The notes under the pieces: generated by a model
Database searches by the model: none
The model's input: only the letters and a program-made list of their open reading frames with translations
What the model was told of the DNA's origin: nothing
Shown here: piece by piece, positions 1-64,000 of the stretch
Position numbering within the stretch: the stretch's first letter is position 1
How the letters are laid out: the number at the start of each line of letters is the position of its first letter
Assembly (NCBI RefSeq): GCF_013294015.1
Contig: NZ_JABSNO010000007.1
Coordinates: 1 to 64,000 of the forward strand
Direction of reading: 5' to 3'
Origin: Frigoriflavimonas asaccharolytica
GTDB taxonomy: Bacteria; Bacteroidota; Bacteroidia; Flavobacteriales; Weeksellaceae
DNA length: 64,000 bases
Made by a program: the position numbers and the translations under genes

Positions 1-83
1 ACATAAAGATACGTTTTCTTGCAGATATAAACAAACTTTATAACTTCTAAATAACTATTAATCAGTTGTTTAAATAGTTTTTA

Positions 84-539
84 ATGGCTGACTATCTATT
101 AAGAACAGCTCAGAAACATTCTAAAGGCTCGTTTCTAGGAAAATTTTGGCGATTGGTGTTGCGCCATTATCAGATTAAATATGGTTTTCAAATCTATCCG
201 GAAACGCAAATTGGAGCAGGATTTTATCTCGGACATTGGGGAAGTTTAGTAATTAATCCGAAAACAATTATCGGAAAAAATTGCAATATTGCACAAGGAG
301 TTACCATTGCACAAGCCAATCGCGGTAAACATGAAGGTGTTCCAGAAATTGGTAACGAAGTTTGGATTGGACCAAATGCAGTGATTGTAGGAAATATAAA
401 AATTGGCAATAATGTGCTGATTGCACCAAATGCTTACGTCAATTTTAATGTGCCTTCTAACTCTGTTGTCGTGGGAAATCCTGGTATTGTTTCAGAAAAT
501 TTGAATGCCACTTCTTGCTATATCAACAATAAAATTTAG
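84..539 (+). CDS. Hexapeptide-repeat acyltransferase, serine O-acetyltransferase-like
   Basis: The 151-residue protein is mostly left-handed beta-helix hexapeptide repeats: [IV]G.. turns run from about residue 40 to 135, including GAGFYLGHWGSLVI, IGKNCNIAQGVTI, IGNEVWIGPNAVIVG and VVVGNPGIV. The GHWG segment sits where CysE-type enzymes carry a catalytic His. Family members transfer acetyl from acetyl-CoA to serine or to a surface sugar. The protein lacks the long CysE N-terminal helical domain, so a polysaccharide-type acetyltransferase is equally possible. An in-frame TAG at 75-77 just upstream of the ATG rules out a longer frame. It is convergent with pth, with a 5-nt gap. Confidence 0.75.
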   Translation: MADYLLRTAQKHSKGSFLGKFWRLVLRHYQIKYGFQIYPETQIGAGFYLGHWGSLVINPKTIIGKNCNIAQGVTIAQANRGKHEGVPEIGNEVWIGPNAVIVGNIKIGNNVLIAPNAYVNFNVPSNSVVVGNPGIVSENLNATSCYINNKI

Positions 540-544
540 CGAAG

Positions 545-1108
545 TTATTTCCCATTAAAACCCGTCATCGTATTTTGAATTCCAGCAAAAGCGAACGATA
601 AACAAGCTTTTGAAAATTTTTCAATCCTTTCCGAGAGTTTGTCTCTTTCTGCCTCGTTCCATTTTCCGAGCACGTAATCTACTTGTTTTCCTTCAGAAAA
701 TTCTGCGGAAATACCAAATCTTAAGCGTGGATAATTTTGCGTTTGCAATTGCTCTTGTATGCTTTTCAAACCATTGTGTCCGGCATCAGAACCTTTCATT
801 TTCAAACGTAAAGTACCGAAAGGCAATGCTAAATCGTCGGTGATAATGAGAACATTTTCTAAGGGAATATTTTCTTTTTGCATCCAGAATTTTACTGCAT
901 TTCCAGAAAGATTCATGTAGGTGTCTGGTTTTAAAACAAATAGCTTTCTGCCTTTGTATTTACCTTCTGCTACAAGGCCAAAATTGTTAGATTTAAAAGG
1001 AACTTCTAAAGTTTCAGCCAGTTTTTCAGCAACTTTAAAACCAATATTATGGCGTGTTTCTGCATATTCTTCGCCTTTATTTCCAAGACCAACGATAAGA
1101 TATTTCAC
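545..1108 (-). CDS. pth: Peptidyl-tRNA hydrolase
   Basis: This cytosolic enzyme releases tRNA from peptidyl-tRNAs dropped by ribosomes. At 187 residues it has the usual Pth length. It opens with [21 protein letters not shown], which contains the conserved Asn and the catalytic His of TRHNIG. Later come [10 protein letters not shown], the [10 protein letters not shown] Asp motif, and GHNGLKSI with the third conserved Asn. All active-site motifs are intact. It lies 39 nt downstream of a lipoprotein gene on the same strand; no promoter box was seen directly upstream. Confidence 0.97.
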
Positions 1109-1147
1109 GATAAAATTTTTAATTAGCAGATTTTAGAAATCTTATAG

Positions 1148-1984
1148 CTATTGATAAATAAATGATGTTGCACTTCCACCAACAATATACTGAATTGGAA
1201 AATCGTCTGCATCATAGGTATACGTATAATCTGAAACAGAAGGTGTACCACCATTTACATCTACTTCCTTTCTTAGATAATTGTTGGGCGAAAAATAATT
1301 TTGACCAGCATCTATATACGTTGTAAAATATTGAAATTCTTTTGGAAAACCTTTCAAATAATTGTTTTTGGTATCAAAATTTAAGAATCTTACATTCGTT
1401 AAAGTATTTCCAACAGAAATAGCGTTCACGGTTTCTGATTTCTGAGTAGCTGTTTTATTTAAATTAGCACCAGAGTAGGTGAAATCTGTTGTGAGGCTCA
1501 CCAATATATTCCCAAGTGAAGATACAGCTGTTTTTTGCGTACTTGTTTGCGTGATGATTCCGCTGTTGTAGGTGAAGGTAGTTGCAATATTATACATCAC
1601 ATTTGCGGTTGTTTCTGTACCTGCAAGATTTGTGAGAACACCACTTGCATTATAAACAAAGTTTACGTTGAATGTAGTTCCTGCAGTAGAAGTTGGCGTA
1701 TTATAAAATCCTGTAATGCTGCTTATTTTATTGGCTGCATTATAATTCACATTATATTCTACGGTATTATTTGCATCAAAATATTTAATCAGCTTAGAAT
1801 TTTGCACGGTGTATGTGAAGAGATTTGTACCAATATTTATTGTTTTAACAATTTTTGTATTTCCCGTTGCACCACCACCAGCTCCGATAACTAAGGGTAC
1901 ATTTAAATTCTCTAAATCTCCAGTAGATTCTCCGCAGGAATTTATAATTAAAAAAGAAAAAAGAATAAAAAGTAGATTTTTCAT
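1148..1984 (-). CDS. Putative lipoprotein with YD-like repeats, paralog A
   Basis: The 278-residue product begins with a lipoprotein signal (hydrophobic run, then NSC, predicted lipidated Cys17). The mature part is beta-rich with repeated tyrosine motifs (VEYNVNYN, FVYNASGVL, FTYNSG, DFTYSGA) and ends with YTYDADDFP. This resembles the YD/RHS-like lipoproteins common in Flavobacteriia; function is unknown. It is the last of three tandem paralogs that share length, architecture and the C-terminal YTY-D/G-x-x pattern. A candidate -7 box lies at 2043-2050, upstream of the hairpin at 2005-2030, so transcripts from it would pass through that hairpin. Confidence 0.75.
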   Translation of the reverse strand: MKNLLFILFSFLIINSCGESTGDLENLNVPLVIGAGGGATGNTKIVKTINIGTNLFTYTVQNSKLIKYFDANNTVEYNVNYNAANKISSITGFYNTPTSTAGTTFNVNFVYNASGVLTNLAGTETTANVMYNIATTFTYNSGIITQTSTQKTAVSSLGNILVSLTTDFTYSGANLNKTATQKSETVNAISVGNTLTNVRFLNFDTKNNYLKGFPKEFQYFTTYIDAGQNYFSPNNYLRKEVDVNGGTPSVSDYTYTYDADDFPIQYIVGGSATSFIYQ

Positions 1985-2004
1985 AAGCTGAATTTTATTA
2001 AAAA

Positions 2005-2030
2005 AACTGATAACGTATACATTATCAGTT
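2005..2030 (-). terminator. Rho-independent terminator after paralog B
   Basis: A perfect 9-bp stem (AACTGATAA / TTATCAGTT) is followed on the minus strand by a run of T. It lies just after the stop of the gene ending at 2064. The loop is 8 nt. Its ACTGAT arm core recurs in the terminator at 2912-2942. Confidence 0.75.
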
Positions 2031-2042
2031 TTAAAATTTTTA

Positions 2043-2050
2043 CAAATTTA
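2043..2050 (-). promoter_or_regulatory. Candidate TAnnTTTG -7 box for paralog A
   Basis: TAAATTTG on the minus strand, 58 nt before the start at 1984. The terminator hairpin at 2005-2030 would lie in the leader. Weak on its own. Confidence 0.35.
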
Positions 2051-2063
2051 CAATAAAAATTAT

Positions 2064-2891
2064 TTATAAATTGATGTATTCATATTGAAGTGTATAATCT
2101 GGCGATATAGATTTTGTAGGATATCCATCTGTACCGTACGTATAAACAGTAACTTCTGTAGTTGGTGTCACACCTGGTCCAGAAGTACTTACGTTTGTAA
2201 AATTATTAAGGTTTAAACCTAGAATACTTGCAGCTGCATCTTGATTTATAAAAAAGTTTGAGATACTAAATGCTGATGGCAAAGTTAGAAAAGGATTTTT
2301 CTTGTCATCATAAGTATTAAAAGTGATAATAGGATTGAGTTGTAAACTTGGAACTCCAAATAATGTATTGGCTTTAGAAATGTTTGCGCCAATATATTCA
2401 ATTGCTACAGATTCTGTATAAACGGTTGTTGAACCTGAAGTATAATTTCTCTTTATAAAAGTAGGTCTTGTTCCATTGTAGGTAATGGTAGTTGTGAAAT
2501 TGCTATTGGAAGTAGAAGAAACGGATGTACCATTAATACTAGCTAAAATCCCATTTGAATATACAAGATTAGAAGTTGTGGTATTTAATTGCGTCCCTTG
2601 TCCTGTAGTTTGGATTATTTTACTAATCTGACTTCCAGTATACGTCAAATTGAAACTAGTAGAATTATTACTTGTAGATACGCTCATTAATTTTCCACCA
2701 ACCCAATTGTAAAAAATATTATACGGGGCCTCACCTACTTCCGCATAATTTATTTTACTCAAAACCTTATTGGAACTACCAGGATTATTCGTAAGAAACG
2801 GATCTTGATAGGCATTAACCATAGAATTATCTTCATTACAAGAAATGAAAGATAAAAATAATAACATTAAATAGAATAAATTTTTTTTCAT
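2064..2891 (-). CDS. Putative lipoprotein with YD-like repeats, paralog B
   Basis: The 275-residue product has the lipoprotein signal MKKNLFYLMLLFLSFISC (Cys18). Its mature region is Ser/Thr/Asn-rich with tyrosine beta-repeats (FNLTYTG, NLVYSNG, TITYNG) and the closing YTYGTDGYPTKS...LQYEY. It is the middle member of the tandem trio and is flanked on both sides by similar intrinsic terminators. No close -7 box was found, so it may depend on read-through. Function is not recognised; the protein is probably tethered to the outer membrane. Confidence 0.72.
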   Translation of the reverse strand: MKKNLFYLMLLFLSFISCNEDNSMVNAYQDPFLTNNPGSSNKVLSKINYAEVGEAPYNIFYNWVGGKLMSVSTSNNSTSFNLTYTGSQISKIIQTTGQGTQLNTTTSNLVYSNGILASINGTSVSSTSNSNFTTTITYNGTRPTFIKRNYTSGSTTVYTESVAIEYIGANISKANTLFGVPSLQLNPIITFNTYDDKKNPFLTLPSAFSISNFFINQDAAASILGLNLNNFTNVSTSGPGVTPTTEVTVYTYGTDGYPTKSISPDYTLQYEYINL

Positions 2892-2911
2892 ATTAGGTAT
2901 TTTTAAAAAAA

Positions 2912-2942
2912 AGAACTGATAGTTAAAATAAGTATCAGTTCT
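2912..2942 (-). terminator. Rho-independent terminator after paralog C
   Basis: A perfect 10-bp stem (AGAACTGATA / TATCAGTTCT, loop 11 nt) is followed on the minus strand by T8. The arm sequence is nearly that of the terminator at 2005-2030, suggesting gene and terminator duplicated together. Confidence 0.8.
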
Positions 2943-2959
2943 GAAATTGAGTTTAAATT

Positions 2960-3841
2960 TTAAAAAGGTCTGTAATCATAATTACTTCCAAAACCAGACA
3001 ATGCATAGTTTTGAGGATCATAAGTATAATTTGTATTATAACTCGTTACAACAGGAGGTGCAACGCCAGTAGTAAGTGTTACTCTTTTCGGGTTGTTTAG
3101 AGAAAGCCAGTAGAATTTTGATGTATCATCTAGCAAAGCAGAAGCTTTGTAGCCAAATGGCAATAAAGATTGTGGATTAAATTTATCATCATAATCACTA
3201 AAATCGTAGATATCTTGTGCTGTAGAAGGTCCGAAAGCTCCAGCTGCATAAGGTCCAACATCTCTTGTAACCTTTGTAACGTTGGTTTTTGCTGTATTAA
3301 ATGTAAAAGTGTTCAAGACGTAAGATGTATATTCAAATGCTAATGCAGGATTATCTATTCCATTTCTACTTCTAATCGTTTTCAAAGATTTATCTGTATT
3401 GTATGCAAAATCATGTATTGCTTTATATCTTACAATTGCACCTGGTATTACAGCTTTGTAAGCCATATAAGTTGCGCCAACTTCAGAAATACTTGTAATG
3501 AATTTCGCTGTGCTATCATAAGTGTAATATTGGATATATGCCAAAGAATCTGCTCCTACAACCTCATAAAATTCCAATTTGTTGATCAATTCACCATTAT
3601 AGGTAATTTTTGTTTTTGATTTTGGGTTTAGAACTTCTACCAATTTTTTTCCAGTGTAGTGGTATTCTGCAAGCGTATCTACAGAATTAACTTCTTGGTA
3701 AAGAAATCTACTGCCAATAAGTCCACCTTGGTTTGCATCTAGATTATTTAGCAAATCTCCATCTACATCGCCCAATCTTTTGCAAGACTGCGTAGATGCT
3801 ATTATGAAGAGTGCTACAAATAAGTATATGATTTTTTTCAT
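2960..3841 (-). CDS. Putative lipoprotein with YD-like repeats, paralog C
   Basis: The 293-residue product has a lipoprotein signal ending STQSC (Cys20). Repeated tyrosine motifs (LAEYHYTGKKL, TKITYNGE, IQYYTYDST, HDFAYNTDKSL) match the YD-type repeat style of its two downstream neighbours. It ends NYTYDPQNYALSGF. As first gene of the trio it has a clear TATATTTG box 23 nt upstream. The family looks lineage-expanded; role unknown. Confidence 0.72.
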   Translation of the reverse strand: MKKIIYLFVALFIIASTQSCKRLGDVDGDLLNNLDANQGGLIGSRFLYQEVNSVDTLAEYHYTGKKLVEVLNPKSKTKITYNGELINKLEFYEVVGADSLAYIQYYTYDSTAKFITSISEVGATYMAYKAVIPGAIVRYKAIHDFAYNTDKSLKTIRSRNGIDNPALAFEYTSYVLNTFTFNTAKTNVTKVTRDVGPYAAGAFGPSTAQDIYDFSDYDDKFNPQSLLPFGYKASALLDDTSKFYWLSLNNPKRVTLTTGVAPPVVTSYNTNYTYDPQNYALSGFGSNYDYRPF

Positions 3842-3864
3842 TGCTCGCGGAATTTTAATTTCTA

Positions 3865-3872
3865 CAAATATA
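3865..3872 (-). promoter_or_regulatory. -7 box TATATTTG for paralog C
   Basis: Bacteroidota -7 consensus on the minus strand, 23 nt before the start codon at 3841. Confidence 0.55.
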
Positions 3873-3958
3873 ATTTATTTTTAATTACTTATATACAAAT
3901 ATTTCTGAAAAGTTGTGATATTTGACAATCATCTCTATTTAAAATGATGATTTATTCT

Positions 3959-3966
3959 TATCTTTG
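3959..3966 (+). promoter_or_regulatory. -7 box TATCTTTG for the CAP-domain gene
   Basis: Consensus match 54 nt before the ATG at 4021, implying a leader of about 50 nt. Together with the box at 3865 it makes the 179-bp gap a divergent promoter region. Confidence 0.5.
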
Positions 3967-4020
3967 AGTATAATTTTATCAAATTATAATTAAAAAGACC
4001 ATTTTAAAAATAACACTAAA

Positions 4021-4548
4021 ATGAAAAATATACTACTATTTGTATTCATTTTTTTATTGATGACTATAAATGCGCAACAAAATCCAGCTATAAACGTTGA
4101 GGAAAAATTATCCACAATTCAAAAAGAAGCTCTAGAATTTCATAATAATACTAGAAAAGATTTGGGCATCCCACCATTATCTTGGTCTTCAGAAATCAGC
4201 GAATATTCTCAGGAATGGGCAAATTATATAGCAAAAAATGGTTGCGAATTGACGCATAGAACACCAAACACTCAAAATGGGAAAAATTACGGCGAAAATA
4301 TTGGTTGGAGTTCTGATCCCAGCTACAATTTAATTGATGCTTCCAAAGCTTGGCATTCAGAAATACAATTTTTCAAAAATGAAACTTTAAACGATAACAA
4401 TTGGTACAAAGCTGGGCATTATTCCCAAATGGTGTGGCGAAATACTACACAAATGGGAATGGGAATTGCAAAATGCAGCAATGGCTCTATAATAGTTGTC
4501 GCCAATTACAATCCACCCGGAAATTACATGGGACAAAAAGCGTATTGA
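4021..4548 (+). CDS. Secreted CAP-domain (SCP/PR-1) protein
   Basis: The 175-residue protein has a signal peptide (MKNILLFVFIFLLMTINAQQ) followed by one CAP domain. Visible CAP signatures are HNNTRKDLGIPPLSWS near residue 40, ELTHRT, NYGENIGW, the GHYSQMVWRNTTQMGMG motif and NYNPPGNYMGQ at the end. The pair of His residues and the GENIGW Glu that form the CAP cavity are present. Bacterial CAP proteins are exported; their roles are mostly unsettled. Convergent with the next gene, 3-nt gap. Confidence 0.88.
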   Translation: MKNILLFVFIFLLMTINAQQNPAINVEEKLSTIQKEALEFHNNTRKDLGIPPLSWSSEISEYSQEWANYIAKNGCELTHRTPNTQNGKNYGENIGWSSDPSYNLIDASKAWHSEIQFFKNETLNDNNWYKAGHYSQMVWRNTTQMGMGIAKCSNGSIIVVANYNPPGNYMGQKAY

Positions 4549-4551
4549 AAT

Positions 4552-5451
4552 TTAGAAAAAATCATGATGGTGATGATGATTAGATTCACTTCCATTTGAA
4601 GTATTTGGTGGGATGATTATATCACTCATTTCATCAATCGAAATCTTAATGCTGTTTTTTGGCAATTCAATCGTATTTCCAGATAAATTATTAATACTTT
4701 TAAAAATCATTTTGTTTTCCAATTTTGTACTTACTTTTATCAGTTTGTTTAAAATTTTATCTGGCAAATCTGCAGAATTTTTACTTTCTGGTGTAGTATA
4801 CAAAACTTCTAATGCCAATGTTGGGATAGATTTTGGCTGATGATATTCTATTAAACTCAGAATTTCTGGTCTTACTTTTATACTTTCGCTGTAGATCACA
4901 TTACAAATTAAATCTTTACCTATTAAAAAAGTCTGACATTTTGCAATTCCATAATTCTTCAAATTAGCTTGAAATGTTTTTAGTAATATACTTTCACTAC
5001 GATGCTCAAATGGGGAAAAGATAGTACCGAAAGGTTCTTTCAAACTTGATGAGTATCTATAATCGGATGCAGATAATTTTGGTTTTATCAGACTATCTGC
5101 CCATTTTTGAAAGTCTTCTTTAGGTATCGCAGTATGGTAATATTTCTCGTCTTTTTTGTAATAATATACAACAGAATCTTGTCCTCTTTTGTAAATTAAT
5201 CCATAATTTTCATTATTTGAAGTACTTACATCTCGCTGAACATCATTTCCATTCAAAATAATTTTTATCTTAGATTTACTACTAATCAGTCCATTTTCTT
5301 CTAAAATTATTACCCCTTTAAAATAATCGTCATTACTATTTTCTAAATTTCCAGAAAGAATTGCAGTCTTTTGCTCTTCCTGTTTTTCACAACTTAAAAA
5401 TGTGATTAATAATAAACTATAATAGAAGGTAATTTTAAATAATCTCGCCAT
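4552..5451 (-). CDS. Hypothetical lipoprotein with a C-terminal His5 run
   Basis: The 299-residue protein has a lipoprotein signal (MARLFKITFYYSLLLITFLSC, Cys21) and no family I recognise. It ends NHHHHHDFF, a natural five-His run right before the stop. It starts 18 nt after mfd on the same strand with no promoter box between, so it is probably cotranscribed with mfd. The His run may bind divalent metal, but that is inference only. Confidence 0.65.
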   Translation of the reverse strand: MARLFKITFYYSLLLITFLSCEKQEEQKTAILSGNLENSNDDYFKGVIILEENGLISSKSKIKIILNGNDVQRDVSTSNNENYGLIYKRGQDSVVYYYKKDEKYYHTAIPKEDFQKWADSLIKPKLSASDYRYSSSLKEPFGTIFSPFEHRSESILLKTFQANLKNYGIAKCQTFLIGKDLICNVIYSESIKVRPEILSLIEYHQPKSIPTLALEVLYTTPESKNSADLPDKILNKLIKVSTKLENKMIFKSINNLSGNTIELPKNSIKISIDEMSDIIIPPNTSNGSESNHHHHHDFF

Positions 5452-5469
5452 TTTTTTTACCTTTAAATT

Positions 5470-8400
5470 TTATTGAAGAATCCTTTCCAAAACTTCCGTC
5501 ACCTCATCTACATTTTGTACGTTTTCTTTTCGCATCATCAATTGACTGCCCTCTTTTGCTGCTTTTTCTTTCAAAGTTGCGGCGGTAGGATTTTGATTTA
5601 AATAGCTAATTATATTTCTAAATTTTTCGCTTTGGTAGAATTTATCTTGCGGATTGCCGGGAAAATATCCAAGAAAAATACCGCCTTTCACCACAATTTT
5701 TTCAAAACCAATATCTGCAGCAAGCCATTTTAGTTCTACAGATTTTAATAAATTTTTGGCTTCTACAGGCAGTTTTCCAAATCGATCTTTCAATTCATTT
5801 TCAAATAAAAGCAAACCTTCTTTGCCTTCTATATCTGCTAGTTTTTGGTACAAACTCAGTCTTTCTTCTATGCTTTCTACATATTCATCGGGCAACATCA
5901 GTTCCAAATCGGTATCTATATTTACATCTTTGGTAGATTTAAAGAGTTTTTTGCGCTCGTCTTCATTTTCAAAAAGATCGGTAAATTCTTCGTCGTGCTG
6001 CAATTCTTCTAGCGCTTCCTGCATTATTTTTTGGTACGTTTCAAAGCCCATTTCGTTGATGAAACCACTTTGTTCACCACCTAATAAATCTCCTGCTCCA
6101 CGTATTTCCAAATCCTTCATCGCAATTTGAAAACCACTTCCCAAATCTGAAAATTGCTCAATAGCTTCCAATCTTTTTCTTGCATCTGGCGTTATCATAT
6201 CATAAGGTGGCGTTATCAAATAGCAAAATGCTTTGCGGTTGCTTCGTCCTACTCTACCACGCATTTGGTGCACATCTGCCATACCAAATCTTTGCGCATC
6301 ATTGATGAAAATAGTATTTGCATTCGGCACATCTACTCCATTTTCTATGATGGTTGTCGCTACCAAAACATCGTATTTGCCATCCATAAAATCCAAAACG
6401 TTTTTCTCCAATTCTTTGCCATCCATTCTTCCATGTCCGGTAATTATTCTTGCATCGGGAACCAATCTTTGTATCAAACCGGCGATATCTTTCAGATTAT
6501 CTATTCTATTATTAATGAAATAAACCTGTCCATCTCTCGCCAATTCATAAGAAACCGCATCGCGAATTAATTCTTCGTCCCAAGTCACAATTTGTGTATC
6601 AATCGGTTGTCTGTTTGGTGGTGGTGTTTTTATTACAGATAAATCTCTTGCAGCCATCAAAGAAAATTGTAGCGTTCTAGGAATTGGCGTTGCTGTAAGC
6701 GTCAAAGTATCTACATTTGCTTTTATGGTTTTTAATTTATCTTTTACATTCACCCCAAATTTGTGCTCTTCATCAATTATTAATAAACCTAAATCTTTAA
6801 ATTTCACTTTATCCGAAACCAATTGATGCGTTCCAATTACAATTTCTATACTTCCGCTCGCCAAATTTTTTAAAGTTTCTGCTTTCTGTTTTGCCGTCCG
6901 AAATCTGTTGAGATAACCAACATTCACCGGAAAATCTTTCAATCTTTCTGTAAAACTTCTATAATGTTGAAATGCCAAAACCGTTGTAGGAACCAATATG
7001 GCAGTTTGCTTACCTTCTGTTGCTGCTTTAAAGGCTGCTCTTATCGCAATTTCCGTTTTCCCAAAACCTACATCACCACAAATCAGACGATCCATTACAC
7101 CTTCATTTTCCATGTCTTTTTTCACATCCAAAGTCGCTTTTTCCTGATCTGGCGTATCTTCGTAGATAAAACTGGCTTCCAATTCATTTTGCAAATATGT
7201 ATCTGGCGGATATTGGTAACCTTTTGTGGTTTTTCTCTGTGCGTAGAGTTTTATTAAATCAAAAGCCAAAAGTTTGACCTTCGATTTCGTTTTCGCTTTA
7301 AGATTTTTCCAAGCTGGCGAACCTAGTTTAGAAAGCACCGTTTCTTTATTTTCTGATCCGCTATATTTAGAAATTTTGTGCAATGCGTGAATGCTCACAT
7401 ACAAAAGATCTCCATTTTTGTAGGTTAGTTTAAAACATTCCTGGGTTTTCCCGTTATTGGTAATTTTTACTAAACCAAGAAATTTCCCAATTCCATGATC
7501 GATGTGGGTGATGAAATTTCCGATTTTCAAACTCATCATATCTTTCAAGGTGAGTTGTTCAGATTTTGCGAACGAAGCTTTTGCTTGAAATCTTTGGTAG
7601 CGATCAAATATTTGATGATCTGTATACACCGAAATTTTGTGCGTATGATCTATAAAACCTTCATGCAATTCTGATTGGAAACTTTTAAATGAAACTTCAT
7701 GGTTTAATTCTTCCAAAATATTTTCCAATCTTTCCTTTTGCTTGGTAGAAGTGAAGGAAATAAAAGTTTCGTAACCGTCGGATTTCAATTGTTTGAGATC
7801 TTCCGAAAGCAAATCAAATTTTTTGTGAAATGCAGGTTGCGGTTTTTGGTTAAGTTCTATTATTAATGAATCAAATTCTGGCAAAGCTTGCACCGCAAAA
7901 TCTATATGTTGACGTGCTGCCAATTTTTCTAAAAAATCTATTTCTGTTAAAAATAATTTCTCAGGTTTTTGATGTTGAATTTCCTTGCTTAATTTCTCAA
8001 AATTTGCTTCTGCTTTTTCAAATAAATCTTTAATCTGTTTTGCGCCTACAATTCCATTATTTGTGATGATAATTGCATCATTCGGCAACAGATCAAAAAA
8101 TGGAATTTTGGCTTCTGTAGTTGCCGTATTCATGTTAGAAACCAATTGAAATTCTTGCACTTTCTCCATAGAAAGTTGGGTTTCTATATTGAAAGTTTTG
8201 ATGCTTTCTACCTCGCTGCCAAAAAATGTAATTCTATACGGACGTTCGTTGGAATAAGAAAACAGATCTACAATACCACCACGAATAGAAAATTCTCCCG
8301 GTTCGCTCACAAAATCTGTCCGCTGAAACTGGTTCATTTGCAAAAGTTCATTTACGAAATCAAAATCCAGAGAATCGCCCACTTTTATGGTGTGAGAAAT

Positions 8401-8829
8401 GCTCGTGAAATCTGCTTTTTTCAAAACTCTTTCGGCGAGAGCGTTGTATGGCGTAACGATTACTTTTGCTGTTTTGTCAGAATTTAATCTGTTCAAAACT
8501 TCTGTTCTCAAAACCAGATTTGCATTCTGAATTTTCTCTATTTGATAAGGTTCTAAATGCGAAGGTGGAAAATAATAGACTTTTTCTTTCCCTAGAAGTT
8601 CTTCTAATTCTGTGGTTGCATACAAAGCAGCTTCTTTATTTTCAACAATAAAAACAATATTTTTTTGATGCACCAAAAAGAGTTGCGCCGCAAAAACAGA
8701 AGGCGAAGATCCGGCAGAACCTTTCACAGAGATAGATTTAGAATTTCCGAGAGCGAGCATGAGATCTTCTCCAAAATTCTTTTTCAATAAATCTGGTAAA
8801 AGAGTTGAGCTGATATTTTGTAAATCCAT
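5470..8829 (-). CDS. mfd: Transcription-repair coupling factor Mfd
   Basis: Mfd is a DNA translocase that removes stalled RNA polymerase and recruits UvrA. The 1119-residue protein has all expected blocks: UvrB-like N-terminal domains (about 1-330, SEPGEFSIRGGIVDLFS at about 175), the RNA-polymerase-interacting CarD-like domain (about 435-490, GNFITHIDHGIGKFLGL), Walker A GDVGFGKT at about 585-592, the DEEH box at about 686-689, TATPIPRT, and a C-terminal TRCF domain. Length is normal for Bacteroidota. A TATTTTTG box lies 55 nt upstream. Confidence 0.97.
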   Translation of the reverse strand: MDLQNISSTLLPDLLKKNFGEDLMLALGNSKSISVKGSAGSSPSVFAAQLFLVHQKNIVFIVENKEAALYATTELEELLGKEKVYYFPPSHLEPYQIEKIQNANLVLRTEVLNRLNSDKTAKVIVTPYNALAERVLKKADFTSISHTIKVGDSLDFDFVNELLQMNQFQRTDFVSEPGEFSIRGGIVDLFSYSNERPYRITFFGSEVESIKTFNIETQLSMEKVQEFQLVSNMNTATTEAKIPFFDLLPNDAIIITNNGIVGAKQIKDLFEKAEANFEKLSKEIQHQKPEKLFLTEIDFLEKLAARQHIDFAVQALPEFDSLIIELNQKPQPAFHKKFDLLSEDLKQLKSDGYETFISFTSTKQKERLENILEELNHEVSFKSFQSELHEGFIDHTHKISVYTDHQIFDRYQRFQAKASFAKSEQLTLKDMMSLKIGNFITHIDHGIGKFLGLVKITNNGKTQECFKLTYKNGDLLYVSIHALHKISKYSGSENKETVLSKLGSPAWKNLKAKTKSKVKLLAFDLIKLYAQRKTTKGYQYPPDTYLQNELEASFIYEDTPDQEKATLDVKKDMENEGVMDRLICGDVGFGKTEIAIRAAFKAATEGKQTAILVPTTVLAFQHYRSFTERLKDFPVNVGYLNRFRTAKQKAETLKNLASGSIEIVIGTHQLVSDKVKFKDLGLLIIDEEHKFGVNVKDKLKTIKANVDTLTLTATPIPRTLQFSLMAARDLSVIKTPPPNRQPIDTQIVTWDEELIRDAVSYELARDGQVYFINNRIDNLKDIAGLIQRLVPDARIITGHGRMDGKELEKNVLDFMDGKYDVLVATTIIENGVDVPNANTIFINDAQRFGMADVHQMRGRVGRSNRKAFCYLITPPYDMITPDARKRLEAIEQFSDLGSGFQIAMKDLEIRGAGDLLGGEQSGFINEMGFETYQKIMQEALEELQHDEEFTDLFENEDERKKLFKSTKDVNIDTDLELMLPDEYVESIEERLSLYQKLADIEGKEGLLLFENELKDRFGKLPVEAKNLLKSVELKWLAADIGFEKIVVKGGIFLGYFPGNPQDKFYQSEKFRNIISYLNQNPTAATLKEKAAKEGSQLMMRKENVQNVDEVTEVLERILQ

Positions 8830-8884
8830 AGCAAATTTTGTAAACGAGAAAAGCGATTTAGGGATGTTTCCCGAAATCGTTTTG

Positions 8885-8892
8885 CAAAAATA
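8885..8892 (-). promoter_or_regulatory. -7 box TATTTTTG for mfd
   Basis: Minus-strand TAnnTTTG match 55 nt before the mfd start codon. Confidence 0.5.
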
Positions 8893-8980
8893 GGGATTTT
8901 AAAATTTAGAAAATGGATGCAATTCAATTTGAAAAATAATTTAATAAAGTGAAATAAAAAATATTATCCTTGAAATATAT

Positions 8981-9060
8981 AGGCAACAAAGTAGCGACTA
9001 TACATCACATTTCGTATAGATTGGCGCTATTTTTTAGCGGGTGTATATAAATTGTAAGCA
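8981..9060. repeat. Left end of a cassette-like unit
   Basis: The segment holds GGCGCTATTTTTTAGCGG (a small GCGCTATTTTTTAGCG hairpin) and TGTATATAAATTGTAAGCA. Both are inverted, imperfect counterparts of TGCCTACAACAACGTATATA and AAAAAATAGCGCG right after the enclosed gene (9699-9730). Core sequence and spacing recall the dispersed integron-cassette-like repeats seen in Flavobacteriia genomes. Confidence 0.5.
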
Positions 9061-9072
9061 ATAAAACAAACA

Positions 9073-9693
9073 ATGAATATAAATATTTTAGAAGCATTAA
9101 TTTATTCTGTTATTCCAACATTGATTGGTTTGTATATAACTGAAAAAGTAAAAGGAAACGTAAAAAGTAATTTTGATAAGAAACTTGAGAACTTAAAGAA
9201 AGAACACAATATAGATATTACAAAGCTCCAAGCAGACATTAATGCATTAAAAACAAAAGAGAACTTTAAGTTTACCAAACTTCACGAAAAAAGACTAATT
9301 GTTCTTGAAAACATTTATAAACTTTTAAATAACGCATCGAAAGAATTAAGTGTTTATGTTTCGCCAGTTAAGTTCACACCAAAGGACACTAAATTTGAGG
9401 AATATGAAAATAATCTTCAGTTAAATTATATAAACGCCCATAATGAATTTGTTTCCTTCTTTAATGATAATAAGATTTATTTAACTGTAATTGAACTAAT
9501 AGAAAACTATCTGAACCAAGTCAGCGAAATATATAATGATTATTCAACAAATCATATGCTTAAAAAAATGGGAGATAATTCGAATGTCGAAATTCGGACA
9601 AAAGCATTTACAGCTTATAAAAAAATGCCTGAAAAAGTAAATCCAATAAAAAAAGAAATTGAAAAAAAGTTTAGAGAAATACTTGAAAAGTAA
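9073..9693 (+). CDS. Membrane-anchored coiled-coil hypothetical protein (cassette-type gene)
   Basis: The 206-residue protein has one N-terminal membrane segment (about 5-25), then a Lys/Glu-rich coiled coil (KSNFDKKLENLKKEH, about 40-70), then FTKLHEKRLIVLENIYKLL near residue 77. The last motif resembles a group of uncharacterised proteins that travel on accessory elements. Catalytic residues are not apparent. Low-GC codon use and the flanking inverted repeats support acquisition as a cassette. Function unknown; a defence or phage-related role is only a guess from context. Confidence 0.65.
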   Translation: MNINILEALIYSVIPTLIGLYITEKVKGNVKSNFDKKLENLKKEHNIDITKLQADINALKTKENFKFTKLHEKRLIVLENIYKLLNNASKELSVYVSPVKFTPKDTKFEEYENNLQLNYINAHNEFVSFFNDNKIYLTVIELIENYLNQVSEIYNDYSTNHMLKKMGDNSNVEIRTKAFTAYKKMPEKVNPIKKEIEKKFREILEK

Positions 9694-9696
9694 ATT

Positions 9697-9902
9697 ACTG
9701 CCTACAACAACGTATATAAAAAATAGCGCGAGTAGTTGCTAGCACAAAGGTTCGGGCATTTCTGTGCTATTGCAAAGTCTCCCAACTTTGAGCAATTTTG
9801 AAAAAAATCAACGCATTTGGTTAAATTTTGCCGTTGTTAAAAAAAGTTTCTGAAATTTTAAGTAGATTTAAAGTAGCAAAATTCAAAGTCAGGAGACTTT
9901 GC
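9697..9902. repeat. Right end of the cassette-like unit with a long imperfect hairpin
   Basis: It starts TACTGCCTACAACAACG. It then contains arms 9772-9800 (GCAAAGTCTCCCAACTTTG) and 9877-9902 (CAAAGTCAGGAGACTTTGC) that pair over about 24 positions around a loop of about 76 nt. This structure is attC-like in plan, but I cannot confirm integrase recognition. It fills the gap before the next gene. Confidence 0.5.
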
Positions 9903-9943
9903 GCAGCGATATTTTATTTAAATTGAACAAAGAAATTTAATCA

Positions 9944-10360
9944 ATGAAAACAATTGTAGAAACCACTCAACTTGAATTCGACAAAAGTAATTTTTCAATT
10001 AATTTGATTGAACACGATTGTGGTAAATTATATGTCGAAATTGCGCAAACGATTATAAACAGAAGCGACAAAGCAGCAAGAATAAAAATAAATCCATCAG
10101 TTTTATCGGATGTTATCAAAGTTTTGCAAAACTATCACGCAAAACTTCCGAAAGAAAATAAACTCAATACAAAGCACATAACAGAAATTGAGCAAGAAAA
10201 AATTCAAAAGTATTACTTAAAAGGTGTTTCTATAAAAGATTTATCAATGCAGACTGATCAATCACCAGAACTGATTGAAATGATTTTGAGAAACAATGGA
10301 ATTGAAATTGCCGAAAATACCGTACCTAAACCGAGGTTTTGGAGAAAAAATAAAAATTAG
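9944..10360 (+). CDS. Hypothetical protein with C-terminal helix-turn-helix-like segment
   Basis: The 138-residue soluble protein is not matched to a named family. The first 65 residues look like a small alpha/beta domain (LEFDKSNFSINLIEHDCGKLYVEIAQ). Residues about 88-118 (QEKIQKYYLKGVSIKDLSMQ..QSPELIEMILRN) have the spacing of a helix-turn-helix. The tail is basic (KPRFWRKNKN), consistent with DNA binding, and a regulatory role is inferred. It stands directly after the cassette-type repeat and may belong to the accessory patch. Confidence 0.6.
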   Translation: MKTIVETTQLEFDKSNFSINLIEHDCGKLYVEIAQTIINRSDKAARIKINPSVLSDVIKVLQNYHAKLPKENKLNTKHITEIEQEKIQKYYLKGVSIKDLSMQTDQSPELIEMILRNNGIEIAENTVPKPRFWRKNKN

Positions 10361-10439
10361 AGAAGAAAAAATAAATAATTCGATGTCACGTATATTAACC
10401 CATAATTTTTTCAACCATCATCCACAAAAAATTGTTCCA

Positions 10440-10497
10440 GCGGAGCAAAACTACGATGTCGCGGATTTGTAACCCGATGCAGCGGATTTGTAATTCT
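10440..10497. repeat. Degenerate GCGGATTTGTAA direct repeats
   Basis: Two copies of GCGGATTTGTAA (about 10459-10470 and 10481-10492) are embedded in locally GC-richer sequence beginning GCGGAGCAAAACTACGATG. This looks like debris of a dispersed repeat. With flanks it accounts for most of the gap 10361-10520. Confidence 0.45.
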
Positions 10498-10520
10498 TAG
10501 ACCTTAAAATTTTAAAAACT

Positions 10521-10640
10521 ATGTTTAAAAATCTCTCTTTTTTTTTGCCTATTTTTTCTTGTAATTTCATCCTGCTCAAAAAAAGAAATTTTTAAAAACC
10601 CAGATATTCGCAATGCTTATATCCCCGAAAAATACGAAAT
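10521..10640 (+). other. Out-of-frame lipoprotein signal of the L,D-transpeptidase gene
   Basis: An ATG at 10521 opens MFKNLSFF and then runs out of frame across a T9 tract (10538-10546). The frame that joins the transpeptidase reads on as FFLVISSCSKKEIFKNPD and contains a good lipobox (ISSC), but it has no start codon of its own before an in-frame TAA at 10513-10515. Removing one T gives a complete signal, MFKNLSFFCLFFLVISSC. The cause may be slippage, phase variation, decay or a sequencing error. Confidence 0.75.
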
Positions 10641-11181
10641 GCCGGACCTTACTTTAAAAGTAAAAGAAGCAAAAGAATTTATTAATAAAAATGCGCTGAA
10701 TGATGATTTTTGCATTTTAATAGATCTTGGCATACATTCTGGCAGAAAAAGATTTTTTGTTTGGGATTTTAAGAAAAACCAAGTGATTGATGAGTTTTTG
10801 GTCGGTCATGGTTGTGGAGATAACCAGTGGAGCGCAGATAATTCTAAAGAAAATCCTACATTTAGCAATGAAGTAGATAGCCATCGTTCCTCTTTGGGCA
10901 AATACAAATTGGGCAAAAGAGGCTTTAGTAATTGGGGTGTAAATATTAATTACATCATGCATGGTTTGGAAAAAACCAATAGCAATGCTGTAGAAAGAAT
11001 TATTGTTTTTCATTCTTGGGAAGCAGTTTCAGATGAAGAGATCTATCCTGCTGGAACGCCCGAAGGTTGGGGTTGCCCTACAATTTCTAATAAAAGTTTT
11101 CTCGCTCTAGATCCGATGATTAAAAACTCCCAAAAACCAGTTTTAATGTGGATTTATAGTAGTAAAACTGACGAAATATGA
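10639..11181 (+). CDS. L,D-transpeptidase catalytic-domain protein (frameshifted N-terminus)
   Basis: The open frame gives 180 residues of a YkuD_2-type murein L,D-transpeptidase-like domain, the family that crosslinks or modifies peptidoglycan with a catalytic Cys. Visible are DLGIHSGRKRFFVWD, MHGLEKTNSNA, FHSWEAVSDEEIYPAG and the active-site GWGCPTIS. The ATG at 10639 is internal: homologous-looking sequence extends upstream in the same frame to a lipobox at about 10575, and the start is lost by a one-base shift in a T9 run. With one T fewer the gene would run 10521-11181 and encode a lipoprotein of about 219 residues. Confidence 0.85.
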   Translation: MPDLTLKVKEAKEFINKNALNDDFCILIDLGIHSGRKRFFVWDFKKNQVIDEFLVGHGCGDNQWSADNSKENPTFSNEVDSHRSSLGKYKLGKRGFSNWGVNINYIMHGLEKTNSNAVERIIVFHSWEAVSDEEIYPAGTPEGWGCPTISNKSFLALDPMIKNSQKPVLMWIYSSKTDEI

Positions 11182-11219
11182 TGAGGAAATCATTTGTCTA
11201 CTATATAATCTGCAATTAA

Positions 11220-11351
11220 TTGTTGAATTTTGTCCTTAAATTGAAATTTATAAACAGTTTAAAAAATTTCTATATTTACAATTTTATCGCCCTCGATTTT
11301 TCTAAAAAAGGATTAACACTTTTTGAATCTAAATTTAAAACTGAACATTAA
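11220..11351 (+). pseudogene. Possible remnant of a small gene
   Basis: An open stretch with no start codon, about 43 codons, ends FIALDFSKKGLTLFESKFKTEH and then TAA. The protein-like C-terminus suggests a decayed small ORF. There is no support beyond composition and position next to another frameshifted gene. Confidence 0.25.
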
Positions 11352-11409
11352 TTGACAAATTGAAGGAAGCGAAAGAAATATTTTTTAATTATCTAGGTTC
11401 TGTATTTTT

Positions 11410-11805
11410 ATGGATAGAGATGGAATATACACTCATTACAAAAAATTCAAGATTTCGCAAGATTTAGAAAAAATATGGATCACTGAATTAGTCAATTTAA
11501 AACTTATTAATTTAGATAAAAAGGGAAATTGGAATTCTGTATACTTTCTAAATCATCATTCAAATTTTAATCATTTAGACAAGATTTTAATTTCTGAACC
11601 ATTAGGTAAATATTGGGAAAAATGTGCTTTTTTAGAGGAATTATTTGCGATGAGTAAAAATATGAGACTTTCTAAAAATGAAATTCATATCGTTTTAAAT
11701 TTCATATCTGATAAAGGAACTTCTATAGTTAAAAACACTAAAAATCCAACAAGAATTAAAGACCTTTTAGCAAAAATTAAGCAGTACGAATTACCAGATA
11801 ATTAA
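11410..11805 (+). CDS. Hypothetical protein, probably N-terminally frameshifted
   Basis: The 131-residue ORF begins MDRDGIYTHYKKF, which looks like the inside of a protein. Just upstream, in another frame from 11360 (TTG), the sequence reads KEAKEIFFNYLGSVF. One added T in the T5 run at 11405-11409 would join them as GSVFFMDRDGIY. The family is not firmly recognised; the FFNYLGS...MDRDGIY..YKK pattern recalls small uncharacterised Chryseobacterium proteins. Probably a decaying or homopolymer-shifted accessory gene. Confidence 0.55.
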   Translation: MDRDGIYTHYKKFKISQDLEKIWITELVNLKLINLDKKGNWNSVYFLNHHSNFNHLDKILISEPLGKYWEKCAFLEELFAMSKNMRLSKNEIHIVLNFISDKGTSIVKNTKNPTRIKDLLAKIKQYELPDN

Positions 11806-11910
11806 TCGTAGCATTTCATTTTAGGCTGCAGAAAATTAAAATAGTAAACTCTCACATAATTCATCTATAATTGCGACTTACTGCAAATCTAAAAGTAACA
11901 ATTAAGCAAA

Positions 11911-11938
11911 AAAAAATCCCGAAAAATTTCGGGATTCT
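11911..11938. terminator. Bidirectional intrinsic terminator
   Basis: AATCCCGAAA / TTTCGGGATT stem with A-run before and T-run after, between convergent genes ending at 11805 (+) and 11960 (-). Confidence 0.85.
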
Positions 11939-11959
11939 TTATTTTTAGGTCAATTTCTA

Positions 11960-12430
11960 TTAAAAACTAACTTCATTCACTTCTTTTCCTCTTTGGAAAT
12001 TCAATGTTTTCTGTTGTCCTTTGTAAGCGATATTTACCAAATTCAATTGTTTTGGATATACACTTAAAAGTATGGCGTTTTTAATTTTCAAAGTATTAAT
12101 TTCTCCTACTCCACCTGCTTCAAAATATACGTAAACAGATTCCCCAGAAACCTGGCTTCCTGTAAAGGTCAATTGTTTATCGGCTCCATTCACAGAGACA
12201 TCAAAATTATTGTTTACATATTTCTTCACTTCTGCTTCAAAACTTGCCGTACTTGGGTTGATTTTTAATGCTTCAGAAATCTGAGAAGTATTCATTTTTG
12301 TGGTAAATTTTAGCGTTTTGCTACCTTCCACGTAATCTACTTTCGTCATAGAAGAGAAAAAATCTACCGCCGTAAAACTTGACATTAATAGAATTGCGAA
12401 AATTCCGAATATTTTATAAAAATTTTTCAT
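11960..12430 (-). CDS. Secreted hypothetical protein, DUF6702-like
   Basis: The 156-residue protein has a signal peptide (MKNFYKIFGIFAILLMSSFTA). The layout MTKVDYVEGSKTLKFTTKMNTSQISEALK followed by a beta-rich tail fits the DUF6702 group of Bacteroidota periplasmic proteins, usually found near metalloproteases or receptors. This identification is by pattern memory only. It stands alone between a terminator and the LOG cluster. Confidence 0.6.
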   Translation of the reverse strand: MKNFYKIFGIFAILLMSSFTAVDFFSSMTKVDYVEGSKTLKFTTKMNTSQISEALKINPSTASFEAEVKKYVNNNFDVSVNGADKQLTFTGSQVSGESVYVYFEAGGVGEINTLKIKNAILLSVYPKQLNLVNIAYKGQQKTLNFQRGKEVNEVSF

Positions 12431-12549
12431 TGTATTTTATTTTTCATTATCTTAAATAATGTTAAGACTATCAGACAAATCTTGTGCCAATTGCACCTCC
12501 GAAAAGGGATTCAAACAAGATCAATCTGGTTAAATGCCGATACACTATG

Positions 12550-12577
12550 AAAATAGTTCAATGAAGTTGAACTATAA
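12550..12577 (-). terminator. Probable terminator after the LOG gene
   Basis: Hairpin AGTTCAA / TTGAACT on the minus strand just after the LOG stop, followed by ATTTTC. The T run is weak. Confidence 0.45.
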
Positions 12578-12594
12578 TAAATAGGAAATCGGTA

Positions 12595-13371
12595 TTAGAA
12601 GTTTACGCTAATGCTATACTTCTCGTAAAAGGCTTTTATATGCGCAACAGCCTCGTCTGCACTATCTACTAAGCGAAAAAGATTGAGATCGTCTTCATGT
12701 ATCATTCCATTTTTTACCATCGTGTTTTGAAACCATTCCAATAGTCCGCTCCAATATTCTGTACCAACCAAAACGATGGGAAATTTCGCGATTTTCTGTG
12801 TTTGAATTAAAGTTAATGCTTCCATCAATTCATCTAAGGTACCAAATCCTCCTGGCATTACGATGAAACCTTGGGAATATTTCACAAACATTACTTTTCT
12901 CACGAAAAAATAATCAAAATCTACACTATAACCTTTATCAATATATGGATTGAAATGCTGCTCAAAAGGCAGTTCTATATTCAAGCCGATGGATTTTCCG
13001 TTGCCTTGTCTTGCGCCTTTATTTCCAGCTTCCATTATTCCCGGTCCACCTCCTGTGATAACTCCAAAGCCTAATTTCGTGATTTTTTCTGCAATTTCCA
13101 CGGCCATTTCGTAATATTCATGCTCGGGTTTTAATCTTGCCGAACCGAAAATGGAAACACACGGTCCTATTTTCGCTAATTTTTCGTAGCCATCTACCAA
13201 TTCTGCCATGATTTTGAAAATCATCCAACTATCTTTCGCGATGGTTTCGTCCCAAGTTTTTTGGACAAAGCTGTTTTCTATTTTCTGGTCTAGTTCAAAA
13301 GCGTTTTCTACACCTACTTGTGTCATGCCTTTTCCTCTTTTTATTTTGCTCATATTATTCTTGATTTCCAT
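12595..13371 (-). CDS. LOG family protein (nucleoside 5'-monophosphate phosphoribohydrolase-like)
   Basis: The 258-residue Rossmann-fold protein has the diagnostic LOG motif PGGFGTLDELMEALT and the upstream GGGPGIMEAGNKGA. Characterised members cleave the N-glycosidic bond of AMP or cytokinin riboside monophosphate. Translation may start at the ATG at 13371 or at the second Met at 13353 (MSKIKRGKG); neither has a nearby -7 box. It is last in a same-strand run after the MurU-like gene, with a 47-nt gap. Confidence 0.9.
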   Translation of the reverse strand: MEIKNNMSKIKRGKGMTQVGVENAFELDQKIENSFVQKTWDETIAKDSWMIFKIMAELVDGYEKLAKIGPCVSIFGSARLKPEHEYYEMAVEIAEKITKLGFGVITGGGPGIMEAGNKGARQGNGKSIGLNIELPFEQHFNPYIDKGYSVDFDYFFVRKVMFVKYSQGFIVMPGGFGTLDELMEALTLIQTQKIAKFPIVLVGTEYWSGLLEWFQNTMVKNGMIHEDDLNLFRLVDSADEAVAHIKAFYEKYSISVNF

Positions 13372-13418
13372 AGAATAAATCCTATGCTACTGTTGTTAAA
13401 TCCCTTGGGAATTATTCT

Positions 13419-14132
13419 TTATTTAAATATTTCTTCCGCTAAAGCGATTGATTCTGGTTTCCCAACATCAATTAAATTAGCTGAATGTTTGTAAGCGTGA
13501 ATTTTTTCTGTGTGCATCATATCCAAATATTCTTCCATTATGGAAAACTTACCTTTCCTTTTAATTTTTTCAAATATTTTGGAATTAATGCAATGTACCC
13601 CACTAAATGCCAAAGCTTTAAAGCCTTTATTAAATTCCGCCAATCTTTGTTCTCCAGTTGCTACATTTAGCCAACCTCGCAAAATGTAATCTTCATTAAA
13701 TAATAATTTCCTACTGCTATTTCTATCTGAAACTGCTAATGTAACGAAATCTTTATTTTTTTTGTGGCATTTGATAAGGTCCGCTATGTCTAGATCCGTC
13801 AAAATATCGGCATTCATTATTAAAAAATCTTCTTCATTTTTCAAATAATTTTGGGCGAAAACCAAACCACCTCCAGTTTCTAGAAGTTCATTTTTTTCAT
13901 CAGAAATATCTATATTGCTTCCGAAGTTATCGTTTTTATTTAAAAATTCTACGATTTGATTTCCAAAGTGATGCACATTAATTACAAAATCGTTGATGCC
14001 AAAACCTTGTAAATACTTAATATTTCTTTCTAAAAGTGGAATACCATTCACCAAAGCCAAAGCTTTTGGATGATGATCTGTAAATGGTTTTAGCCGGGTA
14101 CCTTTTCCGGCGGCAAATATTAAGGCTTTCAT
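13419..14132 (-). CDS. Sugar-phosphate nucleotidyltransferase, MurU-like
   Basis: The 237-residue NTP-transferase has MKALIFAAGKGTRLKPFT (nucleotide-binding loop), HPKALALVNG, LLETGGGLV, FLIMNADILTD (metal Asp) and LIDVGKPESI. Size and motifs fit N-acetylmuramate alpha-1-phosphate uridylyltransferase (MurU) or a mannose-1-phosphate guanylyltransferase-like enzyme. The AmgK-like kinase in the same cluster favours MurU, which would give UDP-MurNAc and bypass de novo synthesis. The substrate is inferred from context. Confidence 0.8.
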   Translation of the reverse strand: MKALIFAAGKGTRLKPFTDHHPKALALVNGIPLLERNIKYLQGFGINDFVINVHHFGNQIVEFLNKNDNFGSNIDISDEKNELLETGGGLVFAQNYLKNEEDFLIMNADILTDLDIADLIKCHKKNKDFVTLAVSDRNSSRKLLFNEDYILRGWLNVATGEQRLAEFNKGFKALAFSGVHCINSKIFEKIKRKGKFSIMEEYLDMMHTEKIHAYKHSANLIDVGKPESIALAEEIFK

Positions 14133-14261
14133 TTTGGGATAATTGATGGTTGATAAAAGATGATAGATTTTAGGCAGTATTGTGAAGCTTTTTTCGCGAA
14201 GGTTTTGCTGATTATGAATATTTTGTATTGACGCTCAACTCTTGGCTCTTGGTTCCAAAAC

Positions 14262-14666
14262 TTAATTCAGGTGCAATTGCTCATCATGCCAAAGCGAAAC
14301 TTCTGCGGCTGGAAATTTTTCTTTCACAAATTCCGCAAATTTTATAGCGGAATACACAGACCGATGCTGTCCTCCAGTGCAACCAAAGTTAACTTGTAAA
14401 TGATCAAAATCTCGATCCAAATAATTTTGAATGGTGATTGATGTTAAGTTTTTCACATTTTCAAAGAATTGGGGCATCTCTGTTTGGGTTTCTAGAAAAT
14501 TTTGCACGCCCAAATCGTCGCCACAAAGTTCTTTATATTCTGGCTGCCTTCCTGGATTTAATATACCGCGGCAATCAAAAGCGAAACCGCCACCATTGCC
14601 ACTTGTATCTTTTGGTATACCACCTTTTTTGTAGGAAAAACTGTGGATTTCTATTTTTAAACTCAT
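14262..14666 (-). CDS. RapZ C-terminal domain protein
   Basis: The 134-residue protein matches only the C-terminal half of RapZ (YvcJ): FDCRGILNPGR and FGCTGGQHRSVYSA are the conserved signatures. The N-terminal P-loop kinase domain is absent. In E. coli the RapZ C-terminus binds GlcN6P and regulatory RNA. Here the stand-alone domain lies between the MurU-like and AmgK-like genes, suggesting a sensor or structural role in amino-sugar recycling. Confidence 0.85.
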   Translation of the reverse strand: MSLKIEIHSFSYKKGGIPKDTSGNGGGFAFDCRGILNPGRQPEYKELCGDDLGVQNFLETQTEMPQFFENVKNLTSITIQNYLDRDFDHLQVNFGCTGGQHRSVYSAIKFAEFVKEKFPAAEVSLWHDEQLHLN

Positions 14667-14705
14667 GAGTATATATTTTTAAAATTATTTGATGGAAAAT
14701 TTTAA

Positions 14706-14744
14706 ACCATTAAGGTTTGGTTAAGAGATTAAGGGAATTAAGTT
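14706..14744. repeat. Left inverted repeat flanking the GxxExxY gene
   Basis: A 39-bp arm built from ATTAAG units (ACCATTAAGGTTTGGTTAAG...). It is inverted relative to 15236-15275, with about 33 of 39 positions matching. Confidence 0.8.
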
Positions 14745-14763
14745 TTTTGATAAATCAAAAATT

Positions 14764-15168
14764 TCACTCTGGAAGTGAATTAAAATATTCATTTACAAAA
14801 GGTTTCATAGATTTTGTGATGTTTGATGTAAAGAAATTAATCAACAATCCTTGTGGCTTTTTCAAAACTTTCATGTAAGTAAGCAATTGTGCTTCATGAA
14901 CGGGCAAAGTTTCTTCTTGCGCCTTTATTTCGATTACAATACAGTTGTTTACTAATAAATCTACAATTAATTTTGTGGTCATTTGAACTCCGTCATATAT
15001 AATTGGCACAATCATTTGCTGTTGAACCTTGTAACCATTTTTTACTAATTCGTATTTCAAACATTCTTCATAAATACTTTCTAATAATCCTGGACCAAGA
15101 CTTTTGTAAACTTTTATTGCGAGGCCTGTAATTTCATAAGACAACTGTGTTACTTCTTTTCTTGTCAT
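14764..15168 (-). CDS. GxxExxY protein (PDDEXK_3 family)
   Basis: The 134-residue protein has the name motif GLLESIYEECL and the nuclease-like core LIVDLLVNNCIVIEIKA (PD-(D/E)xK-type D...EIK), then EAQLLTYMK. The family is widespread in Bacteroidota and its role is unknown. The gene is precisely bracketed by 39-40 bp inverted repeats made of ATTAAG units and sits inside the amino-sugar recycling cluster. It therefore looks like an inserted, movable unit rather than a cluster member. Confidence 0.85.
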   Translation of the reverse strand: MTRKEVTQLSYEITGLAIKVYKSLGPGLLESIYEECLKYELVKNGYKVQQQMIVPIIYDGVQMTTKLIVDLLVNNCIVIEIKAQEETLPVHEAQLLTYMKVLKKPQGLLINFFTSNITKSMKPFVNEYFNSLPE

Positions 15169-15235
15169 ACTTTAAACAATTTTATTTATGAATATAAAAT
15201 TTTCATTAATTGAGAACTGCTTTTACCTAAGGTAA

Positions 15236-15275
15236 AACCTTAATGAACTTAATTTCTTAACAAAATCTTAATGGT
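15236..15275. repeat. Right inverted repeat flanking the GxxExxY gene
   Basis: A 40-bp arm (AACCTTAATGAACTTAATTT...CTTAATGGT), the inverted counterpart of 14706-14744. The bracketed unit is 570 bp long. Confidence 0.8.
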
Positions 15276-15300
15276 AAATTATAAATTTCAACTTATTAAA

Positions 15301-16308
15301 TCACCCCTTTAAATTTAATTTAACCTCATCTAATTTCAAACTTAAAATCAATTTTTGCAATTCTGGATAGGATTTCATCTTTTCCCAATTTTCTGCAAAT
15401 TCAACGATGTTTTTCACTCCTTTTGGAATGCTTTCTAAAAAATGTTTTTTCTTTTGTATCAACCCACGGAAACCATATGCACCTAAAACCTGTAAATATC
15501 TTACCAATTGAAGTAAATAGATAGAATTTTGAAGATTTTTTTTTGATTGCTCATCTTGCCATAAATTGATGTAAAATTCTAGCATTTCATTTTTAAATTC
15601 TGCAGAGAAATTGGCTTTTGCTTGGAATAGAAAGGAAATTACATCATACATCGCAGGACCTTTCATCGCAGATTGATAGTCTATAAAATGAACTTCATCT
15701 GTAGAATTCACCATAATGTTTCTGGCTTGAAAATCTCGAATCATCAAGGTTTTTGGTTGCAAACCTTCTACAGATTTTACTAGATTTTCAAAATCTTGCA
15801 GCAGAGATAATTTGTGATATGGCAATTCTAATACATCAATAAACATATTTTTGAAATAGAATAAATCATTTTGAATTGGAAACCGATTGTATTCCTCATA
15901 TTCGAATGTTTGCGAATAGTCTACTTTATTTTCTGTGGCTATCTGAAGCTGGAAAAGTTTTTGCAAAGTTTGCTTCACCAAAGATTTTACTTTTTCATTG
16001 GTTCCATTTTCGGTTATGATTTCTGATAAAGTTTGGTCGCCAACAAAATCTTGCAGATACATTTTGCCATCTTCGGAAATTGCGAGAATAGAAGGTGAAT
16101 TTAAATTTAGACCAGAAAAAATAGTAGAAAAATAGAAAAACGCATTGTTTTCTGCAAGATTTTCATTGTGAGTAATTACGAATTTTTTGCCGTTACTTTC
16201 AAGTATAAAATTGCTGCGTGAGGATCCACTTTGGGGCAAAGTCAATATAGATTCTACTTTTGAATCTGTGCTTGTTTCAAAAAATTGTTTTACAGTTTTT
16301 TCCATCAT
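15301..16308 (-). CDS. Aminoglycoside-phosphotransferase-fold kinase, AmgK-like
   Basis: The 335-residue protein has a kinase fold: MIRDFQARNIMV (catalytic Asp and Asn) and HFIDYQSAMKGPAMYDV (metal Asp). In the known AmgK/MurU pathway this kinase makes MurNAc-1-phosphate, which MurU converts to UDP-MurNAc. The RFPIQNDLFYFK and DFQARN wording is typical of the Bacteroidota AmgK-like group. Two adjacent start Mets (16308, 16305) follow a TATATTTG box at 16318. It is divergent from xrtF. Confidence 0.82.
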   Translation of the reverse strand: MMEKTVKQFFETSTDSKVESILTLPQSGSSRSNFILESNGKKFVITHNENLAENNAFFYFSTIFSGLNLNSPSILAISEDGKMYLQDFVGDQTLSEIITENGTNEKVKSLVKQTLQKLFQLQIATENKVDYSQTFEYEEYNRFPIQNDLFYFKNMFIDVLELPYHKLSLLQDFENLVKSVEGLQPKTLMIRDFQARNIMVNSTDEVHFIDYQSAMKGPAMYDVISFLFQAKANFSAEFKNEMLEFYINLWQDEQSKKNLQNSIYLLQLVRYLQVLGAYGFRGLIQKKKHFLESIPKGVKNIVEFAENWEKMKSYPELQKLILSLKLDEVKLNLKG

Positions 16309-16317
16309 TGATATTCA

Positions 16318-16325
16318 CAAATATA
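16318..16325 (-). promoter_or_regulatory. -7 box TATATTTG for the AmgK-like gene
   Basis: Minus-strand match 9 nt before the first Met codon and 12 nt before the second. The predicted leader is very short. Confidence 0.55.
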
Positions 16326-16349
16326 AGGATTACAATTTTTAGAAAATGG

Positions 16350-16357
16350 TATATTTG
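16350..16357 (+). promoter_or_regulatory. -7 box TATATTTG for xrtF, 4 nt before the ATG
   Basis: The box ends exactly 4 nt before the ATG at 16362, so transcription should begin at or next to the start codon (leaderless mRNA). Confidence 0.6.
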
Positions 16358-16361
16358 CAAA

Positions 16362-16892
16362 ATGTTTTCAGATTTTAAACCCATTTTACTGGTACTTTTA
16401 AGATTTATCGTCATTTATTTGGCGTTGCTTTTTGCGTATCAAATGTATCTTCATCCATTTGAAGGTGTTGATATGGATCCGTTTTCGTATTGGGTTGCGC
16501 ATCAAGTAGTATATGTGCAAAATTTCTTGGGATATTCTACAAGTTTGTTTCCTTATCCAATATACGAAACTGCTGTTTTTCAAACTGAAGGAGTAGAGGT
16601 TACGAGAATGGTGGAAGGTTGCAATATCGTTTCTGTGCTTATTTTATTTGTGGCTTTTATTTTCGCTTTTTATAAAGGTTGGAAAACGTTTTTATTTGCA
16701 ATCATCTGTGTAGCGATTCTACATTTTGCAAATGTATTGCGTATTGTAGGATTAAATTTGGTGATGCTGAAATACCCGGATTACGGAAAATTCACGCATG
16801 ACTATCTTTTTCCTGCTGCCATTTATGGAATGGTGGTTGTGCTTTGGTTGGTTTGGATTAAATTTTTTGCGTTGAAGAATGAAGCTGCGTAA
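16362..16892 (+). CDS. xrtF: Exosortase family protein XrtF
   Basis: The 176-residue polytopic membrane protein has the exosortase Cys/Arg/His triad: Cys87 (RMVEGCNIVSV), Arg127 (HFANVLRIVGLNL) and His146 (KFTHDYLFPAAIYG). Exosortases are inner-membrane cysteine transpeptidase-like enzymes that process C-terminal sorting tails. XrtF is the Flavobacteriia type, and its substrates are poorly known. I chose the ATG at 16362 because a -7 box lies at 16350-16357; the longer upstream frame overlaps the divergent kinase gene. It overlaps the next gene by 14 nt. Confidence 0.9.
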   Translation: MFSDFKPILLVLLRFIVIYLALLFAYQMYLHPFEGVDMDPFSYWVAHQVVYVQNFLGYSTSLFPYPIYETAVFQTEGVEVTRMVEGCNIVSVLILFVAFIFAFYKGWKTFLFAIICVAILHFANVLRIVGLNLVMLKYPDYGKFTHDYLFPAAIYGMVVVLWLVWIKFFALKNEAA

Positions 16893-17316
16893 TTGGTTTT
16901 TGGCGATTTTTGGAATCTGTGGATTGATAGGAATCCGGATGGTAGAAAGTTCAATTTTTTATGATCCGTTTTTACTTTATTTTCATGAAGCGAATAAGCA
17001 ATTGGAAATTCCAGATTTTGTTTGGGGCCAATTAATCTTGCATCATCTTTTCAGATTTTGTTTGAATTTAATTTTTTCAGCTATTATTCTGCAGGGATTT
17101 TTTAATAATAAAAAGTGGACAATACAGGGAATTATTTTAATGATTTTAGTATTTGCAATCACTTTTCCAATCTATCTTTATTGCTTAAATTCTAAATTAG
17201 AAATTGGCTATCTATTTACATTTTACATGCGAAGATTTGTGATACAACCAATTATTCTGCTATTGATCATTCCATTATTCTATTATCGAAAACAAAAATT
17301 GGATCTTAGAAATTAA
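16879..17316 (+). CDS. Exosortase F system-associated membrane protein
   Basis: The 145-residue protein has about four membrane segments (FLAIFGICGLIGI; LFRFCLNLIFSAIIL; GIILMILVFAITFPI; FVIQPIILLLIIPLF) and the recognisable start RNWFLAIFGICGLIGIRMVE...FYDPFL..YF of the exosortase-F-associated family. Its ATG lies inside the end of xrtF, implying translational coupling. The role is unknown but presumably supports XrtF. Convergent with the CDF gene, 8-nt gap. Confidence 0.85.
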   Translation: MKLRNWFLAIFGICGLIGIRMVESSIFYDPFLLYFHEANKQLEIPDFVWGQLILHHLFRFCLNLIFSAIILQGFFNNKKWTIQGIILMILVFAITFPIYLYCLNSKLEIGYLFTFYMRRFVIQPIILLLIIPLFYYRKQKLDLRN

Positions 17317-17324
17317 AGTTAATT

Positions 17325-18332
17325 TTAATTTATCCTATGCTTATCTGGTTGTGTGATGCTTTCTGCATTCCAATCTATTTTTCTTACAAAATCTTGAGAA
17401 CGAGCTGGGCAATTTTTCATAATACAAATCTCGCAGCAGAAAGGTTTGCAATCGTCTAAATGTATATTGAATTCTATATTTCTATCTGTATTTTTGACGA
17501 TAGAAAGTATCATTTCTTCCATTTCTGCATGTGCAATTTTCAACTGGAAATAATATGGTAGCGTAAGATGGCCATCTAGATGTAGTTTGCTACCATGTTT
17601 TTGGATTCTCACATTGTGCAAATCTACCCAAGCTTCTCTTCTGTTTTCATTGAGGAATTTCGCTAATTTTCCGATGATTTCTGGATCTGCTTCATCCATA
17701 ATTCCACTTAAGGCTTTCCGTATGATTTTGTATCCTACAAACATGATATAAACACCAAAAACCATTGCTATTGCAGAATCTAGCCAATTTATTTTCGTGA
17801 AATGAACGATAATTAAACTTACTACCACACCAATTGTTGTAAAAGTATCTGTTTGCAGATGCTTGCCAGAACTCTGCAGTACCAAAGAATTTTCTTGAAT
17901 TCCTTTTTTGTAAGAAATCCATCCTAATACATAATTGATAATAGCAGTTGCGGCTACAATATAAATTCCATCGTCTAATTCTTTCAATAAATTTCCATTC
18001 CAAATAGAATCTACGGCCTGAACGATAATCATCACGCCTGCAAAAATAATTAAGGCTCCTTCTGTGCCAGAAGTGATGAATTCTACTTTTCCGTGTCCGT
18101 ATGGATGATCTTCATCTTTGGGTTTGTTGGCTAAATGCAAAGCATACAACCCGAGAAAAGCAGCAATAATATTGACAATACTTTCCATAGCATCAGAAAA
18201 TACTGCATCAGAATTAGTGAGTTTCCAAGCAAGTAATTTTGCCAAAAAGAGCACAATACCGATAATTGCTACATTTCTTTGAAATATAAAGTTGCTTCGG
18301 TTTGGTTTTAGGGTATTTTTTGGCATTGACAT
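17325..18332 (-). CDS. Cation diffusion facilitator (CDF) family transporter
   Basis: The 335-residue inner-membrane protein exports Zn2+, Fe2+ or similar divalent ions by proton antiport. Evidence: about six membrane helices, the SDAMESIVN site in helix 2 with two acidic residues, HPYGHGKVEF, a second DS site in helix 5 (NWLDSAIA), and a cytoplasmic C-terminal domain. An unusual Cys-rich tail (CKPFCCEICIMKNCPA, five Cys) may be an extra metal site. No -7 box was found near the start. Confidence 0.92.
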   Translation of the reverse strand: MSMPKNTLKPNRSNFIFQRNVAIIGIVLFLAKLLAWKLTNSDAVFSDAMESIVNIIAAFLGLYALHLANKPKDEDHPYGHGKVEFITSGTEGALIIFAGVMIIVQAVDSIWNGNLLKELDDGIYIVAATAIINYVLGWISYKKGIQENSLVLQSSGKHLQTDTFTTIGVVVSLIIVHFTKINWLDSAIAMVFGVYIMFVGYKIIRKALSGIMDEADPEIIGKLAKFLNENRREAWVDLHNVRIQKHGSKLHLDGHLTLPYYFQLKIAHAEMEEMILSIVKNTDRNIEFNIHLDDCKPFCCEICIMKNCPARSQDFVRKIDWNAESITQPDKHRIN

Positions 18333-18499
18333 TTAAAATTTTTCTCTCGTAGAAGACGAGAATTTAATTTATTGCTAAATAAATTTTAATCAACGAATCA
18401 ACAAATTAACGAAAGAAAGAATGGACGGATTTCTAATTGAAGAGAAAATAAAGTGGAAGCTGTTATTTACTTTTTATATAAGTAAAAGACTCTAAAATC

Positions 18500-19510
18500 C
18501 TATCCCACTAAATTGTGCTCAACTAAATATTCTGCAATTTGCACAGCATTTGTAGCGGCACCTTTTCTTAAATTATCTGAAACAATCCACAGGTTTAGGG
18601 TATTTGATTGAGATGGATCTCTTCGAATTCTACCTACAAAGACATCATCTTTTCCTTCAGAATAGAGTGGCATTGGATATACACCATTTTTTACATCGTC
18701 TTGCAATGTTACTCCTTCTGTATTTGAAAGAATATTTTTGATTTCAGAGATATCAAAATCTTTATTGAATTCAATATTCACGCTTTCGGAATGTCCGCCT
18801 TGTACGGGAACTCGAACGGCAGTTGCTGTTAAGTTGATGGCATCATCTCCCAAAATTTTCTTGGGTTCGCGCATCAATTTTAGCTCTTCTTTTGTGTAAT
18901 CTCCCTCATCAAAAACGTCGCATTGTGGCAGTGCATTTTTAAAGATTTCATAAGGATACACTTTTTTAACTTCTACAGAATTTGGATTTATTGCATTTGC
19001 AATTTCTGCGTTGAGTTGATCTACTGCATTTTTTCCTGTTCCAGTTACTGATTGGTATGTAGAAATTACCACTCTTTTAATATTGAATGCATCATGCAAA
19101 GGTTTCAAAATCATCACCAATTGTATGGTTGAGCAGTTTGGATTGGCAATTATTTTGTCTGATGTTGTAAGAATATTTGCGTTTATTTCCGGTACTATTA
19201 AAGGAATTTCTGGCATCATTCTAAATGTGGAAGAATTATCTATTACGATGCAGCCGACCTCAGCGAATTTTGGTGCATATTGTTTAGAAGTTTCTCCTCC
19301 CGCTGAAAATAGTGCAATATCTGGTCTAGAATCTATGGCATCTTGCATAGAAACTATGGTAAAATCTTCATTTTTGAAGGTAATTTTTTTACCTACGGAA
19401 TTTTCTGAAGCTACGGGAATCAGTGTAGTGATTGGGAAATTTCTTTCTTCCAATACTTTCAACATAATTTGGCCAACCATTCCGGTGGCTCCTACTACTG
19501 CTACTTTCAT
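18500..19510 (-). CDS. asd: Aspartate-semialdehyde dehydrogenase
   Basis: Reduces aspartyl-4-phosphate to aspartate semialdehyde with NADPH, feeding lysine/diaminopimelate, threonine and methionine synthesis. The 336-residue protein has the N-terminal VAVVGATGMVGQIMLKVL Rossmann motif, catalytic Cys in IANPNCSTIQLVM, and His in VQGGHSESV. Full length. A TAGATTTG box lies at 19588-19595, 77 nt upstream. Confidence 0.96.
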   Translation of the reverse strand: MKVAVVGATGMVGQIMLKVLEERNFPITTLIPVASENSVGKKITFKNEDFTIVSMQDAIDSRPDIALFSAGGETSKQYAPKFAEVGCIVIDNSSTFRMMPEIPLIVPEINANILTTSDKIIANPNCSTIQLVMILKPLHDAFNIKRVVISTYQSVTGTGKNAVDQLNAEIANAINPNSVEVKKVYPYEIFKNALPQCDVFDEGDYTKEELKLMREPKKILGDDAINLTATAVRVPVQGGHSESVNIEFNKDFDISEIKNILSNTEGVTLQDDVKNGVYPMPLYSEGKDDVFVGRIRRDPSQSNTLNLWIVSDNLRKGAATNAVQIAEYLVEHNLVG

Positions 19511-19587
19511 TTTTATGATTTATTGTTTGTGATCCCCTTAATTCCTGAAGAAGACTTTGCAATGCGCCTTTAGAACTTTGAGGTTCA

Positions 19588-19595
19588 CAAATCTA
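19588..19595 (-). promoter_or_regulatory. Candidate -7 box TAGATTTG for asd
   Basis: Minus-strand consensus match 77 nt before asd; moderate support. Confidence 0.35.
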
Positions 19596-19700
19596 TTTAA
19601 ATTTGTCTCATGTTCGATTTCAGTTGGCAAAGAAAAAATTGTAATTTATGATTATTGATAAAACTTTCAAAAATGCTAAAATTTTTCTACTTGCGATGGT

Positions 19701-19795
19701 TTGCAGCCCGACTTGAGTGAAGCTCTTTTTTCTTTTTTGCATAAAAAAGAAAAAAAGCGGGAACGGAAGGCGGATTAAGCTGCCCAAATAATTCA
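19701..19795. repeat. Interspersed repeat family R1, copy 1
   Basis: Begins TTGCAGCCCGACTTGAGTGA, has an inner hairpin with T/A arms (TCTTTTTTGCATAAAAAAGA), then GCGGGAACGGAAGGCGG and GCTGCCCAAATAATT. It shares its ends with 26071-26230 and 44681-44819. It fills the gap between asd and the next gene. Confidence 0.7.
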
Positions 19796-19801
19796 ATTAT
19801 T

Positions 19802-20239
19802 TTACGCGCCGAACAATCTGTGCCATTGGAATGCCCATGCCATTAATGCCATTGCTACTGCTGCCATTATCACGATTGGCATTGCGATGGTGTCTCTGGT
19901 TTTTAATTTTTTGTTGACGATGGTCATCAATACTGCTGCGAGAATCATTGCTGTTGGATGTTCTACGTACGTATTCCTTGCGACTGCATCTTTCATTAAA
20001 GTACCTGCTTCTAATGCAGCTTTGAAACCTGGGGAAAAGAAAAAGAGCATTACCAAACCTACTAATGCTTGGGTGTGGAAGAAAATCATGGTGAAAAGGG
20101 TTGATTTTCTCAATAATTTTGAGATTCTCCCGGAATATCCGAATATAACTATTAATAAAGACAGGATAAAGATACCTGATAGAAGTAGAATAAGGTATGC
20201 GAAACCTCTGTGCATTTGCAGCATAATATTGAAATCCAT
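19802..20239 (-). CDS. Four-helix membrane protein with conserved-looking histidines
   Basis: The 145-residue protein has four hydrophobic segments (ILLLSGIFILSLLIVIFGYSG; TMIFFHTQALVGLVMLFFF; PTAMILAAVLMTIVN; IVIMAAVAMALMAWAF). His residues lie at or near membrane ends (MLQMHRG, FFHTQ, VEHPTA, WHRL), a spacing reminiscent of small b-type cytochromes. Heme binding is a hypothesis. I place the start at 20239 (MDFNIMLQ) because a TATCTTTG box at 20258-20265 would put transcription start downstream of the alternative Met at 20260. Confidence 0.7.
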   Translation of the reverse strand: MDFNIMLQMHRGFAYLILLLSGIFILSLLIVIFGYSGRISKLLRKSTLFTMIFFHTQALVGLVMLFFFSPGFKAALEAGTLMKDAVARNTYVEHPTAMILAAVLMTIVNKKLKTRDTIAMPIVIMAAVAMALMAWAFQWHRLFGA

Positions 20240-20257
20240 AGTAATTTTGTTTAAAAG

Positions 20258-20265
20258 CAAAGATA
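20258..20265 (-). promoter_or_regulatory. -7 box TATCTTTG deciding the start of the 20239 gene
   Basis: Lies 18 nt before the ATG at 20239 and overlaps the upstream Met candidate, which it therefore excludes. Confidence 0.6.
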
Positions 20266-20270
20266 AAAAA

Positions 20271-20292
20271 AATCCCGACTAATAGCCGGGAT
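20271..20292 (-). terminator. Intrinsic terminator of the TonB receptor gene
   Basis: AATCCCG / CGGGATT stem followed on the minus strand by T8, 24 nt after the receptor stop. Confidence 0.85.
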
Positions 20293-20315
20293 TAATTATT
20301 GATATCTAAAAATTT

Positions 20316-22913
20316 TTAGAAGTTGAAAGATAATGTTGCAGACCATGTTCTACCGAAACCAAAGAATACTTGGTTGGCGTTTGCAATACCATCATAAGTT
20401 TTTCCTGCTTCTTCGTAAGTTGGTGCATTTGCAGCAGTGCTTGTTTTTGCAGATGTTGGTATGTTGGTATAAGATTGTTGGATGTAATATTTATCAAATA
20501 AATTGAAAACATTTCCTCTTATTGTGAAAAATTGTTTTTCGTTGTTCAATTTTAATTTATATGAAATACCAGCATCTATCAGACCATAACTTGGCAATCT
20601 CAACGCTTCTGAAACTGCAGGAACTGGTCCTGCGAAATCCAATACGTTTAATCTACCATAAAGTCTATCAACATATCTAACGTTTGCATCGATTCTAAAA
20701 TCTTTAACAGGTTCTACAATGAAGCCAAAAGCTGCTGTAGTTTGTGCTGCATCTCCAACTTTTACATCATCTAGTAAAAGCGTTCTTACGCCTCCTATTC
20801 CATTTGCAGCTACTACTCCATTATCGTCAATTGGTTCGTTTGTTTCGTTGTACAATGTACCAGTTGCATTTCCTTTGTAATACCAGTTTGCAACGGAAAC
20901 CATACCTGTAAGTGAAAGATATTTGTTGATTTTAGAATTAGCTTCTAATTCTACACCTTGGTGTATTTCACGAATTCCTTGGATGTTTGCGTATGCTCTG
21001 ATCACAGATTTATCTGGAGCAGTTACGTTTTGTGATAATCTTTGGAATCTATCTTTCCAATCTGTTCTGTAAGCATTTAAGTTTACATTTAACCAAGACA
21101 TTCTAAATCCGTAACCTAATTCCATACCTAAAATTTTCTCATTGGTAAGATTAGGATTTAGGAAATTTTTGTTGTTTGGATATACAGAGTTTAAAAATGG
21201 TTGTTTTGAATAATAACCTACATTACCATAAACATTATGAACTTCATCAATATTAAAGTTCAAACCTGCTTTTGCATTGTAACCTACTAAATTTTCGAAA
21301 CCAGTTTTGGTATATAAAATAGGATTAGTAGCTGATGGTTGGTTGGTAGCAGAAACTACTTTACCGTTTAATGTTGTTTGACCATCTAAAATAAAATTAT
21401 CTATTCTTTGGAAACCTTGGTTAGAAACTGCAGCTTGAACGAATGCAGAAATTCTATCATTAGAATATTCTAATTGTCCAAAACCACCATACCACAATAC
21501 TTCTCCATCATTGCTGTATCCTATTTGATTTTCGATACTATCGATTTTTCCACCGAAAGGATTGAAATCTGGATTTGCAGCAGTTGTATTAGAAACGTAG
21601 TTGGAATTCGTTGGGTTTGCTACATTTAGATTAGATCTATCTCTGTAAGCTGAAGCACCTAAAAGATCACTCGCCACTTGGTAATGGAAACCATAGTAAT
21701 ATCTAGCATCAACACCAACGGAGAAATTTAAATTCTCGTTTAATTTATGATTGAAACTAGAAATTAAGCCGTACCAGTTATGAGAATTCACAGAAGATCT
21801 GCGAATTAAAACGCCTTTATCTGGTGTAGAAGCTGCATTTGCTGCAAGAATAGCATCAAAATTAATCAAACCATCTGCACCGCGGAAATCACTTGCTCTT
21901 TTTCCACCTACACTTCCAAGATCACCTGTACCTGCACCTCTTCCGAAAGAAGCATAAGCAACAGTGCTTAATTTAGATTCTGTAGAAATTTTCCAATCCC
22001 AGTTGAAAGACATTACTGGTTTGTGATAATAATTTCTTCTAAAAGTATATTCTTTACCATTTAATCTTCCTTCCTCTGCATTATATTTAATGTCTGGTTT
22101 ACCATCAACACCTCTATCTAGCAAAGTTTGTAAAGGAATTTCAAATGCTCTTTGATTGTGAGATTGTGGAGCACCCGTTAAAGTAAATTGAAAATCATGC
22201 TTAGCATTTGGTTGGTATCCTACTGCAACGTAGTAGTTGTAACCTTCAAATTCTGTTCCGCTTGCAAAAGTAGAACCTGCTGTTCTGCCTAGAAGAACTG
22301 AAGTAGACCAGCCTTTAGTATTTTTCCCTGTATTATAAGAAAATAATGTTTTGTAATATCCATCATTACCCACTCCTACAGAAACTTTACCACCTTCTTT
22401 TTTATCTGCAGATCTTGTAATAATATTTACTGTTCCACCTACAGAAGCAATCGCCAATTTAGAAGAACCTAGACCTCTTTGAACTTGCATTGCAGATGTA
22501 ACATCTGAAAGACCAGCCCAGTTGCTCCAATATACAGAACCATTTTCCATATCATTTACAGGAACACCGTTGATCATAACAGCGATATTTTCTTGCGCAA
22601 AACCTCTAATATTAAGTCTAGCATCACCAAAACCTCCACCGCCTTTTGTAGCGTATACGGAAGGTGTAGAATTCAAAATTTCAGGAAATTCTTGATTTCC
22701 TAACTTTTCAATAATTTGTGCTTCTTTAATAGTAGAAACAGCAACTGGAGTTTTTCTGTCTTTTGCAATATCTGCAACACCAGCAATTACTACTTCTTCT
22801 ATACCTGCTTCTCGTTTAACAGTATCTTTTACAGACTGTGCGTAATATACACTTGCTGTAGATAATGTAAGGACCACTGAAAGCATTCCTCGTCTGATAG
22901 AATTATTTTTCAT
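20316..22913 (-). CDS. TonB-dependent outer-membrane receptor
   Basis: The 865-residue protein has a signal peptide (about 1-26, ending YYAQ), a plug domain (about 50-170: TPVAVSTIKEAQI, EFPEILNSTPSVYA, INGVPVNDMENG, VQRGLGSSKLAIASVGG) and a 22-strand beta barrel ending in an aromatic residue (TWSATLSFNF). The IEEVVIAGVAD segment looks like a TonB box region. It lacks the N-terminal carboxypeptidase-like domain of SusC types, so siderophore or metal complexes are more likely than glycans. No partner gene is adjacent. Confidence 0.93.
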   Translation of the reverse strand: MKNNSIRRGMLSVVLTLSTASVYYAQSVKDTVKREAGIEEVVIAGVADIAKDRKTPVAVSTIKEAQIIEKLGNQEFPEILNSTPSVYATKGGGGFGDARLNIRGFAQENIAVMINGVPVNDMENGSVYWSNWAGLSDVTSAMQVQRGLGSSKLAIASVGGTVNIITRSADKKEGGKVSVGVGNDGYYKTLFSYNTGKNTKGWSTSVLLGRTAGSTFASGTEFEGYNYYVAVGYQPNAKHDFQFTLTGAPQSHNQRAFEIPLQTLLDRGVDGKPDIKYNAEEGRLNGKEYTFRRNYYHKPVMSFNWDWKISTESKLSTVAYASFGRGAGTGDLGSVGGKRASDFRGADGLINFDAILAANAASTPDKGVLIRRSSVNSHNWYGLISSFNHKLNENLNFSVGVDARYYYGFHYQVASDLLGASAYRDRSNLNVANPTNSNYVSNTTAANPDFNPFGGKIDSIENQIGYSNDGEVLWYGGFGQLEYSNDRISAFVQAAVSNQGFQRIDNFILDGQTTLNGKVVSATNQPSATNPILYTKTGFENLVGYNAKAGLNFNIDEVHNVYGNVGYYSKQPFLNSVYPNNKNFLNPNLTNEKILGMELGYGFRMSWLNVNLNAYRTDWKDRFQRLSQNVTAPDKSVIRAYANIQGIREIHQGVELEANSKINKYLSLTGMVSVANWYYKGNATGTLYNETNEPIDDNGVVAANGIGGVRTLLLDDVKVGDAAQTTAAFGFIVEPVKDFRIDANVRYVDRLYGRLNVLDFAGPVPAVSEALRLPSYGLIDAGISYKLKLNNEKQFFTIRGNVFNLFDKYYIQQSYTNIPTSAKTSTAANAPTYEEAGKTYDGIANANQVFFGFGRTWSATLSFNF

Positions 22914-22945
22914 AAAGTTGAATTAATTTGTTTCAAATTATTTTG

Positions 22946-22953
22946 CAAAAATA
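22946..22953 (-). promoter_or_regulatory. -7 box TATTTTTG for the TonB receptor
   Basis: Minus-strand match 32 nt before the start codon. Confidence 0.5.
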
Positions 22954-23095
22954 GATTTAAATAATGTAACCAATATTAATTTTATGTTAATTTATCACAA
23001 TCTGTTTAAAATCATAATATTATTAAAAATTGTTAAATTATGTTTGCAATAAGCTGATTGATAATTTTTTGTATATAATTTTTGATTATTTTCTT

Positions 23096-23965
23096 CTATA
23101 ATGTCTTTATGGCTTTCAAACTTAAGTCTATATTTTTTGCAGAATGTGTAAGTGCACCAGCAGAAATATAGGTAACTCCTGTAGTTGCAACATCTTTTAG
23201 CATATCTCTAGTTATTCCGCCAGAAGCTTCGGTTTCACAAGCTCCATTCACCATTTCTACGGCTTTTTTCATGGTTTCTACATTCATATTATCCAGCATT
23301 ATTCTATCTGCACCAGCTTCTAATGCTTCTTTTACCTCATCTAAATTTCTTGTTTCTACTTCTATTTTCAATTCTTTTCCTATAGTTTGTACATATTCTT
23401 TTGCCATTTTCACAGCGTTTGTAATACTTCCGTTGTAATCTATATGGTTGTCTTTCAGCATAATCATATCGTACAAACCGTATCTATGATTGGTTCCGCC
23501 GCCAATTGCAACCGCCCATTTTTCGCAAATACGGAAATTTGGGGTGGTTTTTCTCGTATCCAAAAGTTTTGTTTTACTGCCAATTAATCTGGCATCCCAA
23601 TCATGCGTTAAAGTTGCAATACCACTCATTCTTTGCATGCAATTGAGCACCAAACGTTCTGTAGATAGTATAGAACGAGCGCTTCCTTTTACGATAAAAG
23701 CAATATCTCCCACTTTTGCTTGCTCTCCATCTTTTATAAAATTTTCTATCTCTAAATTCTCATCAAAAGTTTTGAAGATAATTTCTGCCATTTCTACACC
23801 TGCCAAAATGCAATTTTCTTTTACCAAAAGTTTTGCGCTTTGTTGCAAATCTTCTGGAATGGTAGACAAAGTGGAATGATCTCCATCTTGAATGTCTTCT
23901 AGTAGAGCATTCTTGATGAAGTGATCTAGGTTTTCTTGGGTAAGGTATTCTGGTATTTTGTTCAT
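23096..23965 (-). CDS. nadC: Nicotinate-nucleotide pyrophosphorylase (carboxylating)
   Basis: Converts quinolinate and PRPP to nicotinate mononucleotide in de novo NAD synthesis. The 289-residue enzyme has CMQRMSGIATLTHDW, LLDTRKTTPNFRICEKWAV, GGGTNHRYGLYDMIMLKDNHI and the late EASGGI motif; PRPP-contacting residues are intact. It begins 22 nt after the DUF1016 nuclease, suggesting cotranscription. nadB lies 2.3 kb upstream, separated by that nuclease and a sulfurtransferase. Confidence 0.96.
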   Translation of the reverse strand: MNKIPEYLTQENLDHFIKNALLEDIQDGDHSTLSTIPEDLQQSAKLLVKENCILAGVEMAEIIFKTFDENLEIENFIKDGEQAKVGDIAFIVKGSARSILSTERLVLNCMQRMSGIATLTHDWDARLIGSKTKLLDTRKTTPNFRICEKWAVAIGGGTNHRYGLYDMIMLKDNHIDYNGSITNAVKMAKEYVQTIGKELKIEVETRNLDEVKEALEAGADRIMLDNMNVETMKKAVEMVNGACETEASGGITRDMLKDVATTGVTYISAGALTHSAKNIDLSLKAIKTL

Positions 23966-23987
23966 CTATTTTATTTTTTAATTGAAT

Positions 23988-25115
23988 TTACGAATCTCGT
24001 AGATTTGATTTATTTTCTAATTTTTTTAATTCTTCTTCTACCATCTCTATTGATGGAAGATGTGATTTAAAGTTTTCGGGCAGTATTTTTTGAAATTCGT
24101 ATGATGAAATTCCGAGAGGTTTGTGTAGATCCGTCAAAGAATATTCGGCAATTATTTCATCTTTTTCTTTGCAGATCAAAAGTCCGATGGTTGCATTGTC
24201 TGCTTCATCTCGCATCTGCTTATCAACTGCGGTTACATAAAAATTGAGTTTCCCCGCAAATTCTGGTTGAAAATTTCCGGCTTTTAATTCTATGACTACG
24301 TATCTTTTCAGTTTGATATGATAAAATAGCAGATCTATAAAAAAGGATTTATCGCTTACCGTAATTTCCACTTGTTTCCCTACAAAAGCAAATCCACTTC
24401 CTAATTCTATCAAGAATTTTGAGATATTATCTACCAGAGCACTTTCCAATTCATTTTCTTTATAGATTTCTGAAAGATTTAGAAAATCAAAAAAGTATGG
24501 ATCTTTTAGCGTTTGTTTTACGAGTTCGCTATCATGATCGGGTAAAGTTTTAGAAAAATTCGTAATTGCTTTTCCTTGGCTTTCGATTAAATTTGCTGAC
24601 AACATATTCAACAAAACTACTCTGCTCCAGCCATTTTCTATTGTTTTATTGATGTAAAAATAGGCTTCTTTTGAGGTTTTGCACTTCGTAATTAAAGTGA
24701 CATGATGTCCCCAAGGAATAATAAATAATTTTTGAGAGAAATTCTCGTTTTCGAAATCGGCAACAAGTTGTTGCCGATTTTCACTTTGATCATATTTAAA
24801 ATCAGCAACAACTTGTTGCCGAATTATAACCTCTTGATTATAAAAGAGATAAAACGTTTTGCAATACTTTAAATTTCTTTCAGAAAAGCCTTTTATTTGT
24901 GGGAATTCCGCTCGCAAATCTGCACTTAATTGTTTAAAAAATCCAGAACCGTAAGAATTTTCAAATTCTCTACTGGCGATTTCTTTGCCCAAATCCCAGT
25001 ACAATTCTATCAAAGCAGAATTTACTTTGATGGCGGCTTTTATTTGGCTTTGCTGGATTTTTTGTTTTAAATCTACAATCCAGTTTTTATAACGTGAGTC
25101 TATTTTTTCGAGCAT
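23988..25115 (-). CDS. PDDEXK nuclease domain protein (DUF1016, YhcG-like)
   Basis: The 375-residue protein has an N-terminal DUF1016_N region (SRYKNWIVDLKQKIQQSQIKAA, VNSALIELYWDLGKEIA, FPQIKGFSERNLKYCKTFY), an IPWGHHVTLI box and a C-terminal nuclease core (FFIDLLFYHIKLKRYVVIELKAG). I use the ATG at 25115; the longer frame opens with TTG. Residues about 105-130 hold two in-frame RQQ(V/L)VADF units encoded by long DNA palindromes. Related genes are linked to restriction-type loci, but this one stands alone. Confidence 0.9.
   Translation of the reverse strand: MLEKIDSRYKNWIVDLKQKIQQSQIKAAIKVNSALIELYWDLGKEIASREFENSYGSGFFKQLSADLRAEFPQIKGFSERNLKYCKTFYLFYNQEVIIRQQVVADFKYDQSENRQQLVADFENENFSQKLFIIPWGHHVTLITKCKTSKEAYFYINKTIENGWSRVVLLNMLSANLIESQGKAITNFSKTLPDHDSELVKQTLKDPYFFDFLNLSEIYKENELESALVDNISKFLIELGSGFAFVGKQVEITVSDKSFFIDLLFYHIKLKRYVVIELKAGNFQPEFAGKLNFYVTAVDKQMRDEADNATIGLLICKEKDEIIAEYSLTDLHKPLGISSYEFQKILPENFKSHLPSIEMVEEELKKLENKSNLRDS
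24754..24823. repeat. Pair of coding palindromes inside the DUF1016 gene
   Basis: 24754-24780 is a perfect 27-nt palindrome with 13-nt arms around one base (AAATCGGCAACAA-G-...). 24801-24823 is a second copy with one mismatch. Both are in frame and encode RQQVVADF and RQQLVADF. Confidence 0.85.
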
Positions 25116-25172
25116 TTTTCTATAAGTTAACAATCGTTAAATGTTTTAAAAACCTTGAAGGATTAAATATAA

Positions 25173-26009
25173 TTAAATATTTTTTGCAATCGGTAAATAA
25201 TTTCTACTCCATTCACTCCAAGAACCTACATATAAATTTGGAATTTCGAAACCTGCATAATCCATGGCGAGAATTGTATGACAAGCCGTAACTCCAGAAC
25301 CGCAATGAACGATAATTTCTTCGTATTTTCTTCCTTTTAATAGTTCTGTATACTGTTGCTTTAAGATTTCTGGGGATTTGAATAAGCCATTTTCATCTAA
25401 ATTTTCGGAAAAGGGAATGTTGATAGCGTTTGGAATATGACCCGCAATTAAATCTATGGGTTCGTGTTCGCCGTCAAATCTAGATTTTTCTCTTACATCA
25501 ATGATTATTTTATCTTCATTAATGGAAGCAGTCTTTATTTCTTCTAAATTTTTGGTCGGGAATTGATATTCATTTAAATGTAAATCTTCCACTTTTTTCG
25601 CTTTTGGAATTTCTGTAGTAGTTTTCAAACCAAAATTTATGGCAGTTTGCAAGCCTCCATTCAGAACTTGAACTTTATGAAAACCAACCGACCTCAACAT
25701 CCACCATAATCTTGCGGCAGAATTGGCTCCACCTTTATCATCATAAATAATGAAATGCGAATCTTTTTCTGCTCCAACTTTTGCCAAACTTGTTATAAAA
25801 TGTTCTATGGTTGGTAAAGGATGTCTACCACCATTTTTTGCGTCTGCTGGAATTTCTGCAAGATCTTCGTTCAAATCTAAATAGAAGGCATTTTCTAAAT
25901 GTGATTTTTTGTAATCTTCTCTAGAAAATCCTGCATTGATGAGCAAAATATTTTCTTGGTTTTGAATTTTTGAAAATTCTTCTGGGGAAATGATGGGTGG
26001 GATTTTCAT
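25173..26009 (-). CDS. Sulfurtransferase, tandem rhodanese (3-mercaptopyruvate type)
   Basis: The 278-residue protein has two rhodanese domains. The inactive N-terminal domain ends near NGGLQTAI; the C-terminal domain has IIDVREKSRFDGE and the catalytic loop IVHCGSGVTACHTI. The CGSGVTA loop fits mercaptopyruvate or thiosulfate sulfurtransferases. I choose the ATG at 26009 (MKIPPIISPEEF) over a TTG further upstream. A TAGATTTG box lies at 26044-26051. Confidence 0.9.
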   Translation of the reverse strand: MKIPPIISPEEFSKIQNQENILLINAGFSREDYKKSHLENAFYLDLNEDLAEIPADAKNGGRHPLPTIEHFITSLAKVGAEKDSHFIIYDDKGGANSAARLWWMLRSVGFHKVQVLNGGLQTAINFGLKTTTEIPKAKKVEDLHLNEYQFPTKNLEEIKTASINEDKIIIDVREKSRFDGEHEPIDLIAGHIPNAINIPFSENLDENGLFKSPEILKQQYTELLKGRKYEEIIVHCGSGVTACHTILAMDYAGFEIPNLYVGSWSEWSRNYLPIAKNI

Positions 26010-26043
26010 TTTATTTATTAGATTTTTTGTGAACGACCTCAAT

Positions 26044-26051
26044 CAAATCTA
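26044..26051 (-). promoter_or_regulatory. Candidate -7 box TAGATTTG for the sulfurtransferase
   Basis: Minus-strand match 34 nt before the ATG at 26009. Confidence 0.4.
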
Positions 26052-26070
26052 TCATTTTATATTTGCGATC

Positions 26071-26230
26071 CTTTGCGCCCCGACTTGACTGGAAATCCTT
26101 TTTTTTGGTGGCTGAGCTTGTCGAAGCCAGCAAAAAAAAGATTGATTCAGATTTTTTATTTTTCATTTGAATCATCGAAACTCGTTCCTCGTTTTGAGAA
26201 CGGAAGGCGGAAATTGGTGCCCAAATAATT
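26071..26230. repeat. Interspersed repeat family R1, copy 2
   Basis: Opens CTTTGCGCCCCGACTTGACT and closes GAACGGAAGGCGGAAATTGG...TGCCCAAATAATT, matching copies at 19701 and 44681. It carries extra internal hairpin sequence (GGCTGAGCTTGTCGAAGCC). The following 26240-26281 stretch (GATTGCTTC...CGCAATGACAG) is another small repeat, echoed near 44582-44662. Confidence 0.65.
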
Positions 26231-26288
26231 ATCATGATAGAGATTGCTTCTCCGCCAAATGACGGATCGCAATGACAGCGCAAAAAAA

Positions 26289-27875
26289 TTACACCTTCGT
26301 TCTAGCGAAATCTTTGTTGAAAAATGCGCCTTTGTTTTCCGTCATTTGCATGGAATGTTTAATGATGAGGTAAGATACGTTCATCAGGTTTCGCAGTTCT
26401 GATAGTTGGGGCGAGATTTTGGCATCGTTGTACAGTTCTGTAACTTGCTGAAAGAGTTCGTCTTGCTTGGCTTTTGCGAGTTTTAGACGTTCGTTGCTGC
26501 GGACAATTCCTACGAGATCGCTCATCATTTCTTGCAATTGTTTTCGCAAATAAGAAATGATCACGAGCTCTTCCAATGCTTCCAAACCTTCTTCATTCCA
26601 CTCGGGAACTGCGGCTAAATCTGTATAATTGAAATCGTCTTTTTGCAAAAGTTCTACGGATTTCATGGCTGCATTGTGCCCGAAAACGAGACCTTCTAAA
26701 AGTGAATTGCTGGCTAATCTATTGGCACCATGCAACCCAGAATTGGTGCATTCTCCCACGGCAAATAGATTTTTGATGCTGGATTGTCCATCTTTATCGG
26801 TATCAATTCCACCCATCAAATAATGACAAGCGGGAACTACGGGAATTAAATCTGTGAAAGGATCTACACCTTCGTCTAAACATTTTTGCAAAATATTGGG
26901 GAAATGTGCCTTAAATTTTTCTTGATCCATATCTCTGCAATCCAAACCTACAAAGGATTGTCCGGAAATTTTGAGCTCGTTATCTATCGCTCTTGCTACA
27001 ATATCCCTGGAAGCTAATTCTTCGCGAGCATCATATTTATGCATGAATTTTTCGCCATTTTGCAGACGAAGTTTTGCGCCGTCTCCACGAACTGCCTCGG
27101 AAATTAAAAACAGCATCCCCGAAAGTTTTGCATACAAAGCCGTTGGATGAAATTGGTAATATTGCATGTTGCTCACTTTTCCACGTGCTCTGTGTACAAA
27201 GGCAATTCCGTCTCCAGTTGCGATTACGGGGTTTGTAGAATTTTTGTAAACATGACCTGCTCCTCCAGTAGCAACGAGCGTGATTTTGGCTGTCATTTTT
27301 TTGATTACATCGGCTTTTTGATCCAAAACATAAGCTCCGTAACAGGTGTTGTCTGTATAATCTGCCTCTTTTCCAGGAACTTGGTGCTGCGTAATAAGAT
27401 CTATTACATAATGATGGGCAAAAAGTTCTATGTTTTTAGATTTTTCTATTGTTGCTAAAAGTGCTCTTTCGATTTCAAAACCGGTGATATCTTTGTGATG
27501 AACTATCCTGTTTTCGGTATGTCCGCCTTCTTTACCGAGTTTGTATTCTCCGTCTTGTTCTTTGTCGAATTGTGTGCCCCAATCTACCAATTCTTGGAAA
27601 CGTTTTGGACCTTCGCTGATCACCATTTTCACAATTTCTCTATTGTTTTCGCCGTCTCCAGCAAGCATGGTATCGTCTATATGTTTTTGAAAAGTATCAT
27701 TGTCGAAATTGGTAACAACGGCTAAACCACCTTGAGCGTATTTGGTGTTGCTTTCGTCTTCATCTGCTTTGGTAACGATGATGATTTTTGCTTCTGGAAG
27801 TTGTTCTGATATTTTTATGGCGTAGGAAAGCCCGGAAATTCCGGAACCGATTACAAGGATGTCTGCTGGTTTCAT
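26289..27875 (-). CDS. nadB: L-aspartate oxidase
   Basis: FAD enzyme oxidising L-aspartate to iminoaspartate, first step of NAD synthesis. The 528-residue protein has ILVIGSGISGLSYAIKI (FAD), KYAQGGLAVVT, YYQFHPTALYA, ASRDIVARAID, HYLMGGI and GLHGANRLASNSLLEGLVFG. Intact and typical length. nadA is not in the window; nadC is nearby on the same strand. Confidence 0.96.
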   Translation of the reverse strand: MKPADILVIGSGISGLSYAIKISEQLPEAKIIIVTKADEDESNTKYAQGGLAVVTNFDNDTFQKHIDDTMLAGDGENNREIVKMVISEGPKRFQELVDWGTQFDKEQDGEYKLGKEGGHTENRIVHHKDITGFEIERALLATIEKSKNIELFAHHYVIDLITQHQVPGKEADYTDNTCYGAYVLDQKADVIKKMTAKITLVATGGAGHVYKNSTNPVIATGDGIAFVHRARGKVSNMQYYQFHPTALYAKLSGMLFLISEAVRGDGAKLRLQNGEKFMHKYDAREELASRDIVARAIDNELKISGQSFVGLDCRDMDQEKFKAHFPNILQKCLDEGVDPFTDLIPVVPACHYLMGGIDTDKDGQSSIKNLFAVGECTNSGLHGANRLASNSLLEGLVFGHNAAMKSVELLQKDDFNYTDLAAVPEWNEEGLEALEELVIISYLRKQLQEMMSDLVGIVRSNERLKLAKAKQDELFQQVTELYNDAKISPQLSELRNLMNVSYLIIKHSMQMTENKGAFFNKDFARTKV

Positions 27876-27898
27876 TTGAGGTTGTTTGAATGGGTTTT

Positions 27899-28243
27899 TT
27901 AGAAAAACTTGTTTTGTAGTTCTAAAACTTCTTTTTTTAATTCAGGAAGTTCTCTTATTATAATAGTCCAAATTACTTCATCAGAAATATTATCGTATTC
28001 GTGAGCAATTCTATTTCTTGTACCAATGATTTTTTGAGCATTTTTAATTTCAAAGTTGGTAATATGATATCTTTTCAATCTACTAATGGCTTCACCAATA
28101 ATTTCGATATTTCTTTCAACCGCTTTTTTAGTTTTTAAATCCTTTTGATAATTGAAAAAGTTTCGTTCAGTTGGTAAGAAGTCGAAAATTTCATCTATTG
28201 ATCTTACAATATCTTCCAAACAAGCATTAATTTTATTATCCAT
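27899..28243 (-). CDS. HepT-like HEPN ribonuclease toxin (DUF86)
   Basis: The 114-residue helical protein has the HEPN RNase motif RNRIAHEY (R-x4-H-x-Y). Family toxins cleave RNA and are paired with MNT nucleotidyltransferases. Its start overlaps the end of the MNT gene by 8 nt, the usual toxin-antitoxin arrangement with the antitoxin first. nadB begins 23 nt downstream on the same strand. Confidence 0.9.
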   Translation of the reverse strand: MDNKINACLEDIVRSIDEIFDFLPTERNFFNYQKDLKTKKAVERNIEIIGEAISRLKRYHITNFEIKNAQKIIGTRNRIAHEYDNISDEVIWTIIIRELPELKKEVLELQNKFF

Positions 28244-28535
28244 AAATTAAAACTTTAGTTTCATTTAGTTCTTTTCGGAAATAAGAATTTTTTACTGCTC
28301 TATCTTCAATTAAATCTATTTGTCTTTTTAAGAGATTTTCTAACTTTTGTTTGAACTGAAAATAAAGATCTGAATATTTAAATGGATCCGTCTCATTGAA
28401 ATCTACCAAAAAATCTATATCAGAATTTGTGTTAAATTGGTCTGTATTCACAGAACCAAAAGTGGAAAGTGTGCGAACATTGTAAAGTTCACAAAATTGT
28501 TTTATTAAATTGATGTTTTTATCGGTGATTTTCAT
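28236..28535 (-). CDS. MNT-type nucleotidyltransferase antitoxin
   Basis: The 99-residue minimal nucleotidyltransferase has the GSX10DXD-type motif FGSVNTDQF..NSDIDFLVDF. MNT antitoxins AMPylate a Tyr of the HEPN toxin and block it; the toxin's Tyr in the RxxxxHxY motif is present. A TATTTTTG box ends exactly 4 nt before the ATG, so the operon mRNA is probably leaderless. Confidence 0.9.
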   Translation of the reverse strand: MKITDKNINLIKQFCELYNVRTLSTFGSVNTDQFNTNSDIDFLVDFNETDPFKYSDLYFQFKQKLENLLKRQIDLIEDRAVKNSYFRKELNETKVLIYG

Positions 28536-28539
28536 AAAT

Positions 28540-28547
28540 CAAAAATA
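28540..28547 (-). promoter_or_regulatory. -7 box TATTTTTG for the MNT-HEPN operon, 4 nt before the ATG
   Basis: Exact 4-nt spacing to the start codon; leaderless transcript predicted. Confidence 0.55.
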
Positions 28548-28586
28548 TAAATAAATTATTAAAAAGAAAAATGGGGTTTTATCTCC

Positions 28587-28889
28587 CTACTTTTGCATAA
28601 TATTCACCGCAGTTCCAGTAACGGTAACCAGAATATAATTACTCGTTGTCAATTCCACATCAACCTTAATTCCTACCACAGCATTGGCGTTTAGTTTTTC
28701 GGCGTTTTCCTTAAGATCCAAAAATGCTTTTTCTTTTACCTCTGCAACCGTTTCACTAAATGCTGAATAATATTTTTCCATACTAAAAGACATGGTCATC
28801 TTTGGCATATTTACGGCGCTTCCTGATACGATACCTTGGTATTTAAAAATTTTGTAATCCTCTACAGAATTGGTTGTTGTTAATATCAT
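28587..28889 (-). CDS. YbjQ/UPF0145 family protein
   Basis: The 100-residue protein fits the YbjQ family: ILTTTNSVEDYKIFKYQGIVSGSAV, then LKENAEKLNANAVVGIKVDVE and a final VTVTGTAVNI. Members form beta-rich pentamers of unknown function, sometimes called heavy-metal-binding. I use the ATG at 28889; the longer frame opens with TTG. No -7 box was found nearby. Confidence 0.88.
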   Translation of the reverse strand: MILTTTNSVEDYKIFKYQGIVSGSAVNMPKMTMSFSMEKYYSAFSETVAEVKEKAFLDLKENAEKLNANAVVGIKVDVELTTSNYILVTVTGTAVNIMQK

Positions 28890-28929
28890 AATCAATATTT
28901 TATATTTTTTAAATTTTTAAATTTTATAA

Positions 28930-29556
28930 CTACAGAAACTTAAATAACTTATCATCCGGCTTCCTCACTTTTTTGAAATTCTGAAAAATATCGTCTTCGG
29001 CACGAAATCCTAGTGCTAGAGTTACGCTTATACTCAGATTTTCTTGGTCTAGTTCCAACAATTTTTCTAATTCTTCTTTTTTAAAACCTTCCATCGGACA
29101 AGTATCTACATTTTCTAGCGCAGCTGCAAACATCAAATTTCCAAGAACAATATAGCACTGTTTTTCTGCCCAAATACTCATTTCATCGTCAGAAAGTCGG
29201 GTAATATGACTGTTGATGTTTTTTTTAAATGGATCTAAAGTTTCTAATTCTACTTCCCGTACTTTGGAAATGTACTGAAAATAACTGCCTAAATAATTTT
29301 CGTCTAGATTTTTTTTGGATACAATTACAATTAAATGGGAACAGGTAGAAATCTGACTAGGATTATAAAAAGCCGGTATAAGCTTCTGTTTTAAAGCTTC
29401 CGTTTCTACCACTAAAATCTCATAGGGTTGCAAACCTAAAGAACTAGCCGAAAGTTGACCTGCTCGTAGAATATTATTTAAATTTTCTGCTGGAACCGAT
29501 TTTTCTTTGTCGAATTTTTTTACAGAATATCTTTGTTGTAGTGCTTCTAAATACAT
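28930..29556 (-). CDS. Nitroreductase family NAD(P)H-dependent oxidoreductase
   Basis: The 208-residue FMN flavoprotein has RYSVKKFD near the start, LSASSLGLQPYEILVVE, MFAAALENVDTCPMEGF and LALGFRAEDD, all typical of NfsB-like nitroreductases. It reduces quinones or nitro compounds; the physiological substrate cannot be read from sequence. A TATCTTTG box ends 4 nt before the ATG. Confidence 0.9.
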   Translation of the reverse strand: MYLEALQQRYSVKKFDKEKSVPAENLNNILRAGQLSASSLGLQPYEILVVETEALKQKLIPAFYNPSQISTCSHLIVIVSKKNLDENYLGSYFQYISKVREVELETLDPFKKNINSHITRLSDDEMSIWAEKQCYIVLGNLMFAAALENVDTCPMEGFKKEELEKLLELDQENLSISVTLALGFRAEDDIFQNFKKVRKPDDKLFKFL

Positions 29557-29560
29557 CTAT

Positions 29561-29568
29561 CAAAGATA
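29561..29568 (-). promoter_or_regulatory. -7 box TATCTTTG for nitroreductase, 4 nt before the ATG
   Basis: Exact 4-nt spacing; leaderless transcript predicted. Confidence 0.6.
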
Positions 29569-29753
29569 AGGAAATGTGTGATTTTGTGAGCAGAAAATAA
29601 AATTATATCTTGAATTTACAAACCCATATAATTGCAATCAATCTTTCGCTTTTTTGGATTTTCAATTATTTAAAGTATTTTGCAAAGGAATTTCTTGATT
29701 TAGAAGTCCAATTTTAATTAATAAACCCTATTAAATCTGATTAATTTTTAGTG

Positions 29754-30446
29754 ATGAAAAAAATAACAACTCTTTTACTTTTGTTCGCCATAAGCATAAA
29801 AGCATACTCTCAAAACACAAAACAAGATGATGTTGGTGCTTGGTATATGTATTTCTACTCCACAAAATTCAAAGATAGCAGATTTGGAATACAAGGTGAT
29901 GTGCAATATCGTAATTTCAATTTGGGTGGAGATTTGGAACAATTGCTATTGAGAAGCGGAATTACCTACAATCCAAAAGATACCAACGTGACCTTAACTT
30001 TGGGTATCGCGAATATCACCTCTGGCGTTTTGGGCGAAAACAACGATACTTCTAGCGAGACTAGAATTTATCAAGAAGCACTTTTGCCACAAAAAGTTGG
30101 CGAGCGTTTCTACTTTTCGCATAGATTTAGATATGAACAAAGATTTGTAGAAAATCAGGATTTTAGAACTCGTTTTCGGTATAATTTATTTTTAAATGTG
30201 CCTTTAAATAAAAAAGCCTTGATGAAAGATGCGGTTTACATTGCTTTGTATAATGAACTTTTCATCAATGGCGAGAAAAACATTGGCAACAACAAAACAG
30301 TAGGAGTTTTTGATAGAAACCGTTTTTATGCCGGATTGGGTTATGGAATTACCGACAAGGTTCGCGTTCAAGTTGGCTTTATGAATCAATCTACAGAAAA
30401 TAATGGCAAAGATCAATTGCAATTAAGTTTGCATCATAGTTTTTGA
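29754..30446 (+). CDS. DUF2490 domain outer-membrane-type protein
   Basis: The 230-residue protein has a signal peptide (MKKITTLLLLFAISIKAYSQ) and alternating beta-strand sequence (GIQGDVQYRNF, GERFYFSHRFRYEQRF, FRTRFRYNLFLNVPL, GLGYGITDKVRVQVGF) ending LSLHHSF with a terminal aromatic. This is a small barrel of the DUF2490 family; function unknown. The ATG at 29754 is preferred to the adjacent GTG at 29751. Convergent with rnhA, 13-nt gap. Confidence 0.85.
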   Translation: MKKITTLLLLFAISIKAYSQNTKQDDVGAWYMYFYSTKFKDSRFGIQGDVQYRNFNLGGDLEQLLLRSGITYNPKDTNVTLTLGIANITSGVLGENNDTSSETRIYQEALLPQKVGERFYFSHRFRYEQRFVENQDFRTRFRYNLFLNVPLNKKALMKDAVYIALYNELFINGEKNIGNNKTVGVFDRNRFYAGLGYGITDKVRVQVGFMNQSTENNGKDQLQLSLHHSF

Positions 30447-30459
30447 ATTATTTAAAAAG

Positions 30460-30939
30460 TTACTTATCAAATAAACCTCCTTCTGGATTTTCATAAAATT
30501 CATCTACTAATAAATTTTCAGATTTAGCGGCTTTCACAGCCAGTTGATCGCAAATTTCGTTTTCTGTATGACCAGCATGACCTTTGATCCAATGAAATTT
30601 TGGGCTAAATTGTAGCAATAAGGGATAAAAGCGCTTCCATAAATCTGGGTTTTTTATTTTGGTAAAGCCACGCTTTTTCCAGCCAAAGATCCACTTTTGA
30701 TTGATGGCATCTGCCACATATTTGCTATCTGTATAGATATGGACATCGTTTTCGTCTGATTTTAGTTTTTCTAAAGCTACAATTACGGCCAGAAGTTCCA
30801 TCCTATTATTGGTAGTTTTGCGAAAACCTTGGGAATATCTTTTTTCGTAATTTTTCTCTGGAACGCGCATTAAAACTCCGTAACCACCTTTTCCTGGATT
30901 TCCGCTACATGCACCATCTGTATAGATTTCTATAATCAT
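30460..30939 (-). CDS. rnhA: Ribonuclease HI
   Basis: Degrades RNA in RNA-DNA hybrids. The 159-residue enzyme has IYTDGACSGNPGKGGYG (Asp), NNRMELLAVI (Glu), IYTDSKYVADAI (Asp), KGHAGHTENEICDQLA (His loop and final Asp). All four acidic residues are intact. It follows the amidase gene by 45 nt on the same strand and may be cotranscribed. Confidence 0.96.
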   Translation of the reverse strand: MIIEIYTDGACSGNPGKGGYGVLMRVPEKNYEKRYSQGFRKTTNNRMELLAVIVALEKLKSDENDVHIYTDSKYVADAINQKWIFGWKKRGFTKIKNPDLWKRFYPLLLQFSPKFHWIKGHAGHTENEICDQLAVKAAKSENLLVDEFYENPEGGLFDK

Positions 30940-30984
30940 TTTTCTATTTGAAATTTGGAAGTTTTTACTTTAAAAACTAAAATT

Positions 30985-31641
30985 TTAAGGTTTATCTTTA
31001 ATAGGAAAATCCACCAATTTTGCTCTCACCTTTTTCATAAAATCATTACCAGGATCTTCTTTTCCGGTGAAATAATCTTTGTTTTTTTCTTTCCAAAATT
31101 TAGTATTTTTAAAAACACCATATTCCGAATGCCCAATTAGGTATTCTATATTGTATATTTTGGCAAGATGTTTCACCAGTGCGACATTAGCTGTCACTTG
31201 TGCATCTGTAAGCGGTTCCTTTTTGCTTCCCACATTTTCCACTCCAATGGCACAATAGTTCAATCCAATAGTATGTCTTGCAAAGAGATTCGACTCCATC
31301 AATTGATAAATTGTACCGTCTCTATCTACTATAAATTGTGATGAAACATTTAACGTGCTTTCATTTTTTAAATAGCCTCTTTTATTTTCTAATTTTGATT
31401 GATTAAAATATCGAAAATTACTCTCCACAGTTCCACCTGCAGTGTAGTGCAAAACAATAATTGTTGGCACGATGGTTGGTTTTTTTTGAACGATATCGTA
31501 ATGACTTTGGAGATATTCTAAACTGAGATCAATTCTTTCTTGGGAATACTTAATCGGTTTTTTTACGATGGTAATTTCACTTTGTTGAGCGCTGAAAATA
31601 CCAAATACAGAAAGTAAACAGAAATATATAAATTTTTTCAT
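30985..31641 (-). CDS. N-acetylmuramoyl-L-alanine amidase (Amidase_2)
   Basis: The 218-residue exported zinc amidase cleaves the MurNAc-L-Ala bond of peptidoglycan. A signal peptide (about 1-18) is followed by the type-2 amidase core: IIVLHYTAGGTVESN (first Zn His), LFARHTIGLNYCAIGVENVG (Glu region) and LIGHSEYG with later residues completing the site. It is third in an operon with the DUF1287 protein and a small exported protein, 9-nt gap. Confidence 0.92.
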   Translation of the reverse strand: MKKFIYFCLLSVFGIFSAQQSEITIVKKPIKYSQERIDLSLEYLQSHYDIVQKKPTIVPTIIVLHYTAGGTVESNFRYFNQSKLENKRGYLKNESTLNVSSQFIVDRDGTIYQLMESNLFARHTIGLNYCAIGVENVGSKKEPLTDAQVTANVALVKHLAKIYNIEYLIGHSEYGVFKNTKFWKEKNKDYFTGKEDPGNDFMKKVRAKLVDFPIKDKP

Positions 31642-31650
31642 ACTTTTAAA

Positions 31651-32070
31651 TTATTCTAATTTGAAAAACATTTTCTGTGGAAGTTTATAACTCTCCCATA
31701 ATCCCACATACCAAACATCTGTAGAAAATTCGCCACTTTCTATAATGTACCACTTTCCAGATTTTTTTCTAAACAAAGCCTCCGCATGGCAACAATCATA
31801 CTCTCCATCTTTATCTATATTAAATTCTTTTCCGTCTTTTCGTTTTGTATCAACCATTAGCCACACATAATCGTTATAAACATTCATTGAATTTACCACA
31901 AATACAAATTCTTCTTTATAGTTTTCGTATAATTTTGCACGAAAAATATCCAGTATCATGGTTCTATCTTTCGCGTTGGTTTTTGTTTTTAATTTGTAAT
32001 CAAATATTTTTTGGCTCCAAAGAAAACTAAAAACAAAAAGTAGAATCAAGCTTAAAATAGATTTTTTCAT
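31651..32070 (-). CDS. Exported hypothetical protein in cell-wall hydrolase operon
   Basis: The 139-residue protein has a signal peptide (MKKSILSLILLFVFSFLWSQ). The rest is a compact alpha/beta region with YDCCHAEALFRKKSGKWYIIE in the middle, resembling SnoaL/NTF2-like or DUF-type small periplasmic proteins but not assignable. It is packed 5 nt after the DUF1287 gene and 9 nt before the amidase, so a role in cell-wall handling is inferred. Confidence 0.7.
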   Translation of the reverse strand: MKKSILSLILLFVFSFLWSQKIFDYKLKTKTNAKDRTMILDIFRAKLYENYKEEFVFVVNSMNVYNDYVWLMVDTKRKDGKEFNIDKDGEYDCCHAEALFRKKSGKWYIIESGEFSTDVWYVGLWESYKLPQKMFFKLE

Positions 32071-32075
32071 AAATT

Positions 32076-32657
32076 TTATTTTTGATATTGATAATGCCCA
32101 GTAATAGTAAAATCAAATAAACAATCTGAAATTTCTTGTCCGTTCCCGATATTATGAACTACTAAAAATCGTTTTCCGTCGGCAGATTTTTTATTAATAA
32201 CGATGCCAATATGCGTTAAATTTTTTGGTAAAACCCACGTTATAATATCACCTGGAACGTAATCTTCGGCATTTAAAGTCGGAGGTATTACTTTGCCATA
32301 TCTTGAAAAAAAAGTTCTCAAATTTGGAACTCTTCGGTGGTCTATATTGGTATCAGGTTTTTTCAAACCCCAATATTTTGGATATTTCGAAAAATTTTTC
32401 GCCATATCTTCATGTACCTCTTTTTGCAAATCTATTCCTAGTTTTCTGTAAGCACGAATCACCACATCCGTGCAAACACCTTTATCCGTGGGAATATCGC
32501 CATTAGGATATTTCAAAACGAAATAAGTAGGATCGTAATTCACTTTGTCTTTTGTAAGTTCCAAAGCAGTATCCGAAAGTTGAAGTGCAAATGGTTTTTG
32601 GCTTTTAGCAAGCAAACTAAAACTGAAAATAAGCAGAACAAAAAATTTAGTTTTCAT
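32076..32657 (-). CDS. DUF1287 family protein (NlpC/P60-like fold)
   Basis: The 193-residue exported protein has DUF1287 signatures: TDKGVCTDVVIRAYRKLGIDLQ (Cys), HRRVPNLRTFFSRYG, YVPGDIITWVLPKNLTHIGIV (His) and VVHNIGNGQ. Cys and His positions fit a papain-like NlpC/P60-type hydrolase acting on peptidoglycan peptides. It is first of a tight three-gene run and starts 31 nt after dnaB on the same strand. Confidence 0.88.
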   Translation of the reverse strand: MKTKFFVLLIFSFSLLAKSQKPFALQLSDTALELTKDKVNYDPTYFVLKYPNGDIPTDKGVCTDVVIRAYRKLGIDLQKEVHEDMAKNFSKYPKYWGLKKPDTNIDHRRVPNLRTFFSRYGKVIPPTLNAEDYVPGDIITWVLPKNLTHIGIVINKKSADGKRFLVVHNIGNGQEISDCLFDFTITGHYQYQK

Positions 32658-32688
32658 ACGTAAACGTGCTTATATAAATTATAAATTT

Positions 32689-34278
32689 TTAATAAAGGAA
32701 ATCATCATCTTCGTCTACATCGTTCATAGAAGAGCCGCTTACTTTAGAATTATCTGGCAAATCAAAAGCTGCACCTGGTTGAATGGTTGTTTTTATTTGC
32801 TCAAAACCGCTTGGTTCGGCAGATTGTCCAAAATTTGAAGTTTGATAATCGTTTCCATATCCATTTGCTTGAAGATCTGCAAATTTTGCAAAATTCTTTA
32901 AGAAAGATAGACGCACATCTGCAGTTGCACCATTTCTATGTTTTGCAATGATTAATTCTGCTTGGTTGTCTGTGCTGGTTTCTGCACCTTCAGGATCATT
33001 GTCCCAATGTGTAATTTTGTAGTATTCTGGTCGGAAAATGAAAGATACAATATCTGCATCTTGCTCAATGGCTCCAGATTCTCGAAGATCTGAAAGTTGA
33101 GGTCTTTTTCCAGGACGATTTTCTACACTTCTAGAAAGTTGAGATAGAGCGATTACAGGCACATTTAATTCCTTTGCAATTGCTTTTAACGATCTGGAAA
33201 TGGTTGCAATTTCTTGTTCACGATTCCCGCCACCTTTGCCTGCGCTATTTGCAGTCATTAGTTGTAGATAATCTACCATTATAATTTTTACACCATGTTG
33301 CATCACCAATCTTCTGCATTTTGCACGAAAATCAAAAACAGAAAGTGAAGGTGTTTCATCAATAAAAAGTGGTGCATTTTCTAAAGCTGATACATTGTGA
33401 AATAATCTATTCCATTCTTCATCAGTAAGATTTCCTTTTCTAAATTTGTCTGAAGAAATATTGGTTTCCGAGGCTATCATCCTAGTTATTAATTGAATAG
33501 ATGCCATCTCTAAAGAAAACAATGCAATTGGCACATTGTGCTCTACTGCCATATTTCTTGCCATAGATAGTAGAAACGCTGTTTTCCCCATCGCTGGACG
33601 CGCTGCAATTATTATTAAATCAGAATTTTGCCAACCACCTGTTTCTCTATCCAAGGCGGAAAAACCAGAAGGAACTCCAGAAATACCCTCCTGATCTTTT
33701 AATGATTTTATTTTTTCTATGGCTTCTTTTACCAATGTGTTTGCAGTATCAAAACCTTTTTTAATGGTTCCGTTTGTAATTTCAAAGAAAGATTGTTCGG
33801 CTTTATCTAGAAGTTCAAAAACATCTGTAGAATCTTTGTAAGATTTATCTATTACGTTGGCGGAAATATTAATTAAACTTCTCAAAATATATTTCTCCAA
33901 AACAACACGAACATGATATTCTATGTGTGCGCTGGAAGAAACTCCCATCGTTAATTCAATAATATAAGCATCTCCACCAGCCATAGATAGATGATCTTCT
34001 TTTTTCAATCTATTGATAACGGTTACTAAATCTACCGGATGATTGTCTTGGTACAATTTAAAAATAGCTTCAAAAATAGCTTGATGTCTAGGATCGTAAA
34101 ATATTTCTGGTGTTACAAGATCAATAGCAAAATCCAACCCTTTTTTATCAATAAGGAATGTACCTATAATTAATCTTTCAAAATCTACTGCATTTGGTGG
34201 CATTTTGCCGTCGGAAATGGATAATTCTTTTGCGTAATTTCCTTGTATTAAAGATGAAAGTGTATCTTTTTGAGCCAT
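32689..34278 (-). CDS. dnaB: Replicative DNA helicase
   Basis: Hexameric 5'-3' helicase of the replication fork. The 529-residue protein has the DnaB N-terminal domain (about 25-130), a linker, and a RecA-type domain with Walker A ARPAMGKT (226-233), SLEMASIQL, Walker B IIMVDYLQLM, LSQLSRSVENR and RPEYY. An acidic tail ends DVDEDDDFLY. No intein is present. A TATCTTTG box ends exactly 4 nt before the ATG. Confidence 0.97.
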   Translation of the reverse strand: MAQKDTLSSLIQGNYAKELSISDGKMPPNAVDFERLIIGTFLIDKKGLDFAIDLVTPEIFYDPRHQAIFEAIFKLYQDNHPVDLVTVINRLKKEDHLSMAGGDAYIIELTMGVSSSAHIEYHVRVVLEKYILRSLINISANVIDKSYKDSTDVFELLDKAEQSFFEITNGTIKKGFDTANTLVKEAIEKIKSLKDQEGISGVPSGFSALDRETGGWQNSDLIIIAARPAMGKTAFLLSMARNMAVEHNVPIALFSLEMASIQLITRMIASETNISSDKFRKGNLTDEEWNRLFHNVSALENAPLFIDETPSLSVFDFRAKCRRLVMQHGVKIIMVDYLQLMTANSAGKGGGNREQEIATISRSLKAIAKELNVPVIALSQLSRSVENRPGKRPQLSDLRESGAIEQDADIVSFIFRPEYYKITHWDNDPEGAETSTDNQAELIIAKHRNGATADVRLSFLKNFAKFADLQANGYGNDYQTSNFGQSAEPSGFEQIKTTIQPGAAFDLPDNSKVSGSSMNDVDEDDDFLY

Positions 34279-34282
34279 GGCA

Positions 34283-34290
34283 CAAAGATA
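34283..34290 (-). promoter_or_regulatory. -7 box TATCTTTG for dnaB, 4 nt before the ATG
   Basis: Exact 4-nt spacing; leaderless transcript predicted. Confidence 0.6.
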
Positions 34291-34384
34291 ATTTTTTTAA
34301 TATCATTGTTGATCATAAACTGCTAACAATTCATTACCCTTAAGCATAAAACCACCATCAGTAGGGATTTTCTTTTGTTAATAA

Positions 34385-34418
34385 AAAAATCACCTCAAAT
34401 TTCTTTGAAGTGATTTTT
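34385..34418 (-). terminator. Intrinsic terminator, T9SS protein 1
   Basis: Stem AAAATCAC.TCAAA / TTTGAAGTGATTTT with T-run on the minus strand. The stem-loop core CCTCAAATTTCTTTGA is shared with the terminator at 37284-37311. Confidence 0.85.
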
Positions 34419-34436
34419 ATAATTGTGTAAAAAATA

Positions 34437-36479
34437 TTATTGATTTTTCACGAGAATCCAACCTGAGTAACTAACCAGCGTATTTGTGGCAGATTCTTCC
34501 CATGTAATACTATACCAGTACGTTCCTGTGATTATTTTTCTACCACCATTTGCAGTTCCTGCCCATTTGTATTGGTTATTTTTGTCTGCTACATACAATT
34601 GGTTACCATATCTATCATACACGGTAAATGTGAGCGCCTTTTTGTAAGAAAGTGCAGAATAATCTACATAATCATTCACGTTATCTCCGTTTGGACTGAT
34701 TGCATTTACTAAATTTAAAACATCTACGTCTACAAATACAGGATTACAATCATAAGAATCCTTCACATATATTGTATTTATTCCACGTGGAAGATTAGTG
34801 AATGTATTGGAATCTTGAAAATTCGTTCCATCTACAGAGTATTTATAAGGTGGAAGACCACCATTTACGGTTATTACTGCAGTATTGTTCGTGATTTCTA
34901 TATTAGTAATTACAGGAATTTGGGAAGCTAAAACTTTCACCGCTTGTCTTGTTACACATCCGTTTTTACGTAGATCAACATAGTAGTTTCCTACGCTTAC
35001 GTTGGTTATCGTTTGTGTTGTAGCTCCTGTACTCCAACGATATCCATCAAAACCAGTACCTGCATCTAAAGTTGTGGTATCTTCAACACAAATAATTTTA
35101 TCTTTTAAAACTGTGGAATAAACGGGTGGAGTAACGGTAAGTGTTACTTTAACAATATTCCAACATCCATTTGTGGAGGTAACTCTTACGAATATTTCGG
35201 AATTTCCAGCAATATATGCTGTTGCTGCAGCATTTGGAATTTGATTAGTCTGATTAACAGCATCTTGATTTGTTTTAAAATAAGTTTTTACAACTCCTGT
35301 TGTACTGCTTACATTTGCCGAGGTTAGATCAAACATAGCCGTAGTAGGATTTCCTTCTATAAAGCAAGATACCAATGTAGCTGGAGTTTGTACAATAGGA
35401 GCAAAAAAGACTAAGGTAATTTTGGAAGAACCTGTACAGCCTTGTGCTGTAGTAACTTTTACATAAACATCACCTGGCGCAGAAGTATACGTTGTAGGAT
35501 TTGTAATTAAGTTTGTATTGTTGTTAAGATCTGCTAAAGTGGGATAATATTGAAAAGTATTTCCTGCTGGTCCTGCAAAAACTGCAGCCGTAGTTAAATT
35601 AAACACTGCAGTGGTTGCATTGTTATTAGCACAGCCAGAAATCGTGGCATTATTAACAACTATTGCACCCTGCACAAAGCGTATCTCTCCATTTATAGTA
35701 CATTGATTAGCAGCATTACTAGGATTTGCTGGGTCTGTATATTTGATAGCGTAATAATAAGTGGCCGCAGTATTTACTACAATTGGTGTTGTAATAGGTG
35801 AGGTATTTGTCAAGAGATTATTAGGCGTAAGGTAATAAGCGACTGTAAAATTGGGATTACCATTTATAATACCTGTACTAAGTGTAGAAAAATCAAAAGT
35901 TGCAGGATTTGAGCATATCAATATATTTCCATCCGCATTTAATCCTGGTGCAATAAATGGGTTTGGCTGAACGGTAGGATTATTAAATGGAGAAGTCAAT
36001 AATGCCGTTCCTCCAAATGTTAGGCTAAATCCAAATTGTGAATTGGAATAATTATCCACTACTATAAAATATACTTCACCAGCTATTACATTTAAAATAG
36101 GACTCCATTGACTGCCTGTTTGCGTATCACTTAAACCAGTAAGACCTGGTGTACCAGAGAAATTACATCTTATCGGAGTTCCTAAAGCTGCACAACTAGG
36201 ATTTGGACCGTATACACCAAAATCATAGTCATTTGCTAAATTGTTTGGGGTAATTGTAAAGCTTAAAGTTCCTGTAGTAGCCGCAGTAAAAGAATACCAA
36301 ACGGAAAAATTTTCATCATCACTTAAGCATCCACCGAGGGTTTCCAAAACAAGGCCTGGTCCAGTTGGAGTGTAAGAAATCGCAGAGTTTCCGCATAATG
36401 GAATCGCACTGATACAATCTGATTGGGAATATGCGAACTGCGAAAATATAATTGTAAAAAATAATAGAAATTTTTTCAT
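34437..36479 (-). CDS. T9SS type B surface protein (gliding-motility-associated C-terminal domain), paralog 1
   Basis: The 680-residue protein has a signal peptide (MKKFLLFFTIIFSQFAYSQ). An N-terminal jelly-roll-like domain (about 25-180: SDCISAIPLCG, SVWYSFTAATTGTLSFTI, DYDFGVYGPN, RCNFSG) is followed by Ig-like repeats. The type-B sorting domain is NAISPNGDNVNDYVD...FTVYDRYGNQLY...TGTYWYSITW...SGWILVKNQ. T9SS exports such proteins and may attach them to the surface. The ATG at 36479 is preferred; the longer frame overlaps the upstream gene. A close paralog lies 0.9 kb upstream. Confidence 0.93.
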   Translation of the reverse strand: MKKFLLFFTIIFSQFAYSQSDCISAIPLCGNSAISYTPTGPGLVLETLGGCLSDDENFSVWYSFTAATTGTLSFTITPNNLANDYDFGVYGPNPSCAALGTPIRCNFSGTPGLTGLSDTQTGSQWSPILNVIAGEVYFIVVDNYSNSQFGFSLTFGGTALLTSPFNNPTVQPNPFIAPGLNADGNILICSNPATFDFSTLSTGIINGNPNFTVAYYLTPNNLLTNTSPITTPIVVNTAATYYYAIKYTDPANPSNAANQCTINGEIRFVQGAIVVNNATISGCANNNATTAVFNLTTAAVFAGPAGNTFQYYPTLADLNNNTNLITNPTTYTSAPGDVYVKVTTAQGCTGSSKITLVFFAPIVQTPATLVSCFIEGNPTTAMFDLTSANVSSTTGVVKTYFKTNQDAVNQTNQIPNAAATAYIAGNSEIFVRVTSTNGCWNIVKVTLTVTPPVYSTVLKDKIICVEDTTTLDAGTGFDGYRWSTGATTQTITNVSVGNYYVDLRKNGCVTRQAVKVLASQIPVITNIEITNNTAVITVNGGLPPYKYSVDGTNFQDSNTFTNLPRGINTIYVKDSYDCNPVFVDVDVLNLVNAISPNGDNVNDYVDYSALSYKKALTFTVYDRYGNQLYVADKNNQYKWAGTANGGRKIITGTYWYSITWEESATNTLVSYSGWILVKNQ

Positions 36480-36513
36480 GAGCTTTAATTTATTGTAAAC
36501 AAAAATTCGATAT

Positions 36514-37149
36514 TTATTTAATAGTAGAAATGTAGTATTGAGCATCGCTAAAACCCCATGAAGGATCTTTTGCCGTTTTTGGTTTAAACGCTTTCAATAA
36601 TACTGCTGCGTTTTCAAAAGCAACTTTAAAATTCTTGTTAGTATTTTTATTTTTTAAATTCAGGTACTGCAATTGTGCTCTTAGAAGGTCAAATCTAGGA
36701 TTAGCCGGATCAGAATTAACTTCTAAATAGAGAATTTCCTTCGCTTTTTTTCTTTCAATTTCGAAATCTGAAGAATTTTTACCCATTTTAATAATGTGAA
36801 CATAAGCTAATAACGCTCTTATTTCAGAATTTTGGGATTGTAAAGAAAGAATTGGCTGCAGAAAAGTACTTGCTTCATCTGCCAAAATATCTAAATTTTC
36901 TAATTTGTTTGCACGAAGTTCCATTTCTGCTTGCTTCAAGACAGATAGTGCGGCATAATACGAAGGGTACCATTTTGAAGTCTCGGTTATTTGTAGTTTG
37001 AAATCATTTTTAACTGTTTGCAAATCAACAAAAGTTATTGCAGTATTCAGTTTATTTATGCTCTCATTCAGTGCTTTATCTGATGTATTTTGTGCAAATG
37101 ATACTGAACTTAATATCGATAAAAATAGGGAAAATAGAATTTTTCTCAT
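36514..37149 (-). CDS. Exported hypothetical protein, helical repeat-like
   Basis: The 211-residue protein has a signal peptide (MRKILFSLFLSILSSVSFAQ) and a helical body with TPR-like pairs (WYPSYYAALSVLKQAEMELRA, SEIRALLAYVHIIKMGK, DLLRAQLQYLNLK). The end SWGFSDAQYYI recalls a small Bacteroidota family of unknown role. I use the ATG at 37149, since a TATCTTTG box at 37175-37182 would exclude the upstream frame. It precedes T9SS protein 1 by 34 nt and is probably cotranscribed with it. Confidence 0.75.
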   Translation of the reverse strand: MRKILFSLFLSILSSVSFAQNTSDKALNESINKLNTAITFVDLQTVKNDFKLQITETSKWYPSYYAALSVLKQAEMELRANKLENLDILADEASTFLQPILSLQSQNSEIRALLAYVHIIKMGKNSSDFEIERKKAKEILYLEVNSDPANPRFDLLRAQLQYLNLKNKNTNKNFKVAFENAAVLLKAFKPKTAKDPSWGFSDAQYYISTIK

Positions 37150-37174
37150 TGTGTAGAATTTTTCAAGATTAGTA

Positions 37175-37182
37175 CAAAGATA
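37175..37182 (-). promoter_or_regulatory. -7 box TATCTTTG for the 36514-37149 gene
   Basis: 25 nt before the ATG at 37149; it excludes the longer upstream reading frame. Confidence 0.6.
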
Positions 37183-37283
37183 ATTTTTTAAAAACAATTT
37201 TTATTAATAAATCTCCAGTATTTGTAATTTAATTCAATATAACTCCTTATTACAAAAGATATTGAATGAATAACCACAAAAAA

Positions 37284-37311
37284 AATTACCTCAAATTTCT
37301 TTGAGGTAATT
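37284..37311 (-). terminator. Intrinsic terminator, T9SS protein 2
   Basis: AATTACCTCAAA / TTTGAGGTAATT perfect stem followed by T8 on the minus strand. Same core as the terminator at 34385-34418. Confidence 0.9.
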
Positions 37312-37333
37312 GATGTTGAAACAACTTTATTAA

Positions 37334-39394
37334 TTATTTATTTTTTACAACTATCCAACCAGTATAGTTTATCAAAATTTTAGATGTTGGTTCTACCCAA
37401 GTTATTGTATACCAATAGGTACCTGTAGACAATTTTTTGCCACCGTTTATTGTACCGTCCCAACGGAAATTGTTTTCTTTATTGGCAACATGTATTTTAT
37501 TTCCATATCTATCGTAAACTGTATAGGTAAGCAATGTTTTGTTTGCAAGTGAAGAATAATCTACAAAATCATTTACGCCATCTCCATTTGGTGTTATCGC
37601 ATTCACAAGATTTGGTACTGTAACATCTACAATCACAGGATCGCAATTGTAATTGTCTTTTACATACATCGTATTTTGTCCTCTTGGTAAGTTGGTAAAT
37701 ACGTTAGAATCTTGAAAATTAGTTCCATCTATAGAATATTGGTAAGGTGGAACACCACCATTTACCGTAACTGTAGCACTATTGTTGGCAATTTCAATAC
37801 TGGTAACTACTGGCGTTGGTGAAGCTAAAACTTTTACATTTTGTTTGGTTACACAATCATTTGTAGTTAGATATACAAAATAAGAACCTACACTTACATT
37901 GGTAATACTCTGTGTTGTTTCTCCTGTACTCCAAAGATACGCTGTAAAACCTGGACCAGCGTCTAGAGTAGTAATATCTTCTACACAGATGATTTTATCT
38001 TTTAAAACTAAAGAATAAACCGGTGGTGTAACTTCTAATGTAACTTTTACAATATTCCAACAACCTTCTGCAGAGGTAACTCTTACAAAAACTTCCGAGC
38101 TTGTAGCAACATAAGCAGCTGCATTAGCAATAGGATTTGTCTGGTTAATAGCATCTTGATTAGATAAATAATACTGTCTTGTAACTCCAGTTGTAGTAGT
38201 TACATTTGCTGTGGTAAGATCAAACAATGCTGTTGTAGGATTTTCTTCTATAAAGCATGATATCAACTCAACTGGCGTTTGCACTATTGGAGCAAAAAAT
38301 ATTAAGGTAATTTTGGAACTTCCCGTACAACCTTCTGGCGTTGTAACTTTTACATAAACGGTTCCTTGTGCAGAGTTATATGTGGTAGGATTCGGTATTA
38401 AATTTGTGCCTGCATTCAAATCTGCTAAAGTTGGATAATATTGAAAAGTATTTAATCCTGGCGGACCTGCAAAAACATTGGCTGTAGTAAGATTGTACAA
38501 AGCAACTCCAGAGTTATTATTAGAACATCCTGATAATGTGGTATCATTTACAACAATCGCACCTTGGGTGAAATTTATTGTACCGTATTGCTTACACTTA
38601 TTTGCAGCAGCATTTGGATTTGTTGGGTCTACATAATTAATCGTGTAATGATAAGTATTGGCAGTATTAACTGTAGTAGCACCAATGATTGGGTTTACAC
38701 TTGCTATCGCATCATTTATATTGTTATAATAAGAAACTACAAAATCTGGATTTCCATTAATGATTTGTGCAGATAATGTTGAAAAATCGAAAGTAGCAGG
38801 ATTGGTACATATTACCACGTTACCATCATTGTTTGGTCCAGGCATCAAGAATGGGTTTGGCGCCAAAGCAGGAACAGAAAAGGGAGAAGCTAAAGTAGCT
38901 GTACCACCAAAGGTAAGTACAAAACCTACCGTAGAAGAAGAGAAGTTATCTACAATTAATTGATAAGAATCTCCAGCAATTACATCTAAATATCTCACAA
39001 AACCATCTCCACCTGCTCCTTCTGTAAGATCCGTTGATGTTGTGTTTAATCCCGTAAGAATTCCGCTTCCTGTACCAGCATAAGAACATCTAATCGGCGC
39101 ACCTAAATTTCCACAAGTTTTGTTGGGACCATAGACTGCGAAATCGTAATCATTTTGTGAATTTGGGGAGATCAAAAAAGTTAATGTTCCAGAGGTTGCC
39201 GCTGTAAATTGATACCAAACAGAAAAGTGCTCTGTAGACAAACAACCACCACCAAGATTTTCTTGAACTCCAGGTCCTGTAGGAGTATAGGAAACAGATG
39301 CATCTGCACAAAGCGTAATTGATGAACTACAATCTGACTGGGCAAAACTAAAAGAAGCAAGAATTATAGATAAAAAGAATATTATTTTTTTCAT
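37334..39394 (-). CDS. T9SS type B surface protein (gliding-motility-associated C-terminal domain), paralog 2
   Basis: The 686-residue protein is a close paralog of the 34437-36479 product: same N-terminal domain (SDCSSSITLCA, SVWYQFTAATSGTLTFLI, DYDFAVYGPN), same middle repeats (FQYYPTLADLN, GCTGSSKITLIFFAPIVQTP) and same sorting domain (NAITPNGDGVNDFVD...YTVYDRYGNKIH...TGTYWYTITW). The ATG at 39394 is set by a TAAATTTG box at 39412-39419, which lies downstream of the alternative Met at 39436. Confidence 0.93.
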   Translation of the reverse strand: MKKIIFFLSIILASFSFAQSDCSSSITLCADASVSYTPTGPGVQENLGGGCLSTEHFSVWYQFTAATSGTLTFLISPNSQNDYDFAVYGPNKTCGNLGAPIRCSYAGTGSGILTGLNTTSTDLTEGAGGDGFVRYLDVIAGDSYQLIVDNFSSSTVGFVLTFGGTATLASPFSVPALAPNPFLMPGPNNDGNVVICTNPATFDFSTLSAQIINGNPDFVVSYYNNINDAIASVNPIIGATTVNTANTYHYTINYVDPTNPNAAANKCKQYGTINFTQGAIVVNDTTLSGCSNNNSGVALYNLTTANVFAGPPGLNTFQYYPTLADLNAGTNLIPNPTTYNSAQGTVYVKVTTPEGCTGSSKITLIFFAPIVQTPVELISCFIEENPTTALFDLTTANVTTTTGVTRQYYLSNQDAINQTNPIANAAAYVATSSEVFVRVTSAEGCWNIVKVTLEVTPPVYSLVLKDKIICVEDITTLDAGPGFTAYLWSTGETTQSITNVSVGSYFVYLTTNDCVTKQNVKVLASPTPVVTSIEIANNSATVTVNGGVPPYQYSIDGTNFQDSNVFTNLPRGQNTMYVKDNYNCDPVIVDVTVPNLVNAITPNGDGVNDFVDYSSLANKTLLTYTVYDRYGNKIHVANKENNFRWDGTINGGKKLSTGTYWYTITWVEPTSKILINYTGWIVVKNK

Positions 39395-39411
39395 AATTAT
39401 AGAATTATTCA

Positions 39412-39419
39412 CAAATTTA
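39412..39419 (-). promoter_or_regulatory. -7 box TAAATTTG for T9SS protein 2, 17 nt before the ATG
   Basis: Sets the start codon at 39394 and shows the 17-nt spacing class. Confidence 0.6.
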
Positions 39420-39491
39420 ATAATAAAAATAGACAAGCTTATACAAAATACATATTTTTTTAAAATAAAAAATATAGAAAACGCAAAAAAT

Positions 39492-40730
39492 CTAGTATTT
39501 CATATTTCGCAGTTTAGGAAATTTAGTTCCCACAAAAACAGCGATCAACAATGTTAGAGTACCACCCACAACTACAGATCTTACAACGCCAAAAAGTTTT
39601 GCAGCAACTCCAGATTCAAATTGACCTAACTCATTGCTGCTCATCACAAAAATAGAATTTACGCTTAAAACTCTTCCACGGATTTTTTCCGGCGTTTTCA
39701 ATTGTACAATTGTACCGCGAATTACCACAGAAATTCCATCCAAAATTCCGCTTAAAACTAGAAAGAAAAACGACAACCAATACAATTTTGAAAGACCAAA
39801 ACCAATAATGCAAATTCCAAAACCAGCTACAGCAATTAGCAATATTTTACCTTGGTTTTTTCTTAGAGGAATAAAGGAAAGCGTAATGATAATCATCATC
39901 GCTCCAATATCAGATGCTGCATTCAAAAACCCTAAACCTTCTGAACCAACCTTCAAAATATCTGTTGCAAAAATTGGTATCAAGGCAACTGCACCACCAA
40001 AAAGTACTGCAAACATATCTAAAAGTAATGCTCCCAAAATTTCTCTCGTCTTCAAAATATAAGACAAACCTTCTTGTATACTTTCCAAAATTTTTAATTC
40101 ATTACCCACATTTTCTGAGTGATGTTGCTCTATAAACCAAAAAAATATGGAAGCAACAAGCATGATCACAACGATAATCGTCAACGTTGATGAAATACCA
40201 AACCAATGAATAAAAAACCCACCCAAAGCATGTCCTGTAACAGAAGCACAAAGAAAAGTTGCCTGGTTTACCGTTATTGCAAAAGGCAATTTCTCTTTAC
40301 CAACAATTTTTGGAATCATTGTCGGAACTATTGGACCAAGAAACGCCCTGCAAATTCCCGTGAGGAAGATAGTTCCGTATATAAAATAAGTAATGTGCGT
40401 AGTTGATAATTGATGAAGATCATCTCCAAAATAAGCCAGAAACGCCAAAAATCCTATTAAAACAACATAAGCATAATTGCAAATAAGCAACATCCTCTTT
40501 TTTTCGGAATTATCGATTACGTGACCAGCATACAACGCGGAACTTACCGCCGGAATCACCTCCGAAAGACCAATTAAGCCAATTGCAAACGGATCTTTTG
40601 TCAATTCATAAATCCACCATCCTAAAAGGGTTGCCAACATTCTAAAAGCTGCAATTAGTAAAAATCTACCAGCCATCAGATTTCGGAATTCGGGAATTTT
40701 TAAAGTTTGAATGGGTTGTAAAGAAATCAT
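39492..40730 (-). CDS. MFS transporter, drug/siderophore exporter type
   Basis: The 412-residue protein has about 12 membrane helices and MFS motifs: GLIGLSEVIPAVSSALYAGHVIDNSEKKRM (motif A-like loop after helix 2) and KIRGRVLSVNS in the second half. It is closest in style to the MFS_3/enterobactin-exporter group. The substrate cannot be assigned. Divergent from the SMR gene, with which it shares 61 bp. Its TATCTTTG box ends 4 nt before the ATG. Confidence 0.88.
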   Translation of the reverse strand: MISLQPIQTLKIPEFRNLMAGRFLLIAAFRMLATLLGWWIYELTKDPFAIGLIGLSEVIPAVSSALYAGHVIDNSEKKRMLLICNYAYVVLIGFLAFLAYFGDDLHQLSTTHITYFIYGTIFLTGICRAFLGPIVPTMIPKIVGKEKLPFAITVNQATFLCASVTGHALGGFFIHWFGISSTLTIIVVIMLVASIFFWFIEQHHSENVGNELKILESIQEGLSYILKTREILGALLLDMFAVLFGGAVALIPIFATDILKVGSEGLGFLNAASDIGAMMIIITLSFIPLRKNQGKILLIAVAGFGICIIGFGLSKLYWLSFFFLVLSGILDGISVVIRGTIVQLKTPEKIRGRVLSVNSIFVMSSNELGQFESGVAAKLFGVVRSVVVGGTLTLLIAVFVGTKFPKLRNMKY

Positions 40731-40734
40731 CGCG

Positions 40735-40742
40735 CAAAGATA
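40735..40742 (-). promoter_or_regulatory. -7 box TATCTTTG for the MFS gene, 4 nt before the ATG
   Basis: Exact 4-nt spacing. It lies 37 nt from the opposing box of the SMR gene. Confidence 0.6.
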
Positions 40743-40779
40743 ATATGATAAATTGTCTTATTTTAAATTTTAAAAAATT

Positions 40780-40787
40780 TATTTTTG
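40780..40787 (+). promoter_or_regulatory. -7 box TATTTTTG for the SMR gene, 4 nt before the ATG
   Basis: Exact 4-nt spacing on the plus strand. The -33 regions of the two divergent promoters must overlap. Confidence 0.6.
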
Positions 40788-40791
40788 CGCA

Positions 40792-41127
40792 ATGAATTGG
40801 ATTATTCTCATAATTGCCGGACTTTTTGAAACCGGATTTGTTTTTTGCCTAGGAAAAGCACAACTTACCACAGATAAAGAAAGTAAATTTTGGTGGCTCG
40901 GCTTTGCAATCTCTCTTGTACTTTCTATGTTTTTGATGTACAAAGCAACTTCTGGCGAACATGCACTACCACTAGGAACAGCCTATGCAATTTGGACCGG
41001 AATTGGAGCAGTGGGAAGTGTTACTATTGGAATTATTTATTTTCAGGAACCCACAACTTTTTGGCGCCTATTTTTTGTAATGACGCTTATTGCTTCCATT
41101 GTAGGATTAAAATCTGTGAGCAGTTAA
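40792..41127 (+). CDS. Small multidrug resistance (SMR) exporter, SugE/Gdx-like
   Basis: The 111-residue protein has four membrane helices. The essential helix-1 Glu is present (IIAGLFETGF). PLGTAYAIWTGIGAVGSV in helix 3 is the SMR signature and resembles SugE/Gdx guanidinium exporters more than EmrE. As a single-gene SMR it probably forms an antiparallel dimer. Substrate unproven. The ATG directly follows its -7 box. Confidence 0.88.
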   Translation: MNWIILIIAGLFETGFVFCLGKAQLTTDKESKFWWLGFAISLVLSMFLMYKATSGEHALPLGTAYAIWTGIGAVGSVTIGIIYFQEPTTFWRLFFVMTLIASIVGLKSVSS

Positions 41128-41140
41128 ATTTTTAATTGAA

Positions 41141-41503
41141 TTAATCTGCGCGAGAAGAACTAAGGATCAATGCTGCTGCAGCTGCTGTTCCAATAGCGAA
41201 ACCTGCAATAGTTGCAGAAGCTTTTTTGATGTCTTTCACTTCAGACACACTAGATTTTGGAATAGAAACCATTGTAGAATCTTTTTTTGAAGCAAAACCC
41301 ATTATTTGATCGTCTGAAATTCTAGAAAATACCATCTTTTGTTTTTCGCCACCATCTCGCAAGGTAAATTGATAATTTTTTCCTGTTTGAAGATTAGAAT
41401 AATTATTCGTGGATGCATCTTCACCATATTTTACAGTAGAACAAGATGAAAGCACAAATAATAAGACCAAAAGCGAAGATTTAATAGATAAAGGTAATTT
41501 CAT
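41141..41503 (-). CDS. Small putative lipoprotein with C-terminal hydrophobic segment
   Basis: The 120-residue protein has a lipoprotein signal ending LSSCST (Cys21). A short beta region (NYQFTLRDGGEKQKMVFSRI, DQIMGFASKKDSTMVSI) precedes a hydrophobic Ala/Gly stretch (TIAGFAIGTAAAAALIL) near the C-terminus. The pattern is common in Bacteroidota lipoproteins of unknown function. Convergent with the SMR gene, 13-nt gap. A TAAATTTG box lies 17 nt upstream. Confidence 0.72.
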   Translation of the reverse strand: MKLPLSIKSSLLVLLFVLSSCSTVKYGEDASTNNYSNLQTGKNYQFTLRDGGEKQKMVFSRISDDQIMGFASKKDSTMVSIPKSSVSEVKDIKKASATIAGFAIGTAAAAALILSSSRAD

Positions 41504-41520
41504 GATGGATTTTGTTTTCT

Positions 41521-41528
41521 CAAATTTA
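41521..41528 (-). promoter_or_regulatory. -7 box TAAATTTG for the small lipoprotein, 17 nt before the ATG
   Basis: Minus-strand match; member of the 17-nt spacing class. Confidence 0.55.
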
Positions 41529-41607
41529 ACAAATTATTTTGAATTATCGGTAAGCTTTAAATATGAAGCTTCTATTTTTGTAGATACACCATAAATTTGA
41601 CTGCTTT

Positions 41608-41728
41608 AAGATTGCGGAATAAAGGTGCATTTCTCCATTTTTTTTTAGCTGAAACAAATCTTCAAAGTTGGATATATTGAAAGAACGTTTTTATTTTGGA
41701 AATGAATGCACCTTTACAGCGCAATCTT
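41608..41728. mobile_element. MITE-like 121-bp element with 24-bp inverted ends
   Basis: Ends AAGATTGCGGAATAAAGGTG and its inverted partner closing CACCTTTACAGCGCAATCTT match at about 21 of 24 positions. There is no ORF inside, and no target duplication is obvious. It lies between the small lipoprotein and GH3 genes. Confidence 0.55.
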
Positions 41729-41772
41729 GCGGTAAAAACATGTTTCGTAGTATATTCCTACAAGGTAAATTC

Positions 41773-43275
41773 CTACAAAAACCTTTCTAAAACCTCGGCT
41801 ATCTTTCTATCATTTGCCAAACGTGGAATTTTGTTTTGTCCGCCCAACTTGCCTTCAGATTTTGCATATTCTTGAAAAGCGTTTTTTTGTAATTTGGTAA
41901 TAACCAAAGGTTTTAGCACGTTTCCTTTGACCAAATCGTCGTAATAGCTGTTCCGTTTACGCAATTCTTCATCTAAATACTGCTGAAATTTTTCAAAATC
42001 TTCGGGTTCTTTTTCAAATTCCACAAACCATTCATGGTAAGGCAATCCACTTTTCGGGTTTACTTGTGGTGCGAGATGAAACTCGGAAATCTGGGTGGGA
42101 AATTTTTCTACCGCAGCTTTCATGGCTTCTTCTACTTCAAAAGCGATCACATGTTCGCCAAAAGCAGAGGTAAAATGTTTTGTTCTACCACTTACCAAAA
42201 TTTTGTAAGGATTTTTATTAATAAACCGCACTACATCACCGATGGAATATGCCCAAAGTCCGGAATTGGTAGTTAAAATTAATGCATAATCTTTGTTGAG
42301 TTCTACCTCATTTAAAGTTAATCGATGTTCATTTTGATCGGGTTTTCCGTAATGTTCTAACGGAATAAATTCGTAGAAAATCCCGTGATTCGTTAATAAT
42401 AAAAGTCCGTCTTCTTCAAAATTATCTTGAAAAGCAAAGAAACCTTCACTCGCCGGAAATGTTTGTATCACATCTACTTTTCCGCCAAGAAGTTCTTCCA
42501 TTTTTTCGCGATAAGGTTCGTAGTTTACGCCGCCAGTAATGATTAATTGAAGATTTGGGAATAATTCTTTTATTTTCTTGCCGTTTCTGGCAATCAATTT
42601 TTCAAAATACATGATAAGCCAAGGTGGAATTCCAGAAATGAGCGTCATGTTTTCTTTTTCTGTTTCCAATACGATGGCGTCTACTTTTTCTTCCCAATCT
42701 TCTATCAAATTGGTAGCTTCACTTGGCAATCTATTTTTTTGAAGATAAGAGGGAATATGATGCGCAACAATACCAGAAAGTCTTCCCGTTTTGATGCCAA
42801 ATTTTTCTTCTAAAGCGGGACTTCCCTGTATGAAAATCATTTTTCCATTGACGAAATTAGCCGTATTTTTTTGAGCGATGTAATGAAAAATGGCAGATTG
42901 CGCTGCTCCAGTTTGATTTTCCATGCCTTCTTTAGAAATCGGAATGTATTTGGAACCAGAAGTAGTACCAGAAGTTTTTGCGAAATAGGCAGGAGTTCCT
43001 GTCCAGAGAATATCTTTTTGCCCTTTTTTCATTTTTTCTATGAAAGGTTTTAACTGCTCATAATCTGCAACCGGAACTTTGGCTTGAAAATCTTTGATGC
43101 TTTTGATATTTTCAAATTCGTGGACTCTGCCGAACAAAGTTTTTTCGGCTGTTTTTGTTAAAAATAGCAGCAAGTCTTGTTGATCTTGGACTGCATTATT
43201 TTTGAATAAAGCAGTTTTCTTTACGTGATTTTTCGCCCAGACTAGAGCAGCAGATTTTTTTAGAAATTGAAGCAT
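41773..43275 (-). CDS. GH3 auxin-responsive promoter family protein
   Basis: The 500-residue enzyme belongs to the GH3 adenylate-forming fold: FAKTSGTTSGSKYIPIS (ATP/P-loop-like motif), SGIPPWLIMYFEKLI, LIITGGVNYEPYREK, QTFPASEGFFAFQ, YALILTTNSGLWAYSIGDVVRF and SGRTKHFTSAFGEHV. Plant GH3 enzymes join amino acids to acyl acids; the bacterial substrate is unknown, and a lipid or acyl-amide role is possible. A TAAATTTG box ends 4 nt before the ATG. Confidence 0.92.
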   Translation of the reverse strand: MLQFLKKSAALVWAKNHVKKTALFKNNAVQDQQDLLLFLTKTAEKTLFGRVHEFENIKSIKDFQAKVPVADYEQLKPFIEKMKKGQKDILWTGTPAYFAKTSGTTSGSKYIPISKEGMENQTGAAQSAIFHYIAQKNTANFVNGKMIFIQGSPALEEKFGIKTGRLSGIVAHHIPSYLQKNRLPSEATNLIEDWEEKVDAIVLETEKENMTLISGIPPWLIMYFEKLIARNGKKIKELFPNLQLIITGGVNYEPYREKMEELLGGKVDVIQTFPASEGFFAFQDNFEEDGLLLLTNHGIFYEFIPLEHYGKPDQNEHRLTLNEVELNKDYALILTTNSGLWAYSIGDVVRFINKNPYKILVSGRTKHFTSAFGEHVIAFEVEEAMKAAVEKFPTQISEFHLAPQVNPKSGLPYHEWFVEFEKEPEDFEKFQQYLDEELRKRNSYYDDLVKGNVLKPLVITKLQKNAFQEYAKSEGKLGGQNKIPRLANDRKIAEVLERFL

Positions 43276-43279
43276 GGTT

Positions 43280-43287
43280 CAAATTTA
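43280..43287 (-). promoter_or_regulatory. -7 box TAAATTTG for the GH3 gene, 4 nt before the ATG
   Basis: Exact 4-nt spacing; leaderless transcript predicted. Confidence 0.6.
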
Positions 43288-43320
43288 GGGAAATTTATAG
43301 ATAATTAGGTTGAAGCTTGG

Positions 43321-43412
43321 AAACTTTGCCAGCTTTCAGCGTACAAACTTTGCGCAGCGGGGTTACAAACTTTGCGCAGCTGGCACTTTGCGGAGCGGGG
43401 AACAAACGCCAA
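43321..43412. repeat. GC-richer direct repeats in the GH3 upstream gap
   Basis: Two copies of ACAAACTTTGCGCAGC (43343-43358 and 43365-43380), then a worn copy, CACTTTGCGGAGCGGGG. This is the debris type of dispersed Flavobacteriia repeats. The rest of the 322-bp gap to 43597 shows nothing beyond AT-rich sequence and the GH3 promoter. Confidence 0.5.
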
Positions 43413-43597
43413 AGAAGTTGCGAAAATCCTTGAAATTTCCTTAGCTACACTTTATTGGTGGATTCCTGCTTCAGGAACTTTGTCAATCTTAAAATAATTA
43501 ACTGGTTATCAACATATTAAATCGAATTCAATTAACATTGTTTTCTTTTGTACATTAACCTTAAAAATTAGTACGCTTTTTGAATAAAATAATTACA

Positions 43598-44185
43598 ATG
43601 AAAAAATTTTTATACTTATTTATCAATCTCCCTTTTTTAATTGGTTTTGTTCACCAACAAGCTGAAATGATTTTATGGGACTTAAAAAGACCTTTAAAAT
43701 ATGAGGATTTCAAGGTAGTACAGAGGGACACTATTAAGATTGGAAACACAGGAAGATTTAAGGGTGTGTTAAGTGAATTTAAATTTAAATTCAATACTTC
43801 ACAAACAAGTTATACCACGACACCCAAAATAGAAGTTTTGGTGTATTTTGGCCCAAATAAGTCTTGGTTACTTCTTAAAACAGAAACTACTTTGGAACAT
43901 GAACAAATACACTTTAATATTGCTGAACTATATGCAAGGAAGATGAGAAAGTCTATTGATAGTTTAAATAATCTTAATGTTTACAATTTTCAAATACATA
44001 CAGAAAAAATAGATGATTGGAATAAAAAGTACAATGATCGCAATATCAAATTTGACTTTGAAATAGATAGTAGGGTATATTATTTAAACGGAAAATTTTT
44101 ATCTGATAAAAACAGAAAACAAACACCCTGGAAGGAGAAAATAGATAGGGAATTAAAAACTCTTGAAATTTTTATATCTAAATAA
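43598..44185 (+). CDS. Exported DUF922-like putative metalloprotease
   Basis: The 195-residue protein has an N-terminal signal-like segment (MKKFLYLFINLPFLIGFV), then LWDLKRPLKYEDF and a HEQIHF motif in LEHEQIHFNIAELYARK, a HExxH-like zinc site typical of DUF922 proteins. Catalysis is unproven. I use the ATG at 43598; the longer frame opens with TTG at 43580. No -7 box is evident. Confidence 0.72.
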   Translation: MKKFLYLFINLPFLIGFVHQQAEMILWDLKRPLKYEDFKVVQRDTIKIGNTGRFKGVLSEFKFKFNTSQTSYTTTPKIEVLVYFGPNKSWLLLKTETTLEHEQIHFNIAELYARKMRKSIDSLNNLNVYNFQIHTEKIDDWNKKYNDRNIKFDFEIDSRVYYLNGKFLSDKNRKQTPWKEKIDRELKTLEIFISK

Positions 44186-44186
44186 A

Positions 44187-44213
44187 AACCAGCAAAGATA
44201 AATTTTACTGGTT
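44187..44213 (+). terminator. Weak intrinsic terminator
   Basis: AACCAG / CTGGTT-type stem right after the stop at 44185, followed by a T-rich stretch. Confidence 0.5.
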
Positions 44214-44226
44214 CTATTTATTTTTT

Positions 44227-44454
44227 TTATTTATCAATTAATTTAAAGGTAGTAGTAGCATTTCCTGATGCTGTTTTACCCTTCTTTATCATTATTCTAT
44301 TAGGGTCAATTCCTTTCTTAATCAAAAGTTTCATAATTAGAGAGTTTATTTTTTTACTAAAAAATTTAGTTTCATAAATTTTCCCCACTGTAAATAAAAT
44401 TAATAATATTCCAATAATTAAAAGTATAGGCCAAATTTTTTTTATTAAAATCAT
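44227..44454 (-). CDS. Small single-pass membrane hypothetical protein
   Basis: The 75-residue protein has one strong N-terminal membrane segment (IWPILLIIGILLILFTVG) and a basic, hydrophilic tail (LLIKKGIDPNRIMIKKGKTASG). No family recognised. It is convergent with the DUF922-like gene. A coding assignment is plausible because the frame ends with a compact Lys/Thr-rich tail, but no promoter box was seen. Confidence 0.5.
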   Translation of the reverse strand: MILIKKIWPILLIIGILLILFTVGKIYETKFFSKKINSLIMKLLIKKGIDPNRIMIKKGKTASGNATTTFKLIDK

Positions 44455-44680
44455 TGCTTAAAATTTTAATTATTAGATTTAATAGTAGCAGTTTTTTGCA
44501 TTTTTAATTTCCAATTATTCTTCACTCAAATGTACTGCTTTTTTTCAAATTTGCTCAAAGACGGGAGATTTTGCAACAGTGAGATTGCTTCTTCCGATAG
44601 TTATAGAAATCGTAATGGCAATCGTGGAATTTTCTACAGTAAATTCCTAGCAATGACAGCGAGAATTTTTCCTTTGCTAT
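44455..44680. other. Non-coding stretch with small inverted repeats
   Basis: No gene is seen. It contains GGAATTT...AAATTCC and GATTGCTTC...AGCAATGACAG, the latter resembling the tail of the R1 area at 26240-26281. It leads into repeat copy R1-3. Confidence 0.4.
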
Positions 44681-44819
44681 TTCGCAGCCCGACTTGAGTG
44701 AATCTCTTCTTTCTTTTGTTGCAAAAAAAAATAAAAAGCGGGAACGGAAGGCATAAACAAGATTAAAGCGCAGGCTTTATTTGAAATTTACGAACGAAGT
44801 TCAAGCTGTCCAAAAAATC
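44681..44819. repeat. Interspersed repeat family R1, copy 3
   Basis: Starts TTTCGCAGCCCGACTTGAGT, has the A/T-arm centre, GCGGGAACGGAAGGC, an extra internal part, and ends AAGCTGTCCAAA. It is homologous to 19701-19795 and 26071-26230. Confidence 0.65.
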
Positions 44820-44823
44820 ATAC

Positions 44824-44858
44824 AAAAAAAGCGACCATTTTAAAAATGATCGCTTTTT
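44824..44858 (-). terminator. Intrinsic terminator of the DUF5689 gene
   Basis: AAAAAGCGACCATTTT / AAAATGATCGCTTTTT stem with T-run on the minus strand. Confidence 0.88.
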
Positions 44859-44878
44859 ATTTTGAAAATATATTCGTT

Positions 44879-46273
44879 TTAGTTTACTACAACATTGTCT
44901 ATTTGTATGGTTGTAGTAATTCCTGGATTTCCACCTGTGTATTCAAATACTACAAATCCGTTTCCTGTAAGTGCTGCCGGGAAATTGTACGTTCCTGCTG
45001 ATGCTAGTGTTCCATAGCCATTAGTTGGTACGGTAGGTATTACAAAAGATGAGGTAATATCCGTTAAAGTAGCTGCACCAAAATCTCCTAAAGCAGTATA
45101 ATTCGTTGTGGTGTACACTTTTAAAGCGTTTCCATTCCAGTAGCCTATATTTACATTAAATTTTAGCGTATTGGCTGCTGTAAAGTTTACGGGTACTGCG
45201 AAATAAGTTTTGTAATTTCCTGTACCTGAGTTTGCCCCAAGTTGGATATATTTATTGTTGCTAAATGATTTTAATTGCCAGTATCTATTGTTTAGAAATG
45301 CATCATTTACGTAATTTGGAAATACTTCTAAATTGCTAGGAGTTAATGAGTAACTTTCGAAATCTTCTGTAAAAGCTCCTGAATAGGTGATTGCAGTTCC
45401 TCCTTTTGGTGGAGCGGCATCAAATCTCGTGCCTCCTACTGGTATTTTTACATCATTTAAATCACGGATGAGCATTTGCCAAGTACTTATGTATCTGCTA
45501 ACTACAAATTGTATGGTTCCATTTCCAGATGGTACTATTGATGAACCAAATGATGCAAAAGAAGAATTTCTAATGATTGTAGAGGAACCTGTATTGTCTT
45601 CTATGTTTCTATCTGTATCCAAAGCAGTTGTGGTACCTGCAATGTATTCTAAATATTTTTTGCCAAGATCTGATGTTGCAAATTGTACATTTGGTACAGA
45701 AACTAATGTATTGATATATTGTGATTGTTTTGCTTCTGCTAAAGAGGTTAAAGCTCTTGGTACCAATTTTTGTAAATCTAGACCATTGCCATTGCAAACA
45801 CCAGATATATATCTTGAAATAATGGATGCAGGAATTCTTCCGATATCAAAAGTTGGATCTACAGAACCGATTTTTATTACGCCACGATCTAAACCTAATC
45901 TTAAACCTTTTGCATTAATTCTAATATGCGCTCCTACTGGAAAATCTGCATAATTTCCTGCTCTATCAATTTCCATTTGCAAACCTACGGTTGGATTTGT
46001 AGGGCTATCTTGAAAAGAAATAGTTTTGTAGAAATTTCCATTTTCGTCTGATGATACTACATAACCATCAAAATAGGTGTCTTGTGTTATTAATAATGGG
46101 CCAGAAGCTGGAGCCATCGCCATAAATGCTGCCATTGTAGTGTTTGGCTCTGGAAATCTGTTGTTGCAATTTACAGTTGGCGTTTCCCAATCGTCTGTCT
46201 TTACACAAGAAGACAATGAGATGGCAACTACTGCCACGCAAACTATTGTGCTAAAAAATCTTTTTATATTCAT
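44879..46273 (-). CDS. DUF5689 domain lipoprotein
   Basis: The 464-residue protein has a lipoprotein signal (ISLSSC, Cys23), a DUF5689 region with YFDGYVVSSDENGNFYKTI, DFPVGAHIRINAKGLRLG and IPASIISRYI, then an OB-like central part (LGKKYLEYIAG, LIRDLNDVKI) and a C-terminal beta-sandwich (EDFESYSL..., IQIDNVVVN). It directly follows the TonB receptor gene (36-nt gap), as in many Bacteroidota receptor-lipoprotein pairs. It is probably a surface-exposed binding partner. Confidence 0.88.
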   Translation of the reverse strand: MNIKRFFSTIVCVAVVAISLSSCVKTDDWETPTVNCNNRFPEPNTTMAAFMAMAPASGPLLITQDTYFDGYVVSSDENGNFYKTISFQDSPTNPTVGLQMEIDRAGNYADFPVGAHIRINAKGLRLGLDRGVIKIGSVDPTFDIGRIPASIISRYISGVCNGNGLDLQKLVPRALTSLAEAKQSQYINTLVSVPNVQFATSDLGKKYLEYIAGTTTALDTDRNIEDNTGSSTIIRNSSFASFGSSIVPSGNGTIQFVVSRYISTWQMLIRDLNDVKIPVGGTRFDAAPPKGGTAITYSGAFTEDFESYSLTPSNLEVFPNYVNDAFLNNRYWQLKSFSNNKYIQLGANSGTGNYKTYFAVPVNFTAANTLKFNVNIGYWNGNALKVYTTTNYTALGDFGAATLTDITSSFVIPTVPTNGYGTLASAGTYNFPAALTGNGFVVFEYTGGNPGITTTIQIDNVVVN

Positions 46274-46309
46274 TGTTGTAAAATTTATAATTATTATTTT
46301 TTGTATTTA

Positions 46310-49168
46310 TTAAAATCTAACTTGCATATTCACAAAGTAAGATCTGCCTTGTGTATAGAAAAGTTTTGGCGCGAAAAGCGAACTATCTCTATCAAAATCT
46401 TCTTTGAAAGATTGAAATTTCACATTTCTAGTTTGCTCAAAACCACCAGTTATATATTTCGTGTTATCTAAGATGTTATTAACAGATGCAGATATTAGCA
46501 CGTAATATTTTCCAAATATCCAAGATTTCCCAACATTAGCATTTACGAAATTTGAAGAAGGCAATTTTACTTGCTGCAACAATCTACGTAATTCACTAGC
46601 TGTTGCGTTTGGATCTGGTGTTCCTGATACACTATTTTGCACAAAGGATTCTGTTCTTAATAGCGCAGATGGATCTAAATAATTATCATCTAAATAATTA
46701 TAGCTTGCACCTACCCACCAGAATTTTGGCGAACTGTATCTTAATCCTGCAGAATATCCTTTTTGTGGTGTTCCTCCTTGATAATAATCTTTCAAAGCAG
46801 CTTCTCCTAAATCTATGAAAGAGGTTCCGTTTGCGAATCTACCAACTGCATCTGATGCGAAGTAGGTTGTAGGATTGTTTCTATACGTATACTGGCCATA
46901 ACTTGCTAAACCTTGGAAGGATAGACTTGGTGTTATTTTATAATCAACACCCAATTCTGCTCCCATATTTCTTCTTTCTACATTCGTCATTACTTGCGTT
47001 AGAAATGCACTCTGCACTACAGCTGTAGCTCCTGTATCTCCAGTGTTATCTAAAGCGATACCATCTGCAAAGAATCTTTGTACATTGGTTTCGTTTTCGG
47101 ATTCTATTAAATATCCTGTAACTCTTAATTTCAATTTTGGTGTAGAAAGTATGTAGCTTAAATCATTTGCAACAAAAACTGTACTTCTGATATTTGGAGC
47201 TGTATCTGAGTTTATTCTTGGATTAATAAATAAATCTTCCAAGAATGGTGCTTGATTATAAACCGCTCCATTGTAAACCAAGAAGTTTCTACCGTTTATT
47301 CTGTAAGTAGCTTGTCCTTTTAGGCCAAAATTATAGAATTCAATATTTTTGCTCTTCCCAAAAGAATCTGCATATAAGAAATGTTTGAATTGCCCTTCTC
47401 TGCTTGAATTATTATAAGAAGCATTGGCTGACACAAATACATCAAAATTACCAGTTGAAAACTTCAAACCTGGATTAAATCTAAATTCTTGTCTACGGAA
47501 AATATAGCTATATCCTATTCTATCTCCTTCATATTTTGCAACGTTTGTTTCTCCTTCATTGAATTGACCACTTTTCCCTGGTTGATTGGTAGCCGCAAAA
47601 GGATCTCTGTTGTATGCGAAATCTGCACCCAAAAGATCACTTACTTCTCTGTATTGTTCAGATCTATAATTTTGATAAGATAAATTTAAAATAAATTTTA
47701 TTTTATCGCTAAAATCATGGGTTAGATGCGCCGATCCGTTCCAAATTTTATCTTCACTTACATCATCTACCATAAAATACAAAGCTCTTTTCCCAGTTAC
47801 ACCATACAAACTACTTTCAGGTTGTTGCATATTTGCTCTATACAATCTTTCCCAGTTTAATTGTGTGAATTCTGGATTTCCAGATTGCCATCCGTTTAGT
47901 GCTGTTTGGTAAGCGTCTTGCGCAGTTGAGGTTGTACCATCTGGATTGATTACGCTTGCATTAGGATCCAAAGATTCATAATAACTTGGTAAATATCTAT
48001 AGTAAATTGGCGATGGATTTGGGACACTTTGCCAATCTAATCTTGATGATTTATCTTTTCCAAATTGGTAGGATAATGAAGTAGTTAAAGATGTTTTATC
48101 ATTAATTTTCCAGAAATCTTGAAATTGCAACACCGGTTGAAAACCTTTTTTTACTCTTTCACTTCTTTTTTCTCCATTTTGATAACCCCAATAAGCATTG
48201 TAATGCACTCCGCCGTAATCATAAGCTTCTTGCGTAGCCGGACTAGAAGTAGATCTTGCATAAGAAGACCCGATTGCATTAAAAGTTATGGTATGATTAT
48301 CATTAAATTTTTTCTCAATTCCAAAATAACCACCATAAGAATCATAAAAAGTTCCTTCTTGTATTCCTTCTTCTGCCCATCTTCTTGCTCCCATTACTGT
48401 AAATGCCCAACCTTTGCTGCTCATTCCGGAAGTATATCTAAGGGAAGTTCTATTTCTATAATTTCTATTGGTAAGAGATTGCGTGAATTGAAATCCTTTT
48501 CTATATTCACTCGCTTTGGTATTTTTATAAAAAACTGAAGCAACACCACCGAAAGAATATTCTGAAGGCGCGTGATTTACCGCTACTTCTGGATATCTTG
48601 TAATCTCATTAAGACCACCCCAATTTCCGAAATCTACATTTCCATTGTCTGCTTCTACCATAGAAACTCCGTTTAAGAATGTCTCTCCGCTTCTACCATC
48701 AATTCCACGTGGACGAAACCAATAAGCACCTAAATCAAAAGCTGCCAATCTACTAAAAACATCTTGTGAAGATTGTAGCAAACCAACAGTAGAACTTTGG
48801 CTAGAATTTTCTTCGTCGCCATTATTTTCTATAAAAGCAAGACCTTGCTCTACATTTGCAAGAGAAAAATAAACCGTGATTTCTCCTAGATCTTTCCGCT
48901 TTTCTTGAGCGATATCAAAATCCATCACTTTGGTTTCTAAGTTTGGTTTTGTAATGACAATTTGATAGCTACCTTCTGTTAAATCTACAAATTGAAAATA
49001 TCCAATTTTGTCTGTTTTCACAGTTTCTTTTCCTTTCAAACTTATCTCTACATTCTCAACTGGCTTTCCTTGGTCATCTTTTACATAGGCAAATGCAGTA
49101 GTTTGCGCCCACAGAAAAGACACCGGAAGCATGATGAAAATAGCGGTAAATAATAGTTTTTTATACAT
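46310..49168 (-). CDS. TonB-dependent receptor with carboxypeptidase-like N-terminal domain
   Basis: The 952-residue protein has a signal peptide (about 1-21), a CarboxypepD_reg-like domain (about 22-95: TAFAYVKDDQGKPVENVEISL, GYFQFVDLTEGSYQI), a plug (SSQDVFSRLAAFDLGAYWFRPRGIDGR, FLNGVSMVEADNG) and a barrel ending YFVNMQVRF. It forms a unit with the downstream DUF5689 lipoprotein. It is divergent from a secreted phosphodiesterase-type enzyme, suggesting uptake of a phosphorylated or nucleic-acid substrate. Confidence 0.92.
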   Translation of the reverse strand: MYKKLLFTAIFIMLPVSFLWAQTTAFAYVKDDQGKPVENVEISLKGKETVKTDKIGYFQFVDLTEGSYQIVITKPNLETKVMDFDIAQEKRKDLGEITVYFSLANVEQGLAFIENNGDEENSSQSSTVGLLQSSQDVFSRLAAFDLGAYWFRPRGIDGRSGETFLNGVSMVEADNGNVDFGNWGGLNEITRYPEVAVNHAPSEYSFGGVASVFYKNTKASEYRKGFQFTQSLTNRNYRNRTSLRYTSGMSSKGWAFTVMGARRWAEEGIQEGTFYDSYGGYFGIEKKFNDNHTITFNAIGSSYARSTSSPATQEAYDYGGVHYNAYWGYQNGEKRSERVKKGFQPVLQFQDFWKINDKTSLTTSLSYQFGKDKSSRLDWQSVPNPSPIYYRYLPSYYESLDPNASVINPDGTTSTAQDAYQTALNGWQSGNPEFTQLNWERLYRANMQQPESSLYGVTGKRALYFMVDDVSEDKIWNGSAHLTHDFSDKIKFILNLSYQNYRSEQYREVSDLLGADFAYNRDPFAATNQPGKSGQFNEGETNVAKYEGDRIGYSYIFRRQEFRFNPGLKFSTGNFDVFVSANASYNNSSREGQFKHFLYADSFGKSKNIEFYNFGLKGQATYRINGRNFLVYNGAVYNQAPFLEDLFINPRINSDTAPNIRSTVFVANDLSYILSTPKLKLRVTGYLIESENETNVQRFFADGIALDNTGDTGATAVVQSAFLTQVMTNVERRNMGAELGVDYKITPSLSFQGLASYGQYTYRNNPTTYFASDAVGRFANGTSFIDLGEAALKDYYQGGTPQKGYSAGLRYSSPKFWWVGASYNYLDDNYLDPSALLRTESFVQNSVSGTPDPNATASELRRLLQQVKLPSSNFVNANVGKSWIFGKYYVLISASVNNILDNTKYITGGFEQTRNVKFQSFKEDFDRDSSLFAPKLFYTQGRSYFVNMQVRF

Positions 49169-49223
49169 AAATAAATATTAAATGGCGTTTTTGTCTAATT
49201 CTCAATAGCAAGAATTTAAAGTG

Positions 49224-49231
49224 CAAATTTA
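49224..49231 (-). promoter_or_regulatory. -7 box TAAATTTG for the TonB receptor/DUF5689 unit
   Basis: Minus strand, 55 nt before the start at 49168. It forms a divergent pair with 49368-49375. Confidence 0.5.
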
Positions 49232-49367
49232 ATAATAAATTATGAAAAATTTAGAATAAGAATAATTATTTATCCACCATATATTAAGCTTTGTTAATAA
49301 AAGCGATTTAATGCACGGTTTTTGAGTATAAATATTGATTTATAATAATTTAATTAAAAAATAAAAT

Positions 49368-49375
49368 TAATTTTG
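49368..49375 (+). promoter_or_regulatory. -7 box TAATTTTG for the phosphodiesterase gene, 17 nt before the ATG
   Basis: Plus strand; 17-nt spacing class. Confidence 0.6.
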
Positions 49376-49392
49376 CAAAAACGTTTAAGATT

Positions 49393-50589
49393 ATGACTAA
49401 AATATTATCATTTTTCTCTTTAATAATAATTACACTTAGCTTCTCTCAGCAGAAAACTAAAATTGTAGGAACTACAGTTGGATTTTTAAATGTAGAAAAT
49501 CTATGGGATACCATACAATCCGCAGATTACATAGATGGCACAAAAGCTCTCAACAACCCAGCATTTCATAGAAGTGTGCCTTTGGATTCTATTAAATTCC
49601 TGGATGTAACGGATAAGGATTATAAAGGGCCATGGAATGACCAAGCTTTGATGGGGAAAAAAGTGGTTCGCTATCAAGGTCTTTCTGAAGATTTCACTCC
49701 GCTAAGCAAAAAAAATTATGGCAAAATAATTTACGTTAAAAAATTGCATAATGTAGCGAAAGTTATCTCGGAAATGGGCGCACAATACACCGGAAAACCT
49801 CCTGCAGTGGTAGGAATGATAGAAGTAGAAAATCGCCAAGTGATGGAAGATGTGGTGAAGCAACCAGAGTTGGCGAAATATGATTATGGCGTTATCCATT
49901 TCAATTCTTATGATTATAGAGGTATAGACGTGGGAATTATTTATCAAAAAAGAATGTTCACACCCTCTAAATATTACAAAAAGGAGGTAGTTATTTTTAA
50001 TGAGGAAGGCAAAAGATCTTACACAAGAGATGTATTGGTAGTTACTGGATATTTGAATAATGAAAAAGTAGCATTTTTTATGAACCACTGGCCTTCTAGA
50101 AGAGGTGGCGAAGTGAAATCTGCCATTAGCAGAAATGCAGCCGCCACAGTTTTGAAAAAAGAAATGGACGAAATTTCTGCAGCAGAACCTGGCGTAAAAA
50201 TGTTTGCCATGGGAGATTTTAATGATGATCCTATAGATGATAGTTTGCTAGAACATCTGCATGCTGCCGGAAGAGAGAAAGATTTATCTGATGAAAGACC
50301 TTATTTAAATTTAATGTACCCGCTTTTCAAAAAAGGAGTTGCTTCTTTGGCTTATAGAGATGCCCCAAATTTGTTTGATCAAATTATCGTTTCTAGAAAT
50401 TTAATTTCGGATAAAGTAGGACCTACATTTTCTGTGATGAAAGCAGAAATTTTTGCACCAGCTTACCTCATCGGAAAAGAAGGAAATTACAAAGGTTACC
50501 CTTTCCGCTCTTGGGTAGGAGATACTTTTACTGGTGGTTACAGTGATCACTTTCCAGCATTTGTAGTACTACAGAAAGAGTACAAATAA
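49393..50589 (+). CDS. Secreted endonuclease/exonuclease/phosphatase family protein
   Basis: The 398-residue exported enzyme (signal peptide about 1-19) has the EEP fold: FLNVENLWD (Asn), VVGMIEVENRQV (Glu), YDYRGIDVGIIY (Asp), MNHWPSRRGGE, FAMGDFNDDPID and YSDHFPAFVV (Asp-His). All catalytic positions are present. Substrates could be DNA/RNA or phosphodiesters. Its divergent position to the TonB receptor and DUF5689 lipoprotein points to joint nutrient scavenging. Confidence 0.92.
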   Translation: MTKILSFFSLIIITLSFSQQKTKIVGTTVGFLNVENLWDTIQSADYIDGTKALNNPAFHRSVPLDSIKFLDVTDKDYKGPWNDQALMGKKVVRYQGLSEDFTPLSKKNYGKIIYVKKLHNVAKVISEMGAQYTGKPPAVVGMIEVENRQVMEDVVKQPELAKYDYGVIHFNSYDYRGIDVGIIYQKRMFTPSKYYKKEVVIFNEEGKRSYTRDVLVVTGYLNNEKVAFFMNHWPSRRGGEVKSAISRNAAATVLKKEMDEISAAEPGVKMFAMGDFNDDPIDDSLLEHLHAAGREKDLSDERPYLNLMYPLFKKGVASLAYRDAPNLFDQIIVSRNLISDKVGPTFSVMKAEIFAPAYLIGKEGNYKGYPFRSWVGDTFTGGYSDHFPAFVVLQKEYK

Positions 50590-50613
50590 TAATTTCTTTG
50601 TAAATACAATCAA

Positions 50614-50649
50614 CAAAAACACCCGAGCAAATTTTGCTCGGGTGTTTTT
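50614..50649. terminator. Bidirectional intrinsic terminator
   Basis: AAAACACCCGAGCAAA / TTTGCTCGGGTGTTTT with A- and T-runs, between convergent genes. Confidence 0.95.
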
Positions 50650-50669
50650 GTTTAATCTTTTTAATTATT

Positions 50670-51242
50670 TTAAGGATTAGAAATTTTGAATGGTGCGAGC
50701 AAATCTGTTTCTCCTCCACTTTGAGTTCCATAGACTTTTCCATTTCCACTCAACTGGGAATTCTCTGATAGAGAAATAGACTCATGATACAACGCTAGTC
50801 TAATTTGAGCTCCTGTGGCAGATTTTACGGCAGTAGTTACGTTCCACTTCGTAAGCAAACCCACTTTGTTTCCATCTGCTCGAGTGGAAGATGCATTGTC
50901 TAATCTCGTCAATGTGATATCAGAATTTGGAAAATCAAAAGTGAAGAAATGCTCATCTTTTGCGTCTATCACTTCTTGCGTTACGTCTTCTGCTCCATTT
51001 TTTAATGCTATTTGCACCGTATACTCTCTTCCATTAATCAATTTAATATCTGGTGTATTGCTACCATTTACTTGGTAATTATAGGTGGCAGTAGTTCCCG
51101 TGGTTTCATCTGTCACAGAAAGTATGGCATTAGAAATCTCCTCTTGTGGAAGGTCATCTACTGGTTCATCTGTTCTATTGCAAGAATTAAACAAGAGTGT
51201 AAAGCTGAAAATCAGTGCTAAAAATTGTGTTATTTTTTTCAT
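50670..51242 (-). CDS. Lipoprotein partner of a TonB receptor
   Basis: The 190-residue lipoprotein (signal MKKITQFLALIFSFTLLFNSC, Cys21) has a beta-rich body with EHFFTFDFPNSDITLTRLD and LLTKWNVTTAVKSATGAQIRLALYHES. It lies 30 nt after the ZnuD-like receptor on the same strand, so it should share its transcript. No named family is recalled with certainty. Likely a cell-surface or periplasmic ligand-binding partner; metal binding is a guess from the neighbouring genes. Confidence 0.75.
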   Translation of the reverse strand: MKKITQFLALIFSFTLLFNSCNRTDEPVDDLPQEEISNAILSVTDETTGTTATYNYQVNGSNTPDIKLINGREYTVQIALKNGAEDVTQEVIDAKDEHFFTFDFPNSDITLTRLDNASSTRADGNKVGLLTKWNVTTAVKSATGAQIRLALYHESISLSENSQLSGNGKVYGTQSGGETDLLAPFKISNP

Positions 51243-51272
51243 AATAAAATATTTAATTATTAAGTATTGTTA

Positions 51273-53660
51273 TTAAAATTTATAGTTAAATGTTAAAGTG
51301 AAATTTCTACCCATTTCATCTGAAAAGTATCTCAACCTGTTCAAATAATCTCGGTATTTGGTATTTAAAATATTATCTACCGTAAAAATGGTAGAAAGAT
51401 TTTTGGATAAATTGACGCCCGCTTTTGCATTCCAAAGCGTATATCCGTTTGGTGGTGTAGAAATATCTACAGGTTGCTCATAAGCTTCTCCCTGATTATC
51501 AAATAATTGCACAGAGATATCATATCTCGGAAATCTGTTCTGTTTTAAAAATGTAGTATTATTTACATTCACGAAAAAATTGCTCTTTCCGGAAGATTTG
51601 TACTGCAAAGAATTTCTAAAATTGGTAGGAAGCATCAATATCAAAGGAACATCATTGGTTTCATCTTGCCCATGAACGTAAGAACCTTGGCTTATTAAAG
51701 ATAATTCTGGCGTTATTTTCAAATTTAAATCTACATCCAAACCATACATTTTTGCATCTATTTGCTCATATTGATAAATTACAAATGCACCAAACTGCGT
51801 ATTCTGATATCCAGAAGGAACTTGATTGATGAAATTTTTGGTATCAAAATAATACGGATTTACAGTAATATCCAAACCACTTAATACTGGTAATTTCACT
51901 TCTGCTACTAAGTTAAATTGGCTACCACGTTCATTTTCTATCGCTAGATTTCCCTTTTCTATAATTGCCGCTGAATGATGCAAACCATCTGCAGCCAATT
52001 CTGCAATATTTGGCGTTCTTCCAATTCTTGCATAGTTAAATTTTAAATTAAAGTTGTCTGATGGTCGAAATTCCAAACCAGCATTATAAGAAAAATTTTG
52101 ATAGGTCAGTTTAGGATTCGTCAAAATTCTATTCTGGTTTACCCTAACTTCAAATTGTGGAAACTGCGTTGCATACAATTGATTCCAATCGCTTAAATTG
52201 TAATATTTATCGATATCAAAAAACGTATAATCATATCTTGCACCAGCTTCTGCATTTAGTTGAGGCGAAATTTTATATTTAAAAACAGAATAAACTCCTG
52301 CTGCATATCGATCATAATTGGGTACCAATCTTCTAGTTTCCGTCAATGGACTGCTGTAATTATTTTGATAAGAAGCATTTACTCCAGATTCTATACTGTA
52401 TTTTTCTCTTTCAAAAAGATGATTTACATTAAAATCATTGGTTATTAATTCTAAATCTAGCGAAGGTATTTTGCTCAAATCTTCGCCTCTTCTTATATCA
52501 AATTCTTTCCGGTGGTTGTACTGGAAACTATAAGTAGCCGAAATTTTTCCTAAATTTTCAAATCTTTTGAAAGCTGAAATTTTTGCAATATGATGCTGCA
52601 CATCCTGTTTGGGGTTGTCTATATCATACGTAAAATCTCTCTGAAATAAAGGTTCTTGTTGAGAAAGTGCCGCTGCAAAATCTTCTGCCGAACTGATATG
52701 AGAACTCCTCAAAATTCCAATTTCTTGGTTGGTACCATAATAATCAAAAGAAATACCTTGTTTAAAACTGATATTCTGCACACCAAAACTGAAAGAACTG
52801 CTTTCTAGACCTGTGTTTTGTAAATTATAATCTGGTGCAGATAGATCTCCCAATTTTTTGTAACCACCATTTGCACGAATTCCCCAACCATTTTCCCAGG
52901 TTTTGCTCAACTTAATATCTGTAGCCAAACCTTGCCCGTTAGAAATCCCCGAAAGGTTAATTGCACCTTGCAACGTATCTTTTTTTGGCAGAATTGAAGG
53001 TTCTAAAACAATGACACCACCAACTGCATCACTCCCATATTTCAAAGCAGAAGCTCCTTTTATTACATCTATATGTTCAAAATTATTTACATCAATGTTG
53101 GGCGCATGTTCTACTCCCCATTCTTGTTCGGCAAGTTTTACTCCATTGTTGATGATGGCAACTCTGCTCCCATAAAGTCCATGAATAATAGGTTTTGCAA
53201 TATTATTCCCCGTTTTCAAAGTTCCAACTCCAGAAATTTGAGTTAAAAGATTACCAAGATTTTCGGTAGAATTTTGAGCAATCTGGTCTTTAGATAAAGT
53301 TTTCATCACCAAAGAACCTGTATTTTTATGGTTCCCGTGGATTACTACCGTTTCTATATCTTGCGCATGATGTTCCAAGAGAATTTCTACAGATTTGTTT
53401 TCATCTATAGCTATATTTTCTATGAATTGATCACAATCTGTATGATTGGCTTCCAAGGTATAATTTCCTTTTTTTACGGAATTAAATTTGAAAAACCCTT
53501 TCAAATCTGATGTTGTAGTCTGCGAACCTATTTTGATGGTTGCTCCCTTCAATGGTGTTTTATCGTGAAAATCTTTCACGATTCCTTGCACAGTAAAACT
53601 CTGTGCATAGCTATTCATTATGCCAAAAAAGCATAACAATAGTATAATTGTATTTTTCAA
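51273..53660 (-). CDS. TonB-dependent receptor, ZnuD-like
   Basis: The 795-residue protein has a signal peptide (MKNTIILLLCFFGIMNSYAQ), a CarboxypepD_reg-like domain (about 22-100), a plug (NLGNLLTQISGVGTLKTGNN, IIHGLYGSRVAIINNGVKLAEQEW, HIDVIKGASALKYGSDAVGG) and a barrel ending GRNFTLTFNYKF. The plug and following loop resemble ZnuD-type zinc receptors. The only start giving a full signal peptide is TTG at 53660; the first ATG lies at codon 15, inside the signal. Confidence 0.88.
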   Translation of the reverse strand: MKNTIILLLCFFGIMNSYAQSFTVQGIVKDFHDKTPLKGATIKIGSQTTTSDLKGFFKFNSVKKGNYTLEANHTDCDQFIENIAIDENKSVEILLEHHAQDIETVVIHGNHKNTGSLVMKTLSKDQIAQNSTENLGNLLTQISGVGTLKTGNNIAKPIIHGLYGSRVAIINNGVKLAEQEWGVEHAPNIDVNNFEHIDVIKGASALKYGSDAVGGVIVLEPSILPKKDTLQGAINLSGISNGQGLATDIKLSKTWENGWGIRANGGYKKLGDLSAPDYNLQNTGLESSSFSFGVQNISFKQGISFDYYGTNQEIGILRSSHISSAEDFAAALSQQEPLFQRDFTYDIDNPKQDVQHHIAKISAFKRFENLGKISATYSFQYNHRKEFDIRRGEDLSKIPSLDLELITNDFNVNHLFEREKYSIESGVNASYQNNYSSPLTETRRLVPNYDRYAAGVYSVFKYKISPQLNAEAGARYDYTFFDIDKYYNLSDWNQLYATQFPQFEVRVNQNRILTNPKLTYQNFSYNAGLEFRPSDNFNLKFNYARIGRTPNIAELAADGLHHSAAIIEKGNLAIENERGSQFNLVAEVKLPVLSGLDITVNPYYFDTKNFINQVPSGYQNTQFGAFVIYQYEQIDAKMYGLDVDLNLKITPELSLISQGSYVHGQDETNDVPLILMLPTNFRNSLQYKSSGKSNFFVNVNNTTFLKQNRFPRYDISVQLFDNQGEAYEQPVDISTPPNGYTLWNAKAGVNLSKNLSTIFTVDNILNTKYRDYLNRLRYFSDEMGRNFTLTFNYKF

Positions 53661-53934
53661 TTGTATGTAAATTTTTAGATTGCGTGTATTTGCTACCCAA
53701 CTTAAATTTCAATTTTGTTTTCCATTTCAGTCATCAAACCAATTTAAAAAGGTTTGAATGAAAAAATTTAATTGGAAAATAAATTTTTGAAAACAGAAGC
53801 TGTCCATGTTTGCCGTAAAAAAATGGTAAACATTTGACGAAGTTTAAAAACTGCGCAAATAGTTGATCGTAAACTTCAGAATAGTCTGAATTTTACCTTT
53901 TTAAAACTATTATCCACTAGTTTTATTTAAAAAA
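53661..53934. other. Intergenic gap upstream of the ZnuD-like receptor
   Basis: No ORF or clear -7 box is seen. The AT-rich sequence includes a weak inverted repeat (ACTTCAGAATAGTCTGAATTTT). The receptor may be transcribed from the 54290 promoter through this gap. Confidence 0.35.
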
Positions 53935-54285
53935 TTAAATAAAAACGGGTGGTCCGCGAAGATAATATTGAAATTGAGAACTTTTGGTAATTTGGTAATC
54001 ACCGGAAGAAAACTGAATTTTTTTAAAGTTGAATTCGGAAAATTCAAGCTTAAAAGAATCTGGCAATAAGATTTGAGAAGCAGTAAAGTGACAAGACAAA
54101 CAACCATCTGAATTGTTTATTTTACTTTGCTTACTAAAATTTGAAGAGGAATTTTTAAAATTAGAATCTTTGTAAAAATATCCAGAATCATGATCGTGAA
54201 TATTAGCCGCAAACAAAAAAGCAAAAAGGTAGATGCTCGAAAAAAGCACCCCCAGATATTTTTTTAAAGTTCTGCCGGATTTCAC
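53935..54285 (-). CDS. Small exported His/Cys protein upstream of the ZnuD-like receptor
   Basis: The 116-residue protein has one N-terminal membrane or signal segment (YLGVLFSSIYLFAFLFAA), then IHDHDSGYFY, a DGCLSCHF motif (CxxCH) and a C-terminal YYLRGPPVFI. His and Cys pairs suggest metal handling; CxxCH could also suggest heme, though a lone site is weak evidence. It starts with GTG at 54285, set by a TACTTTTG box ending exactly 4 nt upstream. Confidence 0.72.
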   Translation of the reverse strand: MKSGRTLKKYLGVLFSSIYLFAFLFAANIHDHDSGYFYKDSNFKNSSSNFSKQSKINNSDGCLSCHFTASQILLPDSFKLEFSEFNFKKIQFSSGDYQITKSSQFQYYLRGPPVFI

Positions 54286-54289
54286 TCTG

Positions 54290-54297
54290 CAAAAGTA
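54290..54297 (-). promoter_or_regulatory. -7 box TACTTTTG, 4 nt before a GTG start
   Basis: Supports a GTG start at 54285 and a leaderless mRNA. Confidence 0.6.
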
Positions 54298-54402
54298 GTA
54301 AAGAATTTCTTAATAATTTGCTAAAAGTAAGGTCTTTTTAATATTTTCAACAATAAAAAACAGATTTCTGCCTTAATTACATATCTTTATTAAAATTTTC
54401 AA

Positions 54403-54819
54403 ATGAAAAAAATCCTATTATTTTTAATATTTTCGGTCGTTTTGCAAAACTGTACGCCACTTCCCTCCAACGAATCTGCACAAGCTACTGCGCTAAAACC
54501 AGAGAAAAATGCTGATGGAGAATGGGAATTAATTGTAATAGATCCACAATACGACAGCTTTTTGGCAAGCCAAGCCAGACCAAAAAGTATGTATACAGAA
54601 CAATTTTTAAAATCCAAAAATACATTTTTGGTACAAGAATGGAATTCATTTTACTACAGCCAAACGCATAGAAATATAATAGAATCTGCGATAGATTATA
54701 CGCCGAACGAAAATTATGGATTCGAGTTCGAGTATAGATTGTATCAAATTTTTGCAATGGTAAACGCAAAATATGGCGTTAAGTTTAATCATCTTGGGCA
54801 GATGGAACGAAGATATTGA
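54403..54819 (+). CDS. DUF6146 family lipoprotein
   Basis: The 138-residue lipoprotein (signal MKKILLFLIFSVVLQNC, Cys17) has GEWELIVIDPQYDSFL near residue 45 and ends with YEFRL-type sequence (FEFEYRLYQIFAMVNAKYGV). This matches the DUF6146 pattern of Flavobacteriia as I recall it; function unknown. A partial box TATCTTTA lies upstream at about 54381. Confidence 0.8.
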   Translation: MKKILLFLIFSVVLQNCTPLPSNESAQATALKPEKNADGEWELIVIDPQYDSFLASQARPKSMYTEQFLKSKNTFLVQEWNSFYYSQTHRNIIESAIDYTPNENYGFEFEYRLYQIFAMVNAKYGVKFNHLGQMERRY

Positions 54820-54858
54820 TTTAGAATTTTTCAAATAAAATATATTATTAAATCATTT

Positions 54859-55050
54859 ATGGAGAATTACGCTGGATTGATATTCCTATTATTCATTGCT
54901 TTTATATGGCTTCTACCACTTTTATCAATTCTATTTTCAAGCAGAACAAGAGGAAGTGAGAAATTAGCCTGAGTTTTAGCCGTGATATTTATATCTTGGT
55001 TTGCGTGGATATTCTACTTATTAATAGCACCTCTTAAAAAAAGAATCTGA
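54859..55050 (+). pseudogene. Small two-helix membrane gene with an in-frame TGA (superinfection-immunity-like)
   Basis: The frame opens MENYAGLIFLLFIAFIWLLP...SRTRGSEKLA, stops at TGA (54970-54972, codon 38), and then continues in the same frame as VLAVIFISWFAWIFYLLIAP and KKRI to a second TGA at 55048. The joined product has two membrane helices and a basic end, like small superinfection-immunity (PF14373-type) membrane proteins. Relatives as I recall them carry Trp at the stop position, so TGG to TGA is the likely event. It ends 1 nt before the GNAT start. Confidence 0.75.
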
Positions 55051-55051
55051 A

Positions 55052-55486
55052 ATGAATTCCAAAATAACCATCAAAGTAATAGACCAATCTTACCTAAAAC
55101 AAATCTCTACATTAGGTCAGCAACTTAACCCACAACTCACGTTGGAGCAAACGGAAGCTTATTTTCTTGAGATGTTTGAATTTAGAAATTATACTTGCTT
55201 TGGGTTATTTTTAGAAGAAAAATTAGTAGGGATTTCTAGCGCTTGGACTACGGTTCGTTTGTATTCTGGCAAACAGTTGGAAGTGGATAATGTGATTATC
55301 GATAATGCGCAACAATCTAAAGGTTTAGGCAAAAAGTTTTTTGAATTTATAGAAAATTGGGCAAGAGAGAGAAATTACAAAACCATAGAATTGAATACCT
55401 ATGTTCAAAATGCTAAATCTCACAAATTCTATTTCAATTTGGGTTATAATATTTTAGGATTTCATTTTTTGAAAAAGTTGAAATGA
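55052..55486 (+). CDS. GNAT family N-acetyltransferase
   Basis: The 144-residue protein has the GNAT core: LVGISSAWTTVRLYSGKQLEVDNVIID (beta4), then the acetyl-CoA loop QQSKGLGKKFFEFIENWAR (Q-x-x-G-x-G/A) and IELNTYVQNAKSHKFYFNLGY. Substrate unknown. Its ATG is 1 nt after the stop of the damaged small membrane gene, indicating an operon. Confidence 0.9.
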   Translation: MNSKITIKVIDQSYLKQISTLGQQLNPQLTLEQTEAYFLEMFEFRNYTCFGLFLEEKLVGISSAWTTVRLYSGKQLEVDNVIIDNAQQSKGLGKKFFEFIENWARERNYKTIELNTYVQNAKSHKFYFNLGYNILGFHFLKKLK

Positions 55487-55515
55487 GATGGGATTCTTCG
55501 TCTAACTGCAAAAAA

Positions 55516-55537
55516 AAACTCGGAAATTCCGAGCCTT
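55516..55537. terminator. Intrinsic terminator between GNAT and sodB
   Basis: CTCGGAA / TTCCGAG stem with A-run before and T-run after; convergent genes. Confidence 0.85.
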
Positions 55538-55562
55538 TTAAATTTTGAAAAAAAGATACAAT

Positions 55563-56159
55563 CTATTTATTGTACAATTCCTCAACTTTGTCCCAATTGA
55601 TTACATTGAAGAAATTTGTAACGTAATCTGGTCTTTTATTTTGATAATTTAAGTAATAAGCGTGTTCCCAAACATCTATACCTAAAACTGGTGTTCCGTG
55701 CATTTCTGCAACTGGCATCAGTGGATTGTCTTGGTTTGGAGTAGAGCAAATTTGCAATCCGCCATCTTCTTTTTTGCAAAGCCAAGCCCAACCAGAACCG
55801 AATCTTGTTTTAGCAGCTTCAGAAAAATCTGTTTTAAATTTTTCCATTCCGCCCATTTTTTCTATTTCAGCTTTCACATTTCCAACAGGTTCTTTACTTC
55901 CTCCTGGAGTAAGAATTTGCCAGAAAAGACTGTGATTGAAATGTCCACCTCCATTGTTTCTTACCGCCTTGTTATCTGTTCCTGTTTTGCAAACTTCTTC
56001 TATAGACTTTCCTTCTAATTCTGTACCTTCTACAGCTTTATTCAAATTGTCTACATATCCTTGATGATGTTTTGTGTAATGGATTTCCATTGTTTTAGCA
56101 TCAATATTTGGTTCTAATGCATCGTAAGCAAACCCTAATTCTGGTAATTGAAAAGACAT
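55563..56159 (-). CDS. sodB: Superoxide dismutase [Fe/Mn]
   Basis: Dismutates superoxide. The 198-residue enzyme has metal ligands in [15 protein letters not shown] (His), [11 protein letters not shown] (His) and [12 protein letters not shown] (Asp, His). The [10 protein letters not shown] segment and GGLQI are typical. There is no signal peptide, so it is cytosolic. Metal choice (Fe or Mn) cannot be told from this reading. TATATTTG box 25 nt upstream. Confidence 0.96.
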
Positions 56160-56184
56160 AATTTTATTTTTTTAATGTGAATAC

Positions 56185-56192
56185 CAAATATA
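56185..56192 (-). promoter_or_regulatory. -7 box TATATTTG for sodB
   Basis: Minus-strand match 25 nt before the start codon. Confidence 0.55.
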
Positions 56193-56423
56193 CAAAATTA
56201 TAAAACCAAATCTATTACACTATTTCTGTTAAAATTTATGATTTTGATAGACCAAAACTACTAAAAGTGATTTAAAGGTTTTAAAATTAAATTTTTAACC
56301 CTTAAAATTATTGAAGTTATTAAAATTAATTACGAAAAATCTAAATATTTTTGATGTACATTAAGAAATTGCTTGCAATTTATTAATAATCCTAATTATT
56401 GAATAAAAACTTAATGGTGAAGT

Positions 56424-57194
56424 TTAAAGCTGCATTATAAAACTCAAGCCTAGCTTTTTCTCTTGGTAAAATGGTGTAACGATATAAGAAGTATTCTCGT
56501 TTTTTGAGGGGAAAATTTTATTATTAATGATTGGCAGTAGTAAATACGCAACTTTTGTGCTCAAAATTCCAATTCCAGCTCCCATTGCTACATCCGAAAA
56601 CCAATGACGGTTGTTGTACATTCGCAAAAATCCCGTTCCAGAAGCCAAAACGTAACCAGAAATGCCATACCAAATAGATACATCTTTATACTCTTGCCAT
56701 AGAAATTCTGCACTGGCAAATACATAAGCGGAATGACCGGAGGGAAAAGAATTGGCAGCACTTCCATCTGGTCTTGTTCTTTTTGTAGTGTTTTTGAGAG
56801 CAAAAGTAGAAGCACCAGTTAAAGCAAAAGAAGTTGCAATCACAATGCTTCTATCTTTGAAATTGTGCTTTCCTTCAATTCCCGCAAAATTTAAAATGTA
56901 AACTGCTGCTGCAGGAGCTAAAGTTGTGATATCATCGATGCTCGTTTCTTTATAATTTTTTGCAACAATTTGATCTCGGATATTTGCATCAAATTTTTGC
57001 AAAGAATTGCTATTCAAACTCACAATTCCATAAGTCATCAAAGCTGCAGGTGCTATCAATGCAGGATAATTAATTTTTTTTGTCTCCGTTTTTTCAAATT
57101 TCGCACTGTCTATTTTAATTGAATTTTGAGCATTTAGTAGCTGCAAATTTAATAGAAGGAAAAGACCTTTAAAAATATAGGGTTTTAAATTCAT
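56424..57194 (-). CDS. PAP2 superfamily phosphatase
   Basis: The 256-residue exported or membrane protein has a signal peptide (about 1-22) and the PAP2 triad motifs: KNTTKRTRPDGS (KxxxxxxRP), NSFPSGHSAY (PSGH) and RMYNNRHWFSDV (SRxxxHxxxD-like). It dephosphorylates lipid phosphates such as undecaprenyl pyrophosphate, phosphatidic acid or lipid A. Several helices fit a periplasmic-facing membrane enzyme. The downstream gap 56160-56423 shows nothing beyond the sodB promoter. Confidence 0.9.
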   Translation of the reverse strand: MNLKPYIFKGLFLLLNLQLLNAQNSIKIDSAKFEKTETKKINYPALIAPAALMTYGIVSLNSNSLQKFDANIRDQIVAKNYKETSIDDITTLAPAAAVYILNFAGIEGKHNFKDRSIVIATSFALTGASTFALKNTTKRTRPDGSAANSFPSGHSAYVFASAEFLWQEYKDVSIWYGISGYVLASGTGFLRMYNNRHWFSDVAMGAGIGILSTKVAYLLLPIINNKIFPSKNENTSYIVTPFYQEKKLGLSFIMQL

Positions 57195-57212
57195 CTGGTT
57201 TTTTAAAAATTA

Positions 57213-57394
57213 AGAGCTTGTTTAAATATTTTATAAAAATATTTTTAACCACAAAAGGAACAAAAGAATGAGCTTAAATAATTCTTTTTAAAGTGAAAAT
57301 AAGGCACAATACATTTATTTTTACTTTGAAAAGTGTTTAATTTTCTTAAACTTTTGTTCCTTTTGTGGTTTTAATACAATTTTAAACAAGCTCT
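57213..57394. mobile_element. MITE-like element M2 with inverted ends and flanking AAATTA duplication
   Basis: Outer ends AGAGCTTGTTTAAA / TTTAAACAAGCTCT. Inner arms 57247-57266 and 57351-57370 are perfect 20/20 inverted repeats (AACCACAAAAGGAACAAAAG). AAATTA occurs immediately before (57207-57212) and after (57395-57400). There is no ORF. Related arms recur at 63760-63910. Confidence 0.75.
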
Positions 57395-57402
57395 AAATTA
57401 AA

Positions 57403-58152
57403 CTAAACTTTTTGAGGTTTCAATTTTTGATAAGAAATGTAGATTAATACCGCCATAATACCGATGGAAACCAAAGACGAGGGCAAAGTTCCCAGATCTA
57501 AACCGCCTTTTTCCAAGGGTTTCGTAAGAAAATCTCCGAAAGTTGCACCAAATGGTCTGGTAAATATAAAAGCTAGCCAAAACAAAAGAACTTCATTTAT
57601 TTTGGTAAAATAATGCAGTAGCACGACCAAAATAATAATTCCTCCTGTAATTAATGCGCCCATTAAAAAGGTTAAACCTGCTGCATCACTCAAATAATCA
57701 CCAAATGCAGTTCCCAAACTATTGGAAAATAAAACGGCAATCCAGAAAAATAATTCCTTTTTTCGTTCAACAATCGGACTTACATTTAAGTTGTTGTAAT
57801 TTTTAAACCATATAAAAAGTGTAATTATCAAGCCAAAAACCAGCAACAAACTTCCGTATCCGTATCCTAAATGCAAACTTCTATCTATAAAATCTGAAAT
57901 TTCTGTACCCAAAGTTGTGGTTGCAATGATGACCAACCAAAATGCCAAAGGTTGATATTTAGCAAGTTGTAATTGCCAAAAAAGCACTGCGAGAAAAAAT
58001 ACCAAAGTAATCCCAATTCCTGCTAAATATCCAAGATCCAAAGTCATAGAAATGAAATCTCCCAGCGTTTCGCCCAAAGTTGTGGCTACAATTTTCATCA
58101 ACCAAAATAGCAAAGTAATTTCTGCAATTTTGTTGAACTTTAGATTTTCCAT
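57403..58152 (-). CDS. COG4705-type multi-pass membrane protein with four internal repeats
   Basis: The 249-residue protein has about eight membrane helices. A motif ending in an aspartate occurs four times: TLGETLGDF (25-33), TLGTEISDF (80-88), SLGTAFGDY (146-153) and FGATFGDFL (201-209), each in the first half of a helix pair. It resembles uncharacterised COG4705 membrane proteins. The repeated acidic residues suggest an ion or metal path, inference only. It lies between a MITE and rho; no -7 box. Confidence 0.78.
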   Translation of the reverse strand: MENLKFNKIAEITLLFWLMKIVATTLGETLGDFISMTLDLGYLAGIGITLVFFLAVLFWQLQLAKYQPLAFWLVIIATTTLGTEISDFIDRSLHLGYGYGSLLLVFGLIITLFIWFKNYNNLNVSPIVERKKELFFWIAVLFSNSLGTAFGDYLSDAAGLTFLMGALITGGIIILVVLLHYFTKINEVLLFWLAFIFTRPFGATFGDFLTKPLEKGGLDLGTLPSSLVSIGIMAVLIYISYQKLKPQKV

Positions 58153-58196
58153 TTTTACTAAAATTTTAGAATAGTAAATGTAGTCTTTAAATAAAA

Positions 58197-58225
58197 AAAA
58201 TTGCCAATAAAGATTGGCAATTTTA
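58197..58225 (-). terminator. Intrinsic terminator of rho
   Basis: TTGCCAA / TTGGCAA stem (arms 58201-58207 and 58215-58221) followed on the minus strand by T8. Confidence 0.85.
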
Positions 58226-58287
58226 ATATTAAATGCAAAGGTGCAGAAATCTGATTACTCAATTATCAAGCACCATTTATCAATAAT

Positions 58288-60423
58288 TTATTTATTCATA
58301 CTCATCAAAAACTCTTCGTTGTTCAAAGTGTTTTTCATGTGTTTTTCTACCCAATCCATTGCTTCTACTGGGTTCATATCTGCTAAATATTTACGCAAAA
58401 TCCACATTCTTTGTTGGGTTACATCGTCATGAAGAAGATCGTCTCTTCTCGTGCTAGAAGCTACCAAATCTATGGCTGGGAAAATACGTTTGTTGGCAAT
58501 TTTTCTATCCAATTGCAATTCCATATTTCCTGTTCCTTTAAATTCTTCGAAGATTACCTCATCCATTTTAGAACCAGTGTCTATCAAAGCAGTTGCGATA
58601 ATTGTAAGAGATCCACCTCCTTCAATTTTTCTCGCTGCACCGAAGAATCTTTTCGGTTTGTGCAACGCGTTTGCATCTACACCACCAGAAAGTATTTTTC
58701 CAGAAGCTGGTGTTACGGTATTATAAGCTCTTGCCAATCTTGTGATAGAATCTAATAAAATCACTACATCATGTCCGCATTCTACCATTCTTTGTGCTTT
58801 TGCCAAAACTAAATTGGCTACTTTCACATGTTTGTCTGCAGCTTCATCAAAAGTAGAAGCGATAACTTCTGCATTTACGCTTCTTTCCATATCCGTAACT
58901 TCCTCTGGACGTTCATCAATAAGAAGAACCATCATATAAGCTTCTGGATGATTGGTAGAAATGGCGTTTGCAATTTCTTTCAAGAGCATTGTTTTACCCG
59001 TTTTTGGTTGGGCAACAATCATGGCTCTTTGTCCTTTCCCGATGGGTGCAAACAAATCTACAATTCTGGTAGATTTTGTAGAACCTTTCGCAGCAAGATT
59101 AAATTTTTCCTCTGGGAAAAGTGGCGTTAAATATTCAAAAGCGACTCTATCTTTTATGAAATCTAAATCTCTTCCGTTTACTTCTGTAGGTTTTTGTAGA
59201 GAAAAATATTTCTCGCCTTCCTTTGGCAAACGCACAATACCTTTCACATTGTCTCCTGTTTTCAAACCATAATTTCTGATTTGGTTGGTAGAAACATACA
59301 CATCATCTGGTGAAGAAATGTAAGAAAAATCTGAAGATCTTAAGAAGCCGTAATTATCTGGCAAAATCTCCAAAACACCTTCTATGGTTACCATTCCATC
59401 AAAAGAATATTCTTTCTTTTGCTCTTGTGGCGGATTGTTGTTGGATCTATTTTGGTTAGGATTTCTATTATTAGATTTGTTATCAGAATTTCCATTTTGA
59501 TCTTCATTTTGGTCAGAAGATTTATTTTGATTTGGATTTCTGTTCTGATTTGGATTCTGGTTCGGATTTCTGTTGTTAGATTTCGCTTCCGAATTTCCGT
59601 TTTGCTCCTCGTTTTGCTCAGAATGCTTGTTCTGGTTGGGATTTCTGTTTTGGTTCGGATTCTGGTTTGGATTCTGGTTTGGATTTCTGTTGTTAGATTT
59701 TCCTTCAGCGTTTCCGTTTACATCCTCGTTTTGATCAGAAGATTTGGTTTGATTTGGATTTCTATTCTGATTCGGATTTTGATTAGGATTCTTATTCTGG
59801 TTTGGATTCCTTTTTTGATTCGGATTAGAATTTTGATTACCGTTTTGGTTCGGGTTTTTGTTTACATTTTCCCGCGGATTTTCGTTACTATTCTGATTTA
59901 TATTCTCAACAGCATCTTCCTTCTTTATTTGATTAGGATTCTGCTTGGTTTGTTTCGCAGGCAAAGGTTTTTTTGCGACAGGTGGTTTTGAAGCTGGAAC
60001 ATCCTCTACAACTTCTGCAATTTTTTCTTCGTCTTTATTCTCTTCAATTTCTGCAACTTTCGGCTTTCTACCGCGTCTACTTTTTACTTCAACTATTGGA
60101 GCTTCAATCTCAGCAGTTGCTTCTATCGGAGTTTCTATTTGCTCTTCTACAGCCTCAACCTTTTTCTTAGGAACAGCTTTCTTGCGTGGAGCAGGTTTTT
60201 TTGCTGGAATTTCTTCTGTAGAAGCTGCCGTTTTTTCTGCAGTATCTTCTGTGGTTGTCTTCAGATAATCCAAAACTTGTTTGGTATTGGAAGCTTGAAA
60301 ATCTAAAAGCGCAAAAACTTTCTCGTCTTGCGTGCTATTTCTAGGATTTTTAATATTTAGATCTTTAGAAATTTGGTTCAGTTCCGCATCAGTTTTAGAC
60401 CGTAGCGTTTCGATTTTGAACAT
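58288..60423 (-). CDS. rho: Transcription termination factor Rho with long Asn/Gln-rich insert
   Basis: Rho is a hexameric RNA helicase that ends transcription. The 711-residue protein has a short helical N-terminus (1-45), a Lys/Ala/Glu-rich disordered part (50-160), an Asn/Pro/Gln repeat block (about 160-330), the RNA-binding cold-shock domain (about 340-415, [17 protein letters not shown]), Walker A AQPKTGKT (471-478), Walker B VVILLD and [20 protein letters not shown]. The block holds three tandem units of about 35-39 residues built from NPNQN. Similar disordered inserts are known in other Bacteroidota Rho proteins. Confidence 0.97.
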
Positions 60424-60565
60424 ATAAAATGTTAGTTTATTGGTATGTAAAAATTTGAAAAAGCAATTGTATTACTTTAAGTTCAATCATAATCAGGAGA
60501 TTATGTTTGGAGCATCTCGCTCTATGCAAATCTACAATTATTTTTGAATTATACAAATTTTATCC

Positions 60566-60573
60566 TATTTTTG
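60566..60573 (+). promoter_or_regulatory. -7 box TATTTTTG for the DUF4293 gene, 17 nt before the ATG
   Basis: Sets the start at 60591 rather than 60507; 17-nt class. Confidence 0.6.
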
Positions 60574-60590
60574 CAGTATTATCTTTACAA

Positions 60591-60980
60591 ATGCTACAAA
60601 GAATACAAACTATTTGGCTCGCACTTTCGGTTTTAGGATCATTTTTCCTGTTTTTGACAGGGCAAGATGTTTTCATTATTAAAGACATTCCAATTGTTTT
60701 GGGAAGTTGCATCGCTTTAGTTATTTTAGGATTATTAAGTATTTTTAGTTTTAAAAATAGAAAAAGACAATTAATGCTAAACAAAATTTGTTTGTATATA
60801 AATATTTTGTTGATGGGTATTATAAGTTATTGGTTGCTAAAATTATCTGGAGGAATTAATTTTCCCGAGAAAGGTATTGAGCCAGTTTTTGTGCTTCTTT
60901 CTATATTTTGCCTTGTGATGGCAAATATATATACGAGAAGAGACGAAAGGCTCGTGAAATCTGTAGACCGCTTAAGATAG
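60591..60980 (+). CDS. DUF4293 family membrane protein
   Basis: The 129-residue protein begins MLQRIQTIWLALSVLGSFFLF and has four membrane helices with a short basic segment (FKNRKRQLMLNKICLYIN) in the middle, a DUF4293 layout typical of Bacteroidota. It ends with a basic tail (RRDERLVKSVDRLR). Function unknown. The promoter at 60566 excludes the longer upstream frame starting at 60507. It is divergent from rho. Confidence 0.85.
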   Translation: MLQRIQTIWLALSVLGSFFLFLTGQDVFIIKDIPIVLGSCIALVILGLLSIFSFKNRKRQLMLNKICLYINILLMGIISYWLLKLSGGINFPEKGIEPVFVLLSIFCLVMANIYTRRDERLVKSVDRLR

Positions 60981-61002
60981 CCAAAAATGATTTTTTTTGA
61001 GT

Positions 61003-61036
61003 GAAACAGTTCCCTATTTGGGAGCTGTTTTTTTTG
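61003..61036 (+). terminator. Intrinsic terminator of the DUF4293 gene
   Basis: AACAGTTCCC / GGGAGCTGTT stem with T9 after it. Confidence 0.85.
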
Positions 61037-61073
61037 TTTAAAAATTTGAAATGCGCCATCCTAATATTTTCCG

Positions 61074-61081
61074 TAATTTTG
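61074..61081 (+). promoter_or_regulatory. -7 box TAATTTTG for the ABC exporter, 17 nt before the ATG
   Basis: Sets the start at 61099 over an upstream ATG at 61051; 17-nt class. Confidence 0.6.
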
Positions 61082-61098
61082 CACATCAATTTTCCAGA

Positions 61099-62937
61099 AT
61101 GAACGAATATAAAAAAATCCTCAGATTTGCTAAGCCGCACCAAAAATATATCTACGGAAGTTTATTTTTCAACATACTTTACTCTGCATTCCAAATTGCT
61201 TCTCTAGGAACAATTTTGCCAGTTTTGGGAATGCTTTTTGGCACTATTAAACCCGAAGAATACAAATCTGCTCCTGTATATGATGGTGAAATTCTAGATT
61301 TCTTCTCCTATTTGAAGGACTATGCTAATTATTTTGTTCAAAAATTAGTTTTTGAATACGGGTCTTTAAAAGTTCTTGCTTGGTTGTGCATCATCACTTC
61401 AGTCATGTTTTTACTGAGAAATATATTTCGCTACTTAGGCTCTTTTTTACTCATCAATTATAGAGTTGGCGTCACCAAAGATCTACGTGGAGCGATGTAT
61501 AGAAAAATTCTTTCTCTGCCCGTTTCCTTTTTCACCGAAAGTAGAAAAGGCGATCTAATGTCGAGAATGTCAAATGATGTAGGCGAAGTGGAGGGCAATA
61601 TTTTGGGAAGTTTGGTAGATTTAATTAATGCCCCTTTTATGTTAATCAGTACATTGGTTACTTTATTTTTTTTAAGCACAGAAATGACGCTTTTCTCATT
61701 ATTAGTATTGCCAGTAATGGGAACAATGATTGCTTTAATCGGGAAAAGCCTGAAAAAAGACTCTCATGAAGCACAGCACGAAATGGGAAACATTTTCTCA
61801 ATAGTTGATGAAACTTTGAAATCTACTAAGGTTATCAAAATTTTTAGTGCAGAAAAAATAATGGACAACCGATTTATGGGTTCTATGCAAAAATGGATTA
61901 ATAGCTCCATAAGTTTGGGACGAAAAAAAGAATTGGCCTCACCGATGAGTGAATTTTTGGGTTCAATTACATTCTTAATCATTGCTTGGTACGGCGGAAA
62001 ACAAATCATTGTAGATCAGAGTATTTCCCCCGCCGAATTTCTTGTCTTTTTAGGGATTTTCTTTCAAATTTTACCTCCCCTGAAAAGTTTATCCAGTTCA
62101 ATTTCTAATGTGCAAAAAGGAGAAGCTTCTTTGAAAAGAGTTCTAGAAATTCTAGATGCAGATGTGAAAATTGATGAAATTGCAAATCCGATACAGATTT
62201 CTACTTTAAATTCACAAATTGAATTTAAAAATATCGGTTTTTATTATGATAAAGATAATTTGATTTTAAAGAATTTTAATCTCACCATACCAAAAGGAAA
62301 AACTGTAGCTTTAGTTGGCCAATCTGGTTCTGGTAAAACAACCATTGCAAATCTTTTGGCTCGTTTTTATGATGTTTCCGAAGGAGAAATATTAGTAGAT
62401 GGAGAAAATATTAAAAATTTAAAATTACTAGATTACAGAAAATTATTAGGAATGGTGACGCAAGAATCTGTTTTGTTTAATGATTCTGTATACAATAATA
62501 TTTTAATGGGAAAACCCGATGCAACGCGGGAAGAAGTGATCACTGCGGCAAAAATTGCTAATGCAGATTTATTTATCACACAACTTCAAAACGGATATGA
62601 AACAAATATTGGTGATGATGGCGGAAAACTTTCTGGCGGACAAAAACAAAGAGTTTCCATCGCAAGAGCAGTTTTGAAAAATCCACCAATTATGATTTTG
62701 GACGAAGCAACCTCTGCTTTAGATACAGAATCTGAAAGATTTGTGCAAGATGCATTAGAAAAAATGATGGAAAATCGCACTTCCCTTGTTATTGCCCACA
62801 GACTTTCTACCATTCAAAAAGCAGATTGGATTGTAGTAATGGAACAGGGAATAATAATTGAGCAAGGAACTCACAGCGATCTTTACACCAACAACGGACA
62901 TTACAAAAAGCTGGTAGATTTACAGAATTTTGAATAA
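61099..62937 (+). CDS. ABC exporter, MsbA-like (fused membrane and ATPase domains)
   Basis: The 612-residue half-transporter has six N-terminal membrane helices (about 15-330) and an ATPase domain with Walker A GQSGSGKT (about 407-414), Q-loop VTQESVLFND, signature LSGGQKQR (about 511-518), Walker B IMILDEAT and the H-loop AHRLSTI. Homodimeric exporters of this type flip lipids such as lipid A or export drugs. The close MsbA-like spacing supports a lipid role. The start at 61099 fits the -7 box. Confidence 0.93.
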   Translation: MNEYKKILRFAKPHQKYIYGSLFFNILYSAFQIASLGTILPVLGMLFGTIKPEEYKSAPVYDGEILDFFSYLKDYANYFVQKLVFEYGSLKVLAWLCIITSVMFLLRNIFRYLGSFLLINYRVGVTKDLRGAMYRKILSLPVSFFTESRKGDLMSRMSNDVGEVEGNILGSLVDLINAPFMLISTLVTLFFLSTEMTLFSLLVLPVMGTMIALIGKSLKKDSHEAQHEMGNIFSIVDETLKSTKVIKIFSAEKIMDNRFMGSMQKWINSSISLGRKKELASPMSEFLGSITFLIIAWYGGKQIIVDQSISPAEFLVFLGIFFQILPPLKSLSSSISNVQKGEASLKRVLEILDADVKIDEIANPIQISTLNSQIEFKNIGFYYDKDNLILKNFNLTIPKGKTVALVGQSGSGKTTIANLLARFYDVSEGEILVDGENIKNLKLLDYRKLLGMVTQESVLFNDSVYNNILMGKPDATREEVITAAKIANADLFITQLQNGYETNIGDDGGKLSGGQKQRVSIARAVLKNPPIMILDEATSALDTESERFVQDALEKMMENRTSLVIAHRLSTIQKADWIVVMEQGIIIEQGTHSDLYTNNGHYKKLVDLQNFE

Positions 62938-62979
62938 ATTTTTATTAAATTTCCTTACTTTTACATAAATTACAATTAC

Positions 62980-63747
62980 ATGAGTTTTCAAAATATCATT
63001 ATCAATAAAGAAGCTGCAATTTCTATCGTTACCATCAATCGACCAGAAAGTTTGAACGCTTTGAACGCGCAAACCATCGAAGAATTGAGCCAAGCATTTT
63101 CTGAAATTGAAGCCGACGAAAATTGCAGAGTAGCAATACTAACCGGAAGTGGCGAAAAATCTTTCGTAGCTGGTGCAGATATTAAAGAATTTCAAGATTT
63201 TAATTCTGGAGAAGCTGAAAATTTAGCAAAAACAGGACAAGACAAATTATTTAATAAAATTGAAAACCTAAATAAACCTGTAATCGCAGCTGTAAATGGT
63301 TTTGCTTTGGGCGGCGGTTTAGAATTGGCAATGTCTTGCCACATTCGCTACGCTTCGGATAATGCAAAATTGGGTTTGCCAGAAGTAACTTTAGGATTAA
63401 TTCCCGGATATGGTGGCACGCAAAGATTGCCAAAATTGGTAGGAAAAGGTTTGGCAAACGAACTGATTTTCTCTGCAAAAATGATTTCTGGCGAACGTGC
63501 AAAAGAAATTGGATTGGCAAATGAAGTATTTCCTTTAGAAGAATTGATGCCAGAATGCATGAAATTAGCTACCCAAATTTCCAGAAATTCACCATTAGCA
63601 ATCACAAAAGCAATAGCAGCCGTAAATCTTTCCGATACCGAAAAAGGCTTTGAAAAGGAAATAAAATCCTTCGGAGAATTGTTTGAAATGAAAGATAAGC
63701 AAGAAGGGGTTTTGGCATTTTTGGAGAAAAGAAAACCGCAGTTTTAA
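62980..63747 (+). CDS. Enoyl-CoA hydratase/isomerase (crotonase) family protein
   Basis: The 255-residue enzyme has the crotonase fold with oxyanion-hole segments SFVAGADIKEF and NGFALGGGLELAMS, and the catalytic Glu pair in GGGLELA and LPEVTLGLIPGYGGTQRL. It probably hydrates short-chain enoyl-CoA in fatty-acid or amino-acid breakdown. It starts 42 nt after the ABC exporter gene; the TACTTTTA upstream is only a partial -7 match. Confidence 0.92.
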   Translation: MSFQNIIINKEAAISIVTINRPESLNALNAQTIEELSQAFSEIEADENCRVAILTGSGEKSFVAGADIKEFQDFNSGEAENLAKTGQDKLFNKIENLNKPVIAAVNGFALGGGLELAMSCHIRYASDNAKLGLPEVTLGLIPGYGGTQRLPKLVGKGLANELIFSAKMISGERAKEIGLANEVFPLEELMPECMKLATQISRNSPLAITKAIAAVNLSDTEKGFEKEIKSFGELFEMKDKQEGVLAFLEKRKPQF

Positions 63748-63759
63748 GCTGAGAAAGAT

Positions 63760-63910
63760 TACCACAAAAGGAATACAAGCAGTCTCAATTATTTATAAAG
63801 TTGCTGTAAATTTTTTTTACGGTTAACAAAAGTTTTGAAAACCTACGGTTTCAGTTTATATCCTTCTTTAATTACTAAATTCCCACAAAACTTTTGTTAC
63901 TTTTGTGGTT
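63760..63910. mobile_element. MITE-like element M2-related, copy 2
   Basis: Arms ACCACAAAAGGAATACAAG (63761-63779) and CTTTTGTTACTTTTGTGGT (63891-63909) pair with few mismatches and match the inner arms of the element at 57213-57394. No ORF inside and no clear outer ends or duplication. Confidence 0.5.
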
Positions 63911-63921
63911 AAAATTACACT

Positions 63922-64000
63922 TTGAGTTTAAACAAAAATCCTACAAAATTTGATATTGCTTACCTGAAAATGGCGATGGAATGGGCAAAATTGTCATATT
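63922..64000 (+). CDS. Partial gene, probable dCMP deaminase (start only)
   Basis: The window ends after about 26 codons: KNPTKFDIAYLKMAMEWAKLSY, which resembles the N-terminus of deoxycytidylate deaminases. There is no in-frame ATG before the first homologous residues; the likely start is TTG at 63922. The catalytic zinc motifs lie beyond the window, so the call rests on about 20 residues. Confidence 0.5.
   Translation, partial: MSLNKNPTKFDIAYLKMAMEWAKLSY

Follow-up and report, generated by a model that had tools for sequence, protein, structure and literature searches.

The window, i.e. the whole stretch of 64,000 nucleotides of Frigoriflavimonas asaccharolytica DNA that was analysed, contains a GxxExxY gene enclosed by two inverted arms, the complete gene-plus-arms unit measuring 570 bp (14706-15275) and lying within an operon (Table 1). 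The arms are 42 nt long each, 83% complementary and separated by 486 nt, in agreement with an earlier note on this DNA, which had described ATTAAG-built inverted ends with about 33 of 39 positions matching and had placed their outer limits correctly. They consist of TTAAG units, usually with A or G in front (RTTAAG), which are spaced by 8-11 nt and all point inward. Terminal inverted repeats of the kind expected of classical IS or MITE elements are present at the element, but are composed of internal units. Ranked by length among the inverted repeats that measure 26 nt or more and whose arms are at most 1.5 kb apart, this pair comes second in the window, and the gapped comparison of one flank with the other gave a score of 51 with a maximum of 38 over 100 dinucleotide shuffles. 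Rfam models at gathering score matched nowhere in the 64-kb window.

Table 1. Coordinates of the GxxExxY unit and of the neighbouring operon genes in the window.
Feature	Position	Strand	Basis or remark
AmgK-like sugar kinase	15301..16308	minus	operon gene preceding the element
Upstream arm (gene sense)	15234..15275	minus	four TTAAG units pointing at the gene, opening with ACCATTAAG
GxxExxY gene, 134 aa, PD-(D/E)XK nuclease-like	14764..15168	minus	TIGR04256, PF13366, predicted fold
Downstream arm	14706..14747	plus	repeats the upstream arm in inverted form (83%); units point at the gene
RapZ C-terminal-domain gene	14262..14666	minus	operon gene following the element
MurU-like nucleotidyltransferase	13419..14132	minus	next gene in the operon

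The product of the gene scores 133.2 bits with TIGR04256 (curated cut-off 35) and therefore belongs to the GxxExxY family; it also matches PF13366 (PDDEXK_3) with 126 bits. The RapZ-C neighbour matches PF22740 (101 bits), the kinase reaches 54 bits with the AmgK model (cut-off 550) and the MurU-like neighbour 145 bits (cut-off 250). The label of a MurNAc-recycling cluster is fair, though AmgK and MurU score below threshold. Because the AmgK, RapZ and MurU genes adjoin one another without the GxxExxY gene in 21 of 30 family loci, the gene interrupts an otherwise coherent cluster, as the earlier note had claimed.

The window protein carries the motif G27-E30-Y33. In an alignment with 42 relatives, E30, Y33, D70, E80, K82 and Y98 are invariant in all 43 sequences and Q94 is kept in 31. 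An AlphaFold2 model (mean pLDDT 96) was compared with the PDB by Foldseek, where SSO0001 (4ic1), which we take to be a Cas4, ranked best (E 1.7e-4), followed by lambda exonuclease (E 4e-3) and, further down, by Argonaute-associated Cas4, Hjc and RecBCD. VIA-align superimposed 102 residues of the model on 4ic1 at 4.2 A with Z 8.6, no other chain attaining a Z of 8; since other PD-(D/E)XK proteins follow from Z 7.5 downwards, the exact kinship is not fixed by the fold match. PADLOC returned only weak Cas4 sequence matches (E 7e-4), and neither PDB relatives by sequence nor PHROGs matches were found. The previously proposed PD-(D/E)xK-like core is thus borne out by the PF13366 match, the model and the Foldseek matches, and the gene is predicted to encode a minimal Cas4/RecB/lambda-exonuclease-like nuclease. 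We know of no function assigned to the GxxExxY family. Purifying selection on the protein is strong, with a median dN/dS of 0.048 for the 74 of 231 pairs with dS in range (dS exceeds 1 in several printed pairs); of the 25 AmgK-site genes used, 22 contain no stops.

AmgK was found in 115 of 120 family genomes. The gap between AmgK and RapZ holds a GxxExxY gene in 7 of the 30 family loci examined (the window's own counted) and is empty in 21, while RapZ does not lie beside AmgK in two; relatives that lack the gene at this place, for which the earlier note had proposed to look, are accordingly common. The filling of the site is shared between the window and Chryseobacterium-group species, and 26 of 80 named relatives of the window clade sit at the AmgK site. 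At the empty g21 loci L012, L018, L023, L032 and L033 the outer end of the downstream arm persists, and sequences at L010, L013 and L020 are read as collapsed arm remnants; these remnants are signs of loss. No trace of the element is present where AmgK and RapZ overlap by 4 bp (L009, L016, L035) or 11 bp (L031, L034). The AmgK stop codon falls within the first array unit in L017, L029 and L036, and no target-site duplication was recognised by eye at the AmgK junctions. Because the site is common to many species and bears deletion scars in some, the window copy is an old, mostly inherited resident; a recent insertion at this site is ruled out on the same grounds.

Paired arms and clade-specific repeat units

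GxxExxY matches were obtained in 65 of 120 genomes of one bacterial family, which had been drawn evenly from a larger group. For the analysis of the arms 116 loci were used, comprising 36 that came from searches, after removal of one duplicate, and 80 picked best-scoring first from the matches listed, most AmgK-site copies and some contig-end copies being omitted. Flanks of 300 bp were scored for inverted arms. A score of at least 26 was obtained for 78 of the 116 loci vs 15 of 273 control genes, of at least 30 for 64 vs 3, and of at least 35 for 51 vs none. The 38 loci that do not attain 26 count against a general partnership of gene and arms, and so do nine loci of one clade, which score below 30 (L004, L043, L048, L058, L059, L061, L148, L149, L150). 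The AT-rich composition of the window region, where TTAAG is a frequent word, might suggest that the arms arose by chance or from base composition; the shuffles, the 273 control genes and the cross-locus comparisons given below refute this, and the explanation retains practically no probability.

Beyond the family, seven of eight plasmid records were read, with gene ends estimated in two that lacked annotation. Clear arms surround the gene on plasmids of Gemmatirosa (score 68), Bacteroides finegoldii (45) and Bernardetia (36), and the Treponema and Persicobacter loci show short arm-like stretches below threshold. At the Sphingomonas locus, which lies between fabD and fabG, the only array is upstream of the gene, which speaks against the partnership. 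No inverted arms were scored at the Fusobacteria plasmid locus (L291), where flanking repeats of about 50 bp look direct rather than inverted by eye.

The units differ between protein clades; the clade words include ATTAAG, CACAAAAG, CACATAGG, CACAAAG, CGCAAAGG, CGAATT, CACAGATT and others. ATTAAG as a universal end of GxxExxY genes is therefore ruled out. The suggestion to scan GxxExxY loci for paired ATTAAG ends has to be recast: many loci have paired inverted ends, but in the family sample the word ATTAAG accompanies the window's protein clade. For a quantitative comparison, the upstream arm of one locus was scored against the inverted downstream arm of another, using pairs from different genera and different sites only (11,088 ordered pairs; match at a score of at least 26). 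Matching arms amount to 6.2% and 5.6% of pairs in the protein-identity classes below 45%, and rise to 9.2% at 45-55%, 17% at 55-65%, 34% at 65-70%, 49% at 70-80% (172 ordered pairs) and 60% above 80% identity (10 pairs). The Mantel correlation between protein and arm likeness is 0.25 and was reached by none of 2000 permutations. The arm unit follows the protein across genera and sites. When the two arms of a locus are compared with arms from clade-mates at other sites, the locus's own pair shows the greater likeness in 59 of 79 loci and the lesser in 17; at the AmgK site the corresponding numbers are 17 and 5 of 25.

All 80 named relatives of the window clade were tested, which by record names belong to Chryseobacterium, Kaistella, Flavobacterium, Pedobacter, Chitinophagaceae, Saprospiraceae, Salinivirgaceae and a Chlorobiota assembly. 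They have 278 inward TTAAG units upstream and 323 downstream of the gene, with 102 and 108 pointing outward. The 54 relatives at sites other than AmgK fall into 14 groups by shared flanks, one of them with 36 loci. With one locus taken per group, 9 of 13 testable groups have two or more inward units on each side vs 0 of 19 control genes, and a score of 26 was attained by 8 of the 13. Outward units (29 and 34) nearly equal inward ones (36 and 48) in this one-per-site set, a result that counts against the partnership and is partly due to the fact that several sites hold whole palindromes (e.g. L095). A 16-nt ATTAAG pattern occurs in 10 of 16 genomes having a gene at least 60% identical vs 12 of 104 others (split by hand). 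In G055, G047 and G109 every match lies at the gene's own arms, as does one match each in G045 and G061, and the 20 matches of G035 resemble copies of a MITE-like unit (of four that were read, two show the full ends). The idea that solo ATTAAG arrays depend on the cognate gene is therefore weakly supported, and a strict dependence is rejected.

Seven GxxExxY genes are present in the Frigoriflavimonas genome itself (3.43 Mb, 67 contigs). As judged by eye, six of them possess inverted arms of differing units, namely ATTAAG (window, L001), CACATAAG-like (L002), CACAAAG (L003), CGCAAAG (L005), CACGGATT (L006) and CGAATT (L007), and none were seen at L004. In 100 shuffles each, the arm scores of L001, L002, L005 and L007 lie far over the shuffle maximum, L003 slightly over, L006 slightly under and L004 under it. 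Two results from this genome argue against the partnership: the arms of L005 match just one other place, and the CACAAAAG palindrome has 45 BLAST matches in about 27 regions (hand count), while L002, the sole gene of that clade, has arms of a variant unit.

Empty sites and gene-free arm pairs

A clean empty site was found for a copy with CGCAAAGG arms (locus L151 of genome G069). The site is also filled in G088 and G095; in G038 a single bp stands in place of the 548-bp unit (query bases 891-1438 of G069), with flanks 92% and 90-91% identical to those of G069, and in G010 14 bp stand in its place, with flanks of 83-84% identity. The unit is shrunk to a short remnant in G055. No target-site duplication was recognised by eye at the junctions of G038, G069 and G088. 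At the same site, G079 holds CGCAGATT-type arms around an unrelated ORF, which counts against the partnership; this ORF (L316:1144-1476) would encode a membrane-protein-like product of 110 aa.

Arms also occur as pairs without the gene. Each of the seven g11 genomes has additional matches to the L151 arms, which amount to about 40 regions by hand count. Among 20 g11 stretches read, in which orthologous sites were counted more than once, 13 are gene-free inverted pairs, mostly of about 190 bp, and 6 are single arms; no unit cluster was detected in stretch L334 by regular expression. One gene-free pair is duplicated in tandem in G079, and another gene-free inverted pair was found in G117 (L257). 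G038 has arm pairs and no GxxExxY match, a further observation against the partnership. In the Frigoriflavimonas genome the ATTAAG pattern matches six places, of which two (L239, L241) are gene-free inverted pairs, one of the two in L238 is possibly another such pair, and the others are single arrays. At the L153 site, the g21 loci L301, L302 and L303 hold by eye gene-free arrays of GGATTT-type units in place of GxxExxY, and in G059, G102 and G119 the L153 downstream arm alone matches many further places.

Gene and repeats therefore form one unit, as the earlier note had supposed from the ends, which is seen in the empty site, the gene-free copies and the clade-specific ends; that the window copy, with its old shared site and scars in relatives, is mobile at present is unsupported or wrong.

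Some gene-free palindromes, in the Frigoriflavimonas genome and in G035, are enclosed by a MITE-like unit with AGAGCYTGTTTAAA ends, and may consequently be spread by another transposase, which counts against the partnership. In the window, such an element of about 190 bp lies at 57208-57399 with the ends AGAGCTTGTTTAAA/TTTAAACAAGCTCT and contains a gene-free CACAAAAG-unit palindrome at 57247-57370; of its 45 matches in the same genome, two are 94-95% identical, and seven were read. In G035, L252 and L253 are copies of a unit of about 220 bp with AGAGCCTGTTTAAA ends and an ATTAAG palindrome inside. Full AGAGCYTGTTTAAA ends were not found in the two G115 loci tested.

Copies of this kind, together with the other ORF between the CGCAGATT-type arms of G079, would agree with arm pairs being a MITE-like platform that is moved by an unrelated transposase and carries GxxExxY, S23p and other small genes as passengers. 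A MITE end within 450 bp is, however, present in none of the 116 gene loci, which rules it out as a component of the gene-bearing unit, and such ends are absent from the 20 g11 stretches that were read. A passenger, moreover, need not match the unit, which nevertheless goes with the clade of the protein. We consider passive cargo improbable. The gene might also be a resident host gene whose product, a nuclease for repair or defence, regulates its expression by binding the units on both sides; the strong purifying selection, the old shared site and a possible role of the units as protein-binding sites would fit. Such operator arrays would not account for gene-free inverted pairs far from the gene, for the clean empty site or for paralogues with other units in one genome, and repression does not need an inverted array downstream, so that this explanation is given only a slim chance.

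Placement in operons and S23p-type genes

The GxxExxY gene is codirectional with both neighbours in 104 of the 112 callable loci (of 116; 4 uncalled) and differs on one side in the other 8, compared with 28 of 58 ordinary genes of the window (p about 1e-10 vs 104/116). Among the 54 other-site relatives of the window clade, 41 run with both neighbours, 5 with one and 2 antisense to both, while 6 lack a called neighbour. Ordinary genes located between two codirectional genes are, for their part, codirectional in 64 of 68 cases, and in 28 of 33 cases in the window; the preference of GxxExxY is for codirectional surroundings, and the sense placement is for this reason, and in view of the two antisense relatives, less telling. 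Of 25 stretches with gene-free copies, 16 have codirectional genes on the two sides, 6 divergent and 3 convergent ones (orthologous sites recur). The gene-bearing copies are nearly tied to the direction of transcription and the arm pairs are not, which is most simply explained if the gene lives on the operon transcript.

A comparable layout was found at a second gene family. Genes for four-helix-bundle proteins of TIGR02436 (S23p-like) are present in 51 of 60 family genomes, and 70 loci were taken (L258-L287, L349-L388), 69 of which were usable. Inverted arms score at least 26 in 52 and at least 30 in 43 of the 69, and 67 genes are codirectional with both neighbours. The arm units have about 7 nt (e.g. 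TTAGAAG, CAAGAAC and GGTTGAT by eye), and their likeness tracks that of the proteins when different sites are compared (Mantel r 0.14, attained in none of 2000 permutations, genera not separated). According to the relevant passages of a report on Coxiella, an intervening sequence (IVS) of its 23S rRNA encodes S23p, has tandem heptamers upstream of the ORF and is excised as an element by RNase III (PMC4990558). The Coxiella IVS and the TIGR02436 and GxxExxY loci may be read as the same architecture, short of proof for the same mechanism; with this shared layout, the intervening sequences of rRNA would become part of a broader class of elements.

An element acting at the RNA level has to be weighed on this basis, in which pairing of the arms within the transcript would form a hairpin for processing, e.g. 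by RNase III, and the RNA would be protected or processed by the protein that it encodes. The sense placement in operons, the concerted evolution of a locus's own arms, the paired arms of S23p-type genes and the excision described for the Coxiella IVS would all be expected, and in the predicted fold of the element RNA the arms do pair. This fold is, however, not clearly stronger than those of shuffles (z -1.4; 2 of 20 shuffles fold equally well), gene-free copies lie between divergent or convergent genes in 9 of the 25 stretches, and the modelled GxxExxY protein resembles DNA nucleases. The RNA-level explanation is on balance rather unlikely.

A proposed partnership and its comparison with known systems

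We give about an even chance to the reading that GxxExxY genes and their arms constitute a REPIN-RAYT-like partnership run by a PD-(D/E)XK nuclease, the window unit being one copy of a widespread element. We infer that a GxxExxY protein would bind its clade's own unit, and several unit copies about one helical turn apart suggest that it might do so as an oligomer. It would then cut or trim DNA at the paired arms, probably when these are folded or single-stranded, and the cutting would let arm pairs move and be copied or kept, comparable to the supposed role of RAYT transposases for REPINs. The gene copy would be mostly vertically inherited and read from the host operon transcript, and the gene-free arm pairs would spread. 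More tentatively, and with a probability that we place below an even chance, GxxExxY proteins could be reprogrammed solo Cas4-like nucleases, each clade of which reads its own short DNA word and both copies and keeps palindromic arrays of it in bacterial genomes, with S23p proteins running a parallel version. In either case, the clade-linked units turn the question of GxxExxY function into a direct test of cognate vs non-cognate arms. If the protein reads the unit, the clades would provide a ready-made nuclease-to-word code, and many dispersed palindromes would gain a cause.

In the open-licence PMC literature, two articles name GxxExxY, once each and in passages that are not about repeats, six arm-unit strings do not occur, and no article on these arrays was apparent from titles and the beginnings of abstracts. 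REPIN-RAYT systems are described, in the passages available of two reports, as a mostly single-copy gene of nuclease type next to short repeats that are dispersed as inverted pairs, form tandem clusters and co-evolve with the protein (PMC3116915, PMC8266576). As far as these passages go, GxxExxY genes resemble them in being flanked by cognate repeats that are also dispersed as inverted doublets, and in a repeat type that co-evolves with the protein. They differ in that RAYT is an HUH single-strand transposase, whereas family membership and predicted fold make GxxExxY a PD-(D/E)XK hydrolase: its matches in Pfam and NCBIfam are confined to PD-(D/E)XK/GxxExxY models, with no HUH Y1 transposase model among them, and its best structural matches are nucleases of that superfamily. 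Furthermore, the GxxExxY arms are arrays of direct units spaced by 8-11 nt, not one short palindrome with a GTAG-type tag, and stand inverted on both sides of the gene. Because its enzyme is of another class, the GxxExxY system is not a member of the REPIN-RAYT systems.

With the S23p IVS, as portrayed in the passages on Coxiella (PMC4990558), the window element has in common a short ORF in a self-folding RNA element, its sense orientation in the transcript and short tandem repeats, there heptamers, beside the ORF; it differs in lying in a protein operon instead of rRNA, in its protein family and in its gene-free dispersed copies. The predicted fold and the D..ExK core resemble those of Cas4, lambda exonuclease and RecB domains. 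The Fe-S cluster of Cas4 is held by four cysteines, whereas the window protein of 134 aa has two, and its gene adjoins no cas genes but AmgK-, RapZ- and MurU-like neighbours. By enzyme and repeat anatomy, we found no described kind that fits GxxExxY genes plus arms, and the pattern speaks for a type of system, not described so far, that spreads or keeps repeats. If the more tentative reading of solo Cas4-like nucleases is true, it would represent a new class of repeat-propagating systems with a natural protein-word code.
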